From the NCBI RefSeq assembly GCF_016735595.1, contig NZ_JAERRB010000003.1, forward strand, positions 423,401-487,400: a DNA stretch of 64,000 nt, read 5' to 3'. Below the pieces are notes generated by a model. That model did not search any database, was not told the DNA's origin, and worked only from the letters and a program-made list of their open reading frames with translations. Below, piece by piece: positions 1 to 64,000 of the stretch (position 1 is its first letter; each line of letters begins with the position of its first letter). This DNA comes from Chryseolinea lacunae (GTDB lineage: Bacteria; Bacteroidota; Bacteroidia; Cytophagales; Cyclobacteriaceae). The position numbers were made by a program, and so were the translations under genes.

Positions 1-693
1 CTGTATGTAGAAGAGTTCTTCAAACTTCAACCGGTGCTGCGCGCTGGCAAGCGCTTCGTGGCTTGTTGGAAAGTGAATGTTGAGCAGGGCATCTTTCTTC
101 GAAACAAGACTATTGTTTGTTAGGATGCTCTTGGGAAGCGTTTCGCGAATTCTGTTCTCCGACAACGTGAGAAGCTGGTGCATGATGCGCGCAAGTGTTT
201 TGCTGTCGATCTTTCTTGTTCTTAATTTTTCGGAGAGCGGATATACTGGATGAAGAAAGCCACCCTTCTCATTGTTTTCAGTTAGGGGTTCCACTTCCGG
301 GTGCGCAATGCTGAAGGTGCTGCCAAAGCGCGCAGGTTTGCCAAAAGCAACATAGTCGGCTCCAGGCTTCAACTTGTCGGCAATCCAGTTGATGCCCTGA
401 AACCACACAAGCTCCATCTCTCCGCTATCGTCTGCAAAGTGCGCTACGAGCCTTTTCTTGAAACCCGTGCCCACCAACTCCTTACTTTTGATCTTACCTT
501 TGACCTGCACAAAGGGCATCTCTTCATTCAACTCGCGAATGGCATAGAACCGGGTGCGGTCTTCATAGCGAAATGGATAGTGTTGTATGAGATCGGCATA
601 CGTAAAAATCTTGAGCTCCTTGCTCAGCATAGCCGCACGCTGTGGACCCACTCCCTTCAGAAATTCGATCGACGTCTCAAAATACCCGGTCAT
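1..693 (-). CDS. recG: ATP-dependent DNA helicase RecG, N-terminal part (runs off the left edge)
   Basis: The first 231 residues of an open frame that continues past the window edge. The start reads MTGYFETSIEFLKGVGPQRA, the helix-hairpin segment typical of RecG, followed by a stretch (HYPFRYEDRTR) leading into the OB-fold wedge domain. RecG is a monomeric helicase that remodels stalled forks and branched DNA. The helicase motor lies outside the window, so its motifs cannot be checked. The ATG at 691-693 is the only good start, because the next upstream ATG is out of frame. It is transcribed away from the small plus-strand gene at 839. Confidence 0.88.
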   Translation of the reverse strand, partial: MTGYFETSIEFLKGVGPQRAAMLSKELKIFTYADLIQHYPFRYEDRTRFYAIRELNEEMPFVQVKGKIKSKELVGTGFKKRLVAHFADDSGEMELVWFQGINWIADKLKPGADYVAFGKPARFGSTFSIAHPEVEPLTENNEKGGFLHPVYPLSEKLRTRKIDSKTLARIMHQLLTLSENRIRETLPKSILTNNSLVSKKDALLNIHFPTSHEALASAQHRLKFEELFYIQ

Positions 694-769
694 GGACAGT
701 AATGTGTCATTGGACAAAAATTAAAAATATAATGCGTTGTCACATGCCAATGCTAAATTTTTTCTGTAT

Positions 770-777
770 TAAATTTG
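770..777 (+). promoter_or_regulatory. Possible -7 promoter element (TAAATTTG)
   Basis: TAAATTTG fits the Bacteroidota -7 consensus TAnnTTTG and lies about 60 nt upstream of the ATG at 839. No TTTG is seen at the -33 position, so the support is only partial. Confidence 0.3.
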
Positions 778-838
778 CACCGCGATTAAACTACAGGTTA
801 CTAAACTTGTTTAAGTGTTATTCAGATCCGTGCAGCCC

Positions 839-1099
839 ATGAAAGTTAAGTCGACAGTATACAAGGGAATAGAGTACGTGCAAGTGAGCGCGCTACCAAA
901 AGACCAGATGGAAAAGCTCTTGCAAACCATCAACCGCGAATTGTTTATCAAGATCCTCATCGACGATAAACTGGTGAGTAACTGTATCCAGTTCAAAGAC
1001 TACGAAACCTGGTTCGATCACGTCTATGGTTTGGAGGTCATTCCAGCTAGAAAAACCAAAAAGGAAAAAGATCGCGAAGTAGAGTCGGTAGACCGCTAA
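839..1099 (+). CDS. Conserved-looking hypothetical protein, 86 aa
   Basis: A small soluble protein (MKVKSTVYKGIEYVQVSALP...) rich in charged residues with a basic and acidic tail (KTKKEKDREVE). There is no signal peptide, membrane segment or recognised motif. The start is placed at the ATG at 839 because the upstream extension (from 815) has no coding character. It converges on the VOC protein gene with only a 4-nt gap. I do not recognise the family. The reading frame looks genuine because it is compact, is preceded by a -7-like element, and has normal amino-acid balance. Confidence 0.6.
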   Translation: MKVKSTVYKGIEYVQVSALPKDQMEKLLQTINRELFIKILIDDKLVSNCIQFKDYETWFDHVYGLEVIPARKTKKEKDREVESVDR

Positions 1100-1103
1100 G
1101 CCA

Positions 1104-1496
1104 TCACTCCCAAATGCCGGCATCCGGCAACACTTCCAGAATATTGCCTTCCCAATCGTTGAAATAGAACGACTCCCGTCCACTGCTCCACACGACGCGG
1201 TCGATAATGGCAATGCCTTTACTTTCTATTTCAGCCTTCACATCCGCATAGTCGGCCATCGCCACTTCGAACGCGAAATGCTGTTTGCCCTCTGCATAGT
1301 GCGGCGGTGGACTGGTTTTGGTTTTCGAATCGTCGGGATCAAAACACAGCAGCACCGAACTGCCTGCCCGGAAGAAAATGTGTTTTCCCTCCACATAGCT
1401 GATCACCGGCAAAGCCAGTAGCCCATGATAGAATGCCTTTGCTTTCTCGAGGTCATGAACATACAGACACGTTTCTTTGATTTTGCTGAACTTCAT
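1104..1496 (-). CDS. VOC (glyoxalase/bleomycin resistance) family protein
   Basis: A 130-residue vicinal-oxygen-chelate fold. The beta-alpha-beta-beta-beta halves are visible: KIKETCLYVHDLEKAKAFY at the start, and HFAFEVAMADYADVKAEIES followed by SFYFNDWEGNILEVLP at the end. The last segment carries the usual D-x-x-G-N-x-L-E metal-ligand Glu. Substrate is unknown; relatives include lactoylglutathione lyases and fosfomycin or bleomycin resistance proteins. The ATG at 1496 overlaps the stop of the upstream nitronate monooxygenase gene (ATGA, 1493-1496), so the two are translationally coupled in one operon. The longer frame (13 more residues) is rejected because it lies inside the upstream gene. 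Confidence 0.85.
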   Translation of the reverse strand: MKFSKIKETCLYVHDLEKAKAFYHGLLALPVISYVEGKHIFFRAGSSVLLCFDPDDSKTKTSPPPHYAEGKQHFAFEVAMADYADVKAEIESKGIAIIDRVVWSSGRESFYFNDWEGNILEVLPDAGIWE

Positions 1497-2440
1497 GCGC
1501 ACATTGATTTTTTCAAAGCACAGTATTCGTCCCAAACATCTTTAACGATTTCGGCTGCGCTCTCAATCTTGTTTAAGGCGGCCGACACCTGGCCAATCTC
1601 CAGTTCACCTTCGTCGAGGTCGCCCTCAAAAATGCCGTGACGCGAACGTCGCTTTCCCAACAAATCATCCAGCGTTTCTTTCGACGCTCCCTTCAATTCA
1701 GCCTCCTGCACTTGCTGATAGAATTTATTTTTGATGAGCCTTACAGGTGTTAGCTGCTTCAGGGTAACAATCGTGTCGCCTTCGCCAGCGTCGAGAATTC
1801 GTTGTTTAAAATTTTCGTGTGCCGACGACTCCGTGCTCACGGCAAAGCGGCTTCCAATCTGCGAACCTTCCGCACCCAGAATTTCAGCGGCCAGCATGGT
1901 TCGCCCCGAAGCAATGCCGCCCGCCGCCAACAGTGGAATTGAGATGGCTTCGCGCACCATGGGAATGAGCACCAGCGTGGTGGTTTCTTCGCGACCGTTG
2001 TGGCCGCCTGCCTCAAAGCCTTCGGCCACCACCGCGTCAACACCCGCCTGCTGCGCCTTGCGCGCAAACTTCACGCTCGACACCACGTGCACGACGATGA
2101 TGCCCCGCTCTTTCAAAAAACTTGTCCACAACGACGGGTTGCCCGCCGACGTGAACACGATCTTCACCTGCTCCTCCACCAGAATGGCCATGATCTTGTC
2201 CATCTCCGGATAGAGCAAGGGAACGTTAACGCCAAATGGCCGGTCCGTTGCCACCTTGCATTTCCGGATGTGCTCGCGCAACACTTCGGGGTGCATAGAG
2301 CCCGCGCCAAGAATTCCGAGCCCGCCGGCCTGGCTCACCGCCGACGCGAGCCGCCAGCCACTGCACCAAACCATACCAGCCTGAATAATGGGGTATTGAA
2401 TGTTGAAAAGTTGGGAAACGCGGTTCGGTTGGTCCTTCAT
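1493..2440 (-). CDS. Nitronate monooxygenase / FabK-like FMN enzyme
   Basis: A 315-residue TIM-barrel flavoprotein of the nitropropane dioxygenase/FabK family. Near the N terminus is PIIQAGMVWCSGWRLASAVS. Mid-protein, the motif AEGFEAGGHNG contains the family His, and LLAAGGIASG is a phosphate-binding loop for FMN. Members either oxidise alkyl nitronates or reduce enoyl-ACP (FabK), and sequence alone does not decide between them. There is no fatty-acid synthesis neighbour. The downstream VOC gene overlaps by 4 nt, so the pair may act on a common reactive small molecule; that is inference. The ATG at 2440 opens onto the AT-rich gap at 2441-2799. Confidence 0.85.
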   Translation of the reverse strand: MKDQPNRVSQLFNIQYPIIQAGMVWCSGWRLASAVSQAGGLGILGAGSMHPEVLREHIRKCKVATDRPFGVNVPLLYPEMDKIMAILVEEQVKIVFTSAGNPSLWTSFLKERGIIVVHVVSSVKFARKAQQAGVDAVVAEGFEAGGHNGREETTTLVLIPMVREAISIPLLAAGGIASGRTMLAAEILGAEGSQIGSRFAVSTESSAHENFKQRILDAGEGDTIVTLKQLTPVRLIKNKFYQQVQEAELKGASKETLDDLLGKRRSRHGIFEGDLDEGELEIGQVSAALNKIESAAEIVKDVWDEYCALKKSMCA

Positions 2441-2799
2441 AATTTGGCTAAAAATGGGTGTTCCAATACATTTTTTTTTCTAGGCATCTGAATATCTGAA
2501 ATTTAGAAATTATGCCACTTCCAACACTTGCTTTTTTGGTCGATTTAAGTTGTCCACAAAGAATTGATTAATAAAAGGTCATGTATGTATTTGATAGTCA
2601 CGTAATTAATGCATAATAATCAGGTAATGTGGATAAGTGTCTTTTTTTGTGGACATCTTTTTGTCACTATTTTGATTCTTTCTAAGTCCTTGAATCCTAA
2701 CGTTTTTGTCTATTTTCCCCTCGAAATCTTACGCGGGTTTCTGAAAAGAATTTCCACGTTTTTGAAAACTACCTGATCAAATTTCAGTTCATACAGATC
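2441..2799. other. AT-rich divergent intergenic region with DnaA-box-like 9-mers
   Basis: A 359-bp non-coding gap between the minus-strand flavoprotein gene and the plus-strand thioredoxin gene, distinctly A+T rich. It contains an exact DnaA box in reverse orientation (TGTGGATAA, 2628-2636), a one-mismatch box (TTGTCCACA, 2550-2558) and a two-mismatch box (TGTGGACAT, 2648-2656). Between the first two lies a stretch of almost pure A/T (around 2565-2625). No gene or tRNA is visible. It could be a divergent promoter region or a DnaA-binding locus. Confidence 0.5.
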
Positions 2800-3270
2800 A
2801 TGCGAATACTAACCTTCCTCGTTTTGTTTTTGGCTTCACAAACAACGGCTTGGAGCCAGACCCAGGTCATTAAAATTGACAAGCTCGAAGCCCTCATCAA
2901 CGCCCCGTCAGATAAAGTGCAGATCATAAACTTTTGGGCAACATGGTGCGCGCCTTGCGTAAAGGAACTTCCCCTCCTTGAAAAATTGAATGCCGACAAC
3001 GCCGATGTGAACGTAACGCTCATCAACCTCGACTTTGCCGACAAGCTCGAGAAGGTGAACGCCTTCGTGGCCCGCAAAAACATGAAGGCCACCGTGCTGC
3101 TCCTGGACGAAATCGATTATAATTCGTGGATCGACAAAGTGGACAAAGGCTGGGGTGGTGCCATTCCGGCCACACTAATCATCAACCCGAAAAACGGTCA
3201 TCGAAAATTTCTGGACAAAGAGCTTCACGATGGCGATCTTGAAAAGCTAATAGCAGAAGTGAAACAATAA
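2800..3270 (+). CDS. TlpA-like secreted thioredoxin-fold protein
   Basis: A 156-residue protein with a Sec signal peptide (hydrophobic residues 4-13, cleavage around the AWSQ/TQ region near residue 20). A thioredoxin domain follows, with active site W49-C50-A51-P52-C53 inside NFWATWCAPC. The later IPATLIINPKNG carries the cis-Pro loop. Expected to act in the periplasm as a thiol-disulfide oxidoreductase, for example in reducing apocytochromes or secreted proteins. The next gene, 12 nt downstream, is another thioredoxin-fold protein, so the two probably form an operon dealing with periplasmic thiols. The ATG start is supported by the signal peptide. Confidence 0.88.
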   Translation: MRILTFLVLFLASQTTAWSQTQVIKIDKLEALINAPSDKVQIINFWATWCAPCVKELPLLEKLNADNADVNVTLINLDFADKLEKVNAFVARKNMKATVLLLDEIDYNSWIDKVDKGWGGAIPATLIINPKNGHRKFLDKELHDGDLEKLIAEVKQ

Positions 3271-3282
3271 AACATCATCTCT

Positions 3283-3894
3283 ATGAAAACGAAAATCAAA
3301 TTCCTGGCCGTTGTGATCGGCGCAGCGTTTCTGTTCGTTTCCGCCACGTCCTCGTATCAGCTTGGCGATTCCGTTTCGGACTTCAGCCTCAAGAATGTGG
3401 ATGGCAAAATGGTGGCGTTGTCTGATTTCAAAAGTGCCAAAGGCGCCATCGTCATTTTCGATTGCAACACGTGTCCCTATTCGCGCGCCTATAACGACCG
3501 CATCGTTGGCCTGAATAAAAAATTCGCTTCGCAAGGTTTTCCCGTCATCGCCATCAATCCTAACGATCCTCAGCAATCGCCAGGCGATTCTTTCGAGGAG
3601 ATGGCTGCGCAGGCAAAAAGCAAACACTACGATTTTCCCTATCTCGTAGATGCGTCGCAAGAAGTAGCCAAAGCCTTTGGTGCCTCCAACACACCGCACG
3701 TGTTTGTCTTGAAGAAAGAAGGCAACGAATTTAAGGTAGCCTACATCGGCACCATCGACAACAACACACGCGACGCGTCGGCCGCCAGCAAAAAATATGT
3801 TGAAGATGCCGTCAACGCCCTGCTGCAAAACAAGCCCGTGCCCACCGCCAAAACAAAGGCGATCGGCTGCGGCATCAAGTGGAAAAATTCCTGA
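3283..3894 (+). CDS. Secreted redoxin (AhpC/TSA-like) protein
   Basis: A 203-residue protein. An N-terminal hydrophobic segment (about residues 7-20) acts as a signal or anchor, followed by a peroxiredoxin-like domain starting at LGDSVSDFSLKNVDGK. The active-site region is FDCNTCPYSRAY, with C61-x-x-C64 rather than the single peroxidatic Cys of classic AhpC. NTPHVFVLKK supplies the cis-Pro loop. This matches the redoxin/thioredoxin-like family found next to TlpA-type proteins. Likely a periplasmic disulfide reductase or a thiol-dependent peroxidase; the substrate is unknown. It follows the TlpA-like gene by 12 nt and is probably co-transcribed with it. Confidence 0.85.
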   Translation: MKTKIKFLAVVIGAAFLFVSATSSYQLGDSVSDFSLKNVDGKMVALSDFKSAKGAIVIFDCNTCPYSRAYNDRIVGLNKKFASQGFPVIAINPNDPQQSPGDSFEEMAAQAKSKHYDFPYLVDASQEVAKAFGASNTPHVFVLKKEGNEFKVAYIGTIDNNTRDASAASKKYVEDAVNALLQNKPVPTAKTKAIGCGIKWKNS

Positions 3895-3905
3895 TCGTTC
3901 GTCTC

Positions 3906-3918
3906 CAGGTCATACCTG
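3906..3918. promoter_or_regulatory. Inverted repeat upstream of the sigma-54 promoter, possible activator site
   Basis: CAGGT-CAT-ACCTG is a perfect 5-bp inverted repeat with a 3-nt centre, 60 nt upstream of the -24 element at 3978. Sigma-54 promoters need an upstream activator site, so this is the obvious candidate. A weak terminator for the preceding gene is the alternative, but no T-run follows. Confidence 0.35.
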
Positions 3919-3977
3919 AAAATAGTTCATGCCCGGAGGTGAAATAACTTCTGTTTCTTTTTCGTGCACACAAACGA

Positions 3978-3993
3978 TGGCACGGACCTTGCA
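3978..3993 (+). promoter_or_regulatory. Sigma-54 (RpoN) -24/-12 promoter
   Basis: TGGCACG-GACC-TTGCA matches the RpoN consensus TGGCACG-N4-TTGCA at every conserved base with exact GG-to-GC spacing. It lies 26 nt upstream of the ATG at 4020, placing the start site near 4005 and giving a short leader. Such a promoter requires an AAA+ enhancer-binding protein; neither that protein nor rpoN is in the window. Confidence 0.82.
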
Positions 3994-4019
3994 ATTACAA
4001 GGGAAACAGAACTACTACC

Positions 4020-4403
4020 ATGAACAGGTTGACTTTAGTGCTCTTGCTCGCCTCGGCCTTGCCGGCGCTGGCATACGATTCGGGTATTGCCGTTCAGTCA
4101 GAGAAGGGAACCACCATGCAGGTGTATGTGAACGGAAAACTCTACAACAAACAACCCGGAAAATTTGTACGCGTTCGAAGCACTCCCGGACTTTTTCACC
4201 TGGAAGTGAAAGTGCTCAATCCCTGGAACAAACAATGGTATATCGTGCGCAAAGACATTCGCGTCGACAAGGGCTATGAGTTTCAATACAGAGTGGTATT
4301 CGTGAACCGCACCAGACCGGAGCTCCGAAAAGTGAATCAGTATCCGGTCTACTCGCGATACTTTCTCAATCCAAGTCTTTACAATAAGCACCCCGTCACA
4401 TAG
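4020..4403 (+). CDS. Small secreted protein of unknown function under sigma-54 control
   Basis: A 127-residue protein with a clear signal peptide (MNRLTLVLLLASALPALA, cleavage before Y19). The mature part is basic, rich in aromatic residues and probably all-beta (TTMQVYVNGKLYNKQPGKFVRVRSTPGLFHLEVKVLNPWNK). It resembles the short beta-domain seen at the start of some Bacteroidota DUF4476-type proteins, but that likeness is weak. Its stop codon (4401-4403) lies inside the hairpin of a strong terminator, so it is a single-gene unit. The sigma-54 promoter just upstream implies conditional expression. I cannot assign a function. Confidence 0.75.
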   Translation: MNRLTLVLLLASALPALAYDSGIAVQSEKGTTMQVYVNGKLYNKQPGKFVRVRSTPGLFHLEVKVLNPWNKQWYIVRKDIRVDKGYEFQYRVVFVNRTRPELRKVNQYPVYSRYFLNPSLYNKHPVT

Positions 4404-4417
4404 GGGTGCTTTTTTTT
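4386..4417 (+). terminator. Rho-independent terminator
   Basis: The 9-bp stem AAGCACCCC / GGGGTGCTT with an 8-nt loop runs directly into seven T residues. The stop codon of the preceding gene falls at the loop-stem junction. Confidence 0.9.
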
Positions 4418-4421
4418 GTTT

Positions 4422-4709
4422 CTATATTTTCCTGGAACGACTTATCAACGCAACAACCAACGCAATGATGAGGATGGTGGTGAACGAGGGCCAATGAAAT
4501 CCGAACGGCCAGTGCCAACCAAATGCCCAGCCAAACAGTGCGCCAAGCATTCCGAAAATTGCGCCGAAAATTCCGCCAATGATGCCGAACACGGCACCAA
4601 ACAAGCCCACAATCACGCCGAAGAGCGCGCCGGCAATTCCAATCCAGATTGGAAAGGTGAACACAAACAACAACACGATCAAAACGGTGGTGAGGCCTCG
4701 GCTTTGCAT
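4422..4709 (-). CDS. Small glycine-rich membrane protein
   Basis: A 95-residue, almost entirely hydrophobic protein. An N-terminal membrane segment (residues 7-25) runs into a Gly-Phe-Ala-rich stretch with repeating GxxFG steps (GALFGVIVGLFGAVFGIIGG and similar, residues about 26-66). A Trp/His/Pro-rich turn (GWHWPFGFHWP) is followed by a last membrane helix ending in RSRK. The periodic glycines suggest tightly packed glycine-zipper helices. No family is recognised. It stands alone, convergent with the sigma-54-driven gene. The ATG at 4709 is the natural start. Confidence 0.65.
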   Translation of the reverse strand: MQSRGLTTVLIVLLFVFTFPIWIGIAGALFGVIVGLFGAVFGIIGGIFGAIFGMLGALFGWAFGWHWPFGFHWPSFTTILIIALVVALISRSRKI

Positions 4710-4863
4710 AGGTTTTAGATTTTTACACTACCCATACCAAAAATGATGCAACATCGGCGAACCTTTGCATACTGCTCATTTAAGCCTTTTTCAATTTTTT
4801 GATGCCCGCGATTTGTTGAAAAATGAACAGCCTGTTTTACAAATGTGAACAACCCCAAAAAGC

Positions 4864-4892
4864 AAAAAGCCCCGGAAACATCCAGGGCTTTG
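4864..4892 (-). terminator. Rho-independent terminator of the fad operon
   Basis: On the minus strand a GCCCTGG/CCGGGGC-type stem is followed by TTTTTGCTTTTT. It sits about 40 nt beyond the end of the acyl-CoA dehydrogenase gene. Confidence 0.7.
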
Positions 4893-4930
4893 TTCGTTCC
4901 ACACAGCTGCTTCAGATTAAAGCATATTTA

Positions 4931-6733
4931 CTAAAAAGGATATTCGCCTTTCTCGATCACGTGGTTTGCTACTTTTCTTCGAGCCTCTTTCAGGTTGTAG
5001 GGATCGATCTTGGTGAACCGCTTCAGGCCCATCAGCATCAGGCGTTGTTCGTCGCCGTCGGCAAACGCGTTGATCGCCTGGCGTCCGCACGATGCCGCTT
5101 TCTCTATGGCATAGTGCAGGTAGATGATGGCCATCTCTTTTTGAATTTCGCTGGCCGCCTCTCCTTTCAAGCCGATCAGTTTCTCTACGCGCAGCAAGGT
5201 CGACTCGGCCACGTAAGCTTCGATGAGCATGTCGGCAAGGTTCATCAGCACTTCCTGTTCGTCAGAAAGTTTCATCATGAATTTCTGAACGGCGGCGCCC
5301 GCCACCATCAGGCCGGCCTTCTTCAGGTTGGCCAGCGCTTTCTTTTCTTTCACAAACAATCCTTCTTCTTCGGCAGCGCCAAAATCGGGAATGGCCAACA
5401 GTTCTTTTTGCACCGCCATGGCCGGCGACATCAGGTCGATCGATCCTTTCATGGCACGCTTCATTAGCATGTCGATGGTGAGCATGCGGTTGATTTCGTT
5501 TGTTCCTTCAAAGATGCGGTTGATGCGTGCATCGCGATAGGCACGGTCCATTGGCCCTTCGGCCGAGAAGCCCATGCCGCCATAAATCTGCACACCTTCA
5601 TCAACCACAAAGTCCAAAACTTCGGAGCCGTGCACTTTCAGAATGGCGCACTCAATGGCAAATTCTTCCAGCGACTTCAGTTTGGCTTTTGCCGGATCAA
5701 GTCCCTCGGCCACCAGCGCGTTGTAGGTGTCGTCTATGTTCTGGCCGGCGCGATAACAGGCCGATTCGCTCACAAAAACCTTTGTCACCATTTCAGCAAT
5801 TTTGTGTTTGATGGCACCGAAGTTTGCGATCGATGTTCCAAACTGCTTGCGCTCTTTCGCATAGTTCACCGCCGTCGAAATGGTTTTTTTGCTTCCGCCC
5901 ACGGCAGCCACACCCAACTTGATGCGGCCCACGTTCAGGATGTTCACGGCAATCTTGAAACCGTTCTCACGCTCCGACAGCAGATTTTCAACCGGCACTT
6001 TGCAGTCGTTGAAAAAGATCTGGCGAGTAGACGATCCCTTGATGCCCATCTTGTGCTCCTCCTCGTTCATGGTGATTCCACCAAACGCTTTCTCTACGAT
6101 GAAGGCCGTCAGATTTTTGTCGTTGTCTATTTTGGCAAACACAATGTAGATGTCGGCAAAACCGCCGTTGGTGATCCACATTTTTTGTCCGTTGATGATG
6201 TAGTGTTTTCCATCACTGCTCAACACGGCTTTTGTCTTGCCCGAGTTGGCGTCAGAACCGGAGTCGGGTTCTGTCAAACAGTAGGCCGCTTTATATTCGC
6301 CCGTGGCCAGCTTTGGCAGATATTTTTGTTTCTGCGCTTCGTTTCCATAATACACAATGGGCAATGTGCCGATGCCCGTATGTGCCGAAAGTGCCACCGC
6401 CACCGAGTGGCCGCCGCCAATCACTTCGGCCACCAACATGGTCGTGTTAAAGTCCATGCCGAAGCCGCCATATTCGGTGGGCACCGAAGTTCCCAGCAAA
6501 CCCAGCTCGCCGGCTTTGTCGAGCAGCGACGGCATGAGCTTCGGATCTTTCATCGAGTCGATTTCGTCCAGGCGATTGTCCACCTCCTTGGCCAGGAAAT
6601 CTTTGCACTGCTGCTGAATCATTCGTTGCTCCTCGTTATACTCTTCGGGGATGAAGATTTCCTGCGCCTTTGATTCGCGGATGAGGAATTCGCCTCCTTT
6701 GATGGCGTGTTTTGTTTCCGTGATGGTAGCCAT
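4931..6733 (-). CDS. fadE: Acyl-CoA dehydrogenase (long-chain, extended C terminus)
   Basis: A 600-residue FAD enzyme introducing the trans-2 double bond in the first step of beta-oxidation. The family signatures are present: AAYCLTEPDSGSDANS and KMWITNGGFADIYIVFAK in the middle domain, and GGMGFSAEGPMDRAYRDARINRIFEGTNEINR in the third domain. The catalytic base is probably Glu409 of the FEGT motif. It is about 200 residues longer than short-chain enzymes. The extra C-terminal helical domain resembles the VLCAD/ACAD9 group and suggests long-chain substrates or membrane association. It is last in the fadN-fadA-fadE order, 41 nt after the thiolase, and is followed by a terminator. Confidence 0.93.
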   Translation of the reverse strand: MATITETKHAIKGGEFLIRESKAQEIFIPEEYNEEQRMIQQQCKDFLAKEVDNRLDEIDSMKDPKLMPSLLDKAGELGLLGTSVPTEYGGFGMDFNTTMLVAEVIGGGHSVAVALSAHTGIGTLPIVYYGNEAQKQKYLPKLATGEYKAAYCLTEPDSGSDANSGKTKAVLSSDGKHYIINGQKMWITNGGFADIYIVFAKIDNDKNLTAFIVEKAFGGITMNEEEHKMGIKGSSTRQIFFNDCKVPVENLLSERENGFKIAVNILNVGRIKLGVAAVGGSKKTISTAVNYAKERKQFGTSIANFGAIKHKIAEMVTKVFVSESACYRAGQNIDDTYNALVAEGLDPAKAKLKSLEEFAIECAILKVHGSEVLDFVVDEGVQIYGGMGFSAEGPMDRAYRDARINRIFEGTNEINRMLTIDMLMKRAMKGSIDLMSPAMAVQKELLAIPDFGAAEEEGLFVKEKKALANLKKAGLMVAGAAVQKFMMKLSDEQEVLMNLADMLIEAYVAESTLLRVEKLIGLKGEAASEIQKEMAIIYLHYAIEKAASCGRQAINAFADGDEQRLMLMGLKRFTKIDPYNLKEARRKVANHVIEKGEYPF

Positions 6734-6774
6734 AATAACTTTCTTTTAAATAGTTGATTTCATTGAGAATACTT

Positions 6775-7950
6775 TCAGTTCAGCATTTCATAAATGCCGG
6801 CAACACCCTGGCCGCCGCCAACGCAGGCCGTTACCAAACCATACTTTCCTTTTCGGCGTTCCAGTTCTTTCAACAACGTGAGTGAAAGTCGGCCGCCCGA
6901 ACTTCCCAGCGGATGGCCGAGGGCAATAGCCCCACCGTTAACATTCACTTTGGTGGGATCGAGTTTCAACTCGCGCATCACCGCCAGCGACTGTGCGGCA
7001 AAGGCTTCGTTCAATTCAATGAGGTCGATGTCCTGCAGTTTCAGACCGGCGCGCTCAAGCGCTTTCGGCACCGCGGCCACGGGACCAATGCCCATGATGC
7101 GCGGATCAACACCCGCCACCGCATAGCTCACCATGCGCGCAATGGGTTTCAGGTTCAGCTGCTTCACCAGTTTCTCAGACATCACCACGGCAAAGGCAGC
7201 ACCGTCGTTTGTGGGCGACGAGTTTCCGGCTGTGACGGAACCGCCCAACGCAAAAACCGGTTTCAATTTTCCGAGCACCTCCACGGTTGTTTCGGGACGC
7301 GGACCTTCGTCGGTGTCTACAACCGCTTCCCTGGTGCGCTTCTTTCCTGATTCGTCGACAAAAATTTCCTTTGTGGTGATGGGGTGTATTTCGTCTTTAA
7401 ATTTTCCGTCTTTCTGTGCCTGAATGGCCTTCATGTGCGACTCAAAAGCAAAGCGGTCCTGGTCTTCGCGCGAGATCTTGTATTGCTTCGCGATCTCCTC
7501 GGCCGTGAGGCCCATGCTGGTGTAGTAGGTGGGATGATCTTTCGCAATGGTGTAGTTGAGGGCTGTCTTCCAACCCATCACCGGCACCAGCGACATCGAT
7601 TCGGCACCACCGGCAATGATGCAATCGGCCATGCCTGCCTGGATTTTTGCCGACGCGATGTGGATGGCTTCCACGCCCGATCCGCAGTAGCGGTTAATCA
7701 CCATGCCGGCGTTGTCTATGCCCAGTGCGGTGAGGGCTATCATTCTTCCCATCTGCATGCCTTGCTCCGCTTCCTGCACAGCATTGCCCACGATGAGATC
7801 GTCGACCATTTTATTTTCCAGACCCGGCACCGATTGGACCAGCGCTTTGATGAGGTCTGTTGCAAAGTCGTCCGGGCGTGTGAAACGAAGTCCTCCTTTT
7901 TTCGCGCGGGTGTTTGCAGTTCGTTTTGCGGCTACGATATAGGCGTCCAT
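6775..7950 (-). CDS. fadA: Acetyl-CoA acyltransferase (3-ketoacyl-CoA thiolase)
   Basis: A 391-residue thiolase cleaving 3-ketoacyl-CoA to acetyl-CoA and a shortened acyl-CoA. The nucleophile is Cys89 in [12 protein letters not shown]. The later family motifs [23 protein letters not shown] (catalytic His) and CVGGGQG (second Cys) are all present. The ATG at 7948-7950 lies 2 nt after the stop of the upstream multifunctional protein. A much longer open frame extends through that gene in another frame and is artefactual. The gene forms one operon with fadN and fadE, so the product can hand its acyl-CoA straight to the next cycle. Confidence 0.95.
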
Positions 7951-7952
7951 AA

Positions 7953-10352
7953 TTAATTTCTTAAAGGTTTTCCTCCCGTTAAAATTGATTGAATTCTTTC
8001 CAGTGTTTTCTTTTCGCCCGTGAGCGACACAAAGGCTTCGCGCTCCAGGTCGAGCAGGTATTGTTCGCTCACTTCCTGTGGCGATGTGAGGTCGCCGCCG
8101 CACATCACGTTGGCAATCTTCAAGGCTATTTTCTGATCGTGGTCCGAAATGAAGTTGCCCATGCGCATGCCTTGCACACCCGCCATGAACAACGCCATGC
8201 CTGCACGCCCCTGAACTTTTATGTTCTTGGCCGGTGTCGGCATGGTGTAGCCCGCGTCGAACAATTCGAGCGCCGCGGCTTTGCCATCCAGAAGCTGGCG
8301 GTCTTTGTTCACCGATATTCTGTCTTTGGTTCGCAGCACACCCATTTCGCGAGCCTCTTCGGCCGAGAGGGCGACTTTGGCGGTGGCTATGTTCATGAAC
8401 GCATTTTGCAAGGCATTCAATTCCACATCGCCGTCTTCCAGTGCATCGCTCACGCGCTTTGTAAATTCTTTTGTTCCGCCGCCGCCGGGAATGAGCCCAA
8501 CGCCAACTTCCACCAGGCCGATGTAGGTTTCGGCTGCAGCTTGGGCAATGTCGGCGTGCATGGTCATTTCGCAACCGCCTCCGAGCGTGCGACCCTGCGG
8601 ACAAACTACAACTGGCACAGACGAATAGCGAATGCGCATCACCGAATTTTGAAACTGACGAACCATGAAGTCGATCTCGTCATACTCCTGCTCGATGGCA
8701 TACATGAACACAAGACCCAGGTTTGCGCCAAGCGAAAAGTCTGCGCCCTGGTGTCCAATCACCAGTCCTTTATAATCTTTTTCGGCGAGGTCGATGGCTT
8801 TGTTCAGGCCCTCAATCACTGAGCTGCCCAACGTATAGCTTTTGCTGTGCCATGCAAAGTTGATCACGCCGTCGCCGAGGTCGGTCACTTTCGATTCGGC
8901 GTTTTTCCAGATCACATTGTCTTTCAGGTTTTCGAGAATGATAAATTCTTCTTTGCCTGGAATAACTTTATAAGACTTAGTGGGGATGTCATAGTATTTG
9001 CGTTGCCCGCCTTCCACTTTGTAGAACGACTTGTTGCCGGCGGCCAGCATTTCGGTGACCCATGGATTGGGTTTGAAACCTGCGGTGGCCATTTCCTGAA
9101 CGGCTTTTTCAACACCCACGGCGTCCCACGTTTCGAAGGGGCCAAGCTCCCAGCCAAAACCTGCGCAAACGGCGTCATCGATTTTGTAGAGCTCGTCGGC
9201 GATTTCCGGAATGCGGTTCGATGCATACTGAAACAGTCCGTAGAACGAGTCGCGATAAAAATCGCCGGCTTTGTCTTTGCCCGCCAGCAACACCTTGAAA
9301 CGATCTTTCAGGTTGTCGATGGTCTTCGTGGTTTCGAGCGTCGCGAATTTTGCTTTCGCTTTGGTTTTGTATTCGAGGGTTTTCAGATCGAGTGTGAGAA
9401 TCTCGGTTTCGCCCTTCGCGTTTTTTGTTTTCTTATAAAAGCCTTGCGCCGTTTTGTCGCCGAGCCATTTGTTCTGTTCCATTTTCAGCACCACGTCGGG
9501 TAGCTTGAAATACTGGCGGCCTTCGTCGTTGGGCAAACCATTGTAGAGGTTGCTGCTCACTTTAATCAGCGTGTCGAGACCCACAAGGTCGGATGTGCGA
9601 AACGTTGCTGACTTCGGTCGCCCAATGACAGGGCCGGTGAGTTTGTCTACCTCGTCGATGTTGAGGTCGAGCTTGTTCATGGAGTCTACAACTTTCATGA
9701 TGGCAAACACACCCACGCGGTTGGCGATGAAGGCCGGCGTGTCTTTGCAAAGCACAGTGGTCTTTCCCAAAAACAGGTCGCCGTAGTGCATCAGGAATTT
9801 TGTGATCTCCGGATCGGTGTGCGACGTGGGAATGATCTCCAGCAGCTTCAGATAGCGGGGCGGGTTGAAGAAGTGCGTTCCGCAGAAATGTTTTTTGAAA
9901 TCGTCGCTTCTTCCTTCAGCCATCAGGTGAATGGGAATGCCCGATGTGTTGGATGTGATGAGCGTTCCCGGCTTGCGATATTTCTCCACCTCTTCATACA
10001 TCTTCTTTTTGATGTCGAGGTTTTCGACTACAACTTCGATGGTCCAGTCGTAGTCTTTAATTTTAGCGAGGTCGTCGGTGAAGTTTCCGAGTGTTACGCG
10101 CGAAGCAAATTTCTTGCTGTAGAGCGGACCGGGATTTGATTTCACCGAGCGGTCGAACGACGACTGTACAATCCGGTTTTTCACGGCCTTGCTGTCGAGC
10201 GCGAGGCCTTTCGCTTTTTCTTCGTCCGTAAGTTCTTTCGGAGCCATGTCGAGCAGCAGCACCTGGCAACCGATGTTGGCGAAGTGACACGCGATGGCCG
10301 ATCCCATAACGCCCGAGCCGAGCACAGCAACTTTGCGAATTGATCGTTTCAT
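7953..10352 (-). CDS. fadN: 3-hydroxyacyl-CoA dehydrogenase / enoyl-CoA hydratase (FadN type)
   Basis: A 799-residue bifunctional enzyme of beta-oxidation. The NAD-binding dehydrogenase domain comes first (VAVLGSGVMGSAIACHFA, residues 8-25; GTHFFNPPRYLKLLEII mid-protein). The crotonase domain comes last (GGGCEMTMHAD and YIGLVEVGVGLIPGGGGT, holding both catalytic Glu residues). This is the reverse of E. coli FadB and the same as Bacillus FadN, as is the gene order fadN-fadA-fadE. It should hydrate enoyl-CoA and then oxidise the 3-hydroxyacyl-CoA. A MarR regulator lies 70 nt upstream on the same strand. No electron-transfer flavoprotein genes are nearby. Confidence 0.93.
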   Translation of the reverse strand: MKRSIRKVAVLGSGVMGSAIACHFANIGCQVLLLDMAPKELTDEEKAKGLALDSKAVKNRIVQSSFDRSVKSNPGPLYSKKFASRVTLGNFTDDLAKIKDYDWTIEVVVENLDIKKKMYEEVEKYRKPGTLITSNTSGIPIHLMAEGRSDDFKKHFCGTHFFNPPRYLKLLEIIPTSHTDPEITKFLMHYGDLFLGKTTVLCKDTPAFIANRVGVFAIMKVVDSMNKLDLNIDEVDKLTGPVIGRPKSATFRTSDLVGLDTLIKVSSNLYNGLPNDEGRQYFKLPDVVLKMEQNKWLGDKTAQGFYKKTKNAKGETEILTLDLKTLEYKTKAKAKFATLETTKTIDNLKDRFKVLLAGKDKAGDFYRDSFYGLFQYASNRIPEIADELYKIDDAVCAGFGWELGPFETWDAVGVEKAVQEMATAGFKPNPWVTEMLAAGNKSFYKVEGGQRKYYDIPTKSYKVIPGKEEFIILENLKDNVIWKNAESKVTDLGDGVINFAWHSKSYTLGSSVIEGLNKAIDLAEKDYKGLVIGHQGADFSLGANLGLVFMYAIEQEYDEIDFMVRQFQNSVMRIRYSSVPVVVCPQGRTLGGGCEMTMHADIAQAAAETYIGLVEVGVGLIPGGGGTKEFTKRVSDALEDGDVELNALQNAFMNIATAKVALSAEEAREMGVLRTKDRISVNKDRQLLDGKAAALELFDAGYTMPTPAKNIKVQGRAGMALFMAGVQGMRMGNFISDHDQKIALKIANVMCGGDLTSPQEVSEQYLLDLEREAFVSLTGEKKTLERIQSILTGGKPLRN

Positions 10353-10422
10353 GTTAGCTATTTCTTATTTTCAGATGGTTGAAATTTAAACTCTACCGTT
10401 GGTTCGCTGATGTTATTTTATA

Positions 10423-10869
10423 TTAAACTTTTTGCAGCTCTGCCATGCCGCTGGCAGCCAGCTGATTGATTTCATTCATCACTTCAAAAAAGACTTTGAG
10501 TTTTGTTTCCGACACCACTTCGCGGACGCGGTTGTTGAATAGCAGCACCGTTGCACGCGACACTTCCTTTTTCTTTTTGCCGAGATCGGTCAGAAAAATT
10601 CTCACCGACCGTTTGTCGAGCGGATCGGGCTCGCGGTAGATGAACTTCTTTTCCTCCATGGTTTTTAGCATGCGGGTGAGGCTTCTGGCTTCCAGTCCCA
10701 TGAGCGGCGCAATCTTGGTGGCGGGGGTGCCCTGATCGGAATGGATATTTAAAAGTACGAATCCGATAGATGTTGTAATATCGTGCTTGCTGGCCTGCTG
10801 ATTATACATTCTGGAGATGGCGTGCCAGGCTGCTTTGATGTTATGATCTACGGTTTCTTCTTTCCGCAT
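10423..10869 (-). CDS. MarR family transcriptional regulator, probable fad operon repressor
   Basis: A 148-residue winged-helix protein. The helix-turn-helix region is TPATKIAPLMGLEARSLTRMLKTMEEKKFI (residues about 48-77), followed by the wing with YREPDPLDKRSVRIFLTDLGKK, the typical MarR D-x-R-S motif. Flanking helices form the dimer interface. The gene heads the fad operon on the same strand, so it most likely senses an acyl-CoA or fatty acid and represses the operon. A perfect 12-bp palindrome 40 nt upstream of its start is a plausible operator, which would also give autoregulation. The role is inferred from position; the fold assignment is firm. Confidence 0.87.
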   Translation of the reverse strand: MRKEETVDHNIKAAWHAISRMYNQQASKHDITTSIGFVLLNIHSDQGTPATKIAPLMGLEARSLTRMLKTMEEKKFIYREPDPLDKRSVRIFLTDLGKKKKEVSRATVLLFNNRVREVVSETKLKVFFEVMNEINQLAASGMAELQKV

Positions 10870-10908
10870 ACGATTTCGTGAAGTGGAAACGAAGGTAATA
10901 AAATTTGT

Positions 10909-10920
10909 TATGCATGCATA
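10909..10920. promoter_or_regulatory. Palindrome TATGCATGCATA, candidate MarR operator
   Basis: A perfect 12-bp palindrome in the divergent gap between the marR-like gene and the DUF5916 gene. MarR dimers bind short palindromes of this sort near their own promoters. The neighbouring sequence also holds GCATAC repeats (10866-10871 and 10940-10945). Confidence 0.45.
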
Positions 10921-11070
10921 CTATTCCATAAAAATGTTTGCATACGGCCTCACAACACATTTCAAGCATTTCCGGCCTTTGCGACCCGTTGAGGGCCGTT
11001 TTTTCGGGCTTTCCGCTTCCGCCCATCCTATATCGTCTTGCCATTCAACAGGATAGTGGGAAATTGCTTT

Positions 11071-13239
11071 GTGAGAATTTTACTTATCCTGCTTTTTTGC
11101 CTTCTGAACGTGGCCCTATGGGCACAAAAGAAAAACGAGGCCTATCAACTCAACCTGCACCGGGCCACAGGCCCCATAAAAATCGACGGTCTGCCTGACG
11201 CCGCCTGGAACGACGCTGCCGTGGCTTCCGACTTTTATATGGTGCTGCCCATGGACACCAGCTTTGCACGCGTGAAAACGGAAGTGCGCATGGTCTACGA
11301 CAACGAACACCTCTATCTCCTCGCCACGTGCTATCACCTGCTGCCCGGCCGCTATTTTGTGGAGTCACTCCGGCGTGATTTCACGTTTGGCAAAAACGAC
11401 AACTTCCTGCTCTTCATGGACACCTTCGACGACCAGACCAACGGTTTTTCGTTTGGCGCCAACGCCGCCGGAGCCCAGTGGGACGGCATCATGTATGAGG
11501 GCGGCAAAGTGGATTTGAGCTGGGACAACAAATGGACTTCGGCCGTGACCAAGGACGATGAGAAGTGGGTGTTTGAAGCGGCCATTCCCTTCAAGTCGAT
11601 CCGCTACAAAAAAGGTATCACGCGGTGGGGCATTAACTTTAGCCGGCTCGATTTGAAGACGACCGAAAAATCGGCGTGGGCACCGGTGCCGCGACAGTTT
11701 CCCACGGCTTCGCTCGCCTACTCCGGCACGCTGGTGTGGGACGAACCGCCGCCACAAGTGGGCCCCAACATTTCGCTGATTCCCTACGCCCTTGGTGGCG
11801 GGTCGCGAAATTTTACCGACAACACGCCCACCACCTACAAAAAAGAAATTGGGATGGACGCCAAAGTGGCTGTCACTTCCTCGCTCAATCTGGACCTGAC
11901 GGTGAACCCGGATTTTTCGCAAGTTGACGTGGACCGCCAAGTGACCAACCTCGACCGATATGAATTGTTCTTTCCCGAACGGCGACAATTTTTTCTAGAG
12001 AACGGCGACTTGTTTGCCAACTTCGGCTATGCCAACATCCGTCCATTTTTTTCGCGGCGCATTGGTCTCAACGTTCCCATTCAGTATGGCGCGCGTTTCA
12101 GCGGCAAGCTCGACAAGAACTGGCGCATCGGTGCCATGGATATGCAAACGGCCGAAGTGGAATCGTCGCACTTGCCGCGACAAAATTTTGCTGTCATGGC
12201 CTTGCAGCGTCGTGTGTTTTCGCGCTCCAACATCGGGGTTATCTTCATCAACAAATCTTCGCTGAACTATCAACCTTCCGACGATCCAGCCATTCCGGTG
12301 TATAGCCAATACAACCGAAACCTTGGTTTGGAATACAACCTCGCTTCGTCGAACAATGTGTGGACCGGCAAAACTTTATTTCTCAAATCGTTTAGTCCCG
12401 ACAAATCGAAAAAAGATTTCACACACGCGGCCAATCTCCAGTTCTCGACGCGACGTGTTCTTTTGAATTGGCAACATGAATATGTGGGCGAAAACTACAA
12501 TGCCGAAGTGGGCTACGTGCCTCGAAAAAATTATCTGAAGATCAATCCGCAGGCCGGTTATTTATTTTTTCCGAAAGGCAAAGTGGTGTTGAGTCACGGG
12601 CCGAAAATTACGTCGACCTATTTTTTCAACAGCGACTTCAAGCAGACCGACAATGAAAGCGTGCTCTCCTACACCATCACCTTCCGCAAACAAAGTGTGC
12701 TCACGGGTTGGGCCGCACATGACTATGTGAAATTGTTGTTGCCCTTCGATCCAACAAATTCCGGAATGGATTCGCTGGCCGTCGGCACCGACCATTCGTG
12801 GAATGCATTCGGTACAGATTTCACATCGATGCCGCAGAGCATTTTCACGTATGCATTCTCCACACGCTTTGGTGGCTACTATGCCAGCGGCACACGCCTG
12901 AACCTGAGCGGCGAAGTGGGTGTTCGGTTTCAACCTTTCGTGAGCCTCACCGTCACGGCCAACTACAACGACATTCGGTTGCCCGAACCGTGGGGAAACA
13001 AAACATTCTGGCTGGTGGGCCCCCGTCTGGATTTGACGATGACCAACAAATTGTTCTTCACAGCCTTTGCCCAATATAACGAGCAACAAAAAAATGTGAA
13101 CCTCAACACGCGTGTGCAATGGCGCTACAAGCCGGCGTCGGATTTGTTCATTGTGTATACCGACAACTACTTCCCCGAAAATTTTGCCGTGAAAACCCGG
13201 GCGCTTGTGGTGAAGCTCACCTATTGGTGGAACATTTAA
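11071..13239 (+). CDS. DUF5916 / carbohydrate-binding family 9-like outer-membrane protein
   Basis: A protein of roughly 720 residues. A signal peptide (RILLILLFCLLNVALWAQ) is followed by a CBM9-like beta domain (GPIKIDGLPDAAWNDA, KTEVRMVYDNEHLYLLATCY). The long DUF5916 region contains the signature NPDFSQVDVDRQVTNLDRYELFFPERRQFFLENGD, and alternating beta strands typical of an outer-membrane barrel run to the end (VKLTYWW). Members are common in Bacteroidota; their substrate is not established. The start is uncertain: GTG at 11071 gives a standard signal peptide, while GTG at 11056 or TTG at 11038 are possible. It diverges from the MarR gene and has no partner gene. Confidence 0.85.
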   Translation: MRILLILLFCLLNVALWAQKKNEAYQLNLHRATGPIKIDGLPDAAWNDAAVASDFYMVLPMDTSFARVKTEVRMVYDNEHLYLLATCYHLLPGRYFVESLRRDFTFGKNDNFLLFMDTFDDQTNGFSFGANAAGAQWDGIMYEGGKVDLSWDNKWTSAVTKDDEKWVFEAAIPFKSIRYKKGITRWGINFSRLDLKTTEKSAWAPVPRQFPTASLAYSGTLVWDEPPPQVGPNISLIPYALGGGSRNFTDNTPTTYKKEIGMDAKVAVTSSLNLDLTVNPDFSQVDVDRQVTNLDRYELFFPERRQFFLENGDLFANFGYANIRPFFSRRIGLNVPIQYGARFSGKLDKNWRIGAMDMQTAEVESSHLPRQNFAVMALQRRVFSRSNIGVIFINKSSLNYQPSDDPAIPVYSQYNRNLGLEYNLASSNNVWTGKTLFLKSFSPDKSKKDFTHAANLQFSTRRVLLNWQHEYVGENYNAEVGYVPRKNYLKINPQAGYLFFPKGKVVLSHGPKITSTYFFNSDFKQTDNESVLSYTITFRKQSVLTGWAAHDYVKLLLPFDPTNSGMDSLAVGTDHSWNAFGTDFTSMPQSIFTYAFSTRFGGYYASGTRLNLSGEVGVRFQPFVSLTVTANYNDIRLPEPWGNKTFWLVGPRLDLTMTNKLFFTAFAQYNEQQKNVNLNTRVQWRYKPASDLFIVYTDNYFPENFAVKTRALVVKLTYWWNI

Positions 13240-13278
13240 CGTTTCAAAGTTTGTGAACCAAGCGCAGACCCTGTTGTT

Positions 13279-13286
13279 TAGTTTTG
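13279..13286 (+). promoter_or_regulatory. Possible -7 promoter element (TAGTTTTG)
   Basis: TAGTTTTG fits TAnnTTTG and lies 14 nt before the ATG of the MOSC gene. The nearest upstream TTTG (13250-13253) is 25 nt away, longer than the usual 19-21. Confidence 0.35.
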
Positions 13287-13299
13287 CGAAAGATTTTTT

Positions 13300-13773
13300 A
13301 TGAAAGAAATCAAAGAGCTTCAAAACGGTTTTGCCAAACCCGGGCGGGTGGTTTTCATCAGCGTGCGTCCCAAGCGACGGGAGCCTGTGAAAGTGCTTGC
13401 CGAAGTTTCCGCCATTGAAGCGCGCGGCCTGGAGGGCGACCGATACAAAAATTCAGGCGGGCGACAAGTCACGTTCATTCAAGCCGAGCACCTTGCTGCC
13501 ATTGCTTCATTTTTGGGAAAACCAGAAGTTCAACCCCAACTCACGCGACGAAACATTGTGGTGGAAGGAATTAACCTGGCGGCCTTGAAAGGAAAACAGT
13601 TTTCTATCGGCGACGCTGTGTTCGAATATTCGGGCGAGTGTCATCCGTGTTCGCGCATGGAAGAAAATCTTGGCGAAGGTGGCTACAACGCCATGCGGGG
13701 TTTGGGCGGCATCACGGCGAAAATTGTGAAGAGCGGAAGTTTCAAAGTCGGCGATGCCGTTACTGCGCTTTGA
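13300..13773 (+). CDS. MOSC domain-containing protein
   Basis: A 157-residue single MOSC domain. The opening beta strand (GRVVFISVRPKRREPVKV) leads into ARGLEGDRY, the usual G-x-x-G-D-R/H motif. It continues with TRRNIVVEGINLAALKGKQFSIGDAVFEYSGECHPCSRME, whose conserved cysteine is at CHPCSR, and ends with GGITAKIVKSGSFKVGDAV. MOSC domains are built to handle the sulfur of molybdenum cofactor (MoCo sulfurase C terminus, YiiM, mARC). As a stand-alone protein it may detoxify N-hydroxylated compounds or carry sulfur. No molybdenum cofactor genes are nearby. It converges with the M20 peptidase gene. Confidence 0.9.
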   Translation: MKEIKELQNGFAKPGRVVFISVRPKRREPVKVLAEVSAIEARGLEGDRYKNSGGRQVTFIQAEHLAAIASFLGKPEVQPQLTRRNIVVEGINLAALKGKQFSIGDAVFEYSGECHPCSRMEENLGEGGYNAMRGLGGITAKIVKSGSFKVGDAVTAL

Positions 13774-13777
13774 TTAT

Positions 13778-15217
13778 TTATTGACGCAAAAACTTTTCAT
13801 AGAACCACAGCGATTGCTGAAAACTCTCCAGGCTCACGCGTTCGTCTATTCCATGAAAACCGATTGGGTCAATCATTGGACTGAACTTGATAATGTTTGT
13901 TGACACATCGCCGAAAAAGCGAGAGTCTGTGGCGCCAATCATCAGGAATGGTGTGGCTACGGTTTCGGGAAAAGTTTTCTTCACTGTTTCCTGCACATGT
14001 TGATAGCCAAAGCCTTCTTCGGGAGAGGTGGCCGATGCCTCGTTCAGAAACTCAGTTGACATGGTTATGCTCACACGGTCGTCGTTGATTATTTTTTTCA
14101 GTTCGGCAATCACTTTATCGGAGGTGTCGCCCTGCAGCAATCTCAGATTCACGGTGGCCGACACCTTTGTGGGAACAACGTTGTCTTTCATGCCGGCATT
14201 AAATATGGTGGGCACCACGGTTGTTCTCACCACGGCATTTCCGGCGGCACTCTTTTCATAGATGCCAATCACCACACTTTTGAACATCCACATGTTTGCA
14301 AAAATCAGTTTCTCCGGATAGGGCATCTCTGGCCCAACGTGACTCATGAACCCCACGGTGGCCGGCGCGAAGTTTGGCGGAAATGGATGTTGACGGATGT
14401 TCACCACGGCCTTTGCCAAAATGTCGAGCGCTGTTTCTTGTTCTGGCATCGAAGAGTGGCCGCCATTTTTTTCAACGGTCAGCAACAACGACAAGTATCC
14501 TTTTTCGGCAGTGCCGATCAGCGCCACGGGTTTGAGCATGCCCGGCACTTTGTTACGCGTCACAATGCCGCCTTCGTCGAGCACCATTTCGGCCGAGATG
14601 TTTCGTTGCGCCAAAAGTTTGGCAATTGTTTTCGCGCCCGAACCGCCGCGCTCCTCGTCGTGACCCAACGCCAAGATGACTGTGCGCTCCGGTTGAAAAT
14701 TTTCTTTGGTCAACTTCTCGATCGTTTCGAAAATTGAGATCACGTTTATTTTATTGTCCGTCGAACCGCGGCCCCACACACATCCATCTTTCACTTCGCC
14801 GGCAAACGGATCAACCGTCCAGCTGCTCTTCGACGCTTCTTCGATTGGCACAACGTCCTGGTGTGCCAGCATCACAATGGGTTTCAGTTTCTCGTTTTTC
14901 CCTTTCCAGGTATAAAGCAAACTGTAGTTTTTCACGAGCTCGCGTTCAAGATGCGCGTGCGCTGTGGGATAGGTCTTTTGTAAAAATCTTTGGAATCCGA
15001 AAAATTGCGCCGTGTCCAACAACGCCGAGTCGGTGAACGAAATTGTTTTGAAGCGAATGGCTTCCTGAAAATGCTGAATGGCTTCGGGGTCAACGGCCGG
15101 AGCAGGCAAGGCAGCAATGGCGGGCTGGCGAGAGTTGAATGTGAAGGCGTTGAAAAACAGGATGGCCAACAGGATAACCAAGAGAGCCAAAAGAATCAGC
15201 AAACCGCGTTTTATCAT
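13778..15217 (-). CDS. M20 family zinc peptidase (PM20D1/carboxypeptidase-like)
   Basis: A 479-residue metallopeptidase. An N-terminal membrane segment (residues 5-24, KRGLLILLALLVILLAILFF) anchors or exports it. The metal-binding motifs are MLAHQDVVP (His119, catalytic Asp121), GRGSTDNK (bridging Asp154) and GHDEERGGSGA (the general-base Glu pair). VSATVNLRLLQGD belongs to the dimerisation domain. Relatives include carboxypeptidase S and mammalian PM20D1, which act on N-acyl amino acids or dipeptides. It probably works outside the cytoplasm. It lies between two unrelated genes with short gaps, so it is likely a single-gene unit. Confidence 0.9.
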   Translation of the reverse strand: MIKRGLLILLALLVILLAILFFNAFTFNSRQPAIAALPAPAVDPEAIQHFQEAIRFKTISFTDSALLDTAQFFGFQRFLQKTYPTAHAHLERELVKNYSLLYTWKGKNEKLKPIVMLAHQDVVPIEEASKSSWTVDPFAGEVKDGCVWGRGSTDNKINVISIFETIEKLTKENFQPERTVILALGHDEERGGSGAKTIAKLLAQRNISAEMVLDEGGIVTRNKVPGMLKPVALIGTAEKGYLSLLLTVEKNGGHSSMPEQETALDILAKAVVNIRQHPFPPNFAPATVGFMSHVGPEMPYPEKLIFANMWMFKSVVIGIYEKSAAGNAVVRTTVVPTIFNAGMKDNVVPTKVSATVNLRLLQGDTSDKVIAELKKIINDDRVSITMSTEFLNEASATSPEEGFGYQHVQETVKKTFPETVATPFLMIGATDSRFFGDVSTNIIKFSPMIDPIGFHGIDERVSLESFQQSLWFYEKFLRQ

Positions 15218-15274
15218 TCGCCTAAGATATAAAAAATTGAAATTGAAATCGGACGCAGGTGCCTGTCGGAATTT

Positions 15275-17176
15275 TTAGAACTGCGGCGCCTGTTCCTGGC
15301 CATTAAAATCTCCACGCAACAACCTGTATCGCTTCCGGGCCTCGGCCGCAAAAACACTTCCCGGATATTTCGACAAAAAGTCGCGATAGATCTCCATGGC
15401 CTTGTCTTTGTTTTTCAATTGGCGCTCGTAGATTTCGCCTTGTAAAAAATAGGCATCGTCGGCCAGGATGTCGTCACCATAGTCATCGATAATTTTTTGA
15501 AGGAGGGCCAACGATAAGTCGAACTCTCCGCGCTGCATCCGGATGTTTGCCTCAAGCCAATACACATCGTCGAGAATGGTTTGATTGGAAAACGACACGC
15601 CGCTTGCGGAAGTACCTTGTTTGAGATATTCGATTTTTTTTAAGGCGTCGTTTGTTTTGTTTTGATACAGCAAAAGTTCGACCGAGGCATATTGCTTGAG
15701 CGCTTCACCCGTGCTGTCGACGGAAACATTTTCTTTTATTCGCATGCTCAGGTCCAGGGCGTCGTTCGAAATTTCGCGCGTGGTGGCTTGCTTCAAAATG
15801 TCGAGGTGTTCCTGGGCCAGGCGGAAGTCGCCTTTGTAGTAGGAGAGTTTTGCGTTTCGCAGTTTTGCCTCATAGCCCACAGGATTTTCTTTTTGCGTTT
15901 TTTCAACCTGAGAATAGAGCAACGAGGATTCCCATGGCTCACCCATCAACATATAAATATCACCCAAATCCAATTTTGCTTTCGACTTCAGGTAGAGCGT
16001 GGCTTTTGGATTTGCGATCAGTTTATTGAGAATTTGAACGGCCGAATCTTTTTGGTCGAGATAGTTTGCAAACAACAGCGCTTCACTTTTCGATGCCTCG
16101 AGCGAATTTACGTTGTCGGGATATTGGCGGATAAAGTTTTTATAGTCGGCGATCAATATTTTCACCGAGTCGTTTTTCACCGGGTAGGTATTTTTTACGC
16201 GCGCCTCCCGGGTTCGGATCAGTCCGAGGCGCGCGAGCAAATAATTTTGGGTGCCTTGATATTCGCGGATCAGGTACCGATAAATTTTTAGCGCGGTGTC
16301 ATAGTCTTCGTTGTCGAGCGCCACCCGGGCCACTTCCATACATTTTTCGCCGTCGCGTTTGTAGCGTTTGTCGTAGGCCCGGGCCTGGATGAAAGAGGCG
16401 TAGAAATTTTTCTGTTGCATCGTCACCCAAATGAGCAGGTCGGCATAAACTTCAACGTCGGGATATTGCTGCACTTTGTCGTATAAAAGTCGTTCGAGAC
16501 TTTCAAGTTCTTCGGGCCGGGTCAGCAACGCCTGCATCACATTTTTCACATATTGAATGTTGCCCGAATTTTGCGTCACATAGTTCAGGTATTCCTGCAC
16601 CATTTTGTCCTGGCTTCCTTTGATGCGATAGAGCATGGCAAGCTCCAGGCAAAAGAGCGACGGATTTCCCAACGATGCCCGGCTCTCCGTCAAAGCCACA
16701 ATGCCGTAGTCGGCCAGCGAGTGCGACATAAAGTAATCCGACATCATTTTGATGCGTTGAACATTCGCTTTGTTCTCCGAAATAAGCTCCTTGAAATATT
16801 TGTCGGCCTTGGGCAGATCGCCGGCGCGCACATAGGTTAATCCCACATCCAGTTTATACTGCAAATTGAGCGGATCGCGCTTCGTTACTTTTTTTAAAAA
16901 ATTTTGCGCCTCTTCATAATTGCCCAAATCCAGCAGCACATTGATATAGCTATTATAAATAAACGGCGTGTTCACATCGGCTTTGGCCAGGTCGCGATAA
17001 AGCTCGAGCGCCTTTTTTTTATCGCCCTTCAATAAGTATTCGTTGGCCAGCTGGATGTCGTCCTGGTTTTGAGCGAACGCCGAAACCGAGGCAAAAAGGA
17101 GAAAAAGAGTTATCCGGATAAAGTGGGTCTTTATTAAAATAATATAGTTTATATATATATAGGTATTATTAACCAT
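15275..17176 (-). CDS. Secreted tetratricopeptide repeat protein
   Basis: A 633-residue protein with a signal peptide (hydrophobic TLFLLFASVSAFAQ) and many TPR units from start to end. Examples are AQNQDDIQLANEYLLKGDKKKALELY, DVGLTYVRAGDLPKADKYFK and, near the C terminus, DDAYFLQGEIYERQLKNKDKAMEIYRDFLSKYPGSVFAAEARKRYR. The C-terminal copies resemble the YbgF/BamD type. Expected in the periplasm as a scaffold for envelope or secretion complexes; partners are unknown. The start is at the ATG 17174-17176; the frame can also begin at a TTG two codons earlier. Its promoter region overlaps the candidate replication origin. Confidence 0.85.
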   Translation of the reverse strand: MVNNTYIYINYIILIKTHFIRITLFLLFASVSAFAQNQDDIQLANEYLLKGDKKKALELYRDLAKADVNTPFIYNSYINVLLDLGNYEEAQNFLKKVTKRDPLNLQYKLDVGLTYVRAGDLPKADKYFKELISENKANVQRIKMMSDYFMSHSLADYGIVALTESRASLGNPSLFCLELAMLYRIKGSQDKMVQEYLNYVTQNSGNIQYVKNVMQALLTRPEELESLERLLYDKVQQYPDVEVYADLLIWVTMQQKNFYASFIQARAYDKRYKRDGEKCMEVARVALDNEDYDTALKIYRYLIREYQGTQNYLLARLGLIRTREARVKNTYPVKNDSVKILIADYKNFIRQYPDNVNSLEASKSEALLFANYLDQKDSAVQILNKLIANPKATLYLKSKAKLDLGDIYMLMGEPWESSLLYSQVEKTQKENPVGYEAKLRNAKLSYYKGDFRLAQEHLDILKQATTREISNDALDLSMRIKENVSVDSTGEALKQYASVELLLYQNKTNDALKKIEYLKQGTSASGVSFSNQTILDDVYWLEANIRMQRGEFDLSLALLQKIIDDYGDDILADDAYFLQGEIYERQLKNKDKAMEIYRDFLSKYPGSVFAAEARKRYRLLRGDFNGQEQAPQF

Positions 17177-17450
17177 GTTCAAATGTGTATAACCTTCTTC
17201 GGATTTTGAATGTGGAATTTATGTAGAAATTAGATACTTACTAATCTTTTCTTTATCAATGGTTTAGAGTCTTGTCAACAATGTTGTGGGGTGTGTATAG
17301 AAACGTTGTGGAGTACTTGTATTGTATGTAGTGTGGGTAAGTCCGATTCTATGCACAGGTTCGTTTGGGCTTTTCAGGAATGTTGGATTTAAGACGATTT
17401 TGTAGACAAGTTCGGTCATGAATCCACAAGTTGTTAGTAGGTTATCAACA
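17177..17450. other. Candidate chromosomal replication origin (DnaA-box cluster)
   Basis: A 257-bp non-coding gap plus the last codons of the next gene, dense in 9-mers close to the DnaA box TTATCCACA. One-mismatch boxes: TGTGTATAA (17184-17192), TGTGGGTAA (17332-17340), TTATCAACA (17442-17450). Two-mismatch boxes: TTGTCAACA (17272), TGTGTATAG (17292), TGTGGAGTA (17307), TGTAGACAA (17401), GAATCCACA (17420). An A/T-rich run at 17138-17172 abuts the cluster and could serve as an unwinding element. mnmG and three parS-like sites lie within 5 kb. No exact box is present, so this is a candidate only. Confidence 0.5.
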
Positions 17451-19179
17451 ATGGTCCCAGCTCCCAATTTGCCTTAAGGTTGAAGGAAGGAAGGTTCTTT
17501 TCGTTCTTGTAGAAGGTGATGGGTTCCGGTTCTTCGTGAAGTTCGTAGTTGCCTGGGTTCCATAGACCGTCGCCGTTTTTGTCGATAATCAGTCTGAGCA
17601 TGTACTCACCCGGTTCCACGTCTTCGAAGGTGATCTTTTTGTTATCGCGCTTTTTGTCTACCACTTTGAAGTCACGGTTCAGGAGCTCCACAACATAGTG
17701 CTCGGCTTTTGTATTTACCTGTACTAGTATGACTCCGGTTTCTTCGAGAGTGGAAGGTCTAACGGTGGTTTGTAAACTTTTCGAGCTATCGAGCTCAGCA
17801 CTGATGAATGCACCTTTGCCGGTCACGAATTGGTAGTCGACGAGTTTGGGAGGTGCAGGTTTTTTCTGTCCGCTGCCGGGTTGTTTCACGGCTGTAGCTG
17901 GTGCTGGTGGTTGTGTTTGAAGTTTGGGCTGGTCTGCTTTTTTAGGTAGATCTTTTGGCGGCTCGGGTTTCTTGAGAAGCACTTTGTCGAAGGTCTTTTC
18001 TATAGTCACGATGTTGTGGAGACTGTCTATGTGGACATCTTCCGGTTTGATTGGGACTATTTTTGCGGAGTCGATCTGGTAGAAGATGCTGTCGAAGTTG
18101 ATTACGGCCAAGGGTTTGTTGAAGCCAATTGTTCCATGTAGAATTCCTTTTGTGCCAATAACCCTCATTGTCGGCGCTGTTGATTTGAAAGCCTCGGGCT
18201 TAGCGTCACGTTTGCCGAACTTGATATAAAGCGTTGTGTCTATTTTGTGATTCACGCTGTCGTAGGCTTCAAGGCGGACGGCGAGGCTGTCTTTGTCTTC
18301 GATGGTGTTAAAGACTTTGATGTTGGCCAGGTCGTCGCCGAATGAGGAAAGTAGGATCTCGTCTTCCTGTGGAGTCAGTTTGAAGCTCGCCAGGTTTTTG
18401 GAAGTCTTGATGTTGAAGTAAGTATTGTAAGGTCTGTAGTTCGTTAACTTCAGCGGGCGGTTGTCAAGACGCACTAAAGGTATGTTCACCATGCTGGCGT
18501 TCGAGTCTAGCCTGATTTTGTCTTTTAAGAACCCGTAAGACTCTGATTTACTGTCGATTACAAGGTTTTTGTTCTTATCTTCGATGGCATACACATAATA
18601 TTCGCCTGGCTTCAGGTTTTCAAGTTTATAGATTCCCTTCTCGCTTGTCTTTGTCAGGTACGAGGGTTTGTGTTTGAAGATATTGAAGGTGTCTGCTTCG
18701 TATAGTGCGACCGTTGCCTCTTTGCTTTCCTTTCCCCTTAGTGGATCCGAGATATATCCTTCAATGGAAAGTGAATCGATGTAGTTGCCCGTGCTGAAGG
18801 CGAGCTTCAGATTTTTGGCTGGATTCTTTTCTGTGATATCCTGAACACCGTCGCGAAAGTTTATGGAATAGGTGGTGCTGTCTTTGAGGTCTTCTTTGAA
18901 CGTGAGAACGAGGCGATCTTTTTTCGCCGTGGCTTCAAAGTCTTTTCCTACCGATGGTATGATGAGGATCTGGTCTTTGGGGTTGTTGGTGATGATGGCC
19001 TCGTTGAAGTTGAGTTCAACAGTTTTGCCTTTATAGTTTAAGGCTTCGTGTTTGGGAAGTGTGCTGATGAGAATTGGTGGGATGGTATCTTTTGGTCCAC
19101 CGGTGGGTGCAGTCTGTCGGGCGCATGCCAGGAAGAAGAGCGGATAGATGAGCCAGTGCAGGTGCTGTTGTATCTTCAT
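17434..19179 (-). CDS. Ig-like (Big_5 type) lipoprotein
   Basis: A 581-residue lipoprotein. The signal ends in the lipobox FFLAC, giving a lipidated cysteine around residue 19, followed by the typical ARQTAPTGGPKDTIPP stretch. An Ig-like domain of the Big_5 type comes next (ETV-ELNFNEAIITNN, NPKDQILIIPSVGKDFEATAKKDR). A carboxypeptidase-regulatory-like beta domain follows (YKLENLKPGEYYVYAIEDKNKN), and a Pro/Lys/Gln-rich linker (residues about 415-455) leads to a second similar domain (DVEPGEYMLRLIIDKNGDG). This family is frequent in Bacteroidota; its role is not known. The start ATG overlaps the methyltransferase stop (ATGA), so it belongs to the mnmG operon. Confidence 0.85.
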   Translation of the reverse strand: MKIQQHLHWLIYPLFFLACARQTAPTGGPKDTIPPILISTLPKHEALNYKGKTVELNFNEAIITNNPKDQILIIPSVGKDFEATAKKDRLVLTFKEDLKDSTTYSINFRDGVQDITEKNPAKNLKLAFSTGNYIDSLSIEGYISDPLRGKESKEATVALYEADTFNIFKHKPSYLTKTSEKGIYKLENLKPGEYYVYAIEDKNKNLVIDSKSESYGFLKDKIRLDSNASMVNIPLVRLDNRPLKLTNYRPYNTYFNIKTSKNLASFKLTPQEDEILLSSFGDDLANIKVFNTIEDKDSLAVRLEAYDSVNHKIDTTLYIKFGKRDAKPEAFKSTAPTMRVIGTKGILHGTIGFNKPLAVINFDSIFYQIDSAKIVPIKPEDVHIDSLHNIVTIEKTFDKVLLKKPEPPKDLPKKADQPKLQTQPPAPATAVKQPGSGQKKPAPPKLVDYQFVTGKGAFISAELDSSKSLQTTVRPSTLEETGVILVQVNTKAEHYVVELLNRDFKVVDKKRDNKKITFEDVEPGEYMLRLIIDKNGDGLWNPGNYELHEEPEPITFYKNEKNLPSFNLKANWELGPLLITY

Positions 19180-20063
19180 TTTCTGATGATATAGATTAAG
19201 CTTGAGTAGTCGTTTGTTTTTGCTGCCTTGCTGTTTGACTTGATGCCATTCCATACGGCTTTCAACATGCCACCGAGACCCGATGTTCCGGTCTTATATT
19301 TCTCACTGAGCAGACTGATATAGAACGCGTCCAATTTCATGGGTACGATGTTCTTTATCTTCAGGCCGTTGTTCGTCATGAGCAAATCCATTGTCTTCCT
19401 CGAGAAATGCCAAAGGTGTCGAGGCACGTCATAGCCCGCCCAGTGTGATTGATAATGTTTTCCATCCCAGCACTCGTAGTTAGGCACGGCAATGAGCAAC
19501 GTGCCATCGTCGTTGAGTTGTTGTTTTAGCGATTGGATGCATTCATTCAAGTCGTCGATATGTTCAAGTACGTGCCAGAGCGTGATCACATCAAATTTCT
19601 TGCCTGTTAGTTCGGGGAGCGCTGTGGCAATCTTCTCCTGGGTAGATTGCTCGGCTTGGCTTCGGGCAAGCGCAGAAGGTTCAACACCTGCAACTGCCCA
19701 TTGTTGTTCTTTTGCGGCTTTCAGGAAATCACCGGTGCCACAGCCGTAATCCAGCAGTTGCCTTCCTTTTCCCAAAGAGTGGTTGGTGATCAGTTTCACC
19801 TTCCATTTCAATGTGAAAGTTCTGGCAAGGATATAGACCGAATCAATCAGCCCCTTGGCCTTGTTCGAGTGTGATATGTATGTGTCGGAGAGATAGTAGT
19901 CTCCTAAGCGCTCTGGATCAGGAACTGGATTGGTGAACGTGAAGCTGCAGGTCTTGCAGGTAACGAGTTGAAATGTTTCATGTGAAACAGTGTAGTCTTT
20001 GCAGTTCAGAAACGGAGTGAAGACGGACGAATGGCAAACGGGGCAGCTTTTCAGTTCTTTCAT
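19176..20063 (-). CDS. Class I SAM-dependent methyltransferase with N-terminal zinc-binding segment
   Basis: A 295-residue protein. The N terminus carries paired cysteines (CPVCHSS and TCKTCSFTF) that suggest a zinc knuckle. A Rossmann methyltransferase domain follows, with motif I at QLLDYGCGTGDFLKAAKE, then VAGVEPS and VITLWHVLEHIDDL (Methyltransf_23 type). The substrate is unknown; relatives act on sugars, quinones or tRNA. It is not RsmG, the usual methyltransferase beside mnmG. It overlaps mnmG by 4 nt on one side and the lipoprotein on the other, so the three form a tightly coupled operon. A parS-like 16-mer (19974-19989) lies within its coding sequence. Confidence 0.87.
   Translation of the reverse strand: MKELKSCPVCHSSVFTPFLNCKDYTVSHETFQLVTCKTCSFTFTNPVPDPERLGDYYLSDTYISHSNKAKGLIDSVYILARTFTLKWKVKLITNHSLGKGRQLLDYGCGTGDFLKAAKEQQWAVAGVEPSALARSQAEQSTQEKIATALPELTGKKFDVITLWHVLEHIDDLNECIQSLKQQLNDDGTLLIAVPNYECWDGKHYQSHWAGYDVPRHLWHFSRKTMDLLMTNNGLKIKNIVPMKLDAFYISLLSEKYKTGTSGLGGMLKAVWNGIKSNSKAAKTNDYSSLIYIIRK
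19974..19989. promoter_or_regulatory. parS-like site inside the methyltransferase gene
   Basis: TGTTTCATGTGAAACA differs from the parS consensus TGTTTCACGTGAAACA at one position. It lies 2 kb from the intergenic parS cluster, within the range over which bacterial parS sites are usually grouped. Confidence 0.5.
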
Positions 20064-21922
20064 TTTCCCATATATATAGTGAGGACCGATACGTCTGCCG
20101 GGGAAACGCCGCTGATGCGCGATGCTTGTCCCACAGTTTCGGGTTTGATACGCTTCAGTTTTTCGCGTGCTTCAGAAGAGAGGGCTTTCACACGGTCATA
20201 GTCAAAGTCCGTTTTGATTCGGTAGTTCTCTAGGTTACCCAGTTTCTGGACCAGTTGCTCCTCCCTTTCGATATAGCTGTCGTATTTAATGTTGATCTCA
20301 GCCTGCTCCTGAACTTCAGTTGCGTACTTGTTCAAAAGTGTTTCGAGACTGCTGTTGATGCGTTTAAGATCTGTGATTCCTATCTGGGGGCGTTTCAGCA
20401 AATGACCTGCAGCCACTTTCTCTTTCACTGCTGAGGTCTGGAGGGTTTCGAGGCCTTCGTTTATGTCTGCTGGTTCCACTTTTAACTTATTCAGTTCCTT
20501 TGTGAGAAGTTCAACGGCTTCCTTCTTTGCCACAACTTTTTCGAATCGATCCTGCCCTGCCAGACCAATGGCATGGCCCAGTTCGGTGAGACGGATGTCG
20601 GCGTTGTCCTGTCTGAGAAGAATCCGGTATTCTGCCCGTGAGGTGAACATCCTGTAGGGTTCTTGCGTGCCCTTGCTAACAAGGTCGTCAATCAACACAC
20701 CGATGTAGGCGTCTGATCTCTTTAGAATGAAGGGATCTTTTCCATGCACCTTTTGATGGGCGTTTATTCCGGCCATCAAGCCCTGGCAAGCCGCTTCTTC
20801 ATAGCCTGTGGTCCCGTTGATCTGTCCGGCGAAGTAGAGATTCTGTACAAGGTGGGTTTCGAGGCTAAGACCCAGCTGTGTTGGGGGGAAGAAGTCGTAT
20901 TCAATGGCATAGCCTGGTCTGAACATCTTCACGTTCTCGAATCCTTCTATTTTGGTCAGGGCTTTGTATTGAACGTCTTCAGGCAGTGAGGTAGAGAAAC
21001 CATTCACATAGATCTCCACAGTATTCCACCCTTCGGGCTCCACAAAGATCTGGTGACGGTCTCTTTCGGCGAAACGATTGATTTTGTCTTCGATAGACGG
21101 GCAATAGCGGGGACCAAGCCCTTTGATGCGGCCCTGGAACATGGGAGACTTCTCGAATCCCTTCTGAAGCTCTTTGTGGACCGTGTCGTTGGTGTAGGTG
21201 ATCCAGCAGCTTACTTGTTTGGTGAGGGGCTTTGTGTCGGTGTATGAGAACTTGCCTGGATCTTCATCGCCAGGCTGTTCTTCCATTTTCGCATAGTTGA
21301 GGCTTCGACCATCTACCCTAGGGGGCGTGCCGGTCTTCATACGTCCGGATTCAAAGCCGAGACTAACCAATTGTTCAGTGAGTCCGGTAGCGGCTTTCTC
21401 TGCTGTTCGGCCTCCTCCAAAGTTTTTCTCCCCGATATGGATCTTTCCGTTCAGGAATGTGCCATTGGTTAGCACCACAGACTTCCCTCTTATCTCAAGG
21501 CCTAGGCTTGTCCTTACTCCTACGGCTCGGCCGTCCTCCACGAGGATCTCTTTCACCATCTCCTGCCAGAAGTCCAGATTAGGTGTTTGCTCCAAGACCA
21601 GTCGCCATTCTTCCGAGAATTTCATACGGTCGTTCTGTGTTCGGGGGCTCCACATGGCAGGACCCTTTGAGCGATTCAACATTCTGAATTGAATCATCGA
21701 TTTGTCGGCCACAATACCCGACATGCCACCTAAGGCATCAATCTCGCGAACAATCTGGCCCTTGGCAACGCCACCCATCGCGGGGTTGCACGACATCTGG
21801 GCAATGGTATTCATATTCATGGTCACCATGAGCACTTTCGAACCCATGGTTGCCGCAGCGGCAGCAGCCTCGCAGCCAGCGTGCCCCGCCCCCACCACAA
21901 TCACATCATATTCTGGAAACAT
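20060..21922 (-). CDS. mnmG: tRNA uridine-5-carboxymethylaminomethyl(34) synthesis enzyme MnmG
   Basis: A 620-residue FAD protein that, with MnmE, modifies the wobble uridine of several tRNAs. Visible signatures are the FAD loop DVIVVGAGHAGCEAAAAAATMG (residues 5-26), SCNPAMGGVAKGQIVREIDALGG, RTQNDRM, MKTGTPPRVDGRS, LYFAGQINGTTGYEEAACQGL, TSRAEYRILLRQDNAD, and the C-terminal QASRISGVSPADVSVL. Length and motif order match the family. It is the first gene of a three-gene overlapping operon. mnmG (gidA) often lies near oriC, which fits the parS cluster in its upstream gap and the DnaA-box cluster about 3 kb beyond its 3' end. Confidence 0.97.
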   Translation of the reverse strand: MFPEYDVIVVGAGHAGCEAAAAAATMGSKVLMVTMNMNTIAQMSCNPAMGGVAKGQIVREIDALGGMSGIVADKSMIQFRMLNRSKGPAMWSPRTQNDRMKFSEEWRLVLEQTPNLDFWQEMVKEILVEDGRAVGVRTSLGLEIRGKSVVLTNGTFLNGKIHIGEKNFGGGRTAEKAATGLTEQLVSLGFESGRMKTGTPPRVDGRSLNYAKMEEQPGDEDPGKFSYTDTKPLTKQVSCWITYTNDTVHKELQKGFEKSPMFQGRIKGLGPRYCPSIEDKINRFAERDRHQIFVEPEGWNTVEIYVNGFSTSLPEDVQYKALTKIEGFENVKMFRPGYAIEYDFFPPTQLGLSLETHLVQNLYFAGQINGTTGYEEAACQGLMAGINAHQKVHGKDPFILKRSDAYIGVLIDDLVSKGTQEPYRMFTSRAEYRILLRQDNADIRLTELGHAIGLAGQDRFEKVVAKKEAVELLTKELNKLKVEPADINEGLETLQTSAVKEKVAAGHLLKRPQIGITDLKRINSSLETLLNKYATEVQEQAEINIKYDSYIEREEQLVQKLGNLENYRIKTDFDYDRVKALSSEAREKLKRIKPETVGQASRISGVSPADVSVLTIYMGK

Positions 21923-21947
21923 ATAGCTGTTTGTTATAAATCATCAG

Positions 21948-21963
21948 TGTTTCACGTGGAACC
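21948..21963. promoter_or_regulatory. parS site 1
   Basis: TGTTTCACGTGGAACC, a ParB-binding centromere palindrome with core GTTTCACGTGGAAC. It differs from the universal parS sequence only in the last base and the common A/G variant of the right arm. Confidence 0.75.
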
Positions 21964-22002
21964 AGAAACTTACCCACAAAATTCATCAACAATTCCACAA
22001 TT

Positions 22003-22018
22003 TGTTTCACGTGGAACA
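22003..22018. promoter_or_regulatory. parS site 2
   Basis: TGTTTCACGTGGAACA, the full 16-bp parS motif (tGTTnCACGTGnAACa). Confidence 0.82.
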
Positions 22019-22047
22019 AGGTAGACTCAATCTGTAGATGTGAAACG

Positions 22048-22063
22048 GGTTCCACGTGGAACA
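22048..22063. promoter_or_regulatory. parS site 3
   Basis: GGTTCCACGTGGAACA, containing the perfect 14-bp palindrome GTTCCACGTGGAAC. It ends 3 nt before the ybeY stop codon. Confidence 0.75.
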
Positions 22064-22066
22064 TCT

Positions 22067-22486
22067 CTAGCGCAAAGATAGATAAGCGTCCTCTTTTTTG
22101 CGCATCAGTGCTTTCTTCTGGATTCCCTTGTCGGAGTAACCAATGAGGTGCAGCACCCCGTGTATAAGTACACGGTGGAGCTCCTGGTCGAATGTGGTTT
22201 CGAACTTTTCGGAATTCTCTTTCACACGGTCGATGCTAATGAAGATGTCGCCTGCAATGAGGCCGCTTCCCTCGCTTGAATCGAAGGTCACGATGTCGGT
22301 GAAGGTGGTGTGGTTGAGATACTGGATGTTTATCTCACGCAGATACGTGTCGGAGCAGAATATGAAATTCAGCTCATCCAGCTTCTTCTTTTCTTTCAGG
22401 ATTGATGCCTTTAGCCAGGCAGTGGTTTTTCGCGGATGCGGAAGTTTAAATTCTACATCTTCTGTGAAAAAGTGAACGGAGGGCAT
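22067..22486 (-). CDS. ybeY: rRNA maturation RNase YbeY
   Basis: A 139-residue single-strand endoribonuclease used in 16S rRNA 3'-end maturation and ribosome quality control. The core is FDQELHRVLIHGVLHLIGYSDKG. The first two zinc histidines of H-x3-H-x5-H are present, but the third ligand position is Asp instead of His (H-x3-H-x5-D). Upstream, NIQYLNHTTFTDIVTFDSSEG is the usual strand-forming motif. Length matches the family. The start codon lies directly against the stop of the upstream RsbW-like gene, so they are co-transcribed. The gene ends 3 nt from parS site 3. Confidence 0.92.
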   Translation of the reverse strand: MPSVHFFTEDVEFKLPHPRKTTAWLKASILKEKKKLDELNFIFCSDTYLREINIQYLNHTTFTDIVTFDSSEGSGLIAGDIFISIDRVKENSEKFETTFDQELHRVLIHGVLHLIGYSDKGIQKKALMRKKEDAYLSLR

Positions 22487-22891
22487 TTAGGAGTTCATAT
22501 AAAAGCTCAACTCAACAATGCGGCCGTTTTCCCGGAAGTTCACTTCGTCAGAAAGATGTTTCATCAGGAAGATGCCACGGCCGCCAAGTTTCTCCAGGTT
22601 TTCGGGTGCTGTTGGATCGGGAAGGTTTTCGAAGTCAAAGCCAGTGCCCTCGTCCTTGATGATGAACTTCAGCATGCTGTCGTCCAGGAAGAGGCTCAGG
22701 AATACGTTCTTCGATTTGTCGTTCGAGTTGCCATGCTTGATAGCATTGTTTACGGCTTCGGTCACGGCAATCATGATGTTGCCGTATATGTCGTCATCCA
22801 GGTGGAACTTCTCCTTTGCATTGTCAATAAAGCTCTCAATCATTCTAATGTTCTCTCCGATCGACGGAACCTGGATGTTAATGGTGTTCAT
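22487..22891 (-). CDS. RsbW-like ATP-binding (anti-sigma type) serine kinase domain protein
   Basis: A 134-residue stand-alone GHKL ATPase domain. The N box is AVTEAVNNAIKHGNSND (Glu and Asn of the Mg-ATP site), the G1 box is IKDEGTGFDFENLP, and G2 is LGGRGIFLMKHLSDEV. This is the HATPase_c_2 type found in anti-sigma factors RsbW and SpoIIAB. No sigma factor or anti-anti-sigma (STAS) gene is adjacent, so the partner is unknown. It lies 52 nt after the DUF4175 gene and directly abuts ybeY. Confidence 0.88.
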   Translation of the reverse strand: MNTINIQVPSIGENIRMIESFIDNAKEKFHLDDDIYGNIMIAVTEAVNNAIKHGNSNDKSKNVFLSLFLDDSMLKFIIKDEGTGFDFENLPDPTAPENLEKLGGRGIFLMKHLSDEVNFRENGRIVELSFYMNS

Positions 22892-22943
22892 TGCTGAGTT
22901 TTGCTACGTTTCGCTTTTATTATATATGCTTTGTTGTGATGGG

Positions 22944-25900
22944 TTATTTATCGCCCACTCTCTTAAAATACTCACTAACTTCTTTCTTATAATAAGGATA
23001 AAGCTTAGGTGGCACGGTTTTAAGCAATTCTACTTCTTTTTCCTTTAGACGCAAATAATCTTCAAAGGCCTTGGGAATTTCTTTTTCGTAGTCCTTCGCC
23101 GCCTCCCCTTTTCGCTCTTCATCCAGGTCTTGCTCGCGTGCCGACTTCTCTGTTTCCAGTAGTCGGGTCACAATGTCCTGTTGCCGTTTGATGAGCTGAT
23201 CTGTCAGTTGCTTGTTCACCAGATCCATTTCCGATTGCTCCATCTTCGATGTCAAATCGCCACCCGGCATCTTTCCGTCTTTCATTTTTTCCTGCATTTC
23301 CTGAAGAGCCTTCCGGATGCGTTCCTGCTCCGCAGCCATCTCGGCCAACTCTTCCGACAATTGGCGTCCTGATTTTCCACTGCCTTTCAATTCCTGAATC
23401 TTCTGGTTCAGCTGTTGCTGCATCTGGCTCAGGCTTGGCTTCTGCCCTTTCTTCTTCGACTTGCCCATCGACGGCTTTGCGTTTTGCATCATCTGCATCA
23501 TCATGTCGAAATGGTCGTCAAGCATCAGGGCCAGGTTGTTTATGGACGTCATGGTCAGCTGCATTTCGCTCGATGCTTGTGGACGGCGGCGTTCGCGGTT
23601 GGCTTCCACCACCTTGTCGAGGTGTTCGTTCAGATCGCTCACTTCCTTGGTCACGATCGAGCCCATGAAGGGATCGCGCTTTCCAAGTGCTAATAAACTG
23701 TCTTCCAATACTTTAGCGTCATCCTTCAACTTCAGTTGCTTTTGGGCAATGGTGTTAAAGTTGGGGTCGTTCTGATTCAACTCGGCAAAAGACTTCATCA
23801 GACCCTCTTCATCAAATGAAAGTTTCACGAGACCGTGAATGACCTGACGGAGCGACTCAATGTTTTGCATGTCCATTTCCATGGCCATGCCTTCCTGGGC
23901 ACCCTCCATCTGTTGTTGCATCTTCTGCATTTTCTGTAGAGCCTTTTGCTGAGGACTCTTGGCTTTCGAAGGACTGTCTTGTTCCAGCTGCTCTTGGCTC
24001 TCTTCCTGATCCTGTTCTACTTCTTCCGAATTCTTTTCCGACGGCAGGTCTTCGCTCTTCTGCAGTTCGTTGCCCAGCTTTTTCAGTTCTTCGATCTGCT
24101 CGGCTGTCTTCTTGAAATCTTCTTTCAGCTTCTCCTGATCTTTGGCAAGCGACTGGCTCTTTTCATTTTTCCCCTCCTGATTTTTTCCTTGCTCGTTTTT
24201 GTCGCCATCGTTTTTCGAATCGTTTGATTCTTTGTTGCCATCAGATTTCTGATCGGTGTTTTTGGCGTCCTGATTTTTGGCGGAATCCTGCTTCTGATCT
24301 TTCTGATCCTGCTTTTTGCCGTCGGCCGACTTTTGCTCTTTGTCTGACTTGGATGACTGATTTTTGTCGAGGGCCTCGGTTTTCTCCAGCAACTCCTTTT
24401 GCTGCTCGACTTGCTTCTTCAGGTCTTGCGCGGTTTGGTCAAGCTTATAGTCGTATTGCAGTTGTTTAAAAAGTTCGAGCGTGCGCTCAAGTTCCTTCTC
24501 CAGGTTGTTGGTGTTTTGGTTGAGCTTGTCTAGAATCTTCTGGATTTGTGAAACGTCGCTGTTTTGCTTCAGCAGTTTTTGAAGTTCTTCGAAGAGCTTT
24601 TTGGTTTCATCGTCAAGCAGCTCGTTCATGAGCTTTTGAATCTGTTCGGCTTTTTCCTTGATGCGCTCGTCTTGTTTTGTGAAGGCGTCTTTCTTCTGCT
24701 CCAGCAGTTCGTTTTGTTGCTTCAGCTCGTCCAATTGTTTTTCGAGACTTTGTTTCTGCTCCACAATGTCTTCGAGCATCTTCTTGTCTTGCCAGTCGAG
24801 GTTTTGTTTGCCTTTCAGTTTCTGATTGGCTTCCTCCACTTTGTCGTGGAGTTTGTTGGCCTTGCCTGCGCTCTGGTCGATCTTCTGCTGGGTTTTGCTT
24901 TGGGAGTTTTTGATTTCGGCCACCAGGTTGTCTTCCGACGGAACGAGGAATGTGTAGCGCGATGTCTTTGTGGATTTGCGCCCGTTCACGCCGTCGTTGT
25001 CCCAAACTTCCAGATAATATTCCAGCTGGCTGCCGGGTTTCAGCTCAAGACTGTCGAGTCGCCACGGATGAAAGAAACTTTGCTGAAGCTGGTTCTTTGC
25101 GAGTGGAATGTTGAACGTGCGACTCAGCATTTCCTTCTGGTCTTCATTCCTGATTTTGAAGTGCAAGGCCAATTGGCTCACACCGTAGTCATCCTTCACC
25201 AGCCCGCTCAACACAACCATTTTGTAGAGCACCGAGTCACGGAAATTGTTGACTTGAATACCCGGGAATTCGTCCTTAATAACATCTACATGGTAGGCAA
25301 TACGTTCCTTGTTTTTGGCCTTGTCGTTCTGTAGAATAATTTCGTATTGATCGGGGTTTCTAAATTCTTTTCCAAAACTAAACATCTGATTTCCAGACTG
25401 TTCCATATCAAACGGCGTCTTATCAGACGAGAAGAGCATCTGTGCTTTTTCGGCATTGTTTGTAGACAAACTCCAACGCACCACTGTTCCTTCGGGCACC
25501 TCCAGGTTTCCGGCATTCACAAGGCGTTCACCCTTGCGTTGTAGATAGCGCGGAAACTCCAGGCTCACATTAAAATTTGACAATTCAGGCCGTGAAACCA
25601 CATTCACGTGAAACACGTCCGAGAAGAATCCGGCAGCTTCAAACTGCAAATCGAAGTTGTTCTGTACGTTGTCGAAGGTGTAGGTATAGTCGCCGGTGGC
25701 CAGATGTTCCAGTTTCAGCCGTTGGTTGCCACTGAGAAGGTAGACGCTTTCGGGCAGAGCATCGCCCTGAAGCTGAAGCTTCAACACCAAGTTCTCGTTG
25801 TGAAAGGCATTGAGCGAGGCATCTTCGACCAGGAATTTGAATGGCGCCTGTGGAGAATATTCTTGCGTGAAATGCACAATGCGATTGGCGCTCTGGGTGA

Positions 25901-26420
25901 GTATGCTGCGGTTGATGAACACAATGCCGACAATGACCACGATGGGCACGATCAGGTATTTGACATACTGCTTGTTTTGCTGAAGATCGATGAAGCTGTC
26001 GAACGAAACCGTTTCAAACTCTTTTGACTTTTGCTCTACACTGGCGTAGGCCAGCGCCGAATTTTTGTCGGACGACGACAGCTGGATGAGGTTGAGCAGC
26101 CGGTCTTTCACGGTAGGAATGTACTGGCCAATCACTTTAGCGCTCTGCTCTTCGGAAAGACCTTTTTTGGCGAACCACCATTGCAGCGGCTCTTTCAAAA
26201 AACGGTAGAGACAAAATGCCACCACCCCAAAGAAGGTGAGAAAAATGGTGAATCGTGCCACCGGCCCCAACCACAGATTGTGCTCCAGCAGCACGGCAAT
26301 CAGAAAATAGGAAATGAGGATGGACAAAGAAAGAATCGCTCCCCGCACGAAGATGTTGAGGTAGTACTTTTTCTTGAACGACCCTATTTTTTCATGAACG
26401 CGCTCCACTCCTGCTCCCAT
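22944..26420 (-). CDS. DUF4175 family giant membrane coiled-coil protein
   Basis: A 1158-residue protein. Membrane segments lie at about 25-45, 53-72 and 154-169, the first pair close together at the N terminus. A beta-rich extracytoplasmic-looking region follows (residues about 190-520), with repeated DYGVSQLALHFKIRN-type strands. Beyond 520 it is mostly coiled coil, heavy in Lys, Glu and Gln. A low-complexity Lys/Asp/Gln/Asn tract lies at about 690-755, and helices with Met/Gln runs (KMQKMQQQMEG) follow. The pattern matches DUF4175 proteins of Bacteroidota; no function is established. The coding sequence contains a degenerate parS-like motif at 25600-25615. Confidence 0.85.
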   Translation of the reverse strand: MGAGVERVHEKIGSFKKKYYLNIFVRGAILSLSILISYFLIAVLLEHNLWLGPVARFTIFLTFFGVVAFCLYRFLKEPLQWWFAKKGLSEEQSAKVIGQYIPTVKDRLLNLIQLSSSDKNSALAYASVEQKSKEFETVSFDSFIDLQQNKQYVKYLIVPIVVIVGIVFINRSILTQSANRIVHFTQEYSPQAPFKFLVEDASLNAFHNENLVLKLQLQGDALPESVYLLSGNQRLKLEHLATGDYTYTFDNVQNNFDLQFEAAGFFSDVFHVNVVSRPELSNFNVSLEFPRYLQRKGERLVNAGNLEVPEGTVVRWSLSTNNAEKAQMLFSSDKTPFDMEQSGNQMFSFGKEFRNPDQYEIILQNDKAKNKERIAYHVDVIKDEFPGIQVNNFRDSVLYKMVVLSGLVKDDYGVSQLALHFKIRNEDQKEMLSRTFNIPLAKNQLQQSFFHPWRLDSLELKPGSQLEYYLEVWDNDGVNGRKSTKTSRYTFLVPSEDNLVAEIKNSQSKTQQKIDQSAGKANKLHDKVEEANQKLKGKQNLDWQDKKMLEDIVEQKQSLEKQLDELKQQNELLEQKKDAFTKQDERIKEKAEQIQKLMNELLDDETKKLFEELQKLLKQNSDVSQIQKILDKLNQNTNNLEKELERTLELFKQLQYDYKLDQTAQDLKKQVEQQKELLEKTEALDKNQSSKSDKEQKSADGKKQDQKDQKQDSAKNQDAKNTDQKSDGNKESNDSKNDGDKNEQGKNQEGKNEKSQSLAKDQEKLKEDFKKTAEQIEELKKLGNELQKSEDLPSEKNSEEVEQDQEESQEQLEQDSPSKAKSPQQKALQKMQKMQQQMEGAQEGMAMEMDMQNIESLRQVIHGLVKLSFDEEGLMKSFAELNQNDPNFNTIAQKQLKLKDDAKVLEDSLLALGKRDPFMGSIVTKEVSDLNEHLDKVVEANRERRRPQASSEMQLTMTSINNLALMLDDHFDMMMQMMQNAKPSMGKSKKKGQKPSLSQMQQQLNQKIQELKGSGKSGRQLSEELAEMAAEQERIRKALQEMQEKMKDGKMPGGDLTSKMEQSEMDLVNKQLTDQLIKRQQDIVTRLLETEKSAREQDLDEERKGEAAKDYEKEIPKAFEDYLRLKEKEVELLKTVPPKLYPYYKKEVSEYFKRVGDK
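25600..25615. promoter_or_regulatory. Degenerate parS-like motif inside the DUF4175 gene
   Basis: On the minus strand the sequence reads TGTTTCACGTGAATGT: the first 13 bases match the parS consensus without a gap and the last three do not. It could be a weak ParB site or chance. Confidence 0.25.
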
Positions 26421-26529
26421 AACCGAATAGCTTTATTTATAAAAACGCAACACTGTCCGTCAAAGTTGAATGTCTTTCTAAGATACGGGCTTCTAAACGT
26501 TTTCACAAAATAACGCCCGCATGTGGGCT

Positions 26530-26916
26530 TCAGTCTGCCGGCGCCTCGGGAGGTTTCTGAAAAGTCCAATCAAACTCCTTTTCGAAATATTCAAGCACCT
26601 GCATTTTCAAAAGCTTCTCCTGTTCCAGCAAATCGAAGTGCGGAAGTTTCTTGATCATTTTCCAATGCGGCCAACCGTCCTGGTCCAAGCCCTCCAGCTC
26701 GTAGTAGCCCGCCAGGCTCAGCACTTTGCAGATGCCGATGTGCATGAGGTCCTGCTTTTCTTCTTTGCTGAAAACTTTGCTGCCTTTGCCGAGCTCCTGC
26801 ACGCCGATGAGGAACAACACCGCGTTGAGGTCTTTGGGTTTTTTACCCACCAGGGTTTCGAGGCCGGTGATCAATGCCGACCAGCTTCGTTCGAGATCGA
26901 GGTCGCGCTTAAACAT
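26530..26916 (-). CDS. Conserved-looking hypothetical protein, 128 aa
   Basis: A 128-residue soluble, mainly helical protein (MFKRDLDLERSWSALITGLETLVGKKPKDLNAVLFLIGVQELGKG...). It has a central EEKQDLMHIGICKVLSLAGYYELEGLDQDGWPHWKMIKKLP and an acidic, aromatic tail. There is no signal peptide or recognised domain. Its start lies 8 nt inside the end of the upstream carboxymuconolactone-decarboxylase-like gene, so the two are translationally coupled and probably act together. I do not recognise a function. Confidence 0.7.
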   Translation of the reverse strand: MFKRDLDLERSWSALITGLETLVGKKPKDLNAVLFLIGVQELGKGSKVFSKEEKQDLMHIGICKVLSLAGYYELEGLDQDGWPHWKMIKKLPHFDLLEQEKLLKMQVLEYFEKEFDWTFQKPPEAPAD

Positions 26917-27250
26917 GATTCAGCTCTTCCCAGTATTCGAACGCTCTACGAAGGTGTGGAATCACAATGGTTCCGCCAATGAGTGTGGCAATGCCCATGG
27001 CTTCCTGCACTTGCTCGGTGGTGAGGCCCACCTCCTTGCTTTTTCCCAAATGGTATTTCACACAGTCGTCGCACCGGAGCACGAGCGAACACGTGAGCCC
27101 GATCAGCTCTTTCGATTTGAGGTCGAGGTGGCCCTCGGTGTAGGCGTTGGTGTCGAGGTTGAATATGCGTTTAATGATCAGGCTGTCGGAGTCCATGATC
27201 TTATCGTTCATTTTGCTGCGATAGGCATTAAAATCTTCTACTAATCCCAT
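26909..27250 (-). CDS. Carboxymuconolactone decarboxylase / AhpD-like protein
   Basis: A 113-residue all-helical protein. It has the redox motif RCDDCVKYHLGKSKEVGLTTEQVQEAMGIATLIGG, that is C-x-x-C-x-x-x-H followed by the family helix. AhpD-like members use this CxxC/His site in peroxide reduction; CMD members decarboxylate lactones. The short form with an intact CxxC favours a redox role. The preceding KELIGLTCSLVLRC is the typical CMD helix. It overlaps the downstream unknown gene by 8 nt. A -7-like element (27299-27306) lies about 50 nt upstream. Confidence 0.88.
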   Translation of the reverse strand: MGLVEDFNAYRSKMNDKIMDSDSLIIKRIFNLDTNAYTEGHLDLKSKELIGLTCSLVLRCDDCVKYHLGKSKEVGLTTEQVQEAMGIATLIGGTIVIPHLRRAFEYWEELNHV

Positions 27251-27298
27251 ACGGAAAACTTTGGTTATTTTGAATTACTTTAGAAACACAGTTAGCCG

Positions 27299-27306
27299 CA
27301 AATATA
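27299..27306 (-). promoter_or_regulatory. Possible -7 promoter element (TATATTTG, minus strand)
   Basis: The minus-strand sequence TATATTTG fits TAnnTTTG and would start transcription about 40 nt before the ATG of the CMD-like gene. No good -33 TTTG was seen upstream. Confidence 0.35.
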
Positions 27307-27313
27307 TTCCTAA

Positions 27314-28015
27314 ATGATGAATCTACGGGCCATCGAAATTCTGGACGATTTTGTTTCGCTGTTCTTCCCGCGCTATTGCCTGGCCTGTTCGGGCCCGCTT
27401 GCCAAAGGCGAGGATCTGGTCTGCACTAACTGCATAGTTGAGATGCCGCAAACCGATGATCACGTGGTGGCCGACAATGCCTTGTTTTCGCGTTTAAGTT
27501 TTCGAATACCCATCGCCCACGCCATGGCGCTCTTCAAGTTCAACAAAAGTGGGCGTGTGCAGCAATTGCTCCACCAGCTCAAATACAAAAATCATCCGGA
27601 AATAGGCGTGATGCTCGGCCGTGTTTATGGCGAAAAGCTGGTCCAGGCCAATCTGGCATCGGCCTTCGACATCATTCTCCCGGTGCCGTTGCATCCGTCG
27701 CGCAAACGCAAGCGGGGCTACAACCAAAGTGCAAAATTTGCCGAAGGGCTTTCGGAGAAATTGGGCATTTCATTTTCCGACAACGTGCTGGTCCGCCAGC
27801 GGAAAACCGAAACACAAACCCGGAAATCGAAACTGAACCGATGGGAAAACATGGCCGACGTTTTCCGCATTGTGGATCAACAACAGATCGTCGGTAAGAG
27901 AATTCTTTTGGTAGATGACGTGATCACCACCGGCGCCACCATCGAAACGTGCGGCCACTTGTTGCTCGGAGCGGGATGCGCCTCGGTGAGTTTGGCCTGT
28001 ATTGCAGAGACATAA
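27314..28015 (+). CDS. comF: ComF family phosphoribosyltransferase-like protein
   Basis: A 233-residue protein. The N-terminal four-cysteine zinc finger is formed by C22, C25, C37 and C40 (RYCLACSG, VCTNC). A type I phosphoribosyltransferase fold follows: DIILPVPLHPSRKRKRGYNQSAKFAEGL mid-protein, then the PRPP-binding loop ILLVDDVITTGATIETC near residue 200. ComF is needed for natural transformation in several bacteria, where it helps bring single-stranded DNA into the cytoplasm. In other species it has no known role. It diverges from the CMD-like gene and ends at a bidirectional terminator. Confidence 0.92.
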   Translation: MMNLRAIEILDDFVSLFFPRYCLACSGPLAKGEDLVCTNCIVEMPQTDDHVVADNALFSRLSFRIPIAHAMALFKFNKSGRVQQLLHQLKYKNHPEIGVMLGRVYGEKLVQANLASAFDIILPVPLHPSRKRKRGYNQSAKFAEGLSEKLGISFSDNVLVRQRKTETQTRKSKLNRWENMADVFRIVDQQQIVGKRILLVDDVITTGATIETCGHLLLGAGCASVSLACIAET

Positions 28016-28048
28016 AAAAAGCCCCGACATTGTCGGGGCTTTCTATTT
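28013..28048. terminator. Bidirectional rho-independent terminator
   Basis: The stem GCCCCGACA / TGTCGGGGC has a 1-nt centre extended by flanking A and T runs on both sides. It serves comF on the plus strand and the gldJ-like gene on the minus strand. Confidence 0.88.
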
Positions 28049-28063
28049 CTTTCAGGCTGATGC

Positions 28064-29296
28064 TTAGTAGTTCGAACCGGCGCGGATCATGGCGCAGCGG
28101 AAGCCGATGGTGGCTGTGGCTGAATCCTGATCGAGGTATCTTCTTGTACCGGGCGACATCCAATATGCAACATCTTTCCACGAGCCGCCTTTGTATACAC
28201 GGGCGCGGTCGGTGATCAATGAAGTGAACGACTCAGGGTTCTTTTCGAAATCGCTGTTGTAGCCAGAGTTTGTTCCAGATGCGGGATCGAGGAAACCATC
28301 GCGGCGGATAGGGTTCAGATCGTCGAAATCCTGGAAGGACATCGGGCGGTAGATATCTTGCACCCACTCGCTCACGTTACCGGCCATGTTGTAGAGCCCG
28401 TAGTCGTTGGGAGGATACTCATATATATAAGAGGTGATCAACGCACCATCGTTCAGACGACCGGCGATACCGGCGTAGTCACCACGACCGCGTTTGAAGT
28501 TTGCGAGCATGAAACCCATCTGTTTGCCATAAGGGTTACGAACGGCGTGACCATCCCAAGGATAGATGCGTTGGTGCGTTTGCAATTCTTCGAGCCACTG
28601 TGTTCCGATGAGGGCTTGAGCAGCATATTCCCATTCAGCTTCTGTCGGCAGGCGGTAGGCCGGAACCACGATACCCGATTCCAAAGGAATGCGGCCATCG
28701 CTTTCGGCATACTCTTCACCAGCATCTTCGGCCAGTTTGATGTTTACGGCGCGGGTTCTCCACACAGCATATTTGCTAGCCTGGCTCCAGGTGATACCCA
28801 CTACAGGGAAATAGCGGAAGCCGGGATAGCGGAGATAATGTTCTACATAAGGATCGTTGAAGGCAAGTTTTCCAACCCACACGGTGGTGTCGGGAAGGGC
28901 TGCCTGGTAGGCTTCCTGCGAAGAATCTTTCGCGAGGTAGTGCATGTATTCCAGCCAATGCACGTTGGCAATTTCAGTTTCGTCCATATAGAACGATGCC
29001 ACCGAAACTGTTCTTTCAATGTTGTCGCGATACGACATCACATCTTCTTCAAAGGAACCCATTACGGCGCGACCGCCTTCGATGAACACCATGTTCGGTG
29101 CATCGGGCTGACCTTCGTAAGGATTAACCATGAAACCGCCCTGATCTTCGTCATTGTAGGCAAGGCCTGTGGCCGTACTGTTCTGACCCGGGTTCTGAGC
29201 CGTAGGCTTTCCGCCTTTGCCTCCAAAAAGTGAACAGGCAGACAGGGCCACCGATCCGCCAATTACATACAAAACAACCCTGAAAAAATACCTCAT
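28064..29296 (-). CDS. gldJ: GldJ-like gliding motility / T9SS lipoprotein (SUMF1 fold)
   Basis: A 410-residue lipoprotein with lipobox SVALSAC (lipidated Cys21). A formylglycine-generating-enzyme-like domain follows, with MVFIEGGRAVMGS near residues 68-80, VSVASFYMDETEIANVHWLEY, VPAYRLPTEAEWEYAAQ, NMAGNVSEWVQDIY and KGGSWKDVAYWMSPGTRRY. GldJ and GldK are SUMF1-like lipoproteins that stabilise the gliding motor and type IX secretion ring at the outer membrane. The DETEIANVHWLEY stretch favours GldJ over GldK, but the distinction is tentative. The classic FGE cysteines are not obvious, in keeping with a structural role. It is a single-gene unit ending at a shared terminator. Confidence 0.72.
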   Translation of the reverse strand: MRYFFRVVLYVIGGSVALSACSLFGGKGGKPTAQNPGQNSTATGLAYNDEDQGGFMVNPYEGQPDAPNMVFIEGGRAVMGSFEEDVMSYRDNIERTVSVASFYMDETEIANVHWLEYMHYLAKDSSQEAYQAALPDTTVWVGKLAFNDPYVEHYLRYPGFRYFPVVGITWSQASKYAVWRTRAVNIKLAEDAGEEYAESDGRIPLESGIVVPAYRLPTEAEWEYAAQALIGTQWLEELQTHQRIYPWDGHAVRNPYGKQMGFMLANFKRGRGDYAGIAGRLNDGALITSYIYEYPPNDYGLYNMAGNVSEWVQDIYRPMSFQDFDDLNPIRRDGFLDPASGTNSGYNSDFEKNPESFTSLITDRARVYKGGSWKDVAYWMSPGTRRYLDQDSATATIGFRCAMIRAGSNY

Positions 29297-29567
29297 TGTG
29301 ATTTTCGATTTTTAAACCAAATGCTAATTAAAAGGATAATCCCATGTTTTCCAAGTAGGTGCAAGTTTATTGATGAATCTGTAACGGAATAGAAACCTGC
29401 GACTTAAGAACGCTTTGCTCAAGCACTTATTGCCAATTTATTGTTTCGAGAATTGGATCTCCAGTTTTGGGAAGCCGAACACGGATTAATGCCGTTTAGT
29501 GAACATTTTGAAGGGGCGAAGCGAGTGGCACAGAATTTCTAAAAGGGTAATGCAAAAGCGAAAAGTT

Positions 29568-29819
29568 ATGTATACCCTGGAAGATTTTAGAGTAATGCCC
29601 TTCGAAAAGAAATGTGATGTTATCACCTTTTACGGCAACTATTTATCGCAGCGTACCCTCTCGGATTGCAAAGTATTTTTATACTTCGCCGACGGGTTTT
29701 TCATCGAGGTTTTCTACTCTCCCCGCTATCAGAAAGTGTTAATGATCAACGCGTTTGAAAAAACACTTGGCCTTGAGCCTTACCTTGACAAAGTTTCGTT
29801 GAGCGACTTGGGACTCTGA
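29568..29819 (+). CDS. Small conserved-looking protein, 83 aa
   Basis: An 83-residue protein starting MYTLEDFRVMPFEKKCDVIT, with a compact alpha/beta look (KVFLYFADGFFIEVFYSPRYQKVLMINAFEKTLGLEPYL). The start is taken at the ATG at 29568; a longer frame begins at 29499 but that stretch has no coding character. The 3' end overlaps the 3' end of mfd by 40 nt on the opposite strand. No domain is recognised. The gap upstream to the gldJ-like gene (29297-29567) holds both promoters, with no clear consensus elements. Confidence 0.6.
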   Translation: MYTLEDFRVMPFEKKCDVITFYGNYLSQRTLSDCKVFLYFADGFFIEVFYSPRYQKVLMINAFEKTLGLEPYLDKVSLSDLGL

Positions 29820-32800
29820 ATGGCCATCTGACCGAGCAGGTCAATGGCGGCGTCAACTGTTTTGATGCCCTCAATCACCAGCATGGCTTTTCCCGCGCTG
29901 TCTTTCATTTTGCACTGCCGCGGGTGCTTTTGAACAAAGGCAAGGATGTGACCGAACACGTCGGAACTGAAATACTTGTCGTTGTTGCTGATAAAGAAAG
30001 CCCGCACCTTGTCGTTCTTGAGGCTTAGTTTTTCGAAGCCCAATTTTTCTCCCAGCCAGCGTAGCCGCACCGTGTTGATCAACTCTTCGGTGGCCGCGGG
30101 CAACGGACCAAACCGGTCCTTCACTTCGTCGCCAAATTCTTTCAATTGTTTTTCGTCCTTGATGTTGTCGAGGCGCGAGTAAAGTTGCAAACGCTCGCTG
30201 ATGTTGTTCACGTAGTTGTCGGGAATGAGAATTTCCAGATCGGTTTCGATCACGCAATCCTGAACAATGAGTTTTGCCTTTTCTTCGAGCTCCGTTTTGA
30301 ACAAATCTTTGAAGTCGGTTTCCTTCAGTTCCTGAATGGCGTCGTCCAGAATTTTGTGGTAGGTGTCGAAGCCGAGGTCGGTAATGAAACCGCTTTGCTC
30401 TCCACCCAGCAAGTTGCCGGCGCCACGGATATCGAGGTCGCGCATGGCCACTTTGAAACCGTCGCCCAATTCTGAAAATTCCTCCAAGGCGCCGAGCCGT
30501 TTGCGCGAATCGGCCGTGAGCAACGATGTGGGCGGCGTGAGCAAATAACAAAAAGCTTTCTTGTTCGATCGCCCCACTCGGCCGCGCATCTGGTGAAGAT
30601 CCGACAGGCCAAACATGTGGGCGTGGTTGATCATGATGGTGTTGGCGTTCGGAATGTCGAGACCCGATTCGATAATATTGGTCGACACCAGCACATCGTA
30701 TTCGCCGTCGATAAAGCGCATCATCACTTTCTCCAGCTTGTCGCCTTCCATCTGGCCGTGGGCAATGCCGATGCGCGAATCGGGAACAAGGCGATAAATA
30801 ACATTGGCCACTTCTTCGATGTCGCTCACCCGGTTGTGCACAAAAAACACCTGACCTCCCCTGCGCAATTCATAGCTCACGGCATCGCGCACAAGCGCTT
30901 CGTTGAACACGTGCAATTCGGTGGTGACGGGTTGTCGATTTGGCGGTGGTGTGGAAATGATGCTGAGGTCGCGCGCACCCATCAATGAAAAATGCAACGT
31001 GCGCGGTATAGGTGTGGCCGTGAGGGTGAGCACGTCAACGTTCACTTTCAATTCTTTCAACCGGTCTTTCACCTTCACGCCAAACTTTTGCTCTTCATCG
31101 ATGATGAGCAACCCCAGGTCTTTGAACTGGATGTCTTTGCTCACCACGCGGTGTGTTCCGATGAGGATGTTGATTTTGCCGTCTTTTACGTCTTGAAGAA
31201 TTTCCTTGATTTCTTTTTCGGTTTTGAAACGCGACACATATTCGATGTTCACCGGGAACGCGGAAAGCCTTTCGCTGAAGGTGCGGTGATGCTGCATGGC
31301 CAGAATGGTGGTGGGCACTAGCACGGCCACTTGTTTTCCCTCGGTGGCGGCTTTGAAAGCGGCGCGCACAGCCACTTCTGTTTTTCCAAAACCCACGTCG
31401 CCGCAAACCAGCCGGTCCATGGGGTGAGGTTGTTGCATGTCGCGCTTCACATCTTCGGTGGCGCGGGCCTGATCGACCGTGTCTTCATACATGAACGACG
31501 ATTCGAGTTCGGCTTGCAAGAAACCGTCGGGCGGATAGGCAAAGCCGGGTGCTGTTTTTCGTTTTGCATAGAGCGAGATCAGCTCTTTTGCAATGTCTTT
31601 GACGCGCTTCTTGGCTTTGGATTTTTTGTTCTCCCACTCCTGCGTTCCCAGTTTGCTGATGACGGGCGGCGAACCGTCTTTGCCTGAGTATTTGGAAATT
31701 TTGTGAAGGGAGTGAATGCTCACGTAAAGCAAATCGTCATCGCGAAACACGAGTCGAATCGCTTCCTGGTCGTGACCGTTCACTTCCTTTTTTTCGAGAC
31801 CGGCAAACTTGGCGATGCCATAGTCGATGTGTGTTACGAAGTCGCCAGGGCTAAGCGTTTGCAGCTCGCGAAGCGTGAGGGCTTTTGATTTTGTGAATTT
31901 CTCTTTGGCGCGATAGCGGTGAAAACGTTCGAAGATCTGGTGATCGGTGTAGCAAACAATTTTCAGAATGCTATCGATAAAACCCTGGCGTAATGCAAAG
32001 TCGAGGGGCTGGAAGCGAAGGTCAGCGTTTATTTCTTCAAAGATTCCTTTGAGACGTTCGGTTTGCCGGGGAGCTTCGGCGGTGATGAAGTTGCTGAAGC
32101 CCTGCATTTGCTGATCATACAGATCCTGTGCGAGCAGCTCGAAGTTTTTGTTAAACGACGGTTGTGCCGCCGCATGAAAATCGAAACGCTGTGCGCCTTC
32201 AAAAATGAAGCGGCTTCCAAACTCGATGCTGTGAAACGCCGCCGTTTTTTTTGTGAACGCATTGCCGTCGTCAAACAAAATGTCGGCAGTGGAAATGACC
32301 TGTGTGTTGCTGGTCTTTTTTATTTTGTCGAAAGAGTCTTTTGCTTTCTCGTATGTTTTCTGAATGATGTCGCGGGTCATCGCCACGTCTTTGAACCAAA
32401 GGCGCGTGTTGGACGAAATGAATTCGATGAACGACTGGCGTTCTTCCTGCATCAGCTTGGACTGCACGTTGGGAATGATGTTCACCTTCTGCAAGGTGTC
32501 TACCGAAAGCTGTGACCCCGGATCGAAGGTGCGGATGCTGTCTACTTCTTCGCCGAAAAGTTCGATGCGACAGGGGAGTTCGTTGGCAAACGAAAACACG
32601 TCGATGATGCCCCCGCGCACGGCAAACTGGCCGGCTTCATACACAAAGTCAGTTTTTTCGAAATCGTAGTTGTGGAGAAATTCTTCCAGAAAAGCCACTT
32701 CCAGCTTTTCGCCCAGCGTGACCGTGAAGGTGTTCGACGCCAGCGACCGCTTGTTGATAACCTTTTCGCTAAGCGCTTCGGGATAGGTAACAATGATGTC

Positions 32801-33154
32801 GGGCGTGGTTTTGTTGGCCAGGTGGTTCAACACTTCGGCCCGCATGAGGATGTTGGCGTTTTCGGTTTCGTCGTATTCGTAGGGCCGCTTGTAGGACATG
32901 GGGAAAATCAGGATTTCCCGTCCCAAAAGATTCTGAAGGTCGTTTTGAAAGTAGGCGGCTTCCTCGCGGTCGTGCAAAACAACGATGTAGTCCTGAGGAT
33001 GAAGTTTGAACGCGGCGGCCAGCACCAGGGCATCGAGACTTCCCGTGAGGCCTTTGATTTGTACGTTGGTTTGGGTGGGCGTTTTTATCCCTGCGGCAAC
33101 GGTCTTGATGAAACCATCCGCGGTGTAGATGCTAAGAAAATCGTTCGCCCTCAA
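29780..33154 (-). CDS. mfd: Transcription-repair coupling factor Mfd
   Basis: About 1124 residues. Mfd dislodges RNA polymerase stalled at DNA lesions and recruits UvrA. Visible parts are the UvrB-like N-terminal module (DYIVVLHDREEAAYFQNDLQNLL, PMSYKRPYEYDE) and the RNA-polymerase interaction region (LSPGDFVTHIDYGIAKFAGLEKKEVNG). The translocase motifs are VCGDVGFGKTEVAVRAA (Walker A), LLIIDEEQKFGV (Walker B), TLTATPIPRTLH, and RVGRSNKKAFCYLL (motif VI). The C-terminal TRCF domain is present. The start is set at TTG 33154, matching the family N terminus (LRANDFLSIYTADGF). A good promoter centred near 33220 lies inside any longer reading, so the upstream extension cannot be translated from it. 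Confidence 0.93.
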   Translation of the reverse strand: MRANDFLSIYTADGFIKTVAAGIKTPTQTNVQIKGLTGSLDALVLAAAFKLHPQDYIVVLHDREEAAYFQNDLQNLLGREILIFPMSYKRPYEYDETENANILMRAEVLNHLANKTTPDIIVTYPEALSEKVINKRSLASNTFTVTLGEKLEVAFLEEFLHNYDFEKTDFVYEAGQFAVRGGIIDVFSFANELPCRIELFGEEVDSIRTFDPGSQLSVDTLQKVNIIPNVQSKLMQEERQSFIEFISSNTRLWFKDVAMTRDIIQKTYEKAKDSFDKIKKTSNTQVISTADILFDDGNAFTKKTAAFHSIEFGSRFIFEGAQRFDFHAAAQPSFNKNFELLAQDLYDQQMQGFSNFITAEAPRQTERLKGIFEEINADLRFQPLDFALRQGFIDSILKIVCYTDHQIFERFHRYRAKEKFTKSKALTLRELQTLSPGDFVTHIDYGIAKFAGLEKKEVNGHDQEAIRLVFRDDDLLYVSIHSLHKISKYSGKDGSPPVISKLGTQEWENKKSKAKKRVKDIAKELISLYAKRKTAPGFAYPPDGFLQAELESSFMYEDTVDQARATEDVKRDMQQPHPMDRLVCGDVGFGKTEVAVRAAFKAATEGKQVAVLVPTTILAMQHHRTFSERLSAFPVNIEYVSRFKTEKEIKEILQDVKDGKINILIGTHRVVSKDIQFKDLGLLIIDEEQKFGVKVKDRLKELKVNVDVLTLTATPIPRTLHFSLMGARDLSIISTPPPNRQPVTTELHVFNEALVRDAVSYELRRGGQVFFVHNRVSDIEEVANVIYRLVPDSRIGIAHGQMEGDKLEKVMMRFIDGEYDVLVSTNIIESGLDIPNANTIMINHAHMFGLSDLHQMRGRVGRSNKKAFCYLLTPPTSLLTADSRKRLGALEEFSELGDGFKVAMRDLDIRGAGNLLGGEQSGFITDLGFDTYHKILDDAIQELKETDFKDLFKTELEEKAKLIVQDCVIETDLEILIPDNYVNNISERLQLYSRLDNIKDEKQLKEFGDEVKDRFGPLPAATEELINTVRLRWLGEKLGFEKLSLKNDKVRAFFISNNDKYFSSDVFGHILAFVQKHPRQCKMKDSAGKAMLVIEGIKTVDAAIDLLGQMAIQSPKSLNETLSR

Positions 33155-33205
33155 TATTCGGTATCGGTTATGGAAATCTCTCTGCTCCGGAAAGCGACAA
33201 GGCGA

Positions 33206-33238
33206 CAAAGATAGGTTGGGCGCCAGCGCCGATCCAAA
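33206..33238 (-). promoter_or_regulatory. Promoter of mfd (TTTG-N21-TATCTTTG)
   Basis: Minus-strand TTTG (33235-33238) and TATCTTTG (33206-33213) are separated by 21 nt and match both Bacteroidota promoter elements. Transcription would begin near 33199, about 45 nt before the TTG start of mfd. Confidence 0.62.
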
Positions 33239-33271
33239 AAGACTCAACGAAAAAACTGTTATTTTTGATCC

Positions 33272-33469
33272 ATGTATTTCTTCACACAGATCTTTTTGTT
33301 TTGCAGCATCACGGCATTTGTATTTCTGGTGATTGGCCTTTTCAAGCCGTGGGCCATGCTGTGGTGGGAAGACGTGCAAAACCGCCGCAAGGTTATTAAA
33401 CTCTACGGCAGTGTGGGGATCGTGACCTATCTAGTATATTGGCTCCTGATATGGATTTTGCCCTCATGA
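33272..33469 (+). CDS. Small two-helix membrane protein, 65 aa
   Basis: A 65-residue protein with two membrane helices: YFFTQIFLFCSITAFVFLVIGLF and VGIVTYLVYWLLIWIL. The loop between them is polar (KPWAMLWWEDVQNRRKVIKLYG). No family is recognised. The stop overlaps the start of the following thioredoxin-like lipoprotein gene (ATGA, 33466-33469), so it is co-translated with it. It diverges from mfd. Confidence 0.68.
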   Translation: MYFFTQIFLFCSITAFVFLVIGLFKPWAMLWWEDVQNRRKVIKLYGSVGIVTYLVYWLLIWILPS

Positions 33470-33987
33470 AAAATAGAAACCTGCTGCCCTTGCTCCTGCT
33501 GCTGGCCGTTGCCTGCGGAAAACCGACAACAAATCAAGAAACCTCAAAACAGGTTAAGGCCGATTCCACACCGGCGGTGCCAGCCCCGCCCGCCAGCGAC
33601 CTGCCTAACCTGGTAGTGAATCTGGTGAACGGAGCGCCGGTGAACCTGAAAGACCTGAAGGGAAAAACCATCCTCATCCTGTTTCAGCCCGACTGCGACC
33701 ATTGTCAACGCGAGTCGACTGCCATCCGCGATAACATGAGTGCCTTTGAGGACTATGAGGTGTATTTCATCTCGGCATCGTCTGTTGAAGAATCTGTGGA
33801 ATTTGCCAAGACCTATAAGTTTAAAGACCAAATCAACGTGCACTTTGCGCTCACCACGGTGGAGAATGTGATCGACACATTTGGTTCCATTTCCGCGCCA
33901 TCGCTCTATGTTTACTCGGCGGAACATTTGCTGATAAAACATTTCAACGGCGAAACTCCCATCGACGATATTCTGAAAGTGTTGTGA
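33466..33987 (+). CDS. Thioredoxin-fold lipoprotein
   Basis: A 173-residue lipoprotein. The signal MKNRNLLPLLLLLAVAC ends in lipobox LAVAC, with the lipidated Cys at residue 17. A Pro/Ala/Ser linker leads to a redoxin domain (NLVVNLVNGAPVNLKDLKGKTILILFQPDCDHCQRESTAI) with active site C-D-H-C. The expected cis-Pro loop is ISAPSLYVY. It is likely tethered to a membrane as a periplasmic thiol reductase or a cytochrome/copper-assembly helper. The ATG start is fixed by the overlap with the small membrane protein gene and by the lipobox. It converges with the THUMP-like methyltransferase gene. Confidence 0.85.
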   Translation: MKNRNLLPLLLLLAVACGKPTTNQETSKQVKADSTPAVPAPPASDLPNLVVNLVNGAPVNLKDLKGKTILILFQPDCDHCQRESTAIRDNMSAFEDYEVYFISASSVEESVEFAKTYKFKDQINVHFALTTVENVIDTFGSISAPSLYVYSAEHLLIKHFNGETPIDDILKVL

Positions 33988-35223
33988 TCAACGCAGGCGT
34001 TTCGCGGCCACCAGAAATTTTTCTTTCTGCCCCGAGAAACCAATCAGGTAGTCGTGGCCTCCATCGCTCAACCCCGTTTTCTTTTTCAGCTCGTCTACGC
34101 TGAGGGGATAGTTGCGCGTGGTGATGTTGGCCTTGCCCTCGGGAAAAAACGGTGACAAAAGTTTTGCAGAAGGTTTCACGTGCGCCACGATTTCGAAAAT
34201 CCGCCCCGGAAAAAAATCAAGCCGCGTAGACGCTGTGTAGAGGTGTGTGCTGGCGTGAAGTTTGTGAAGTTGAAATTTTTGGGCGATGCTCTTAAAAGCA
34301 CCCGCTTTCAAAATGGCCGCATTGGGTTCATAGAGATATTGCAACGGCTCACCGTAGATGACAGCCGCCTCACGCTCTTCCGACAAAGAAAAAGAGAACA
34401 ACTCGTCATCGTTCTTCATCATGTTAACCGTTTCGATCACAGCTTCGCCACTGAAATTTCGCTCGCAAAAAAACAGAACTTCCTTGCATTCGTTCTCCAC
34501 AGCCACCACCACGATGTTCTTCACATGCTTTAGCTCTTTCAAACCTTGCTGAAGGTCGAGCAACGGCGACGTTTTTACGAGAAGGTGATCTGTGATTTCG
34601 AAGACAGAAGACTGCAATAGGGTGATGTCGGGCTCGCACTCGGTTAGTGAAAAAACTTTTTGATTTGCTTTGTTTCGCCGCGATGGATCGATGTAGACAA
34701 GGTCGGCCTTTCCCTTCACATCACTGGTTGGGCTGGCAAACTTCAGTAGAAAATCTTCGGCCGTGGATGGGTGATGGGTAATGTTCACGGCCTTCAGTTG
34801 GCGATGGTTGTGTTGCACAATGGTGAGCAGGTTGTGGTTGGGCTCCACGTAGTGCACGGCTGCAAAGATGTGGCTGAAGAACAAGCTGTCGATGCCAAAC
34901 CCACCCGTGAGGTCGACGCAAAGATTTTTTGAAGCCAGGAAATTCAGCCAGCGGTTTTTGAACAATGCCGTTTTCTGAGACGAGCTCTGTTCCAGATTGA
35001 TGCCGGGAGGATAAACGATTCCCTCGGTTTCATAGAGCAACGGAATTTTCTCTTTCGCTTTTTTCCGACCGGTGATCTGGTCGGCCACCACGCCCATGGG
35101 CACGCCGTTCACATCGCGGTGTTTCAGAAGCAGCGTCTTCACGTCGTCGCGCTCGTGTTCGCGAACAAAATGCTGCACCGTTGGAGAAAGGAGATCGTTG
35201 AGCAAGAAATGGTATTTTGGCAA
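33988..35223 (-). CDS. THUMP-like domain class I methyltransferase
   Basis: A 411-residue protein. The N-terminal helical part (LSPTVQHFVREHERDDVKTLLLKH, QITGRKKAKEKIPLLYETEGIVYPP) resembles PF18096-type proteins. A Rossmann methyltransferase follows, with motif I at CVDLTGGFGIDSLFFS and motif IV at DLVYIDPSRRNKANQKVFSL. The C-terminal THUMP-like region is GLSDGGHDYLIGF. Likely an RNA or nucleotide methyltransferase; the target is not known. The start is a TTG at 35223, with an in-frame stop 24 nt upstream and no ATG for the first 42 codons. A TATCTTTG box coincides with the start, which leaves the true transcription start unclear. Confidence 0.82.
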   Translation of the reverse strand: MPKYHFLLNDLLSPTVQHFVREHERDDVKTLLLKHRDVNGVPMGVVADQITGRKKAKEKIPLLYETEGIVYPPGINLEQSSSQKTALFKNRWLNFLASKNLCVDLTGGFGIDSLFFSHIFAAVHYVEPNHNLLTIVQHNHRQLKAVNITHHPSTAEDFLLKFASPTSDVKGKADLVYIDPSRRNKANQKVFSLTECEPDITLLQSSVFEITDHLLVKTSPLLDLQQGLKELKHVKNIVVVAVENECKEVLFFCERNFSGEAVIETVNMMKNDDELFSFSLSEEREAAVIYGEPLQYLYEPNAAILKAGAFKSIAQKFQLHKLHASTHLYTASTRLDFFPGRIFEIVAHVKPSAKLLSPFFPEGKANITTRNYPLSVDELKKKTGLSDGGHDYLIGFSGQKEKFLVAAKRLR

Positions 35224-35318
35224 AGATAGGATTTGAGTTGCTTACTTTTATGAGCAACCTTGTCAACTCATAGGGATGGTCGGCCTATCTTTACGGGCAA
35301 ACGCAACGGCTTCAAAAA

Positions 35319-36539
35319 ATGAAATTCGATCTTGTTGTTATCGGGGGCGGCGCTGCCGGTTTCTTTGGGGCCATTCAGGCAGCGGAGCAAAAGCCTGGCC
35401 TGAAAATTCTGATTCTCGAAAAAACAACGAAACTGCTCACGAAGGTGAAAGTATCCGGTGGTGGTCGTTGCAATGTGACACACGACTGTATCAATCCGTT
35501 TGAACTGGCCCGTCATTATCCCAGGGGCGAGAAAGCCTTGAAGAATCTTTTCAAATCGTTTCATGCGGGCAATACCGTGGCCTGGTTCGAAGGGAAGGGC
35601 GTGTCGCTGAAAGTGGAAGACGATGGCCGCATGTTTCCCGACACCGATAGCTCTCAGACCATTATCGATTGTTTTATGCGCGAGGTTCAGCGGCACAAAA
35701 TCCGCATCGAAATGGAAGCAGCAGTGCTTTCTCTTCGCAAAGAAGAGGAAGAATTTCTTATCACAACAGACACCGAAACCTATCATGCAGCGAAAGTGCT
35801 GATCGCCACGGGCGGAAGTCCCAATGCTGGCGCCTATCAGTGGATTGCCGACACAGGCCACGCCGTGTTGAAACCCATTCCATCGCTCTTCACATTTAAC
35901 GAAGCCGAAAAAAATTTTAGCGACCTCATGGGCATTGCCGTGCCAAACGCGGAAGTGAAAATTACGGGAACAAAATTCAGTCAGCAAGGGCCATTGTTGA
36001 TCACCCATTGGGGATTGAGCGGTCCGGCGGTGATAAAACTTTCGGCGTGGGCGGCGGAATATTTGCATGGCATTCACTATACCTTTCAGGTGTTGGTGAG
36101 TTGGATCGGCGCTGTGAAAGAGGCCGACTTCATGGCCGGTCTCCAAGAACACAAAGCACAAAAAGGAAAACAGAAAATTGTGACCAATCCGCTCTTCGGC
36201 TTGCCGCAGCGTCTGTGGGAAAGGTTGTGCTCGCTGGCGGAGATTGACGCGCAAAAAATATGGGCCGACCTTCCACAGAAAAATATGAACAAGCTGATGG
36301 AGTTTCTTATCCGTTGCCCGTTTCAGATAAAAGGGAAGACCACCTTCAAAGAAGAGTTTGTTACCTGCGGCGGTGTTGATGTGAAAACGATAGACCTCGA
36401 CACCATGCAGAGCAAGACCATAAAGAATCTCTTCTTCGCGGGTGAGGTGTTGAACATTGACGGCGAAACCGGTGGGTTCAATTTTCAGGCTGCATGGACC
36501 ACGGCCTATGTTGCCGCCAAAACCATTGCGACAAGTTGA
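35319..36539 (+). CDS. BaiN/YhiN (HI0933) family FAD-dependent oxidoreductase
   Basis: A 406-residue flavoprotein. The FAD motif is LVVIGGGAAGFFGAIQAAEQKPGLKILILEK (residues 5-35), and VKVSGGGRCNVTH is the family's second signature. Near the end, FAGEVLNIDGETGGFNFQAAWTTAYVAA is the HI0933 C-terminal FAD motif. The reaction is unknown for most members; BaiN was proposed in bile-acid dehydroxylation, which is unlikely here. A 429-codon frame on the opposite strand is an artefact. The gene converges with the permease gene across a bidirectional terminator. Confidence 0.92.
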   Translation: MKFDLVVIGGGAAGFFGAIQAAEQKPGLKILILEKTTKLLTKVKVSGGGRCNVTHDCINPFELARHYPRGEKALKNLFKSFHAGNTVAWFEGKGVSLKVEDDGRMFPDTDSSQTIIDCFMREVQRHKIRIEMEAAVLSLRKEEEEFLITTDTETYHAAKVLIATGGSPNAGAYQWIADTGHAVLKPIPSLFTFNEAEKNFSDLMGIAVPNAEVKITGTKFSQQGPLLITHWGLSGPAVIKLSAWAAEYLHGIHYTFQVLVSWIGAVKEADFMAGLQEHKAQKGKQKIVTNPLFGLPQRLWERLCSLAEIDAQKIWADLPQKNMNKLMEFLIRCPFQIKGKTTFKEEFVTCGGVDVKTIDLDTMQSKTIKNLFFAGEVLNIDGETGGFNFQAAWTTAYVAAKTIATS

Positions 36540-36544
36540 AGAAA

Positions 36545-36585
36545 AAAAGAAAGGCAATCGGTGAGGATTGCCTTTACTTTTTCAA
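36545..36585. terminator. Bidirectional rho-independent terminator
   Basis: The stem AAAGGCAATC / GATTGCCTTT (36550-36559 and 36566-36575) is flanked by an A-rich run upstream and ACTTTTTC downstream. It lies between convergent genes. Confidence 0.85.
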
Positions 36586-36606
36586 GCGAACGAAATTCCC
36601 TAATCG

Positions 36607-39036
36607 CTATTCGTTCTTGAGATTATCTACCGGATTGGCAAAGGCCGCACGCACAGTTTGCGATCCAACGGTGAGCATGCCCATGACGATGAGTATCAAA
36701 ACACCAGAGCAGATCACGCCGAAACTGAACTCGGTGTGATAGGCAATCATTTGCAACCACAGATTGTTGAGAAACCACGCAGCTGGCACGGCAATGACGA
36801 CGGCAATGGCAAGCAAAATCAAAAAGCTTTTCGAAAGCAACACAACCAACGCCTGGTCGGTCGACCCCAGAATTTTTCGAATGGAAATTTCTTTGAGTCG
36901 TGTTTCGGTGGCGTAGGTCGCCATGCCCAACAACCCAAGGCATGAGATGAAAATGGCCATGAACGCGATCACACCAATCACACCCACAAGATCTTTGAAG
37001 ATGAAATTGTAGAGGAAGCGAACCTCTTCGTCAAAATCTTTATAGTCGAGTTTCATCCCCGGGTTTGCACGCGTCCAGGCCCGCTCAATGGATTTCACGG
37101 CCTGATCGTGATTGCCTGAATATTTCACCTGTAGCACACGGTATTGTTCTTCGTCGTAACGCAAGGTCATGCCTTCAATTTTCGACATCATGAATTGGTG
37201 ATTGTAGTCTTTCACCACGCCAATGATTTCGAACTTAATGGAGTCGTCGTTCAGGTACAGCACTTCTCCCAGCGCATCGGCGGGTGTGTTGAAATGAAGA
37301 TCGCGTTGCGCCGTTTCGTTGATTAGCAGGAAGTGTTTGTTTGCTGCGCCGTCTGCTGTTTTGAAGTTGCGTCCGGCCACCAGCGCCACGTTCATGTTGT
37401 CGAGATAGTTTGCATCCACAAAGAAGTAGTCGAGGCTGGTGTCTTCCGTGTCGAGCGGCGAACGTTTGAAGCCATCGCTGAACGTAACGCCTGTGGCCGG
37501 AATGTGCGATGCGGCGGCAACGTTTTGAATGTTGCTGTAGCGACTCAATTCGGCCTGAAGAGTTTGCACCGCCACACCCTTCACACGAACGTTGATCTTG
37601 TTGGCCATGTCGAAACCGTGGTCGGCCCGCACAAACAAATTCAGTTGATTATAGAGCACCAGCACGGAGAGAATAAAAATAAGCGACAGCGCAAACTGCC
37701 CCACAAGCAACGTTTTTCGTAAACCCATTTTGGAAAACAAACGCATTGATCCGGCACCCTTCAAAACTTTCACGGGTTTGAATTTTGAAAGAACGGCCGC
37801 TGGAAAAATTCCTGCCAACAGGCCAACGATCAAACTAAACAACACAAAAACCAGGTACACAGAAGCGCTGCCTTGCAAATCCCAATGCAGCATTTGCGCA
37901 AACTCCAGGCTCAGCAAAAACGGCTTCACCACCAGCAACAACATCACACCTAAAGCCAGCGAACACAGCGCAATGATGACCGACTCGGAAAGAAACTGTG
38001 AGAATATTTGAAAGCGGTTGGCGCCATTCACTTTGCGCACACCAATTTCGCGTGCCCGGGTCAGCGATCGCGCAATGCTGAGGTTGGTGTAGTTGAAACA
38101 CGAGGTGAGCATGACGATGCCGGCCAACCCGCCAAAGAAGTACACAAACAAATTTGGCATGAACGGGCCGATGGGATTGTTGATGAACGGACCGGGTGTG
38201 ATGTTGGTGAGGCTTTGCAGATAGAAATGGAATTTGTTTTTGGCTTCGGTCGCTGCTTTTTCGCCTTCATGTTTTTTGGCAATCGCCGCCAGGTTCTTTT
38301 CTATTTCCTGCGCGCGATGTCCTTTTTCCAACAGAAGATAAACCCAGCCTGCTGTCCAGCTGCCATAGTCGTTGTCGGTTTTCGAAAAGATGCTGTCGGC
38401 TTCCAGACTTTTGAGCGTGGCATACGACGCCAGCGCTTCGAAGGCGATGTGGGTCTTTTGATTTTTTTCTTTCATCACGCCCGTCACGGTATAGACTCCC
38501 AACCGACCGACCTTGATTGTTTCGCCTACCGGATTTGGTTGCTTGAACAACTTGTTGGCGGCTTTGCGGGTGAGCACCACGGAGTGAGGTTTGACCAACG
38601 CTGTTTTGGCGTCGCCGTGTTCCAGTTCCCACTCAAACACGTCGAGGGCGTCGGGATCGGCAAAGAGCCCGGCCACGGGAATGTTCACGTCGAACTCCGG
38701 CTCTTTGTCGATCCAGGTGTTTCCGAAACCGCGGCGAAAGCGCACGGCTTTTTCAACGCCGGTGAAATCTTCGGTGAGCGCTTGGGCCAGCATTTGGGGT
38801 GAGGTTGAATAGTCATTGCCGGCCGACGACCCGTCGGGATTCAGGTTGCGGGTCACTACGCGATAGATGCGATCGTGTTTGGTGTTGTAGCGATCGTAGC
38901 TCAACTGGTCGGCCACCAGCATGATGATGCCCAGGCAAACGGACATGCTGACGGCCAACCCCAGAATGTTGATGAACGAAAAGACTTTGTGACGCCGGAT
39001 GTTCCGGAAAGCCACGAGAACGTAGTTGCGGATCAT
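36607..39036 (-). CDS. MacB/FtsX-type ABC transporter permease
   Basis: An 809-residue permease of the Bacteroidota double-FtsX type. The opening is NYVLVAFRNIRRHKVFSFINILGLAVSMSVCLGIIML, an amphipathic helix plus TM1. A large periplasmic MacB_PCD domain follows (DRYNTKHDRIYRVVTRN onward), then an FtsX bundle (SCFNYTNLSIARSLTRAREIGVRKVNGANR). A second periplasmic domain and a final FtsX bundle (ETRLKEISIRKILGSTDQALVVLLSKSF) complete it. These proteins probably move lipids or peptides, or transmit force to the periplasm. No ATPase gene is adjacent, so the partner must lie elsewhere. It ends close to a shared terminator. Confidence 0.9.
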   Translation of the reverse strand: MIRNYVLVAFRNIRRHKVFSFINILGLAVSMSVCLGIIMLVADQLSYDRYNTKHDRIYRVVTRNLNPDGSSAGNDYSTSPQMLAQALTEDFTGVEKAVRFRRGFGNTWIDKEPEFDVNIPVAGLFADPDALDVFEWELEHGDAKTALVKPHSVVLTRKAANKLFKQPNPVGETIKVGRLGVYTVTGVMKEKNQKTHIAFEALASYATLKSLEADSIFSKTDNDYGSWTAGWVYLLLEKGHRAQEIEKNLAAIAKKHEGEKAATEAKNKFHFYLQSLTNITPGPFINNPIGPFMPNLFVYFFGGLAGIVMLTSCFNYTNLSIARSLTRAREIGVRKVNGANRFQIFSQFLSESVIIALCSLALGVMLLLVVKPFLLSLEFAQMLHWDLQGSASVYLVFVLFSLIVGLLAGIFPAAVLSKFKPVKVLKGAGSMRLFSKMGLRKTLLVGQFALSLIFILSVLVLYNQLNLFVRADHGFDMANKINVRVKGVAVQTLQAELSRYSNIQNVAAASHIPATGVTFSDGFKRSPLDTEDTSLDYFFVDANYLDNMNVALVAGRNFKTADGAANKHFLLINETAQRDLHFNTPADALGEVLYLNDDSIKFEIIGVVKDYNHQFMMSKIEGMTLRYDEEQYRVLQVKYSGNHDQAVKSIERAWTRANPGMKLDYKDFDEEVRFLYNFIFKDLVGVIGVIAFMAIFISCLGLLGMATYATETRLKEISIRKILGSTDQALVVLLSKSFLILLAIAVVIAVPAAWFLNNLWLQMIAYHTEFSFGVICSGVLILIVMGMLTVGSQTVRAAFANPVDNLKNE

Positions 39037-39082
39037 GTTGAGTATGCTTTTGGAGAAAGAGTCTTTTGAAAGAAGGGCGGAA

Positions 39083-39439
39083 TTATTTCAAACTCCGTCG
39101 CACCAAAGCATAGTAGATCAGAAATCCAACGGAAACCGAAACCGCGAAGATGCCATAGGGCAGAGGGGAGTCGCGTTCGTAGGGAACATATTCGAGTATG
39201 ATGAGGGCCAAACCGGCAAACAGGATGATGATTCCCCACTTGAGCGGGCTGTACTTGTTTTCGGCCTCTTCGGCATGGCGTTTAAAGATGGCCTGTGTGT
39301 CCTCATTCACGAATCCCTTTTCGATCATTTTCTTTTTCAGGATGTAGTCGGTGATGGCGCGGGTGAAGAGGATCAGGGAAGTGCCAAACGTTCCGATAAT
39401 GGTGAGTGGCATCAATACGTCTCTTAAGCTTTCGTTCAT
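39083..39439 (-). CDS. Small membrane protein (DUF6249-like) divergent from the sigma factor
   Basis: A 118-residue protein with two or three membrane helices: PLTIIGTFGTSLILFTRAITDYILKKKMIEKG near the start, and LKWGIIILFAGLALIILEYV and PYGIFAVSVSVGFLIYYALVRR near the end. An acidic cytoplasmic stretch joins them. This layout matches DUF6249 proteins, which commonly sit beside ECF sigma factors in Bacteroidota. Function is unknown. The start is at the ATG at 39439; the frame extends 40 more codons upstream, but that part carries no membrane or coding signal and runs into the divergent promoter region. Confidence 0.72.
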   Translation of the reverse strand: MNESLRDVLMPLTIIGTFGTSLILFTRAITDYILKKKMIEKGFVNEDTQAIFKRHAEEAENKYSPLKWGIIILFAGLALIILEYVPYERDSPLPYGIFAVSVSVGFLIYYALVRRSLK

Positions 39440-39499
39440 AATGGTATGGATTAAAGTCGGTGTTTTTTGTTTTATGAAGCGTAAGACACGAAACGTTTT

Positions 39500-39556
39500 G
39501 GCGATGTTGCAGCTTTGGTAAAAAAAATATTTTACTTTCCCTGCAACATCATCGCC
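39500..39556. promoter_or_regulatory. Nested inverted repeat in the divergent sigma-factor promoter region
   Basis: The left arm GGCGATGTTGCAG (39500-39512) is mirrored by CTGCAACATCATCGCC (39541-39556), identical apart from a 3-nt insertion. Between them lies an A/T-rich inner repeat (GTAAAA...TTTTAC). It precedes the sigma-factor ATG by 7 nt, so it could be a regulator site or form a hairpin over the ribosome-binding region. Confidence 0.5.
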
Positions 39557-39563
39557 CAAAGCG

Positions 39564-40142
39564 ATGTCTCACCAAGCCATGACGGATGACTACGCGCTTG
39601 TTTCCCAGGTTTTAGAAGGAGATGTGCAGGCTTTCCGGTTGCTTATCCGGCAACACGAAAGGCTTGTGGCGCACATGATTGGCCGTTTGGTGAAAAACAA
39701 TGAAGAGCGCGAAGAGCTTTGCCAGGATGTTTTTCTGAAGGTTCACGAAAAGCTCTCCGAATTCAGCTTTCAATCCAGGCTATCCACGTGGATCGCCACC
39801 ATCGCCTATCGTCATGCCATCAATTGGATGCGAAAGCAGAAAATCCCGATGTATGACCTGATGCACGAAGAACACGCCGGAGCTTTTTTCGTGGAATCCG
39901 AAAACCCGGAAACGTTGTTGTCTGATCAGGACATGAATGCCTTTGTGTTGACCCTGGTGGATGCGCTGCCGCCACAGTATAAAGCGATATTGACGCTCTA
40001 TCATGTGGAGGCCATGAGCTATGCCGAGATTGGCCAGGTGACCAATCTGCCGGAGGGCACGGTGAAGAGCTACCTGTTTCGCGCCCGGAATTTGTTGAAA
40101 GAAAAAGTAAAGCAGTATATTGGTAAAGAAGAATTGCTATGA
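39564..40142 (+). CDS. ECF-type RNA polymerase sigma factor
   Basis: A 192-residue sigma-70 family protein. Region 2 is FRLLIRQHERLVAHMIGRLVKNNEEREELCQDVFLKVHEKLSEF (residues about 24-67), with the -10 binding stretch RLSTWIATIAYRHAINWMRKQK. Region 4 is LPPQYKAILTLYHVEAMSYAEIGQVTNLPEGTVKSYLFRARNLLKEK (residues about 136-182). The product should redirect RNA polymerase to a small regulon, possibly including itself. Its stop overlaps the start of the next gene (ATGA), which probably encodes its membrane regulator. The start is at 39564; an alternative ATG lies five codons in. Confidence 0.93.
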   Translation: MSHQAMTDDYALVSQVLEGDVQAFRLLIRQHERLVAHMIGRLVKNNEEREELCQDVFLKVHEKLSEFSFQSRLSTWIATIAYRHAINWMRKQKIPMYDLMHEEHAGAFFVESENPETLLSDQDMNAFVLTLVDALPPQYKAILTLYHVEAMSYAEIGQVTNLPEGTVKSYLFRARNLLKEKVKQYIGKEELL

Positions 40143-40540
40143 ATGCCTACGAAGAAGAAATGCAGAAGAATGTGGAAGGTGGCAAACCTGTGCACGGCGA
40201 CGATGCTGATGCAAGAAGCTACCGCCAGGTGTTTGGTGCGTTGAAGCAAGAACCCGATTTTGTGTTGCCGCTCGCATTTGCCGACCGCGTCGCGCAGAAG
40301 GTCATGCAAAAACAGAGTGCGCGAATTGCGACACGCGAATATATTTGGTTTGGGCTGGGCGCAGTGTTGTTGCTGGCGGCGTTTATCACCGCCGTTGTAG
40401 TCACCAATTTTAAATTTAGCCTGGGCGTGTTCAGCGCGTTAAAAAGCAATGAGGGCTTGTTAATATTTGGTGTGTTGTTTATCGGCTTGCTGCATTTCGT
40501 CGACAAACGGTTCATCCGAAGCAAGACTGCAGGCACCTAA
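40139..40540 (+). CDS. Membrane protein, probable regulator of the adjacent sigma factor
   Basis: A 133-residue protein. The N-terminal cytoplasmic part of about 70 residues (FGALKQEPDFVLPLAFADRVAQKVMQKQSAR) resembles the short helices of anti-sigma factors. Two membrane helices follow: IWFGLGAVLLLAAFITAVVVT and GLLIFGVLFIGLLHFV. No zinc-binding anti-sigma motif (H-x3-C-x2-C) is present, so the anti-sigma role rests on gene order and topology. It starts inside the sigma-factor stop codon (4-nt overlap). The substrate-binding protein gene 60 nt downstream has its own promoter. Confidence 0.72.
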   Translation: MNAYEEEMQKNVEGGKPVHGDDADARSYRQVFGALKQEPDFVLPLAFADRVAQKVMQKQSARIATREYIWFGLGAVLLLAAFITAVVVTNFKFSLGVFSALKSNEGLLIFGVLFIGLLHFVDKRFIRSKTAGT

Positions 40541-40546
40541 CCTTTT

Positions 40547-40577
40547 TTTGCACGGCAGCATTTCTCCTTTATCTTAG
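40547..40577 (+). promoter_or_regulatory. Promoter (TTTG-N19-TATCTTAG)
   Basis: TTTG (40547-40550) and TATCTTAG (40570-40577, one mismatch to TAnnTTTG) are separated by exactly 19 nt. The start of transcription would fall near 40584, 17 nt before the ATG at 40601. Confidence 0.55.
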
Positions 40578-40600
40578 CACTCAGGAGAAATTTTTAACCT

Positions 40601-41437
40601 ATGAGAGTTTTTTTGTGTGCGGCCCTGCTCGTCGCGTTGTCATCTGTAGTGTCAATTGGTCAGAAGTATCATGGCGACAGTTGGGCCGATGTGAAGGCCA
40701 ACGGTAAGGGCACGCTAACGATTGTATACTACGAACAACCCGGTCTTGTTTTCAAAGACAACGGTCAGATGAAAGGGGTTTGCGTCGACATCATTGCCGA
40801 CTTTGCCAAGTTCGTTCAGGAGAAATACAACAAAACTGTCACCGTGAACTATGCGGGCCAGGAATCGGAGTTTTCCGGTTTTTTGAAAATCGCGCAAAAC
40901 ACACCGAACATCCTGGGAGTCACCAACACCAGCATCACCGACGAGCGGAAAAAAATCATGAAGTTCACGCCGCCGTTCATGACCACGCAATTGGTGTTGC
41001 TCACCAATCAGAACGCCCCCACGCTCACCAATCTGAAAGATCTTCCCAAAGTTTTTGCGGGCTTTTCGGCGCTGGTCATCACGGGCAGCACACACGTGAA
41101 ATATGCCGAGAAAATAAAAAAGCAATACTCGCCGGAGCTTAACATCACCCTTGCGCCGTCCAGCGAAAGCGTTATCAAGAGCCTTAGTACAAACAACAAG
41201 ATCTTCTCCATTCTCGACTTCACCGAATATGTTGGCGTGGTGCGCAAGAAACTTCCCATCAAACGCCACGATGTGGACCTGGGCAATGCCGAAGAGCTGG
41301 GCTTCATTATGTCTAAATCGTCGGATTGGGATGGACTGTGGAAAGAATTTTTGACGGAAGACTATCGCAAGGGCGTTCGCTACAAAAGAATCATAGCCGA
41401 CAACCTTGGGTCCACGTTCCTGAACCTGGTGCGTTAA
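40601..41437 (+). CDS. Periplasmic solute-binding protein (SBP_bac_3 type)
   Basis: A 278-residue protein with signal peptide MRVFLCAALLVALSSVVSIGQ. It has the fold of family 3 extracellular solute-binding proteins: LTIVYYEQPGLVFKDNGQMKGVCVDIIADFAKFVQEKYN, then a lobe swap near LGVTNTSITDERKKIMKFTPPFMTTQLVLLTNQ. Family 3 members bind amino acids or act as sensor domains. No ABC permease or ATPase gene is nearby, so it may act alone, perhaps in signalling; its position after the sigma factor pair is suggestive only. The 3' end overlaps the LD-carboxypeptidase end by 4 nt on the opposite strand. Confidence 0.83.
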   Translation: MRVFLCAALLVALSSVVSIGQKYHGDSWADVKANGKGTLTIVYYEQPGLVFKDNGQMKGVCVDIIADFAKFVQEKYNKTVTVNYAGQESEFSGFLKIAQNTPNILGVTNTSITDERKKIMKFTPPFMTTQLVLLTNQNAPTLTNLKDLPKVFAGFSALVITGSTHVKYAEKIKKQYSPELNITLAPSSESVIKSLSTNNKIFSILDFTEYVGVVRKKLPIKRHDVDLGNAEELGFIMSKSSDWDGLWKEFLTEDYRKGVRYKRIIADNLGSTFLNLVR

Positions 41438-42345
41438 ACAGCGTTCAACATTTCTATGCGACAGCCGCGCGCATCAACCTTGAGCCGGACCGTTGAACCA
41501 TGGCGCCACGCGAGGTTTGGGTTTTCATGACCGATGGGCAAACCAAACGCAACAGGATAGTCGTGACCTTTCACTTTGTTCAGCACAATTTCCTGCACAC
41601 GCTCGCTAAACGATTCCGAATCTTCAATGTCGGTCATGTGCCCAACCACCAATCCGGCCAGACGTTCCAGTTTGCCGGCGCGCTTCAGTTGTGTGAGCAG
41701 CCGGTCGAGCTTGTATTTATGTTCGCAAATTTCTTCGATCACCAGAATTTTGCCAGACGTATCCGGTTCTGACGGCGTGCCCATGGCATCTGCCACCAGC
41801 GAAAGATTTCCCCCAATGATTGGCGCCGTGACCACGCCCGATTGGTTATCGGTATCGGGCAAGGCTTCGACAATCCAAGATTCGCCAAACAAAACATTTC
41901 TCAGACTCTCCAGCGACGGGCCGGCATCGTCCTGGCCAAAAAGAACTGGCATAGTGCCATGAATGCTTTCGATGCCCTGTGCAAAAAGTTTGAGGTGCAG
42001 GGATGTCACGTCGCTGAAGCCGACGATCCATTTAGGATTTTGAACCAGCGCGTCGAAGTTGAAGGCGTCTACGATGCGCGTGGTGCCATAGCCGCCGCGC
42101 GCGCAAATGATGGCATGGATAGTTTTATCGTTAACTAGATTTTGAAAATCTTCGAGCCGTTCCTGGTCGGTGCCGGCGAGGTAGGTGTGACCGTCGCTGA
42201 AAAGATGTGGGGCAAACCGAACATTGAGGCCCCACGCGGTCAGAATTTTCTTAGCCTCTTCCATCTGTGTGGGCACCACTTTTCTTCCGGTGGCGGCGAT
42301 GGCCACAGTGGCTCCGGGGGCGAGAAAGGGAGGGCGAATCATCAT
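41434..42345 (-). CDS. LD-carboxypeptidase (S66 family)
   Basis: A 303-residue serine peptidase. The N-terminal domain (PPFLAPGATVAIAATGRKV, residues 3-21) leads to ARGGYGTTRI and GFSDVTSLHLKLFAQG, where the catalytic Ser lies in the S-D-V/I-T strand-turn. The C-terminal domain contains GGNLSLV and a VLVIEEICEHKYKLDRLL region with the catalytic Glu. VVGHMTDIED and GLPIGHENPNLAWRHGSTVRL carry the catalytic His. S66 enzymes trim the terminal D-Ala from tetrapeptides in murein recycling, or cleave microcin C. The start is the ATG at 42345; a TTG and a GTG precede it. It lies downstream of the ompH terminator. Confidence 0.93.
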   Translation of the reverse strand: MMIRPPFLAPGATVAIAATGRKVVPTQMEEAKKILTAWGLNVRFAPHLFSDGHTYLAGTDQERLEDFQNLVNDKTIHAIICARGGYGTTRIVDAFNFDALVQNPKWIVGFSDVTSLHLKLFAQGIESIHGTMPVLFGQDDAGPSLESLRNVLFGESWIVEALPDTDNQSGVVTAPIIGGNLSLVADAMGTPSEPDTSGKILVIEEICEHKYKLDRLLTQLKRAGKLERLAGLVVGHMTDIEDSESFSERVQEIVLNKVKGHDYPVAFGLPIGHENPNLAWRHGSTVRLKVDARGCRIEMLNAV

Positions 42346-42355
42346 CACCAAAAAT

Positions 42356-42395
42356 AAAAAACCCTCCCGGTTTAAATTCGCCGGGAGGGTTTTCT
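42356..42395 (-). terminator. Rho-independent terminator of the envelope cluster
   Basis: The stem ACCCTCCCGG / CCGGGAGGGT (42361-42370 and 42381-42390) is followed on the minus strand by TTTTTTATTTTT. It closes the bamA-ompH transcript. Confidence 0.92.
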
Positions 42396-42416
42396 TATCA
42401 AAAAGAAAAAATATTC

Positions 42417-42995
42417 TTAGTTGGGTTTCTTCGGCGTTGTTGCAGGAGGCGTGGTTGCGGGAGCAGCCGCTGCAGGCTTGGGTGTTACACCCAGTTTTTT
42501 CAACACCAGGTCAGAGATGTCCATTTTCTCGTCGCCATACAAGATCACGTCGAGGCCGCCGATTTGTTGGTTGAGCACAAACGAGTAGCCGTTTTCTTTG
42601 GCCACATCTTCGATGCCTTTGCCCACTTTCTTATATACGGGGTCCATCAGCTGAGTTTGTTTTGTCTGGATGGTAGTTTGAGCATCTTGCTGGAATTTCT
42701 CCAGGTTCTGCTGCAGTTGTTGAAGTTCACGTTCTGTGTTGGCACGAACAGCATCAATCATGGTATTGATGTTTGCCTGATAGTCTGCCACCTTCTTTTG
42801 AAACTCCTGAGTCTTTGTATCCATCTGATTTTTCAGCTGGGTTTGAAGCGATTTGAGTTCCTGATCGATTTGTTTTGCCTCTGGCAACTGGCTGAAGATA
42901 TAGTCTACATCTGCGTAGCCAACTTTAACAGGGGCTTGTGCTTGGGACACGAAGGATGCTAATCCCAACACCACGAATAACACGAGTTTTCTCAT
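42417..42995 (-). CDS. OmpH/Skp family periplasmic chaperone (copy 2)
   Basis: A 192-residue protein. It has a signal peptide (MRKLVLFVVLGLASFVSQAQA), a short strand VKVGYADVDYIFSQLPEA, long coiled-coil arms (residues 45-125, rich in Gln and Lys), and a strand region GYSFVLNQQIGGLDVILYGDEKMDISDLVLKKLG. A Pro/Thr/Ala-rich tail (PAAAAPATTPPATTPKKPN) ends it. This is the Skp jellyfish fold, which holds unfolded outer-membrane proteins for BamA. It is the last gene of the cluster, 14 nt after a second Skp-like gene, and is followed by a strong terminator. The Pro-rich tail is absent from copy 1. Confidence 0.93.
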   Translation of the reverse strand: MRKLVLFVVLGLASFVSQAQAPVKVGYADVDYIFSQLPEAKQIDQELKSLQTQLKNQMDTKTQEFQKKVADYQANINTMIDAVRANTERELQQLQQNLEKFQQDAQTTIQTKQTQLMDPVYKKVGKGIEDVAKENGYSFVLNQQIGGLDVILYGDEKMDISDLVLKKLGVTPKPAAAAPATTPPATTPKKPN

Positions 42996-43009
42996 TACAG
43001 TAATTCAAT

Positions 43010-43546
43010 TTAGTTTTTAATCTTATCATTTGGGTCTCCAAGACCCAGCTGGTCCAATACAAAGTCCGTATAGTCATAGCGCGGATCTGTGTATATCATC
43101 ACCAGCTCGCCTGCTTTATCGAACATGATGGCAAGGCTATTTTCCTTACACACCTTATCAACCGCATCCCAGACTTTGTCCTGAATGGGCTTTATCAATT
43201 CTTGTTTTTTCAGAAAAAACAGTCCGCCAAAGCCGAACACTTTTTTCTGGTATTCCTTCAGCTCAGAATCTTTTTTCTGAAGGGCCTCCATGCGCTCCTT
43301 TTTCATGGTCTCGGTCAGCAACACCTGCTCGGCCTGGTAGGCGCTATACATTTCGTCGCGCTTTTTGCTCATTTCCTGAATCTCCTTTTCCCAGGCCTGC
43401 GACAGTTGGTTTATTTCTTCCTGTGCCTTCTTGTAGTCGGGCATCTTTCCCAGGATGAACTCTGTGTCAATGTATCCGAACCTCTGAGCATTGACAAAAG
43501 TCAGGCCGAAAATGAGAAAAAAAATCGTAATTAAATATGGGCGCAT
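43010..43546 (-). CDS. OmpH/Skp family periplasmic chaperone (copy 1)
   Basis: A 178-residue protein with signal peptide MRPYLITIFFLIFGLTFVNA. The Skp-type strand RFGYIDTEFILGKMPDY is followed by coiled-coil arms (QEEINQLSQAWEKEIQEMSKKRDEMY and the next helix to about residue 110). The closing strands are NSLAIMFDKAGELVMIYTDPRYDYTDFVLDQLG. It begins 2 nt after bamA ends, so it is tightly coupled to it. Two divergent Skp copies next to bamA are usual in Bacteroidota; the second may serve different clients. Confidence 0.92.
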   Translation of the reverse strand: MRPYLITIFFLIFGLTFVNAQRFGYIDTEFILGKMPDYKKAQEEINQLSQAWEKEIQEMSKKRDEMYSAYQAEQVLLTETMKKERMEALQKKDSELKEYQKKVFGFGGLFFLKKQELIKPIQDKVWDAVDKVCKENSLAIMFDKAGELVMIYTDPRYDYTDFVLDQLGLGDPNDKIKN

Positions 43547-43548
43547 AC

Positions 43549-46236
43549 TTATCTGATTTGCTGACCAATTGTAAAGTGGAATTGCGATCCACTCACCGGC
43601 CCTCTGCTTCCTAACGGAACAGGATCAAATCCATATGCCCAGTTCAACCCAATCAACCCAAACGCAGGCATAAAGATCCTGGCCCCGAAGCCGGCCGACT
43701 TATACATACTAAACGGATTAAAGTTCTCATAAGTACCCCAGTTGTTCCCCGCTTCCGTAAACACCAGACCATAAATGGTGGCGGCGTTGCCTGTGGTGAC
43801 GGGATAGCGCAATTCGAGGCCCATTTTTTCGTAGACCACCCCACCTTGTTGCGATGTGCTGTTGCCCACGGCATAGGTCGGTGGCGTGATCTGGTTATCC
43901 TGGTAGCCTCTCAAACCGATGATTTCTTTTCCAAGCACAAACGAGTTGAACCCGCCGGCCAGACCGCTTCCACCCAACACAAATCTTTCGAAGGGTCCGA
44001 TGCCCGTCTTGGCCTTGTTGTAGGCACCCAGGAAACCGAAGTGTGCTTTTGCTTCCAACACCAGTTTTTTCTTGCTGTCGAGGGGCAAATAGTATTTCGC
44101 ATCGAACATCCATTTGTGATATTCCTGCCATTTGTTTTTGTCTTCTGCCGAAGCGGTAGCATAGTCAATGCCGTTGAACGACGAGTAAGGAGGTGTGAGC
44201 GTCAAGCTGAGTGACACGGACGATCCTGAAGAAGGATACATCTGGTTGTCGATGCTGTTACGCGAAATGGTGGTGTTGAACGTGAGCGCGTACGATTTAC
44301 AGGTCGTACAGCCCAGGCCGTAGTTGATGTTCTTCAGTGAATAGACGGCATACGACAGCGAGTTCGTGAGCGAGAAATAGTTGTCGGGCCACTCCAGCAT
44401 GCGTCCGAGACCAACCGTGATGTTGTCGGCTTTCAGCATGGAGTTGAGGTCGTTGTAGCTGGTGGCACCGGCGCCGGCATAGCGCGACAGCGACCGCACG
44501 TAACTCACGCTTAAGGAGTGAGGTTTGCGACCACCCAGCCAGGGCTCGGTGAACGAGAAGCTATAGCTTTGGAAAGAGCGTCCGTTGGCTTGCATGCGCA
44601 ACGACAAACGTTGACCATCGCCCACAGGCAGCGGCTTCCAGTTTTTGAGGTGCGGGATGTTGCGCAGCGAGAAGTTGTTGAAGGTGAGGCCGAGTGTTCC
44701 CACGAAGCCGTAGTAGCCACCCCAACCACCAGACAATTCAACCTGGTCGTTCGATTGTTCTTCCACTTGCCACTCGATGTCAACCGTTCCTTTTTGAGGA
44801 TTGGGTGCCAGGTTCTGGCCGATCTTGTCGGGTGCAAAGTAGCCCAATTGGCCAAGGCGCTGTTGGGTGCGGATGATATCGGAGCGTCTGAATTTCTGAC
44901 CGGGCACGGTGCTGAGCTCGCGGCGAATCACGTGATCGCTGGTGCGCTGGTTTCCTGTGATGGTCACTTCATTGATAGTAGCCTGCTCACCTTCAAAGAT
45001 TCGCATTTCAACGTCGATAGAGTCGCCGGCTACTGCTATTTCAACAGGATTGATACGGAAAAACAAGTAACCATCGTCCATGTAGAGACCGCTGATGTCA
45101 AGTCCTTTTGGATTGAACTGAGTTGTCTTTTCGATTAGCTCACGGTTAAACACATCGCCTTTGTTAATGGCCAACACGGCCGACAATTGTTTGTCGCTGT
45201 AGATGTAGTTGCCTGTCCAGATGATGTTGCGGAAATAGTATTTGGGGCCTTCGGAAACCACAAAGTCCACGTTGATGGTGTTCTCGTTGTGTGCATAGAC
45301 CGAGTCGGAAATGATTTCGGCATCGCGATAGCCTTTGGTGTTATAGAAGGCGATCAGTTTCTTTTTGTCTTCTTCATAGTCGGCTTTGATGAATTTCGAG
45401 CCGGAGAAGATGTTGAGCTTCACGTTGTCGGCCATGAACTCTTTCAGTTCTTTTTTGCTCACCACATAGCTGGAGTCGATAAACTCCTTGGGCTTCACAC
45501 GCACGATATAGTTCAGCAATGTGCGGTGCAGGGAAAAGTGAGGACGCTCGTGTGTTTTCTTCAGCTTCTTTTTCAAGGTCGCGTCAGACATCGCTTCGTT
45601 GCCGACGAACGAGATGTGATTGATTTTTACTTTCGATTTTGTGTTGATGGCGATCTTGAGCCTGATGCCGTCTTTATTGAGCGTGTCGCTTTGTTGCGTG
45701 ATTTTTACGACCGTGTTCAGAAAGCCCTTCTTCACAAAATATTTCTTCACCGCCGATTCGGTGTTTCGCACCATGGCATCGGTCACAATTTTTCCACGGA
45801 TGAGTTTGAGTTCGTCTTTCAACCCGCTTTCTTTTCCTTTGGAGATGCCGGTGAAATAGAAGCCCGTGAGGCGGGGTCGTTCGGAAAGGGCAATGTTGAG
45901 GAAAACCGTTTGACCTTCGATGCGGTCTACTTTAATGGTGACGTCGCCCACGAGTCCGTGTTTCCACAAGCTGCGGATAGCGCTTGAAATGGCGTCGCCG
46001 GGAATTTTGATTTTGTCGCCAACCTTGAGGCCGGTGAGCGACACCATGGCGTTTTTATCGAGGACATTCAACCCCGTCACTTCTATTCCACCGATGGTGT
46101 ATTCGGCGGGGTTGGCATAATTCAAATTGTTTTCCGACGGACCGGCGGTCGTTGGCGTTCCTCCTCGTTTTCGAAACTGAGCCCAGCTGTTGGCAGCAAC
46201 ACTTAAAAGAATAATCAAGAATAAAACTCGCTTCAT
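43549..46236 (-). CDS. bamA: Outer-membrane protein assembly factor BamA
   Basis: An 895-residue Omp85 protein that inserts beta-barrels into the outer membrane. After a signal peptide (MKRVLFLIILLSVAANSWAQ), five POTRA-like repeats run to about residue 470; examples are YTIGGIEVTGLNVLDKNAMVSLTGLKVGDKI and QATINEVTITGNQRTSDHVIRRELSTVPGQKF. The barrel carries FSFTEPWLGGRKPHSLSVSY and loop L6 (GLRGYQDNQ, the RGF/Y motif). The strands end with FHFTIGQQIR, closing in an aromatic-rich C terminus. The start ATG lies directly on the uppS stop (TGATG, 1 nt shared); a TTG codon just upstream is less likely. Confidence 0.95.
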   Translation of the reverse strand: MKRVLFLIILLSVAANSWAQFRKRGGTPTTAGPSENNLNYANPAEYTIGGIEVTGLNVLDKNAMVSLTGLKVGDKIKIPGDAISSAIRSLWKHGLVGDVTIKVDRIEGQTVFLNIALSERPRLTGFYFTGISKGKESGLKDELKLIRGKIVTDAMVRNTESAVKKYFVKKGFLNTVVKITQQSDTLNKDGIRLKIAINTKSKVKINHISFVGNEAMSDATLKKKLKKTHERPHFSLHRTLLNYIVRVKPKEFIDSSYVVSKKELKEFMADNVKLNIFSGSKFIKADYEEDKKKLIAFYNTKGYRDAEIISDSVYAHNENTINVDFVVSEGPKYYFRNIIWTGNYIYSDKQLSAVLAINKGDVFNRELIEKTTQFNPKGLDISGLYMDDGYLFFRINPVEIAVAGDSIDVEMRIFEGEQATINEVTITGNQRTSDHVIRRELSTVPGQKFRRSDIIRTQQRLGQLGYFAPDKIGQNLAPNPQKGTVDIEWQVEEQSNDQVELSGGWGGYYGFVGTLGLTFNNFSLRNIPHLKNWKPLPVGDGQRLSLRMQANGRSFQSYSFSFTEPWLGGRKPHSLSVSYVRSLSRYAGAGATSYNDLNSMLKADNITVGLGRMLEWPDNYFSLTNSLSYAVYSLKNINYGLGCTTCKSYALTFNTTISRNSIDNQMYPSSGSSVSLSLTLTPPYSSFNGIDYATASAEDKNKWQEYHKWMFDAKYYLPLDSKKKLVLEAKAHFGFLGAYNKAKTGIGPFERFVLGGSGLAGGFNSFVLGKEIIGLRGYQDNQITPPTYAVGNSTSQQGGVVYEKMGLELRYPVTTGNAATIYGLVFTEAGNNWGTYENFNPFSMYKSAGFGARIFMPAFGLIGLNWAYGFDPVPLGSRGPVSGSQFHFTIGQQIR

Positions 46237-46988
46237 CAACTTACAGGGTTCAATTGTTCACTTGTCTTTCCAAATCTGCGTTCACGTTGTTGGTAGGCCC
46301 AAATGGCTTCGTACAAGTGCTCCTTCCGAAAATCCGGCCATAGTGTGGGTGTGATATAGAGTTCGGTATACGCTATTTGCCACAGCAGGAAATTGCTGAT
46401 CCGCTGTTCGCCGCTGGTGCGGATAAGGAGCTCCGGATCAGGGATGCCGGAAGTCTGCAAATAGTTTTCAAAGACCTGCTCATTTATCGCGTCGGCCGTT
46501 ACTTTTCCGTCCGACACGTCTTTGGCCAGGGCTTTTACAGCTTTCAGGATTTCCCATCGGCCGCTGTAGCTCAGCGCCAGCACGAGGGTGAGGCCCGTAT
46601 TGTTTTTGGTGTGATCTATGGCCCACTGCAGGTTTTTCTGACAGTCGGGCGGCAGATGTGAGGTTTCGCCAATGGTGATCAGCTTCACCTGGTTTTCTGA
46701 CAAAGTCTTGATTTCGGCCTTAAGGGTGTTGACCAGCAACTCCATGAGGCCATCGATCTCCGCTTTGGGACGGCTCCAGTTCTCGGTCGAGAACGCATAG
46801 AGGGTAAGATATTTTATGCCCAGCTCACCACAGCCTTCGGTAACATCGCGCACGGCCTGAACGGCATTGCGATGTCCAAAAATGCGCATGGCTCCCTTCT
46901 TCTTGGCCCAACGGCCATTACCGTCCATGATAACCGCCACGTGCTGGGGGAGATTATTGAAGTCGATATGTTCTTTATGAGAAGCCAC
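46236..46988 (-). CDS. uppS: Isoprenyl transferase (undecaprenyl diphosphate synthase)
   Basis: A 250-residue cis-prenyltransferase making the lipid carrier for murein and other glycans. HVAVIMDGNGRWAKKKG holds the catalytic Asp22, and FGHRNAVQAVRDVTEGCGELGIKYLTLYAFSTENWSRP is the substrate-binding stretch. DPELLIRTSGEQRISNFLLWQIAYTELYITPTLWPDF is the C-terminal signature. The start is a GTG at 46986-46988; no ATG is available before Met21. It overlaps the start of bamA, linking cell-wall precursor and outer-membrane assembly in one transcript. Confidence 0.95.
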   Translation of the reverse strand: MASHKEHIDFNNLPQHVAVIMDGNGRWAKKKGAMRIFGHRNAVQAVRDVTEGCGELGIKYLTLYAFSTENWSRPKAEIDGLMELLVNTLKAEIKTLSENQVKLITIGETSHLPPDCQKNLQWAIDHTKNNTGLTLVLALSYSGRWEILKAVKALAKDVSDGKVTADAINEQVFENYLQTSGIPDPELLIRTSGEQRISNFLLWQIAYTELYITPTLWPDFRKEHLYEAIWAYQQRERRFGKTSEQLNPVS

Positions 46989-47061
46989 AAGGGTTCAAAA
47001 TTAATAAAAGATATTGGTTATTAATGGATTGAAAAGCGTGTGTAGACGAAATGGAAAAATT

Positions 47062-47766
47062 TTACTTATAGGGATTGGTGGGACAGGGGATGGAATAGAA
47101 TGTCCGTGTGATGCTAACCCCTAAAAAATAGTAGTTGTCATTATCGTTGGGGTTTCCATACTGATAATTTTTATAGCGCGGATCGCCCGCCGAAACGTTG
47201 TCGAGGTAGTCGAAGAAAGTTTTGCGGATTCCGAACTCAAGCGAAAAATACCACTTGGGGTTATAGACGTATTTCACACCGCCCCCAAAGGGAATGGCCA
47301 CCTGCACGTTGCTGTATTCGGCGGTTTTCTGGGCGTTGCCCGAAATGCTGAACAGCCCCACGCCGGCAAACAAGTAGGGTGTGAATCGCACAAAGCGTTT
47401 GGAGTCGCGCCAGTTCAGGAAATGATATTCCAATCCTGTGGACGCTTCGAGCAGAAACAGATTGAAGGAGGCATTGCGCTGGGTGGCAAATGCGTCGATA
47501 GGTTTTTCGCTGGCCGAAAGCTGGCCGCCTGTGATGGCCACGCGGAAGCTCACCACCTTGCTCAGGTTGGAGCGGTAGAAAACCGTGGCCGCGGGGCGCG
47601 AATATTTAAAGTTGTAGGTCCGGACGAGCTCGCCGGTGTAGTTAAACGTGCCAATGCCAAAGCCCAGCTCGGAGCTGTTCGCTTCGGTGCTTTGCGCCTG
47701 CACTTGGCACAGGGTGATGAGAAAAAGCGCCAGACATGAGAGTTTCTTTATGGGAGAACTCATCAT
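47062..47766 (-). CDS. DUF6089 family outer-membrane protein (copy 2)
   Basis: A 234-residue protein. A signal peptide (KLSCLALFLITLCQVQAQ) is followed by alternating beta strands typical of an eight-stranded barrel (ELGFGIGTFNYTGELVRTYNFKYSRPAATVFYRSNL, RFTPYLFAGVGLFSISG, AIPFGGGVKYVYNPKWYFSLEFGIRKTFFDYLDNVS). The DYLDNVS motif is shared with copy 1. The family lies between nadK and uppS in many Bacteroidota; its role is unknown. The start ATG overlaps the stop of copy 1 (4 nt). Confidence 0.87.
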   Translation of the reverse strand: MMSSPIKKLSCLALFLITLCQVQAQSTEANSSELGFGIGTFNYTGELVRTYNFKYSRPAATVFYRSNLSKVVSFRVAITGGQLSASEKPIDAFATQRNASFNLFLLEASTGLEYHFLNWRDSKRFVRFTPYLFAGVGLFSISGNAQKTAEYSNVQVAIPFGGGVKYVYNPKWYFSLEFGIRKTFFDYLDNVSAGDPRYKNYQYGNPNDNDNYYFLGVSITRTFYSIPCPTNPYK

Positions 47767-48818
47767 CTGAACTTAGCCCGGTGAAAGTTTTTGCCGAGGA
47801 TATACGAGAGGCGTATTGTGGTCACCATGTAGATGTCGCGGTTGTTTTTGTTGCCTCGCACGTTGTCGCGGAATTCGCTGCCATAGCCGGCCACAACATT
47901 GTAGGTGCCACCGTCCCGACCCACATAGGTCGTGTTGGGTGTTGAAATTTCAGAGGCGCGGTCTGACATGGCTTTGGCCAATTGATTGTTTCCAAACACA
48001 CCAAGGTCAACATAATTCTGACTCACGTCGTCCAGGTAGTCGGTGAAGGTGTATCGAAATCCAAGTTCTCCTGAAAGGTCCATCACTTCGTTTAATCTGA
48101 AACGCGCGCCAAGCCCGAATGGTATGGCGATCTGCACTAATTTGTAGGGTTTGATGCCGTTGTTCACATCGCCTTCCTGAAGTTGGGCATATTGGCCTTC
48201 CGTGCCGAGGGGCTGAAGGTTTACCCATTTTCCGGCTTCAGGCAATGGATTTCCCTGAGGATCGGTGGCCGGGGCCTGCGCCTGGGGATTGTGCAGAAAA
48301 ACAGCGGCGCCCAAAAATGCATAGGGTGTCCACTTCACACGGCTGATATAGGTGGCGGAGTTGGGAAACAAATCGAAGCTTGCCACCACGGATAATTCTT
48401 TGATCCGGTTTCGGAACGACAGGTTTCGTCTGTAGCGGAACACGCCGTTTTCCGAATCGCCCTCGTCGGCCGATTTTGCATCAGAGCCCTTGAGGGTTCC
48501 ATACATGAAGCCGGCAGTGAGGGTATAGCGGGGGCCGAAGCGGTGCGAAAATGTGATGCCGAGGGCCGGGCGGGTAAACGAAATGTCGGTGCTGAAGGAG
48601 CTGGGTCTGGGGGCAAGATCGCCGTAATAATTCAACGCGTTCACCGAAATGCCGATGGAGTTATAGACCTTTTCTTTGCCAAACCAGCTTTTGCGCCCTC
48701 GGAAGCTAGAAATACGCTTGTTGTTCTTTTTAATACTCCGTCTGTTCATTTGGGCGCTTGCATCGTAGGCAAACGAGAGCATAAAAACAGCCGTCGCGAG
48801 GTAAATAAGCTTTCTCAT
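47763..48818 (-). CDS. DUF6089 family outer-membrane protein (copy 1)
   Basis: A 351-residue protein. A signal peptide (MRKLIYLATAVFMLSFAYDASA) is followed by a basic stretch (MNRRSIKKNNKRISSFRGRKSWFG). Beta-barrel strands follow, such as YNSIGISVNALNYYGDLAP, PRYTLTAGFMYGTLKG, VKWTPYAFLGAAVFLHNP and LVQIAIPFGLGARFRL, with the family motif GFRYTFTDYLDDVSQNYVD. It is larger than copy 2, with longer loops. The start is the ATG at 48818; the frame can begin at a GTG three codons earlier. The two copies overlap by 4 nt and may form a pair. Confidence 0.88.
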   Translation of the reverse strand: MRKLIYLATAVFMLSFAYDASAQMNRRSIKKNNKRISSFRGRKSWFGKEKVYNSIGISVNALNYYGDLAPRPSSFSTDISFTRPALGITFSHRFGPRYTLTAGFMYGTLKGSDAKSADEGDSENGVFRYRRNLSFRNRIKELSVVASFDLFPNSATYISRVKWTPYAFLGAAVFLHNPQAQAPATDPQGNPLPEAGKWVNLQPLGTEGQYAQLQEGDVNNGIKPYKLVQIAIPFGLGARFRLNEVMDLSGELGFRYTFTDYLDDVSQNYVDLGVFGNNQLAKAMSDRASEISTPNTTYVGRDGGTYNVVAGYGSEFRDNVRGNKNNRDIYMVTTIRLSYILGKNFHRAKFR

Positions 48819-48870
48819 CCGAGTCACAATAAGTATTTATCAATCAATGAACTACAAAGTTAATAAAAAA

Positions 48871-49743
48871 TCAATTCCGAATATCGAGGCCCCAGTTCAA
48901 CTTCTGCCGCAGCGTCTTAAAATAGTGCGTGCCATCCAATTGAATGAGGTTGACCTTGAAATCGGCTTTCACCACTTTCAATTTTACCGACGGCTCCACG
49001 GAGGCCATCCGCGAATCGAGCGACACCAGAAACCGTTTGCTCCGGCCTTCTACCTCGAATGTTATCTCGGACTGGTCTGAAACAACAATGGGACGCACTG
49101 TAAGGTTATGGGGACTGACAGGGGTGATGACAAAATTTCCGGACCGGGGAAATATTAAAGGTCCACCACAACTCAGCGAATAACCGGTCGAGCCCGTGGG
49201 CGTGCTTACAATGATGCCGTCGGCCCAATAGGAGTTGAGAAATTCACCGTCTATATAGGTGTGGATTGTGATCATGGCCGAACTGTCCTTTTTCACCACG
49301 GTGAAGTCGTTGAGGGCGAAATTGAGCGGTCCGAAAATATCTTTTTCGGTTTCCAGCCGCAGCAACGAGCGCTGGTCGAGGGTGTAGGCACCGTCGAACA
49401 GATTTTGGAGCGAGCGCTCGGTTTCTTCTTTGCTGATGGTGGCCAAAAACCCAAGCCGCCCGGTGTTTATGCCCAGCACGGGTATTTCGGAGCGGCCAAT
49501 GTGGGTGATGGCTTCCAGCAACGTGCCGTCGCCACCGATGCTGATGAACAGCTGGATGTTTTTGAGTTCCTTGGTGGGGTTATAGGTTTTGAACTTGCCT
49601 TTGATGCCGGCCTTGTTCAAATATTGACTAAACTTTTCGGAGATGCTGAGTTCGATTTTATAGCGGCTCATCACATCAAAAACATGGGCAATGAAGGGTG
49701 CTGCCGCACGATTAAATTCCTTCCCATGCACAGCAACTCTCAT
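48871..49743 (-). CDS. nadK: NAD kinase
   Basis: A 290-residue enzyme that phosphorylates NAD to NADP. The catalytic motif is LFISIGGDGTLLEA (Gly70-Gly71-Asp72-Gly73-Thr74). The NAD-binding motif NTGRLGFLAT follows, then ALNDFTVVKKDSSAMI, and the glycine-rich STPTGSTGYSLSCGGP characteristic of the family. Length is normal. A promoter of the Bacteroidota type lies in the 94-nt gap upstream, so nadK and the downstream envelope genes can be transcribed apart from the CBS gene. In this phylum it commonly heads the DUF6089-uppS-bamA stretch. Confidence 0.96.
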   Translation of the reverse strand: MRVAVHGKEFNRAAAPFIAHVFDVMSRYKIELSISEKFSQYLNKAGIKGKFKTYNPTKELKNIQLFISIGGDGTLLEAITHIGRSEIPVLGINTGRLGFLATISKEETERSLQNLFDGAYTLDQRSLLRLETEKDIFGPLNFALNDFTVVKKDSSAMITIHTYIDGEFLNSYWADGIIVSTPTGSTGYSLSCGGPLIFPRSGNFVITPVSPHNLTVRPIVVSDQSEITFEVEGRSKRFLVSLDSRMASVEPSVKLKVVKADFKVNLIQLDGTHYFKTLRQKLNWGLDIRN

Positions 49744-49792
49744 GCAACCGATTTTTTAGAAGTTTTATAAGCCGGTTTTCCCGAATCTACGA

Positions 49793-49824
49793 TAAAGATA
49801 GAAAGGGCTTTGCAAGGTGCCAAA
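49793..49824 (-). promoter_or_regulatory. Promoter of nadK (TTTG-N20-TATCTTTA)
   Basis: Minus-strand TTTG (49821-49824) and TATCTTTA (49793-49800, one mismatch to TAnnTTTG) are separated by 20 nt. Transcription would begin near 49786, about 43 nt before the nadK ATG. Confidence 0.5.
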
Positions 49825-49837
49825 GAAGCGTGGTGAA

Positions 49838-50503
49838 TTAAATATCGAGGTAGCGGAGGAGCATGTCGATGCGATCTTTTTCGTCGCCAAGGGCTTTGGT
49901 CTCGTGATACCGACCAATCACTTTGTAGCCAAAACGCTCGAGTGTGGCCACCACGCGCGACAAGTCTACCTGGTTTATTTTGAGGGTTAGGCGAAGCTTG
50001 GCCGGATCGAGCGGATCTTCTTTCACAATGCTGCTGAGAATTTTGGCGTGGTTCTCTTCCACAAGCCGGCTGATTTCGGCCAGCGAATAGTCGACGTGGT
50101 TCATCGACAGCACCAGGATGCCCCCGGGCAATTGCACGGCCGCGGTCTGAGCAAAAGAGGTGAGTGTGTCCTGAACGGTGATGAGGCCGGTGTAGCTTTG
50201 TTCGTCGTTGAGCACGGCCACCACCTGCAGTTTGTTGTCGGCGGCCACTTTCAATATGTCGTAGAAATGTGTGTCGAGGTGAACGTAGCAGTTTTGACCC
50301 ACGAGGTTAAAATCCTTTACGCGCTTATCGATGTCGTTGGCTTCGAGAATAATTTCTTCGGAGATGAAGCCCAGCAGTTTGCCCTCGTCTACTACCGGCA
50401 GAAAGTTGCAGCGGAATTCTTCCATCCACACCACGGCCTTGTGGGCATCGTCTGTTCCCTTTAGCGGCGGGATCATGTGGTTGATAAGATCTTCTGCAAT
50501 CAT
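49838..50503 (-). CDS. CBS domain protein
   Basis: A 221-residue protein with two CBS modules. The first is MIAEDLINHMIPPLKGTDDAHKAVVWMEEFRCNFLPVVDEGKLLGFISEEIIL. The second is THFYDILKVAADNKLQVVAVLNDEQSYTGLITVQDTLTSFAQ. A C-terminal ACT-like half follows (GGILVLSMNHVDYSLAEISRLVEENHAKIL). CBS pairs bind adenine nucleotides or SAM; here the protein may sense NAD(P) or energy charge, given its place next to nadK. That is inference. The start is the ATG at 50503. A longer frame begins at TTG 50551, but it comes within 3 nt of the neighbouring gene's end and lacks domain sequence. Confidence 0.87.
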   Translation of the reverse strand: MIAEDLINHMIPPLKGTDDAHKAVVWMEEFRCNFLPVVDEGKLLGFISEEIILEANDIDKRVKDFNLVGQNCYVHLDTHFYDILKVAADNKLQVVAVLNDEQSYTGLITVQDTLTSFAQTAAVQLPGGILVLSMNHVDYSLAEISRLVEENHAKILSSIVKEDPLDPAKLRLTLKINQVDLSRVVATLERFGYKVIGRYHETKALGDEKDRIDMLLRYLDI

Positions 50504-50553
50504 AGGACTTTCAGTACTTACGTTTTTTTGTTCACCGCCGGATTCGCCCAAGG

Positions 50554-51306
50554 TCAGGTTATTAAAAAGTCTTCTACCAATTCGTTGAATTTTTCAGGAT
50601 GCTCCATCATGGGAGCATGGCAACATTTGTCTATAAATTTAAGATCAGAATTCGGAATAAGCCGGTTGAACTCGTGCGCCACCATGGGCGGTGTGATGGT
50701 GTCGTTCAGGCCCCACACCAGCAAAGTAGGTATTTTAATGTTGGGAATTTCGTCGGCCATATTGTTGCGCTGCGCGGATTTGGCGATGGCCACGATGCGC
50801 AGGCATTTCGGAATGCTGTTGGTGATCTCGAAAACCTCGTCAATCAGTTCTTTGGTGGCCACTTCGGGGTCGTAGAACGTATAGGAAACCCGCTCTTTTA
50901 TGTACTGATAGTTGCCGCGCTTGGGGTAAGAACCACCCATGGAATCTTCGAACAGCCCGGAGCTTCCCGTGAGGATGAGTTTTTTCACCTTGTCGGAATT
51001 TTTCAAGGTGTAGATCAGCGCAATGTGACCACCCAGGCTGTTGCCCATGATGATCATGTTGTTCAGTTTTTTGAGCTCTACAAAATCTTCAACAAACTTT
51101 CGCAGGCCATCGAGGCCCGCTTCGCGGATGGGCATCTCGTAGATGGGCAACATGGGAATGACGACCGTGAAGTTTTTCGAAAAACGATTCACCACGCCCT
51201 CCCAGTTGCTCAGTGCTCCGAACAAACCGTGGAGCAGCAACAGCACAGGGCCTTGACCTTCCTCTACATACCGAAAACCGTTTTCTTCTTTTATTTTAAT
51301 GGCCAT
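50554..51306 (-). CDS. Alpha/beta hydrolase
   Basis: A 250-residue serine hydrolase. GPVLLLLHGLFGALSNWEGVVN provides the oxyanion region, and NMIIMGNSLGGHIALIYTL holds the nucleophile Ser in G-N-S-L-G. VWGLNDTITPP carries the catalytic Asp, and FIDKCCHAPMMEHPEKFNELVEDFL the catalytic His. The overall form is close to small esterases and C-C hydrolases. The substrate is unknown. It lies between cvpA and the CBS gene on the same strand and is often found in this cluster in Bacteroidota. Confidence 0.9.
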   Translation of the reverse strand: MAIKIKEENGFRYVEEGQGPVLLLLHGLFGALSNWEGVVNRFSKNFTVVIPMLPIYEMPIREAGLDGLRKFVEDFVELKKLNNMIIMGNSLGGHIALIYTLKNSDKVKKLILTGSSGLFEDSMGGSYPKRGNYQYIKERVSYTFYDPEVATKELIDEVFEITNSIPKCLRIVAIAKSAQRNNMADEIPNIKIPTLLVWGLNDTITPPMVAHEFNRLIPNSDLKFIDKCCHAPMMEHPEKFNELVEDFLIT

Positions 51307-51381
51307 GGGGCGTCTTTATCGGGGATAAGTAAGGAAAAAAATTACTGAGAAAGAAAAGATTTTATGGCTTCACAGGGTGTG

Positions 51382-51879
51382 CTAAAACACATCCTTGAAA
51401 ACCGGTAAAATGGCACCGATCCATTGGGTGACTTTTGGCGCCACGCGGGCCACCATGGGATAGACCCACGAATGTTCGGTGTAGCGCGATGGAAACTTAA
51501 TATCCAATGAATCGACAATCCACAACAGAATGCTCAGCATAAAAGTTGTTTTCAGCATTCCCAGCACGGCACCCGCTACCTGGTCGGCCGATCCGAGTAG
51601 TGTTTTGTTTACCGAGGCTTTCAGCATTCGTGCCAGGAGGCTTACGGCCACCACAATGGCTACAAACACCACGCCGAACGCGATGTAGGGAAGCACCTTT
51701 TCGTCGATATTAAATCGGTTGGCCAGCATCACCATGGCCCAGCCCATAAGTTTGAAACCGCCCAACACGCCCAGCACAATACCCACGAGCGAAAACATTT
51801 CGATGAGAAAGCCTTCCTTGTAGCCGCCCACGGCGCCAATTAAAATGAATACAATAAGAACAATGTCGATTATGCTCAC
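51382..51879 (-). CDS. CvpA family membrane protein
   Basis: A 165-residue integral membrane protein with four hydrophobic helices: IIDIVLIVFILIGAVGGYKEGF, MFSLVGIVLGVLGGFKLMGW, YIAFGVVFVAIVVAVSLLARML and VAGAVLGMLKTTFMLSILLWIVDSL. The opening MSIIDIVLIVF and G-x-x-x-G helix patterns match CvpA/colicin V production proteins. The role is uncertain; it has been linked to envelope stress tolerance. The GTG start overlaps the yqeY stop (GTGA), so the two are translationally coupled. Confidence 0.87.
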   Translation of the reverse strand: MSIIDIVLIVFILIGAVGGYKEGFLIEMFSLVGIVLGVLGGFKLMGWAMVMLANRFNIDEKVLPYIAFGVVFVAIVVAVSLLARMLKASVNKTLLGSADQVAGAVLGMLKTTFMLSILLWIVDSLDIKFPSRYTEHSWVYPMVARVAPKVTQWIGAILPVFKDVF

Positions 51880-52328
51880 GCGGTCAGCAGCTTTTTAACC
51901 AATTCGGAAATCACTTTGCCGTCGGCCTGGCCCGCCAGGGCTTTGGTGGCGGTGCCCATCACCTTGCCCATGTCTTGCGGACCTTTGGCTCCTACCTGGG
52001 CAATGATCTCTTTCACTTTCACGGCGATTTCGTCTTCCGAAAGTTGTTTGGGTAAATAGCGGTTGATCACCTCCAGTTGAAAGAGTTCTTTCTCGGCCAG
52101 GTCCTGACGATTTTGTTGCTGAAAAATATCGGCCGATTCTTTCCGTTGCTTAGACGCCTTCATCAGAATTTTATTTTCGGCGTCGGCCGAAATTTCACCG
52201 GAAGCGCTTTTGTCTGTTTCGGCCAAAAGGATCATGGATTTGATGCTGCGCAGGGCTTCGAGCTCCTCTTTGTTCTTGGCCAACATCGCCTTTTTAATAT
52301 CGTTGTCAATTTGTTGCTTCAGACTCAT
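51876..52328 (-). CDS. GatB/YqeY domain protein
   Basis: A 150-residue helical protein of the YqeY family, related to the tail of the amidotransferase subunit GatB. Motifs are MSLKQQIDNDIKKAMLAKNKEELEALRSIKSMILLAETDK, AENKILMKASKQRKESADIFQQQNRQDLAEKE and KGPQDMGKVMGTATKALAGQADGKVISELVKKLL. It probably binds tRNA or assists translation; the biochemical role is open. It is the first gene of the minus-strand cluster that runs to 42417, and it diverges from pdxJ. Confidence 0.92.
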   Translation of the reverse strand: MSLKQQIDNDIKKAMLAKNKEELEALRSIKSMILLAETDKSASGEISADAENKILMKASKQRKESADIFQQQNRQDLAEKELFQLEVINRYLPKQLSEDEIAVKVKEIIAQVGAKGPQDMGKVMGTATKALAGQADGKVISELVKKLLTA

Positions 52329-52402
52329 ACATTATTTTTTTGTTAATGTTAATTTGGGAGCGATTATTAAACCGAAACGACAAGCGTTCGTTCTACCGGA
52401 AA

Positions 52403-52410
52403 TATATTTG
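52403..52410 (+). promoter_or_regulatory. Possible -7 promoter element (TATATTTG)
   Basis: TATATTTG fits TAnnTTTG and lies 17 nt before the pdxJ ATG, giving a very short leader. No -33 TTTG is found at the usual spacing. Confidence 0.4.
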
Positions 52411-52427
52411 TGCTCACCTTAAAACAT

Positions 52428-53144
52428 ATGACCAGACTAAGCGTCAATATTAATAAAATTGCCACACTCCGAAACGCCAGGGGAGGAAATAATCCGGACG
52501 TGCTGAAGACGGCGCTTGACTGTGAGCGGTTTGGCGCGCAAGGCATCACCGTCCATCCCAGGCCCGACGAGCGGCACATTCGCTACGCCGACGTGACGAC
52601 GTTGAAAGATCACGTGACAACGGAATTTAACATTGAAGGCTATCCCGACGAACGCTACATGAAACTTGTGCGCGAAACAAAACCCGCCCAGGCCACCCTG
52701 GTGCCCGACGCGCCCGATGCCATCACGTCTAACGCCGGATGGGATACGCTTCGAAACGCTTCGCTGCTCACGGAAATTATTGCCGAACTGAAATCGCAGG
52801 GCGTGCGCGTGTCGGTGTTTGTGGACCCTTCGCCCAAAATGGTGGAAGGTGCTGCACGTGTTGGCGCCGACCGCGTGGAGTTATATACCGAACCCTATGC
52901 GCACGAATATAAAGTGAATCGCGATGTGGCCATTAAGCCCTACGTTGAGAGTGGCCGTGTGGCGCACGAGGCGGGGCTGGGTCTCAATGCGGGCCACGAT
53001 CTTGACCTTGACAACCTTCGCTTTCTGGCGCAAAACCTTCCACACCTCGACGAAGTGTCGATCGGCCACGCGTTGATTTGTGACGCGCTTTATTTCGGAC
53101 TGGAGAACACCATTCAGCTCTACTTAAAACAACTGAAAATGTGA
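52428..53144 (+). CDS. pdxJ: Pyridoxine 5'-phosphate synthase
   Basis: A 238-residue TIM barrel. It condenses 1-deoxyxylulose 5-phosphate with 3-amino-1-hydroxyacetone phosphate to make pyridoxine phosphate (DXP-dependent vitamin B6 pathway). Signatures are [44 protein letters not shown] (catalytic His and Arg), [11 protein letters not shown] and [10 protein letters not shown]. The C-terminal [18 protein letters not shown] and [18 protein letters not shown] are also present. The start is the ATG at 52428; a GTG six codons upstream overlaps the -7 element. Vitamin B6 is the cofactor of GlyA, which lies 2.7 kb downstream. Confidence 0.96.
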
Positions 53145-53244
53145 GACCTTGCAGGGCCTTAAACCCTGTTGTCACAAAAGTCTCTTAACTTCACCACGCA
53201 AAAAACTGCCGGACACCAAACTCCGCAGCAACCCTAACGGCCGT

Positions 53245-53907
53245 ATGAACATTAAAAAAAGATTTTCCGACAGCGATCTGCAACGCATTAAAACCGCGGT
53301 GAAAGAGGCCGAGCATTCCATCTCGGGCGAAATCGTGCCGGTTATTGTGGAGCGCAGCGGGCACTACCGCACAGCCAACTACAAGGCGGGCATCCTTGGC
53401 GCATCGCTGGCGTTTGTGCTCATGATTGTGATTGACCGCTACATCATTGCCGACTACAGCTACACCCTCTTCTACGACCCCGTGTTTATTTTCTTTGTGG
53501 TTATTCTGGGCGGTTTGCTGGGCGGCTTTCTGCCGAACTTTGTGGAAGGCCTGAAGCGCTGGCTCATCGACCAGGGCCAGTTTGATCGCGAAACCCGCCA
53601 ACGGGCCGAGAGCGCATTTTTGCAAGAGGAAGTTTTTAACACACGCCATCGCACGGGCATCATGATCTTCATCTCCTTTTTTGAACACGAAGTGATTGTG
53701 ATGGCCGACCGCGGCATCAGCAAAGTGGTGGAACAAAAACAGTGGGACAAAATTGTGGCCGACCTGGTGAGCCACATTCGCGAAGGCAAAATTGTGGAAG
53801 GCCTCGAGGCAGGCATAAAACGTTGTGGTGAAATTTTGTTGGAGAAAGGATTTCACAAAGCAGACGACGATGTGAATGAATTGAGCGACGACCTCCGTAT
53901 AGATTGA
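53245..53907 (+). CDS. TPM domain protein, cytoplasmic-start form (TPM gene 1)
   Basis: A 220-residue protein without a signal peptide. The TPM fold starts SDSDLQRIKTAVKEAEHSISGEIVPVIVERSGHY. Two membrane helices interrupt it (AGILGASLAFVLMIVIDRYI and VFIFFVVILGGLLGGFL). The domain then resumes with RTGIMIFISFFEHEVIVMADRGISKVVEQKQWDKIVADLVSHIREGKIVEGLEAGIKRCGEIL. This inserted-helix layout matches short YgcG-related proteins. TPM domains occur near LemA and in a plant photosystem II repair phosphatase, but activity is unproven. The start is the ATG at 53245, since the frame upstream is non-coding. It is first of three TPM genes. Confidence 0.82.
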   Translation: MNIKKRFSDSDLQRIKTAVKEAEHSISGEIVPVIVERSGHYRTANYKAGILGASLAFVLMIVIDRYIIADYSYTLFYDPVFIFFVVILGGLLGGFLPNFVEGLKRWLIDQGQFDRETRQRAESAFLQEEVFNTRHRTGIMIFISFFEHEVIVMADRGISKVVEQKQWDKIVADLVSHIREGKIVEGLEAGIKRCGEILLEKGFHKADDDVNELSDDLRID

Positions 53908-53962
53908 AGCCATTCCCCATCGAAGTCATTAGTTGATGAAACACCTAGTCCAGATCCCGTAC

Positions 53963-54688
53963 ATGAAATTTATACAGGCCATTCTTTTGCTGCTGCTCCC
54001 CATGGTTCTGTTGGGCCAACGCGCCATTCCCGAACACGGAGGCCAATGGGTGCACGACGAAGCCGGCATTCTTTCGGCCGGCGGCAAAGCGCAAATTGAA
54101 GCCATGCTCAAAGCCGAGCGCGACTCTACCAGCAACCAGATTGCCGTGCTCATTGTGCCATCGCTCGACGGCGAAGCCATTGAAGACTACACGCTGCGTG
54201 TAGCCGAGAAGTGGGGCATAGGCCAGAAATCGAAAGACAACGGCGTGCTGTGGTTCATCGCCGTGAACGATCGCCAGCTGCGCATCGAAACGGGCTCGGG
54301 CCTGGAAGGTGTGCTCACCGACGCCATGTCGAGCCGCATCAACCGGAACGAGGTGGCCCCGTTTTTCCGTCAGCAAAAATATGACGAAGGTGTGGCGGCC
54401 GGCGTGATGGCCATCATCCAAACCATTAAAGGAGAATATAAAAACGACGCACCGGCCCCGCGCCGAAAAGTGTCGCGCAAGTCGTCGCCGTTGCTCACCA
54501 TCATCATCCTTATTGTGATCATCTTCCTGGCCTCGCGTCGTCGCGGCGGTGGCGGAGGAGGATACTGGTCGTCGGGCGGTGGATGGATTGGCGGTGGTGG
54601 AAACTGGGGAGGTGGCGGCGGAGGCGGTGGTGCCGACTTTGGTGGCGGCGGAGGATTTGGCGGTGGTGGTTCCAGCGATTCGTGGTAA
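53963..54688 (+). CDS. Secreted TPM domain protein with Gly-rich tail (TPM gene 2, YgcG type)
   Basis: A 241-residue protein with a signal peptide (MKFIQAILLLLLPMVLLGQ), then a TPM domain (GGQWVHDEAGILSAGGKAQIEAMLKAERDSTSNQIAVLIVPSLDGEAIEDYTLRVAEKW). The middle is NGVLWFIAVNDRQLRIETGSGLEGVLTDAMSSRI. A single membrane helix (LLTIIILIVIIFLA) follows, then an arginine cluster and a Gly/Ser/Trp-rich tail of about 45 residues. The domain faces the periplasm and the tail should lie in the cytoplasm. The start could also be the ATG at 53936. The tail is a GC-rich simple repeat and may vary in length between strains. Confidence 0.85.
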   Translation: MKFIQAILLLLLPMVLLGQRAIPEHGGQWVHDEAGILSAGGKAQIEAMLKAERDSTSNQIAVLIVPSLDGEAIEDYTLRVAEKWGIGQKSKDNGVLWFIAVNDRQLRIETGSGLEGVLTDAMSSRINRNEVAPFFRQQKYDEGVAAGVMAIIQTIKGEYKNDAPAPRRKVSRKSSPLLTIIILIVIIFLASRRRGGGGGGYWSSGGGWIGGGGNWGGGGGGGGADFGGGGGFGGGGSSDSW

Positions 54689-54725
54689 AGTCTTTATACA
54701 ATTTTTTAGTCGAGAACGTCAGATC

Positions 54726-55688
54726 ATGAATAGCGTCATCATACATCGGGCACAGGCAACACGCATCGCGAAGGCAATCTTGCCCTTGCTGTTTTTGTTG
54801 TTTCATGCGCCGGCATTTTCACAGAAGGCTCTTCCCGAACTTTGGGGCGTGCGGGTGCACGACGAAGCGCACGTGTTGTCGCAGCAAAAAGTGGACGATC
54901 TCGAATTACAGCTGAAGCGCTATGAAGATTCCACATCCAATCAGATTGCCATTCTGCTGCTGCCTTCCCTCGACGGCGAGTCTATCGAAGACTACTCCAT
55001 CCGGCTTGTGGACAAATGGAAGCTGGGTCAGAAAGGCAAAGACAACGGTGCGTTGTTGCTGGTGGCCGTGAACGATCACAAGATGCGCATCGAAGTCGGC
55101 GATGGCCTGCAAGGCACGCTCACCGACGCCGTGTGCAGCCGCATCATACGCAGCGAGCTCGCACCCAACTTCCGCCAGGACGATTTTGATGGCGGCGTGC
55201 AAGCGGCAGTCAACGCCATGATCGCCGCCATTGGCGGAGAATACTCGGCCGACGATGTAAGCAGCGGTGACGAAACGCCCGACTGGGTGACTAAACTCGT
55301 GCTGGGTCTTTTTGTGTTTTCCGTGCTCGGCGTGTTCACCGTGTTGGGCATCATGATTCCCGACAAAATCGGGTGGATATTATACCTGTTTCTTATTCCG
55401 TTCTATGCCATATTTCCCATGGCCATCTATGGTCTAACGGCCGGGCTAATCATTCTCGGCGTGTATCTTATTGGCTATCCGGTGGCACGCTACACCATAG
55501 GAAAATCGGCTTGGGGAAAACGCGCCAGAAGAAATAAGACGGGTAAGGGTGGGGGAAGCTCGTGGGGTTCTGGTTCAGGATGGTCATCATCTTCGGGTAG
55601 CAGCTGGTCTTCATCGTCGAGCAGTGGCAGCAGTTTCTCGGGTGGCGGTGGAAGCTTTAGCGGTGGCGGCAGCAGTGGCTCGTGGTAG
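54726..55688 (+). CDS. Secreted TPM domain protein with Ser/Gly-rich tail (TPM gene 3)
   Basis: A 320-residue protein similar to TPM gene 2. It has a signal peptide (AKAILPLLFLLFHAPAFSQ), then a TPM domain with WGVRVHDEAHVLSQQKVDDLELQLKRYEDSTSNQIAILLLPSLDGESIEDYSIRLVDKW and KMRIEVGDGLQGTLTDAVCSRII. Several membrane helices follow (VLGLFVFSVLGVFTVLGIMI, WILYLFLIPFYAIFPMAIYGL, AGLIILGVYLIGYP) where gene 2 has only one. A basic stretch and a Ser/Gly/Trp tail of about 50 residues end the protein. The two are probably an old duplication with a changed membrane part. The start is the ATG at 54726; the longer reading overlaps the previous gene. Confidence 0.85.
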   Translation: MNSVIIHRAQATRIAKAILPLLFLLFHAPAFSQKALPELWGVRVHDEAHVLSQQKVDDLELQLKRYEDSTSNQIAILLLPSLDGESIEDYSIRLVDKWKLGQKGKDNGALLLVAVNDHKMRIEVGDGLQGTLTDAVCSRIIRSELAPNFRQDDFDGGVQAAVNAMIAAIGGEYSADDVSSGDETPDWVTKLVLGLFVFSVLGVFTVLGIMIPDKIGWILYLFLIPFYAIFPMAIYGLTAGLIILGVYLIGYPVARYTIGKSAWGKRARRNKTGKGGGSSWGSGSGWSSSSGSSWSSSSSSGSSFSGGGGSFSGGGSSGSW

Positions 55689-55804
55689 CCTTCCAATTGT
55701 TCGGTTATAAGAGCGGTTCCCTGCTGGGGTGAACGTCGCTTTTTGCCTGGTTTCTTTACCTTTTTATTTTCTATGGGAAAGCCTGTGAATAACAAGGAAA
55801 CAAA

Positions 55805-55835
55805 TTTGCGTTCTCACCCCACAACGTTATTTTTG
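55805..55835 (+). promoter_or_regulatory. Promoter of glyA (TTTG-N19-TATTTTTG)
   Basis: TTTG (55805-55808) and TATTTTTG (55828-55835) match both Bacteroidota promoter elements exactly with the ideal 19-nt spacer. Transcription would start near 55842, about 22 nt before the glyA ATG. Confidence 0.78.
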
Positions 55836-55863
55836 ACGCTTCTTTTAAAACACCATCCAAAAC

Positions 55864-57132
55864 ATGAAACGCGATAAAGCCATCTTCGACCTCATTGAAA
55901 AGGAAAAACAGCGCCAGGAAGGCGGCATCGAACTGATTGCCTCCGAAAATTTCACCTCCCTACAGGTGATGAAAGCGCAGGGCTCGGTGCTGACCAACAA
56001 ATATGCAGAAGGGCTGCCCGGCAAGCGTTATTATGGTGGATGCGAAGTGGTGGATGAAGTGGAACAATTGGCCATTGACCGCGCCAAAGAACTTTTTGGT
56101 GCCGAATGGGCAAACGTGCAGCCTCACTCGGGCGCACAAGCCAACGCCGCCGTGATGCTGGCCTGTTTGAAACCCAGCGACAAGATTCTCGGTTTCGATC
56201 TTTCGCATGGCGGTCACCTCACACATGGCTCGCCTGTGAATTTCTCCGGAAAACTCTATCAGCCTTCTTTCTACGGCGTGGAGCAAGCCACCGGCCTCAT
56301 CGACTTCGACAAAGTGATTGAAACCGCACAGCGCGAAAAACCCAAAATGATCATCTGCGGTGCGTCTGCCTACAGCCGCGACTGGGACTATAAAAAACTG
56401 AGAGAAGCTGCCGACAGCGTTGGCGCCTTGTTGCTGGCCGACATTTCGCACCCCGCCGGCCTGATTGCCCGCGGTTTGCTGGCCGACCCGATGGAGCATT
56501 GTCACATTGTGACCACCACCACACACAAAACCCTTCGCGGACCCCGCGGCGGTATGATTCTGGTAGGCAAAAACTTTGATAACCCCTGGGGATTGAAAAC
56601 ACCCAAAGGCGAACTGCGCAAAATCACGTCACTCCTTGATTCGGGCGTTTTCCCCGGCACACAAGGCGGTCCACTGGAGCACGTTATTGCGGCCAAAGCC
56701 GTAGCGTTCCAGGAAGCCCTGTCAGACGACTACATGGAATACATCCTGCAGGTTTCGAAAAATGCAAAAACAATGGCCGATGCGTTCCTGGCCAAAGGTT
56801 ATAAAATTATTTCGGGCGGCACCGACAACCACCTGATGTTGATCGACCTTCGTTCGAAGAAACTCACCGGCAAGCAAGCCGAAGAAGGTCTGATCCAGGC
56901 CGACATCACCATCAACAAAAACATGGTTCCGTTCGACACGCAGTCGCCTATGATCACATCGGGTATGCGCATCGGCACACCGGCCATCACCACTCGCGGC
57001 TTGAAAGAAAAAGACGTGCAGAAAGTGGTTGACCTCATCGACGAGGCCCTTCAGAAACCCGAAGACACCAAACACCTCAAGGCGGTGAAACGCAAAGTGA
57101 ACCGTTTCATGGAGAAGTTCCCCCTCTACTAA
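55864..57132 (+). CDS. glyA: Serine hydroxymethyltransferase
   Basis: A 422-residue PLP enzyme interconverting serine and glycine and supplying one-carbon units to tetrahydrofolate. Motifs include [57 protein letters not shown] and [11 protein letters not shown]. The PLP lysine lies in [15 protein letters not shown] (Lys222). [19 protein letters not shown] is the closing signature. Length is normal for the family. It has an excellent promoter of its own and no operator-like repeats. The tatC gene follows after 69 nt and may be read through. Confidence 0.97.
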
Positions 57133-57201
57133 TTCAAGAAACCTTTAACCCCCGCAGAAAACACAACACCACACAGTCACCGTACCTAACTACACGTAAC
57201 C

Positions 57202-58065
57202 ATGCCGCTGGATCAAGAGCTGAATGACGAAGAGAAAGAGATGAGTTTTTTGGATCATCTGGAGGAGCTGCGGTGGCACGTGATCCGTTCGTTGATAGCC
57301 GTGGTGGTCTTCACCATCGTGGCCTTTGTGTTTGCGCCGTGGATTTTTCAAAACATCGTGTTTGCGCCGGCAAGGGTTGACTTCACAACCTTCAAGTGGC
57401 TTTGCACATTGGGCGATACCATTGGCTATGAAGGCCTGTGCGTGAAAGAAATTCCGTTCAAGGTGCAAAGCCGTTTCATGACAGGCCAATTCACCATGCA
57501 CATCATGGCGTCGTTCATCATCGGACTGGTCATTGCTTTTCCCTATGTGGTGTGGGAAATCTGGCGTTTTGTGAAGCCCGGCCTCCAAAAGAAGGAACGT
57601 CGCTATTCGCGAGGTGCGGTGGCTGCCATTTCACTTTTGTTTTTCTCGGGCGTGCTCTTTGGCTACTACATCATTGCCCCCTGGATGGTCTACTTCCTGG
57701 CCAACTATAGCATCAGCGACATGATCGTGAACGAGTTCGACATCACCTCGTATGTCTCTACCGTTGTGCTGTTAGTGTTGGGCTCGGGCTTGTTGTTCCA
57801 GCTGCCGGTGGTGATCTATTTCCTCACCAAGATCGGCATCGTGACACCCCAGTTCTTGCGCAAGTACAGAAAACACTCAGTGGTGGTAATCCTCATTGTG
57901 GCAGCCATTGTGACGCCGCCCGATCCGTTGAGCCAGATCATGATCACCATTCCGCTCTACATTCTCTTCGAGATCAGTATTGTTATTTCGGCCATGGTGG
58001 CGCGCCAACGTGCGCGCGATGAAGCCGAAGAATTGCTCCGCGAACAATCTTCTTCAAACTCATGA
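57202..58065 (+). CDS. tatC: Twin-arginine translocase subunit TatC
   Basis: A 287-residue polytopic membrane protein, the core receptor that binds twin-arginine signal peptides. MSFLDHLEELRWHVIRSLIAVVVF is the conserved cytoplasmic start and first helix. FVKPGLQKKERRY is the loop between helices 2 and 3, and six helices run to SIVISAMVARQ. The conserved Pro and Glu features of the family (HLEELR, WRFVKPGL) are present. No tatA or tatB is nearby. A larger than usual periplasmic loop 1 (FAPARVDFTTFKWLCTLGDTIGYEGLCVKEIPFKV) carries two cysteines. The stop overlaps rpiB (ATGA). Confidence 0.95.
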   Translation: MPLDQELNDEEKEMSFLDHLEELRWHVIRSLIAVVVFTIVAFVFAPWIFQNIVFAPARVDFTTFKWLCTLGDTIGYEGLCVKEIPFKVQSRFMTGQFTMHIMASFIIGLVIAFPYVVWEIWRFVKPGLQKKERRYSRGAVAAISLLFFSGVLFGYYIIAPWMVYFLANYSISDMIVNEFDITSYVSTVVLLVLGSGLLFQLPVVIYFLTKIGIVTPQFLRKYRKHSVVVILIVAAIVTPPDPLSQIMITIPLYILFEISIVISAMVARQRARDEAEELLREQSSSNS

Positions 58066-58490
58066 ACATAGCCATTGGCAGCGACCACGCCGGATTTGAA
58101 TATAAAGAAGGCCTGAGAAAATGGCTGGAAGAAAACGGCCATACCTACAAGGACTTTGGCACCTACAGCCTGGAGGCGGCAGACTATGCCGACTTTGCAC
58201 ACCCCGTTTCACTCGCGGTGGAAAGCAAAGATTTTGAGCTGGGCATTCTGGTGTGTGGCAGCGCCAACGGTGTGGCCATCACGGCCAACAAACACCAGGG
58301 CATTCGCGCAGCCATTTGCTGGACAGAAGAACTGGCCTCGCTGGCCCGCCAGCACAATGACGCCAATGTGGTGTGCGTGCCGGCGCGCTTCGTGGCATTT
58401 GATGTGGCCGAGAAAATTGTGGGCACGTTTTTGACCACCGCGTTCGAAGGCGGGCGCCATGCACGCCGGGTGGGCAAGATCAGCTGCTAG
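58062..58490 (+). CDS. rpiB: Ribose 5-phosphate isomerase B
   Basis: A 142-residue enzyme of the pentose phosphate pathway. IAIGSDHAGFEYKEGLRKWLE contains the substrate-binding Asp-His, and DFAHPVSLAVESKDFELGILVCGSANGVAITANKHQGIRAAICW carries the catalytic Cys in CGSANG. The later HNDANVVCVPARFVAFDVAEKIVGTFL is typical of the family. GGRHARRVGKI closes the active site from the neighbouring subunit. It overlaps tatC by 4 nt and converges on the membrane protein gene with a 4-nt overlap (58487-58490). Confidence 0.96.
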   Translation: MNIAIGSDHAGFEYKEGLRKWLEENGHTYKDFGTYSLEAADYADFAHPVSLAVESKDFELGILVCGSANGVAITANKHQGIRAAICWTEELASLARQHNDANVVCVPARFVAFDVAEKIVGTFLTTAFEGGRHARRVGKISC

Positions 58491-59881
58491 CGGCCTGTGC
58501 GGGTGTAATAAATCCCTTTTCGTTTATACAAACTTTTGAACTCGGGAATCCGCTCCAGGAAAGGCCCGAACAGGTTGTCTTTGTCGCGGATGATTGACGG
58601 GGGATCGCTCTTGATGCCTTCGTATACCAGAATCACGTTGTCATAATATTCTGCGTGCGCAAAAATTTCTTTCGACAGCTCCCAGTTGAAGAAAGCCGAC
58701 CCCAGCGGTTGTTGCTTGTAGATGCTCCAGTCTCCATCCAAAACCAACACGTTGCTGGCCTTTGGCAGACCGGGCTTGTCGGGTACCACCAGCGCCTGAT
58801 AGTTCACGCTCGACAACCGGTTGTAGCGCGCCATGTAGCTAACCACCACCGTGCCGATCAACAACACCCACACGCTGATCTCGGCAAATCTCCTGCGGCG
58901 AATGAGCAACAGAAACTGCGCGATAAAAAAGCTGAGGCTGGGAATGAGTGTGATGAAGCTTTGTGGCCGCCAGTCTTTTGAATAGAGAATCTGCAGCACC
59001 GAGAAGATCATCCACAGAAACATGGTTTGAACAAGCTGCGACTGGTATTTGGTGAACCGCGCATCGCGGTTGAGCATGATCAGCGAAATGACGAGAAACG
59101 CCAAAGGCAATGCACCCAACACCCAGAGACTGCCGGCGCTGATGTAGTTGATGGCATGAAAGCTCAGGTTGGGCACATAATAAAATTGCCACAATGCGGA
59201 CAGACCGTCTTTGAGATAATAGATGCTCATCAGGAACAAGTGCGGCGTGAGGAAGCCCACCACCAGCAACACATACTTGCGCGGCGGGTGACGCGTGAAC
59301 ACAATGAGCACCATGAGCGCTCCGATGATATACACCGCCAGCGAAAATGAAAACAAAGATGCCAGGCCGATGTATAGCCCGAGATTAAAAACCGATTCGT
59401 TGCGCTGATCTCTGAACTCCACCTCCTTGAACAAATTGCTGAGCGCCGGCAAAATGAATCCAAAGCCAAGCAACTCGGGCGTGAGCGACAGTGTGTCGAA
59501 CGAGAACATGAACAGGATGGCAAACAGCAGCGAAGGAATGTAGGTGTTTTCGGAGAAGGCTTTCTTGGACGCGAACACAATGCCCATGTAGGCGGCCTGC
59601 GAGAAGATGACAAAGAACGCCAGGATGTGGCGCGCCAGAATGGAACGCCCGAAAATGATGTCGAGGAAACCGTTGGTCCAGGCGGCAAGCGGTGCCGTGG
59701 TGTCTACCACTTCGGTATACATGGCGTGGCCGTCGTGCACTTTCTCCCCCACCACAATGCTCTTCAGCTCGGGAAACGTCATGTCCGGACCGTCGATGAA
59801 CAGCGGAAGGTAGACCACCAGCATGATCACCAGCACGCCCAGCAGGCGGTATGGATCGTTGATTCTGAAATATTGCAGCAA
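58487..59881 (-). CDS. Polytopic membrane protein (DUF6427-like)
   Basis: A 464-residue protein with about twelve hydrophobic helices, for example YRLLGVLVIMLVVYLPLFIDG, ILARHILAFFVIFSQAAYMGIVF, YIIGALMVLIVF, YVLLVVGFLTPHLFLMSIYYL and ISVWVLLIGTVVVSYM. A periplasmic-looking C-terminal part of about 90 residues follows (ASNVLVLDGDWSIYKQQPLGSAFFNWELSKEIF). The opening YFRINDPYRL is characteristic of DUF6427 proteins of Bacteroidota. No catalytic motif is seen. The start is TTG 59881, since an in-frame stop lies about 20 codons upstream and no ATG is available. It diverges from rbfA. Confidence 0.75.
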   Translation of the reverse strand: MLQYFRINDPYRLLGVLVIMLVVYLPLFIDGPDMTFPELKSIVVGEKVHDGHAMYTEVVDTTAPLAAWTNGFLDIIFGRSILARHILAFFVIFSQAAYMGIVFASKKAFSENTYIPSLLFAILFMFSFDTLSLTPELLGFGFILPALSNLFKEVEFRDQRNESVFNLGLYIGLASLFSFSLAVYIIGALMVLIVFTRHPPRKYVLLVVGFLTPHLFLMSIYYLKDGLSALWQFYYVPNLSFHAINYISAGSLWVLGALPLAFLVISLIMLNRDARFTKYQSQLVQTMFLWMIFSVLQILYSKDWRPQSFITLIPSLSFFIAQFLLLIRRRRFAEISVWVLLIGTVVVSYMARYNRLSSVNYQALVVPDKPGLPKASNVLVLDGDWSIYKQQPLGSAFFNWELSKEIFAHAEYYDNVILVYEGIKSDPPSIIRDKDNLFGPFLERIPEFKSLYKRKGIYYTRTGR

Positions 59882-59973
59882 GGGATACGCGTTAAAGCGC
59901 GTAAAATAGACCCAGTTTTTATAATTGCCAATGGTTGATTGCTAATTGTTGGGCGATGCGAGATATTTGCCCT

Positions 59974-60342
59974 ATGAGTGGCACAACCCGACAACAGAAA
60001 TACGCGAAGTTGATTCAAAAGGAATTGAGCGACATTTTTCAGCGCGACAAACGCGGCATTCTCGACAATGCCTTCGTGAGCATTGCCGACGTGCGCATAA
60101 ACCCCGACCTGAGCGTGGCCAAAGTCTACATCAGCATGTTGCTGACCAAAGACAAAGAGAAGGTGTTAGAAAAAATCAACAAACATAAAAGTGAAATCCG
60201 GAAAGCCCTTGGCGACAAAATCGGCAAACAAGTGCGCATCATTCCCGAATTGATCTTCTACAAAGACGACGTGGAGGAAAATGCCAACCGCATGGACGAT
60301 CTTCTCAAGAACCTGCACATTCCTCCGGAAGAAAAAAGCTAG
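59974..60342 (+). CDS. rbfA: Ribosome-binding factor A
   Basis: A 122-residue KH-fold protein that helps mature the 30S subunit. TTRQQKYAKLIQKELSDIFQRD opens helix 1, and VRINPDLSVAKVYISML is the central strand. KALGDKIGKQVRIIPELIFYKDDVEENANRMDDLLKNL is the C-terminal signature. It starts at the ATG at 59974; upstream TTG and ATG codons would add residues without family likeness. It lies 28 nt upstream of the LolC/E-type permease gene and is probably co-transcribed with it, a common arrangement in Bacteroidota. Confidence 0.94.
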   Translation: MSGTTRQQKYAKLIQKELSDIFQRDKRGILDNAFVSIADVRINPDLSVAKVYISMLLTKDKEKVLEKINKHKSEIRKALGDKIGKQVRIIPELIFYKDDVEENANRMDDLLKNLHIPPEEKS

Positions 60343-60370
60343 CCATCACACCACCAAATCCAAGACCACG

Positions 60371-61600
60371 TTGAACTTTCCCTTCTTCATCGCCCGGCGC
60401 TACCTGCTCTCGAAGCGGAAGAAGAATTTTATTAATGTGATCTCCATCATCTCGGTCATCTCGGTGGCCATCATTTCGGCAGCCATCATCATCGTGCTTT
60501 CCATCTTCAACGGGCTTGGCGATTTGCTGCACGTCATCAACAACTCGTTCGATCCCGAAATCAAAATAGAAGCCTCTGCAGGCAAGACCTTTGAAGTGGA
60601 TCAGAAGCTGATCAAAAAAATCAAGGACGTGCCGGGTGTGAAAATCGTGACCGAGGTCATTGAAGACTATGCCTACGCGCGCTACAACGACGCCACACAG
60701 GTGGTGAAAGTGAAAGGCGTGAGCGACAACTTTGTGGACCAGGATCGCATTCCCAAAGAAAGCATTGTGGAAGGGGAACTGTTGCTGAAGAAAAACGGAG
60801 CACCACGCGCGCTGGTAGGCTATGGCGTTCGCAGCACACTTTCTATTGCGCTTGAACAGGACTTCTTTGCGTTGCAACTCTATGGTGTGAAGAGCCTGCG
60901 CGGCGGAGCCACCATGGACCCTTCGAAAATGTATACGCAAAAAAGCATATTGCCGGGCGGCGTGTTTTCGATCATCCAAAGTTTTGACGAGAACTACGTC
61001 ATTGTTCCGCTGGAGTTTGCCAAGGAGTTGCTGAGCTATAAAAACCGGCGCACATCGCTCGAAATCAAAATGACAAACGGAGCTAACCCGGAAACAGTAG
61101 AGGATGCGTTGCAGGATGTGTTGGGAAAAGACTTTTTGGTGTTGAATGGCGAAGAGCAGCACCAGGATTTATATCGCGTGCTCAAACTCGAAAAACTGTT
61201 TGCGTCTGTGGCGGCCATTCTGTTGCTGGTGATCGGTTCCATCAACATCTACTTCAGCCTCATGATGCTGGCGCTCGACAAAAAACGCGACATCACCATT
61301 CTTGCGGCCATGGGTGCCGACGGTCGTTTGCTAAAGAAGATATTCATAACGGAGGGCATACTCATTGCGGCCATTGGCACGGGCTCGGGCCTTTTGTTTG
61401 GAGGATTGATACTATTGTTACAACAACAGTTTAGCCTTGTGTCTATGGGAATGAACACGGCCGTGGTAGACGGCTACCCGGTGAAAATGTTGTTTTCTGA
61501 TTTTTTTTATGTGTTTTCGGTGATGGCCGTTGTCACGCTACTCATCTCATCTCGCCCTGCGGCGCTTGCTTCCCGTTTTGCGTCAGTTCAGAACCTGTAA
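60371..61600 (+). CDS. LolC/LolE-type ABC transporter permease
   Basis: A 409-residue permease. It opens with the usual NFPFFIARRYLLSKRKKNFINVISIISVISVAIISAAIIIVLSIFNGL, an amphipathic helix plus TM1. A periplasmic domain (residues about 55-270) is followed by three helices: LFASVAAILLLVIGSINIYFSLMMLALDKKRDITILAAMGA, ILIAAIGTGSGLLFGGLILLL and FSDFFYVFSVMAVVTLLISS. LolCE extracts lipoproteins from the inner membrane for delivery to the outer membrane. With one such gene here it may form a homodimer (LolF-like). The start is TTG 60371; the longer frame overlaps rbfA. Confidence 0.87.
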   Translation: MNFPFFIARRYLLSKRKKNFINVISIISVISVAIISAAIIIVLSIFNGLGDLLHVINNSFDPEIKIEASAGKTFEVDQKLIKKIKDVPGVKIVTEVIEDYAYARYNDATQVVKVKGVSDNFVDQDRIPKESIVEGELLLKKNGAPRALVGYGVRSTLSIALEQDFFALQLYGVKSLRGGATMDPSKMYTQKSILPGGVFSIIQSFDENYVIVPLEFAKELLSYKNRRTSLEIKMTNGANPETVEDALQDVLGKDFLVLNGEEQHQDLYRVLKLEKLFASVAAILLLVIGSINIYFSLMMLALDKKRDITILAAMGADGRLLKKIFITEGILIAAIGTGSGLLFGGLILLLQQQFSLVSMGMNTAVVDGYPVKMLFSDFFYVFSVMAVVTLLISSRPAALASRFASVQNL

Positions 61601-61694
61601 TATTGATGTACTAAAATCCCTGAAAAAGGCAATTTTCTTTGGGGGATAATCTCTAATTTTCAGATTCCGTTTTCATCAAAATGCAGTTTTCTCG

Positions 61695-64000
61695 ATGAAA
61701 GTGTCTGCTTCACAGCCGTTTCAAATTATATATTCGTTGTATCAACACGAGTACCTGGGATTCGTGTTTGAATCCTATATTGTCCATCTCGACGAAAAAG
61801 GCAAGCTCACCTATCAGCATCAGAACATTTCGTCCAAGAACGCCCGCGAGTTTTCGAAGGGCCTCGACGATCGCGATTTCGAATTGATCGAACTCATGGA
61901 CAACATGACGCAGGAAGCGATTGTGAAAAAATTCTCGGCAAAGTTTATGAAGCCCGAAGAGTTCTTTGCCAAAACCTACGACAAGGCCAAGGGAAACGAA
62001 CTGCTGCAGGAGCAGATTGAAGACTACATGGAAAAACGCCGCGCCAAGATTCTGGAAAAGATGAAAGGTAAAGTGCTCTTCGAAATGGGCAACGACGGCG
62101 AACCCACCTGGCGACGCATTGAGGTGCTCGACAAACGTGCCACCATCCAGTTCCATTTCATGCGCACGGAAGATCACACCAACTACTACCCTACCATTTT
62201 CTTTCAGGGCAAAAAACTGGAGCTCCCCAACACCACGGCCTACCTCATTTGCAAAAGCCCGGCGTGGATGGTGCTGAACGGAAAGCTCTATGGCTTTGAA
62301 AAACATGTGGACGGCAAGAAGCTCATTCCATTCTTCTCCAAAAAATATGTGGTCATTCCCAAGAATGTGGAGGAGACCTACTACAATCGTTTTGTGGCGC
62401 CACTCATCGCATCGTTCGACGATGTGGAGGCCAGCGGCTTTGAGATAAACAAAAGCACTTACGATCCGCACCCGGTGCTCACCTTGTCGGAATTGCATTC
62501 GGCACAGACTTCGTCGGCGCCATCGCTGTTTGAAGACCGGGCGCAAGCCGAAGACACCACCGACGAAACCGGCAAGATTGTTTTTGACCTGTCGTTTAAA
62601 TATGGCAAGCATCGTTTTCGCGGCGATCATTTGGGACCCGTGAGTGTGTCGTTAGAGAAACAAGGCGAAGGCTACGTGTTTCACCGTGTGTCGCGCCGCA
62701 CCGACGACGAGAAAAATTTTCTGCACACGCTGCAGAAGCTTGGGTTGCCCATGAAAGGATTTCGCGTGGCCATTCCCAAGTCGGAAGCGTTTTCGTGGCT
62801 CAACGAAAATCGTGTGAATCTCCTCAACCTCGGCTTTGAAGTGAGCCAGCCGGAGAGCCGCGACAAAAAATATTTTGTAGGCAAGGCCGTGATTGAAGTG
62901 GAGGTGAAAGAGAACATCGACTGGTTCGACATTCACGCCAAGATTCGTTTCGGAGAATTTGAAATTCCCTTCAAGGATTTACGCAAGCTCATTCTTCGCA
63001 AGAAGGTGGAATTCAAATTGCCCAACGGCGAAATCGCCATCATACCCGAAGCGTGGCTCACCAAGTATGCCGACCTTTTTGCCTTAAGCGAAACTGACGG
63101 CGACAACGAGAAGCCGGTGCTGCGCAAACATCACCTCAACCTGGTGAAGGAGCTTGAAGAAGGCAACCTCGCCAAGGTGCACCTCAGCGAAAAGCTGCGC
63201 TCGCTCAATTCGTTTAGCGGCATCAAAAACTATCCGGTGCCCGAAGGATTTGAAGGCGAACTTCGCCCCTATCAGAAAGCGGGCTACAACTGGTTGCGCT
63301 TCTTAAATGAATATCGCCTCGGCGGATGTTTGGCCGACGACATGGGTCTGGGAAAGACCGTGCAGACGCTCACCATGCTGCAAGCCGAGAAAGAATTGGG
63401 ATCGGGCACATCGCTGCTCATCATGCCCACGTCGCTCATCTATAACTGGGAAATGGAAGCGGCCAAATTCACACCCGGCCTTCGTATTCTCAACTACACC
63501 GGCACGATGCGCAACAAAGACGTGAAGCGCTTCGAAAAATACGACCTCGTGCTCACCTCCTATGGCATCACACGCCTGGATGTGGAATTGCTCCGTGAAT
63601 TCTATTTTAACTATGTGATCCTCGACGAATCGCAGGTCATAAAAAATCCGACATCAAACATCGCCAAGGCCGTGCGCGAACTGAAGTCGCGACACAAGCT
63701 GGTGCTCACGGGCACGCCCATCGAAAACACTACGCTCGACCTTTGGTCGCAGATGTCGTTTATCAACCCGGGCATTTTGGGAACACAGACGTATTTCAGA
63801 AACGAGTTTCAAAACCCCATTGAGAAGAAAAACGACGAAGCCCGTTCGCGCAAATTGCATTCGGTGATTAAGCCGTTCATTTTGCGTCGTCACAAATCGC
63901 AGGTGGCCACCGAGCTTCCCGAAAAGGTGGAGAACATTCAGTATTGCTCCATGACCACCGAGCAGGAGAAGCGCTACGAAGAAGTGAAGACGCACTATCG
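61695..64000 (+). CDS. SNF2-family DEAD-like helicase, 5' part (runs off the right edge)
   Basis: The first 768 residues of a large SNF2 ATPase. A long N-terminal region without motor motifs (residues 1-500) includes a SWIM-type or HepA-related accessory part (IPFFSKKYVVIPKN, KVEFKLPNGEIAIIPEAWL). Motor lobe 1 follows: LRPYQKAGYNWLRFL (Q-motif region), CLADDMGLGKTVQTL (Walker A, near residue 547), VILDESQVIKN (DESQ box, near 641) and LVLTGTPIENTTLDLWSQM. Lobe 2 begins near RSRKLHSVIKPFILRRHK and is cut off. The DESQ box differs from the usual DEAQ/DEAH. It likely remodels protein-DNA complexes or recycles RNA polymerase. Confidence 0.9.
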   Translation, partial: MKVSASQPFQIIYSLYQHEYLGFVFESYIVHLDEKGKLTYQHQNISSKNAREFSKGLDDRDFELIELMDNMTQEAIVKKFSAKFMKPEEFFAKTYDKAKGNELLQEQIEDYMEKRRAKILEKMKGKVLFEMGNDGEPTWRRIEVLDKRATIQFHFMRTEDHTNYYPTIFFQGKKLELPNTTAYLICKSPAWMVLNGKLYGFEKHVDGKKLIPFFSKKYVVIPKNVEETYYNRFVAPLIASFDDVEASGFEINKSTYDPHPVLTLSELHSAQTSSAPSLFEDRAQAEDTTDETGKIVFDLSFKYGKHRFRGDHLGPVSVSLEKQGEGYVFHRVSRRTDDEKNFLHTLQKLGLPMKGFRVAIPKSEAFSWLNENRVNLLNLGFEVSQPESRDKKYFVGKAVIEVEVKENIDWFDIHAKIRFGEFEIPFKDLRKLILRKKVEFKLPNGEIAIIPEAWLTKYADLFALSETDGDNEKPVLRKHHLNLVKELEEGNLAKVHLSEKLRSLNSFSGIKNYPVPEGFEGELRPYQKAGYNWLRFLNEYRLGGCLADDMGLGKTVQTLTMLQAEKELGSGTSLLIMPTSLIYNWEMEAAKFTPGLRILNYTGTMRNKDVKRFEKYDLVLTSYGITRLDVELLREFYFNYVILDESQVIKNPTSNIAKAVRELKSRHKLVLTGTPIENTTLDLWSQMSFINPGILGTQTYFRNEFQNPIEKKNDEARSRKLHSVIKPFILRRHKSQVATELPEKVENIQYCSMTTEQEKRYEEVKTHY

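Follow-up and report, generated by a model that had tools for sequence, protein, structure and literature searches.

A predicted chromosomal replication origin close to mnmG in Chryseolinea lacunae

The 251-bp gap between two co-directional genes of Chryseolinea lacunae, taken together with both of its edges, is very probably the chromosomal origin of replication (oriC) of this bacterium. It lies in a window of 64,000 nucleotides, the whole stretch of DNA analysed here, which corresponds to C23:423401-487400 in a genome of 7.9 Mb in 29 contigs; positions given without a contig name are those of the window. The gap (17183-17433) separates the genes for a TPR-repeat protein and a Big_5/DUF2141 protein, both on the minus strand, and the predicted origin extends from about 17130 to 17450 and includes the box at 17442-17450 (Table 1). 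A preliminary description of this DNA had proposed a candidate chromosomal origin near mnmG and parS, a proposal that is now supported by GC skew, by the rank of the box array, by conservation and by parS-like sites.

The distance of about 2.6 kb that had been given for mnmG is correct, while the end of the gene that had been placed there is not: mnmG lies on the minus strand, so it is the 3′ end that faces the site. The dnaA gene, which had been described as absent from the neighborhood, is indeed located on a separate contig (C1:667938). Among the matches listed for the methyltransferase-domain protein encoded between mnmG and the Big_5 gene, the nearest named relatives are mostly from Bacteroidetes.

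Table 1. Features of the candidate origin and its surroundings (window coordinates)
Feature	Position	Strand	Remarks
TPR-repeat protein gene	15275-17182	-	left neighbor, conserved partner of gap; true start may be inside the open reading frame
Candidate oriC, whole: A/T-rich edge and DnaA-box array in gap	17130-17450	.	
A/T-rich stretch, proposed DNA unwinding element	17130-17176	.	overlaps predicted N-terminal codons of TPR gene; unwinding role predicted
DnaA box TTATACACA	17184-17192	-	1 mismatch; matrix score 13.6; adjoins A/T stretch
Weak DnaA-box-like site	17211-17219	-	matrix score 4.1
Weak DnaA-box-like site	17222-17230	-	matrix score 4.3
DnaA-box-like TTGTCAACA	17272-17280	+	2 mismatches
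DnaA-box-like CTATACACA	17292-17300	-	2 mismatches
DnaA-box-like TACTCCACA	17307-17315	-	2 mismatches
DnaA box TTACCCACA	17332-17340	-	1 mismatch
DnaA-box-like CTATGCACA	17349-17357	+	2 mismatches; missing from the preliminary description
DnaA-box-like TTGTCTACA	17401-17409	-	2 mismatches
DnaA-box-like GAATCCACA	17420-17428	+	2 mismatches
DnaA box TTATCAACA	17442-17450	+	1 mismatch; inside last codons of Big_5/DUF2141 gene
Big_5/DUF2141 protein gene	17434-19254	-	right neighbor, conserved partner of gap
Methyltransferase-domain protein gene	19176-20063	-	
parS-like palindrome	19975-19988	.	1 mismatch to GTTTCACGTGAAAC
mnmG (gidA)	20060-21922	-	PF01134, E 4.7e-165
parS-like palindrome	21949-21962	.	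1 mismatch
parS-like palindrome	22004-22017	.	1 mismatch
parS-like palindrome GTTCCACGTGGAAC	22049-22062	.	2 mismatches
ybeY	22067-22486	-	
HATPase protein gene	22487-22891	-	

An array of degenerate DnaA boxes adjoins an A/T-rich stretch

Between positions 17177 and 17450 there are three DnaA-box-like 9-mers with one mismatch and six with two. The preliminary description had counted three and five; all eight of its coordinates and mismatch numbers hold, and its total falls short by the two-mismatch site at 17349, which had been overlooked. The cluster exceeds what is expected by chance. Dinucleotide shuffling of the 274 bp, repeated 3,000 times, left on average 0.14 sites per shuffle with no more than one mismatch and 1.23 with two. 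Three sites of the former class were reached in a single shuffle, and a total of nine sites was reached in none.

Degenerate clusters were ranked over 793.5 kb of the 813.6-kb contig C23 and over 20 kb around dnaA. When up to two mismatches are allowed, the candidate tops all segments of the same length on C23 (nine sites, with six in the next best), and when only one is allowed it ties with one other place (three sites each). The candidate also comes out on top on C23 when a weight matrix is applied at any threshold from 2 to 7, and nothing farther than 500 bp from it is its equal. For training, 82 boxes were taken from 12 genomes that do not belong to the genus, where they lie in the homologous gaps; the matrix presupposes the consensus because each of these boxes is within one mismatch of TTATCCACA.

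An exact TTATCCACA does not occur in the candidate region, a weakness that the preliminary description had itself pointed out. Exact boxes are common in origins and do not define them, and they are also absent from four of the 12 homologous gaps outside the genus. The notion that a lack of such boxes is peculiar to this genus was rejected on the basis of these four gaps.

The A/T run reported earlier beside the boxes is real, as 17130-17172 is composed of A and T only, save three G. All six aligned members of the genus have an A/T-rich stretch at this place, and, as far as sequence can tell, the boxes have an A/T-rich element at their side. The TPR reading frame is open through this tract in C. 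lacunae and at loci L120, L121 and L124, with an ATG at the same place, and at L122 and L123 it is broken by stops within the tract, with a later ATG available. For some members of the genus, the proposed unwinding element may double as coding DNA.

As described in the available part of PMC8287927, a BUS consists of a DnaA box, a spacer and DnaA-trios, with at least three 3′-NAN-5′ trios within 16 bp of the box. We looked for DnaA-trios in 18 genomes. Three trio-like triplets are present 11 bp past the box at 17184, but at least three are also present at 454 of 2,215 control boxes on C23, and the triplets are thus compatible with a BUS and provide no evidence for one.

The array is conserved in position and sequence

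A homologous gap with the two flanking genes at its sides is present in 17 of the 20 mnmG loci from relatives that made up our first set, with spacings of about 250-680 bp between the matched parts of the two genes. In every one of these 17 loci, the 400-bp segment richest in boxes with no more than one mismatch overlaps the gap, and in 16 of them the sites within the gap exceed every 400-bp cluster outside, L125 being tied at three. The remaining loci (L128, L129 and L131) have no TPR match and carry clusters of six, seven and five boxes, respectively, just downstream of the Big_5 match.

A further 15 mnmG loci give a more varied picture. Six of them (L210, which has 13, and L212, L214, L215, L217 and L222) have at least five boxes per 400 bp a short distance downstream of the Big_5 match, L220 has five boxes about 0.9 kb away, and L213 and L218 have three boxes. 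In the other six (L211, L216, L219, L221, L223 and L224), clusters of at least three boxes, counting those with up to one mismatch, are absent. The preliminary description had made its proposal depend on conservation in relatives, and by these counts the arrangement of gap and cluster holds generally among the sampled members of the family and for some of those of the order.

The same dependence had been placed on the 9-mers themselves, and within the genus their columns are better conserved than others. Identity across six species of the genus is found in 44 of 90 box columns versus 29 of 168 columns outside boxes, a count that covers ten of the eleven sites, with 17442-17450 outside the tested range. 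When the box sites were slid from −60 to +60, zero offset was the best of 121 positions, although the sites had been taken from the window itself, which gives the unslid position some advantage. Both position and sequence are conserved, though not in all relatives of the order.

At least 50 methyltransferase-related loci were also found, the most similar of those listed having 47% identity, and records nearest this genome may be missing from this collection. For the 38 of 50 that were scanned (L040-L077), the highest number of boxes per 400 bp, allowing one mismatch, is four at L072, three at L076 and one or two at each of the other 36. None of these 38 loci has a match to the Big_5 protein, and for this reason they give no demonstration of the box-filled gap. 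On inspection by eye of other loci, a box-like 9-mer of the A-TGTGGATAA type overlaps the probable TPR start codon at L125, L127, L130, L132 and L133.

GC skew and parS-like sites near the candidate

The cumulative GC-skew minimum of C23 is located at C23:438307 (window position 14907), 2.3 kb from the array, within a broad trough in which near-minimum values are also present at 260 kb and 360 kb. The keto-excess minimum of this contig is at C23:226275. For G034, a closed genome from the same family, a two-arm fit to 21 samples places the origin between 3,676,001 and 3,763,000, with the terminus at a distance of about half the chromosome. In the contiguous stretch 3,666,001-3,832,000 of this genome, the local skew minimum (3,755,253) is 7.3 kb from the gap homologous to the candidate (3,762,581-3,763,014), and dnaA, at 4,622,002, is 0.86 Mb from that gap. 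The candidate on C23, broad as the trough is there, and the homologous gap in G034 thus lie at the skew minimum, and both distances are within the 50 kb that the preliminary description had allowed.

The skew of G001, a closed genome from the same genus, is weak and noisy (41 samples at about 206-kb spacing). Its best fit is 0.5-0.7 Mb from the homologous gap, and its eight best fits span about 1.45-3.1 Mb, a range that includes the gap at 1.99 Mb. The noise is too great for these samples to position the origin of G001, and we take their fit as mildly unfavorable to the candidate.

The consensus for parS is GTTTCACGTGAAAC. Three parS-like palindromes had been noted about 4.5 kb from the boxes, and these are present at 21949, 22004 and 22049, with one more at 19975. 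The argument that they provide for an origin is stronger than the preliminary description knew, because the only three sites in the genome with at most one mismatch (19975, 21949 and 22004) all lie within 4.6 kb of the candidate. It is the position of these sites that counts and not their number, since a reversed-pattern control is about as frequent as the parS pattern: in G000, G001, G034, G018, G040 and G045 the pattern occurs 3, 3, 1, 1, 1 and 1 times and the control 4, 1, 0, 4, 2 and 0 times. In four of the five other genomes (G001, G034, G018 and G045), every parS-like site with at most one mismatch is about 0.2 kb or less from mnmG, and the single site of G040 is away from mnmG. A ParB-family gene is carried on another contig of the C. 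lacunae genome, and the palindromes form a cluster of putative ParB sites near the candidate origin.

DnaA and a proposed mechanism of initiation

The DnaA, ParB and DciA families are all represented in the genome. We propose that DnaA, encoded elsewhere in the genome, would bind an array of some nine to eleven 9-bp boxes, most of them degenerate, oligomerize towards the left edge and melt the A/T-rich stretch beside the box at 17184. The arrangement of the array, followed by this box facing the A/T tract, fits an assembly of DnaA towards 17130-17176 and the melting of this stretch. The helicase would be loaded at the melted stretch, probably helped by a homologue of DciA, a protein described as a helicase operator in the available part of PMC5109545, and forks would leave bidirectionally. 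Binding of ParB to the parS-like sites in the vicinity of mnmG would help to move new origins apart.

The DnaA core GGRDHSTVIHA is intact in the genus. Nine residues of domain IV are common to the six genus members and G021, and six of these nine are present in none of the 19 other aligned genomes, the other three being found in one or two of the 19. The DnaA region with these shared domain IV residues is G000:C1:667482-668423. Main scores for DnaA domain IV are lowest in the genus (95.1-95.9 bits for the six members, among 25 genomes with a match), with 96.5 bits for G021 and 100.6-111.6 bits for the others; G008 gave no match in this domain scoring. The origins of all six genus members contain one- and two-mismatch boxes only, and G021 keeps one exact box.

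Comparison of these sequences raises the rather doubtful possibility that the origin and the domain by which DnaA binds DNA drifted together in the genus and in the related lineage G021. If so, the origin may work with low-affinity boxes, perhaps with a preference for DnaA-ATP, that are read by a remodelled domain IV. Because G021 keeps an exact box and four of the 12 outside gaps are without any, joint drift of DnaA and its boxes remains a lead. In G034 there are also four short matches to DnaA-like ATPases with near-identical scores (C1:1229104, 3176016, 4919576 and 6008405), which we take to be probably transposon-borne helper ATPases.

Alternative explanations

The degeneracy of the boxes would also suit a DnaA-binding site that regulates or titrates the protein near the origin and is not the origin itself, whether it resembled datA or DARS or served as a DnaA-controlled promoter of the TPR gene. 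The box-like 9-mer on the probable TPR start codon in several relatives would likewise suit control of that gene. Such a role is very improbable in our judgment, given that the cluster is the best on the contig, is close to the skew switch and adjoins an A/T tract. Moreover, in those relatives where both flanking genes were found (17), the 400-bp clusters outside the gap hold at most three boxes, and more than two only in L125.

We give hardly any credence to an origin at dnaA or elsewhere in the genome, with the cluster in the gap a coincidence. Some room for it is left by the ranking of degenerate clusters, which covers C23 only besides the 20 kb around dnaA, and by the weak skew in the genus, where the best fit for G001 is off the homologous gap. 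However, within 20 kb around dnaA there are at most two boxes per 400 bp, and thus no box cluster, in any of five genomes, and among the 37 exact boxes of the C. lacunae genome no pair is nearer than 6.9 kb. The skew and the parS-like sites, in addition, agree with the candidate.

Relation to known origins

Placing oriC in the gap between the TPR and Big_5 genes pins down the probable start of replication in a genome for which dnaA would be a misleading guide. It also offers a rule of gene order, namely mnmG, the Big_5 protein, the gap and the TPR protein in succession, by which oriC can be located in draft genomes of the family and of part of the order. Once oriC is located, leading and lagging strands can be assigned, coverage can be used to estimate growth, and a plasmid with a minimal oriC can be put to the test.

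Our literature search, made without the names of this genus and family, returned no oriC paper for either, a result that leaves absence from print unproven. In Flavobacteriaceae, oriC has been predicted beside mnmG by Ori-Finder and is said to agree with GC skew, according to the available parts of reports on Mariniflexile (PMC11278836) and Algorimicrobium (PMC12843772). The available part of the Mariniflexile report also states that the position of dnaA disagreed with the skew, and it includes a legend that labels mnmG as ter, contradicting its own text.

The candidate resembles the canonical oriC of E. coli and B. subtilis, as outlined in the available part of PMC8287927, in that its 9-bp DnaA boxes are clustered, adjoin A/T-rich sequence and are located close to where the skew is lowest. 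Unlike that type, it has no exact TTATCCACA, dnaA is distant, and DnaA-trios are not above control. With the predicted origins of Mariniflexile and Algorimicrobium it shares a place next to mnmG in a member of the Bacteroidota. Since an origin at the side of mnmG and distant from dnaA had already been predicted in related bacteria, we regard the present result as solid and not surprising. As far as the available parts of those two reports go, the earlier origins are tool predictions without anatomy, whereas the gap, its boxes, its flanking genes and their conservation across species are described here.
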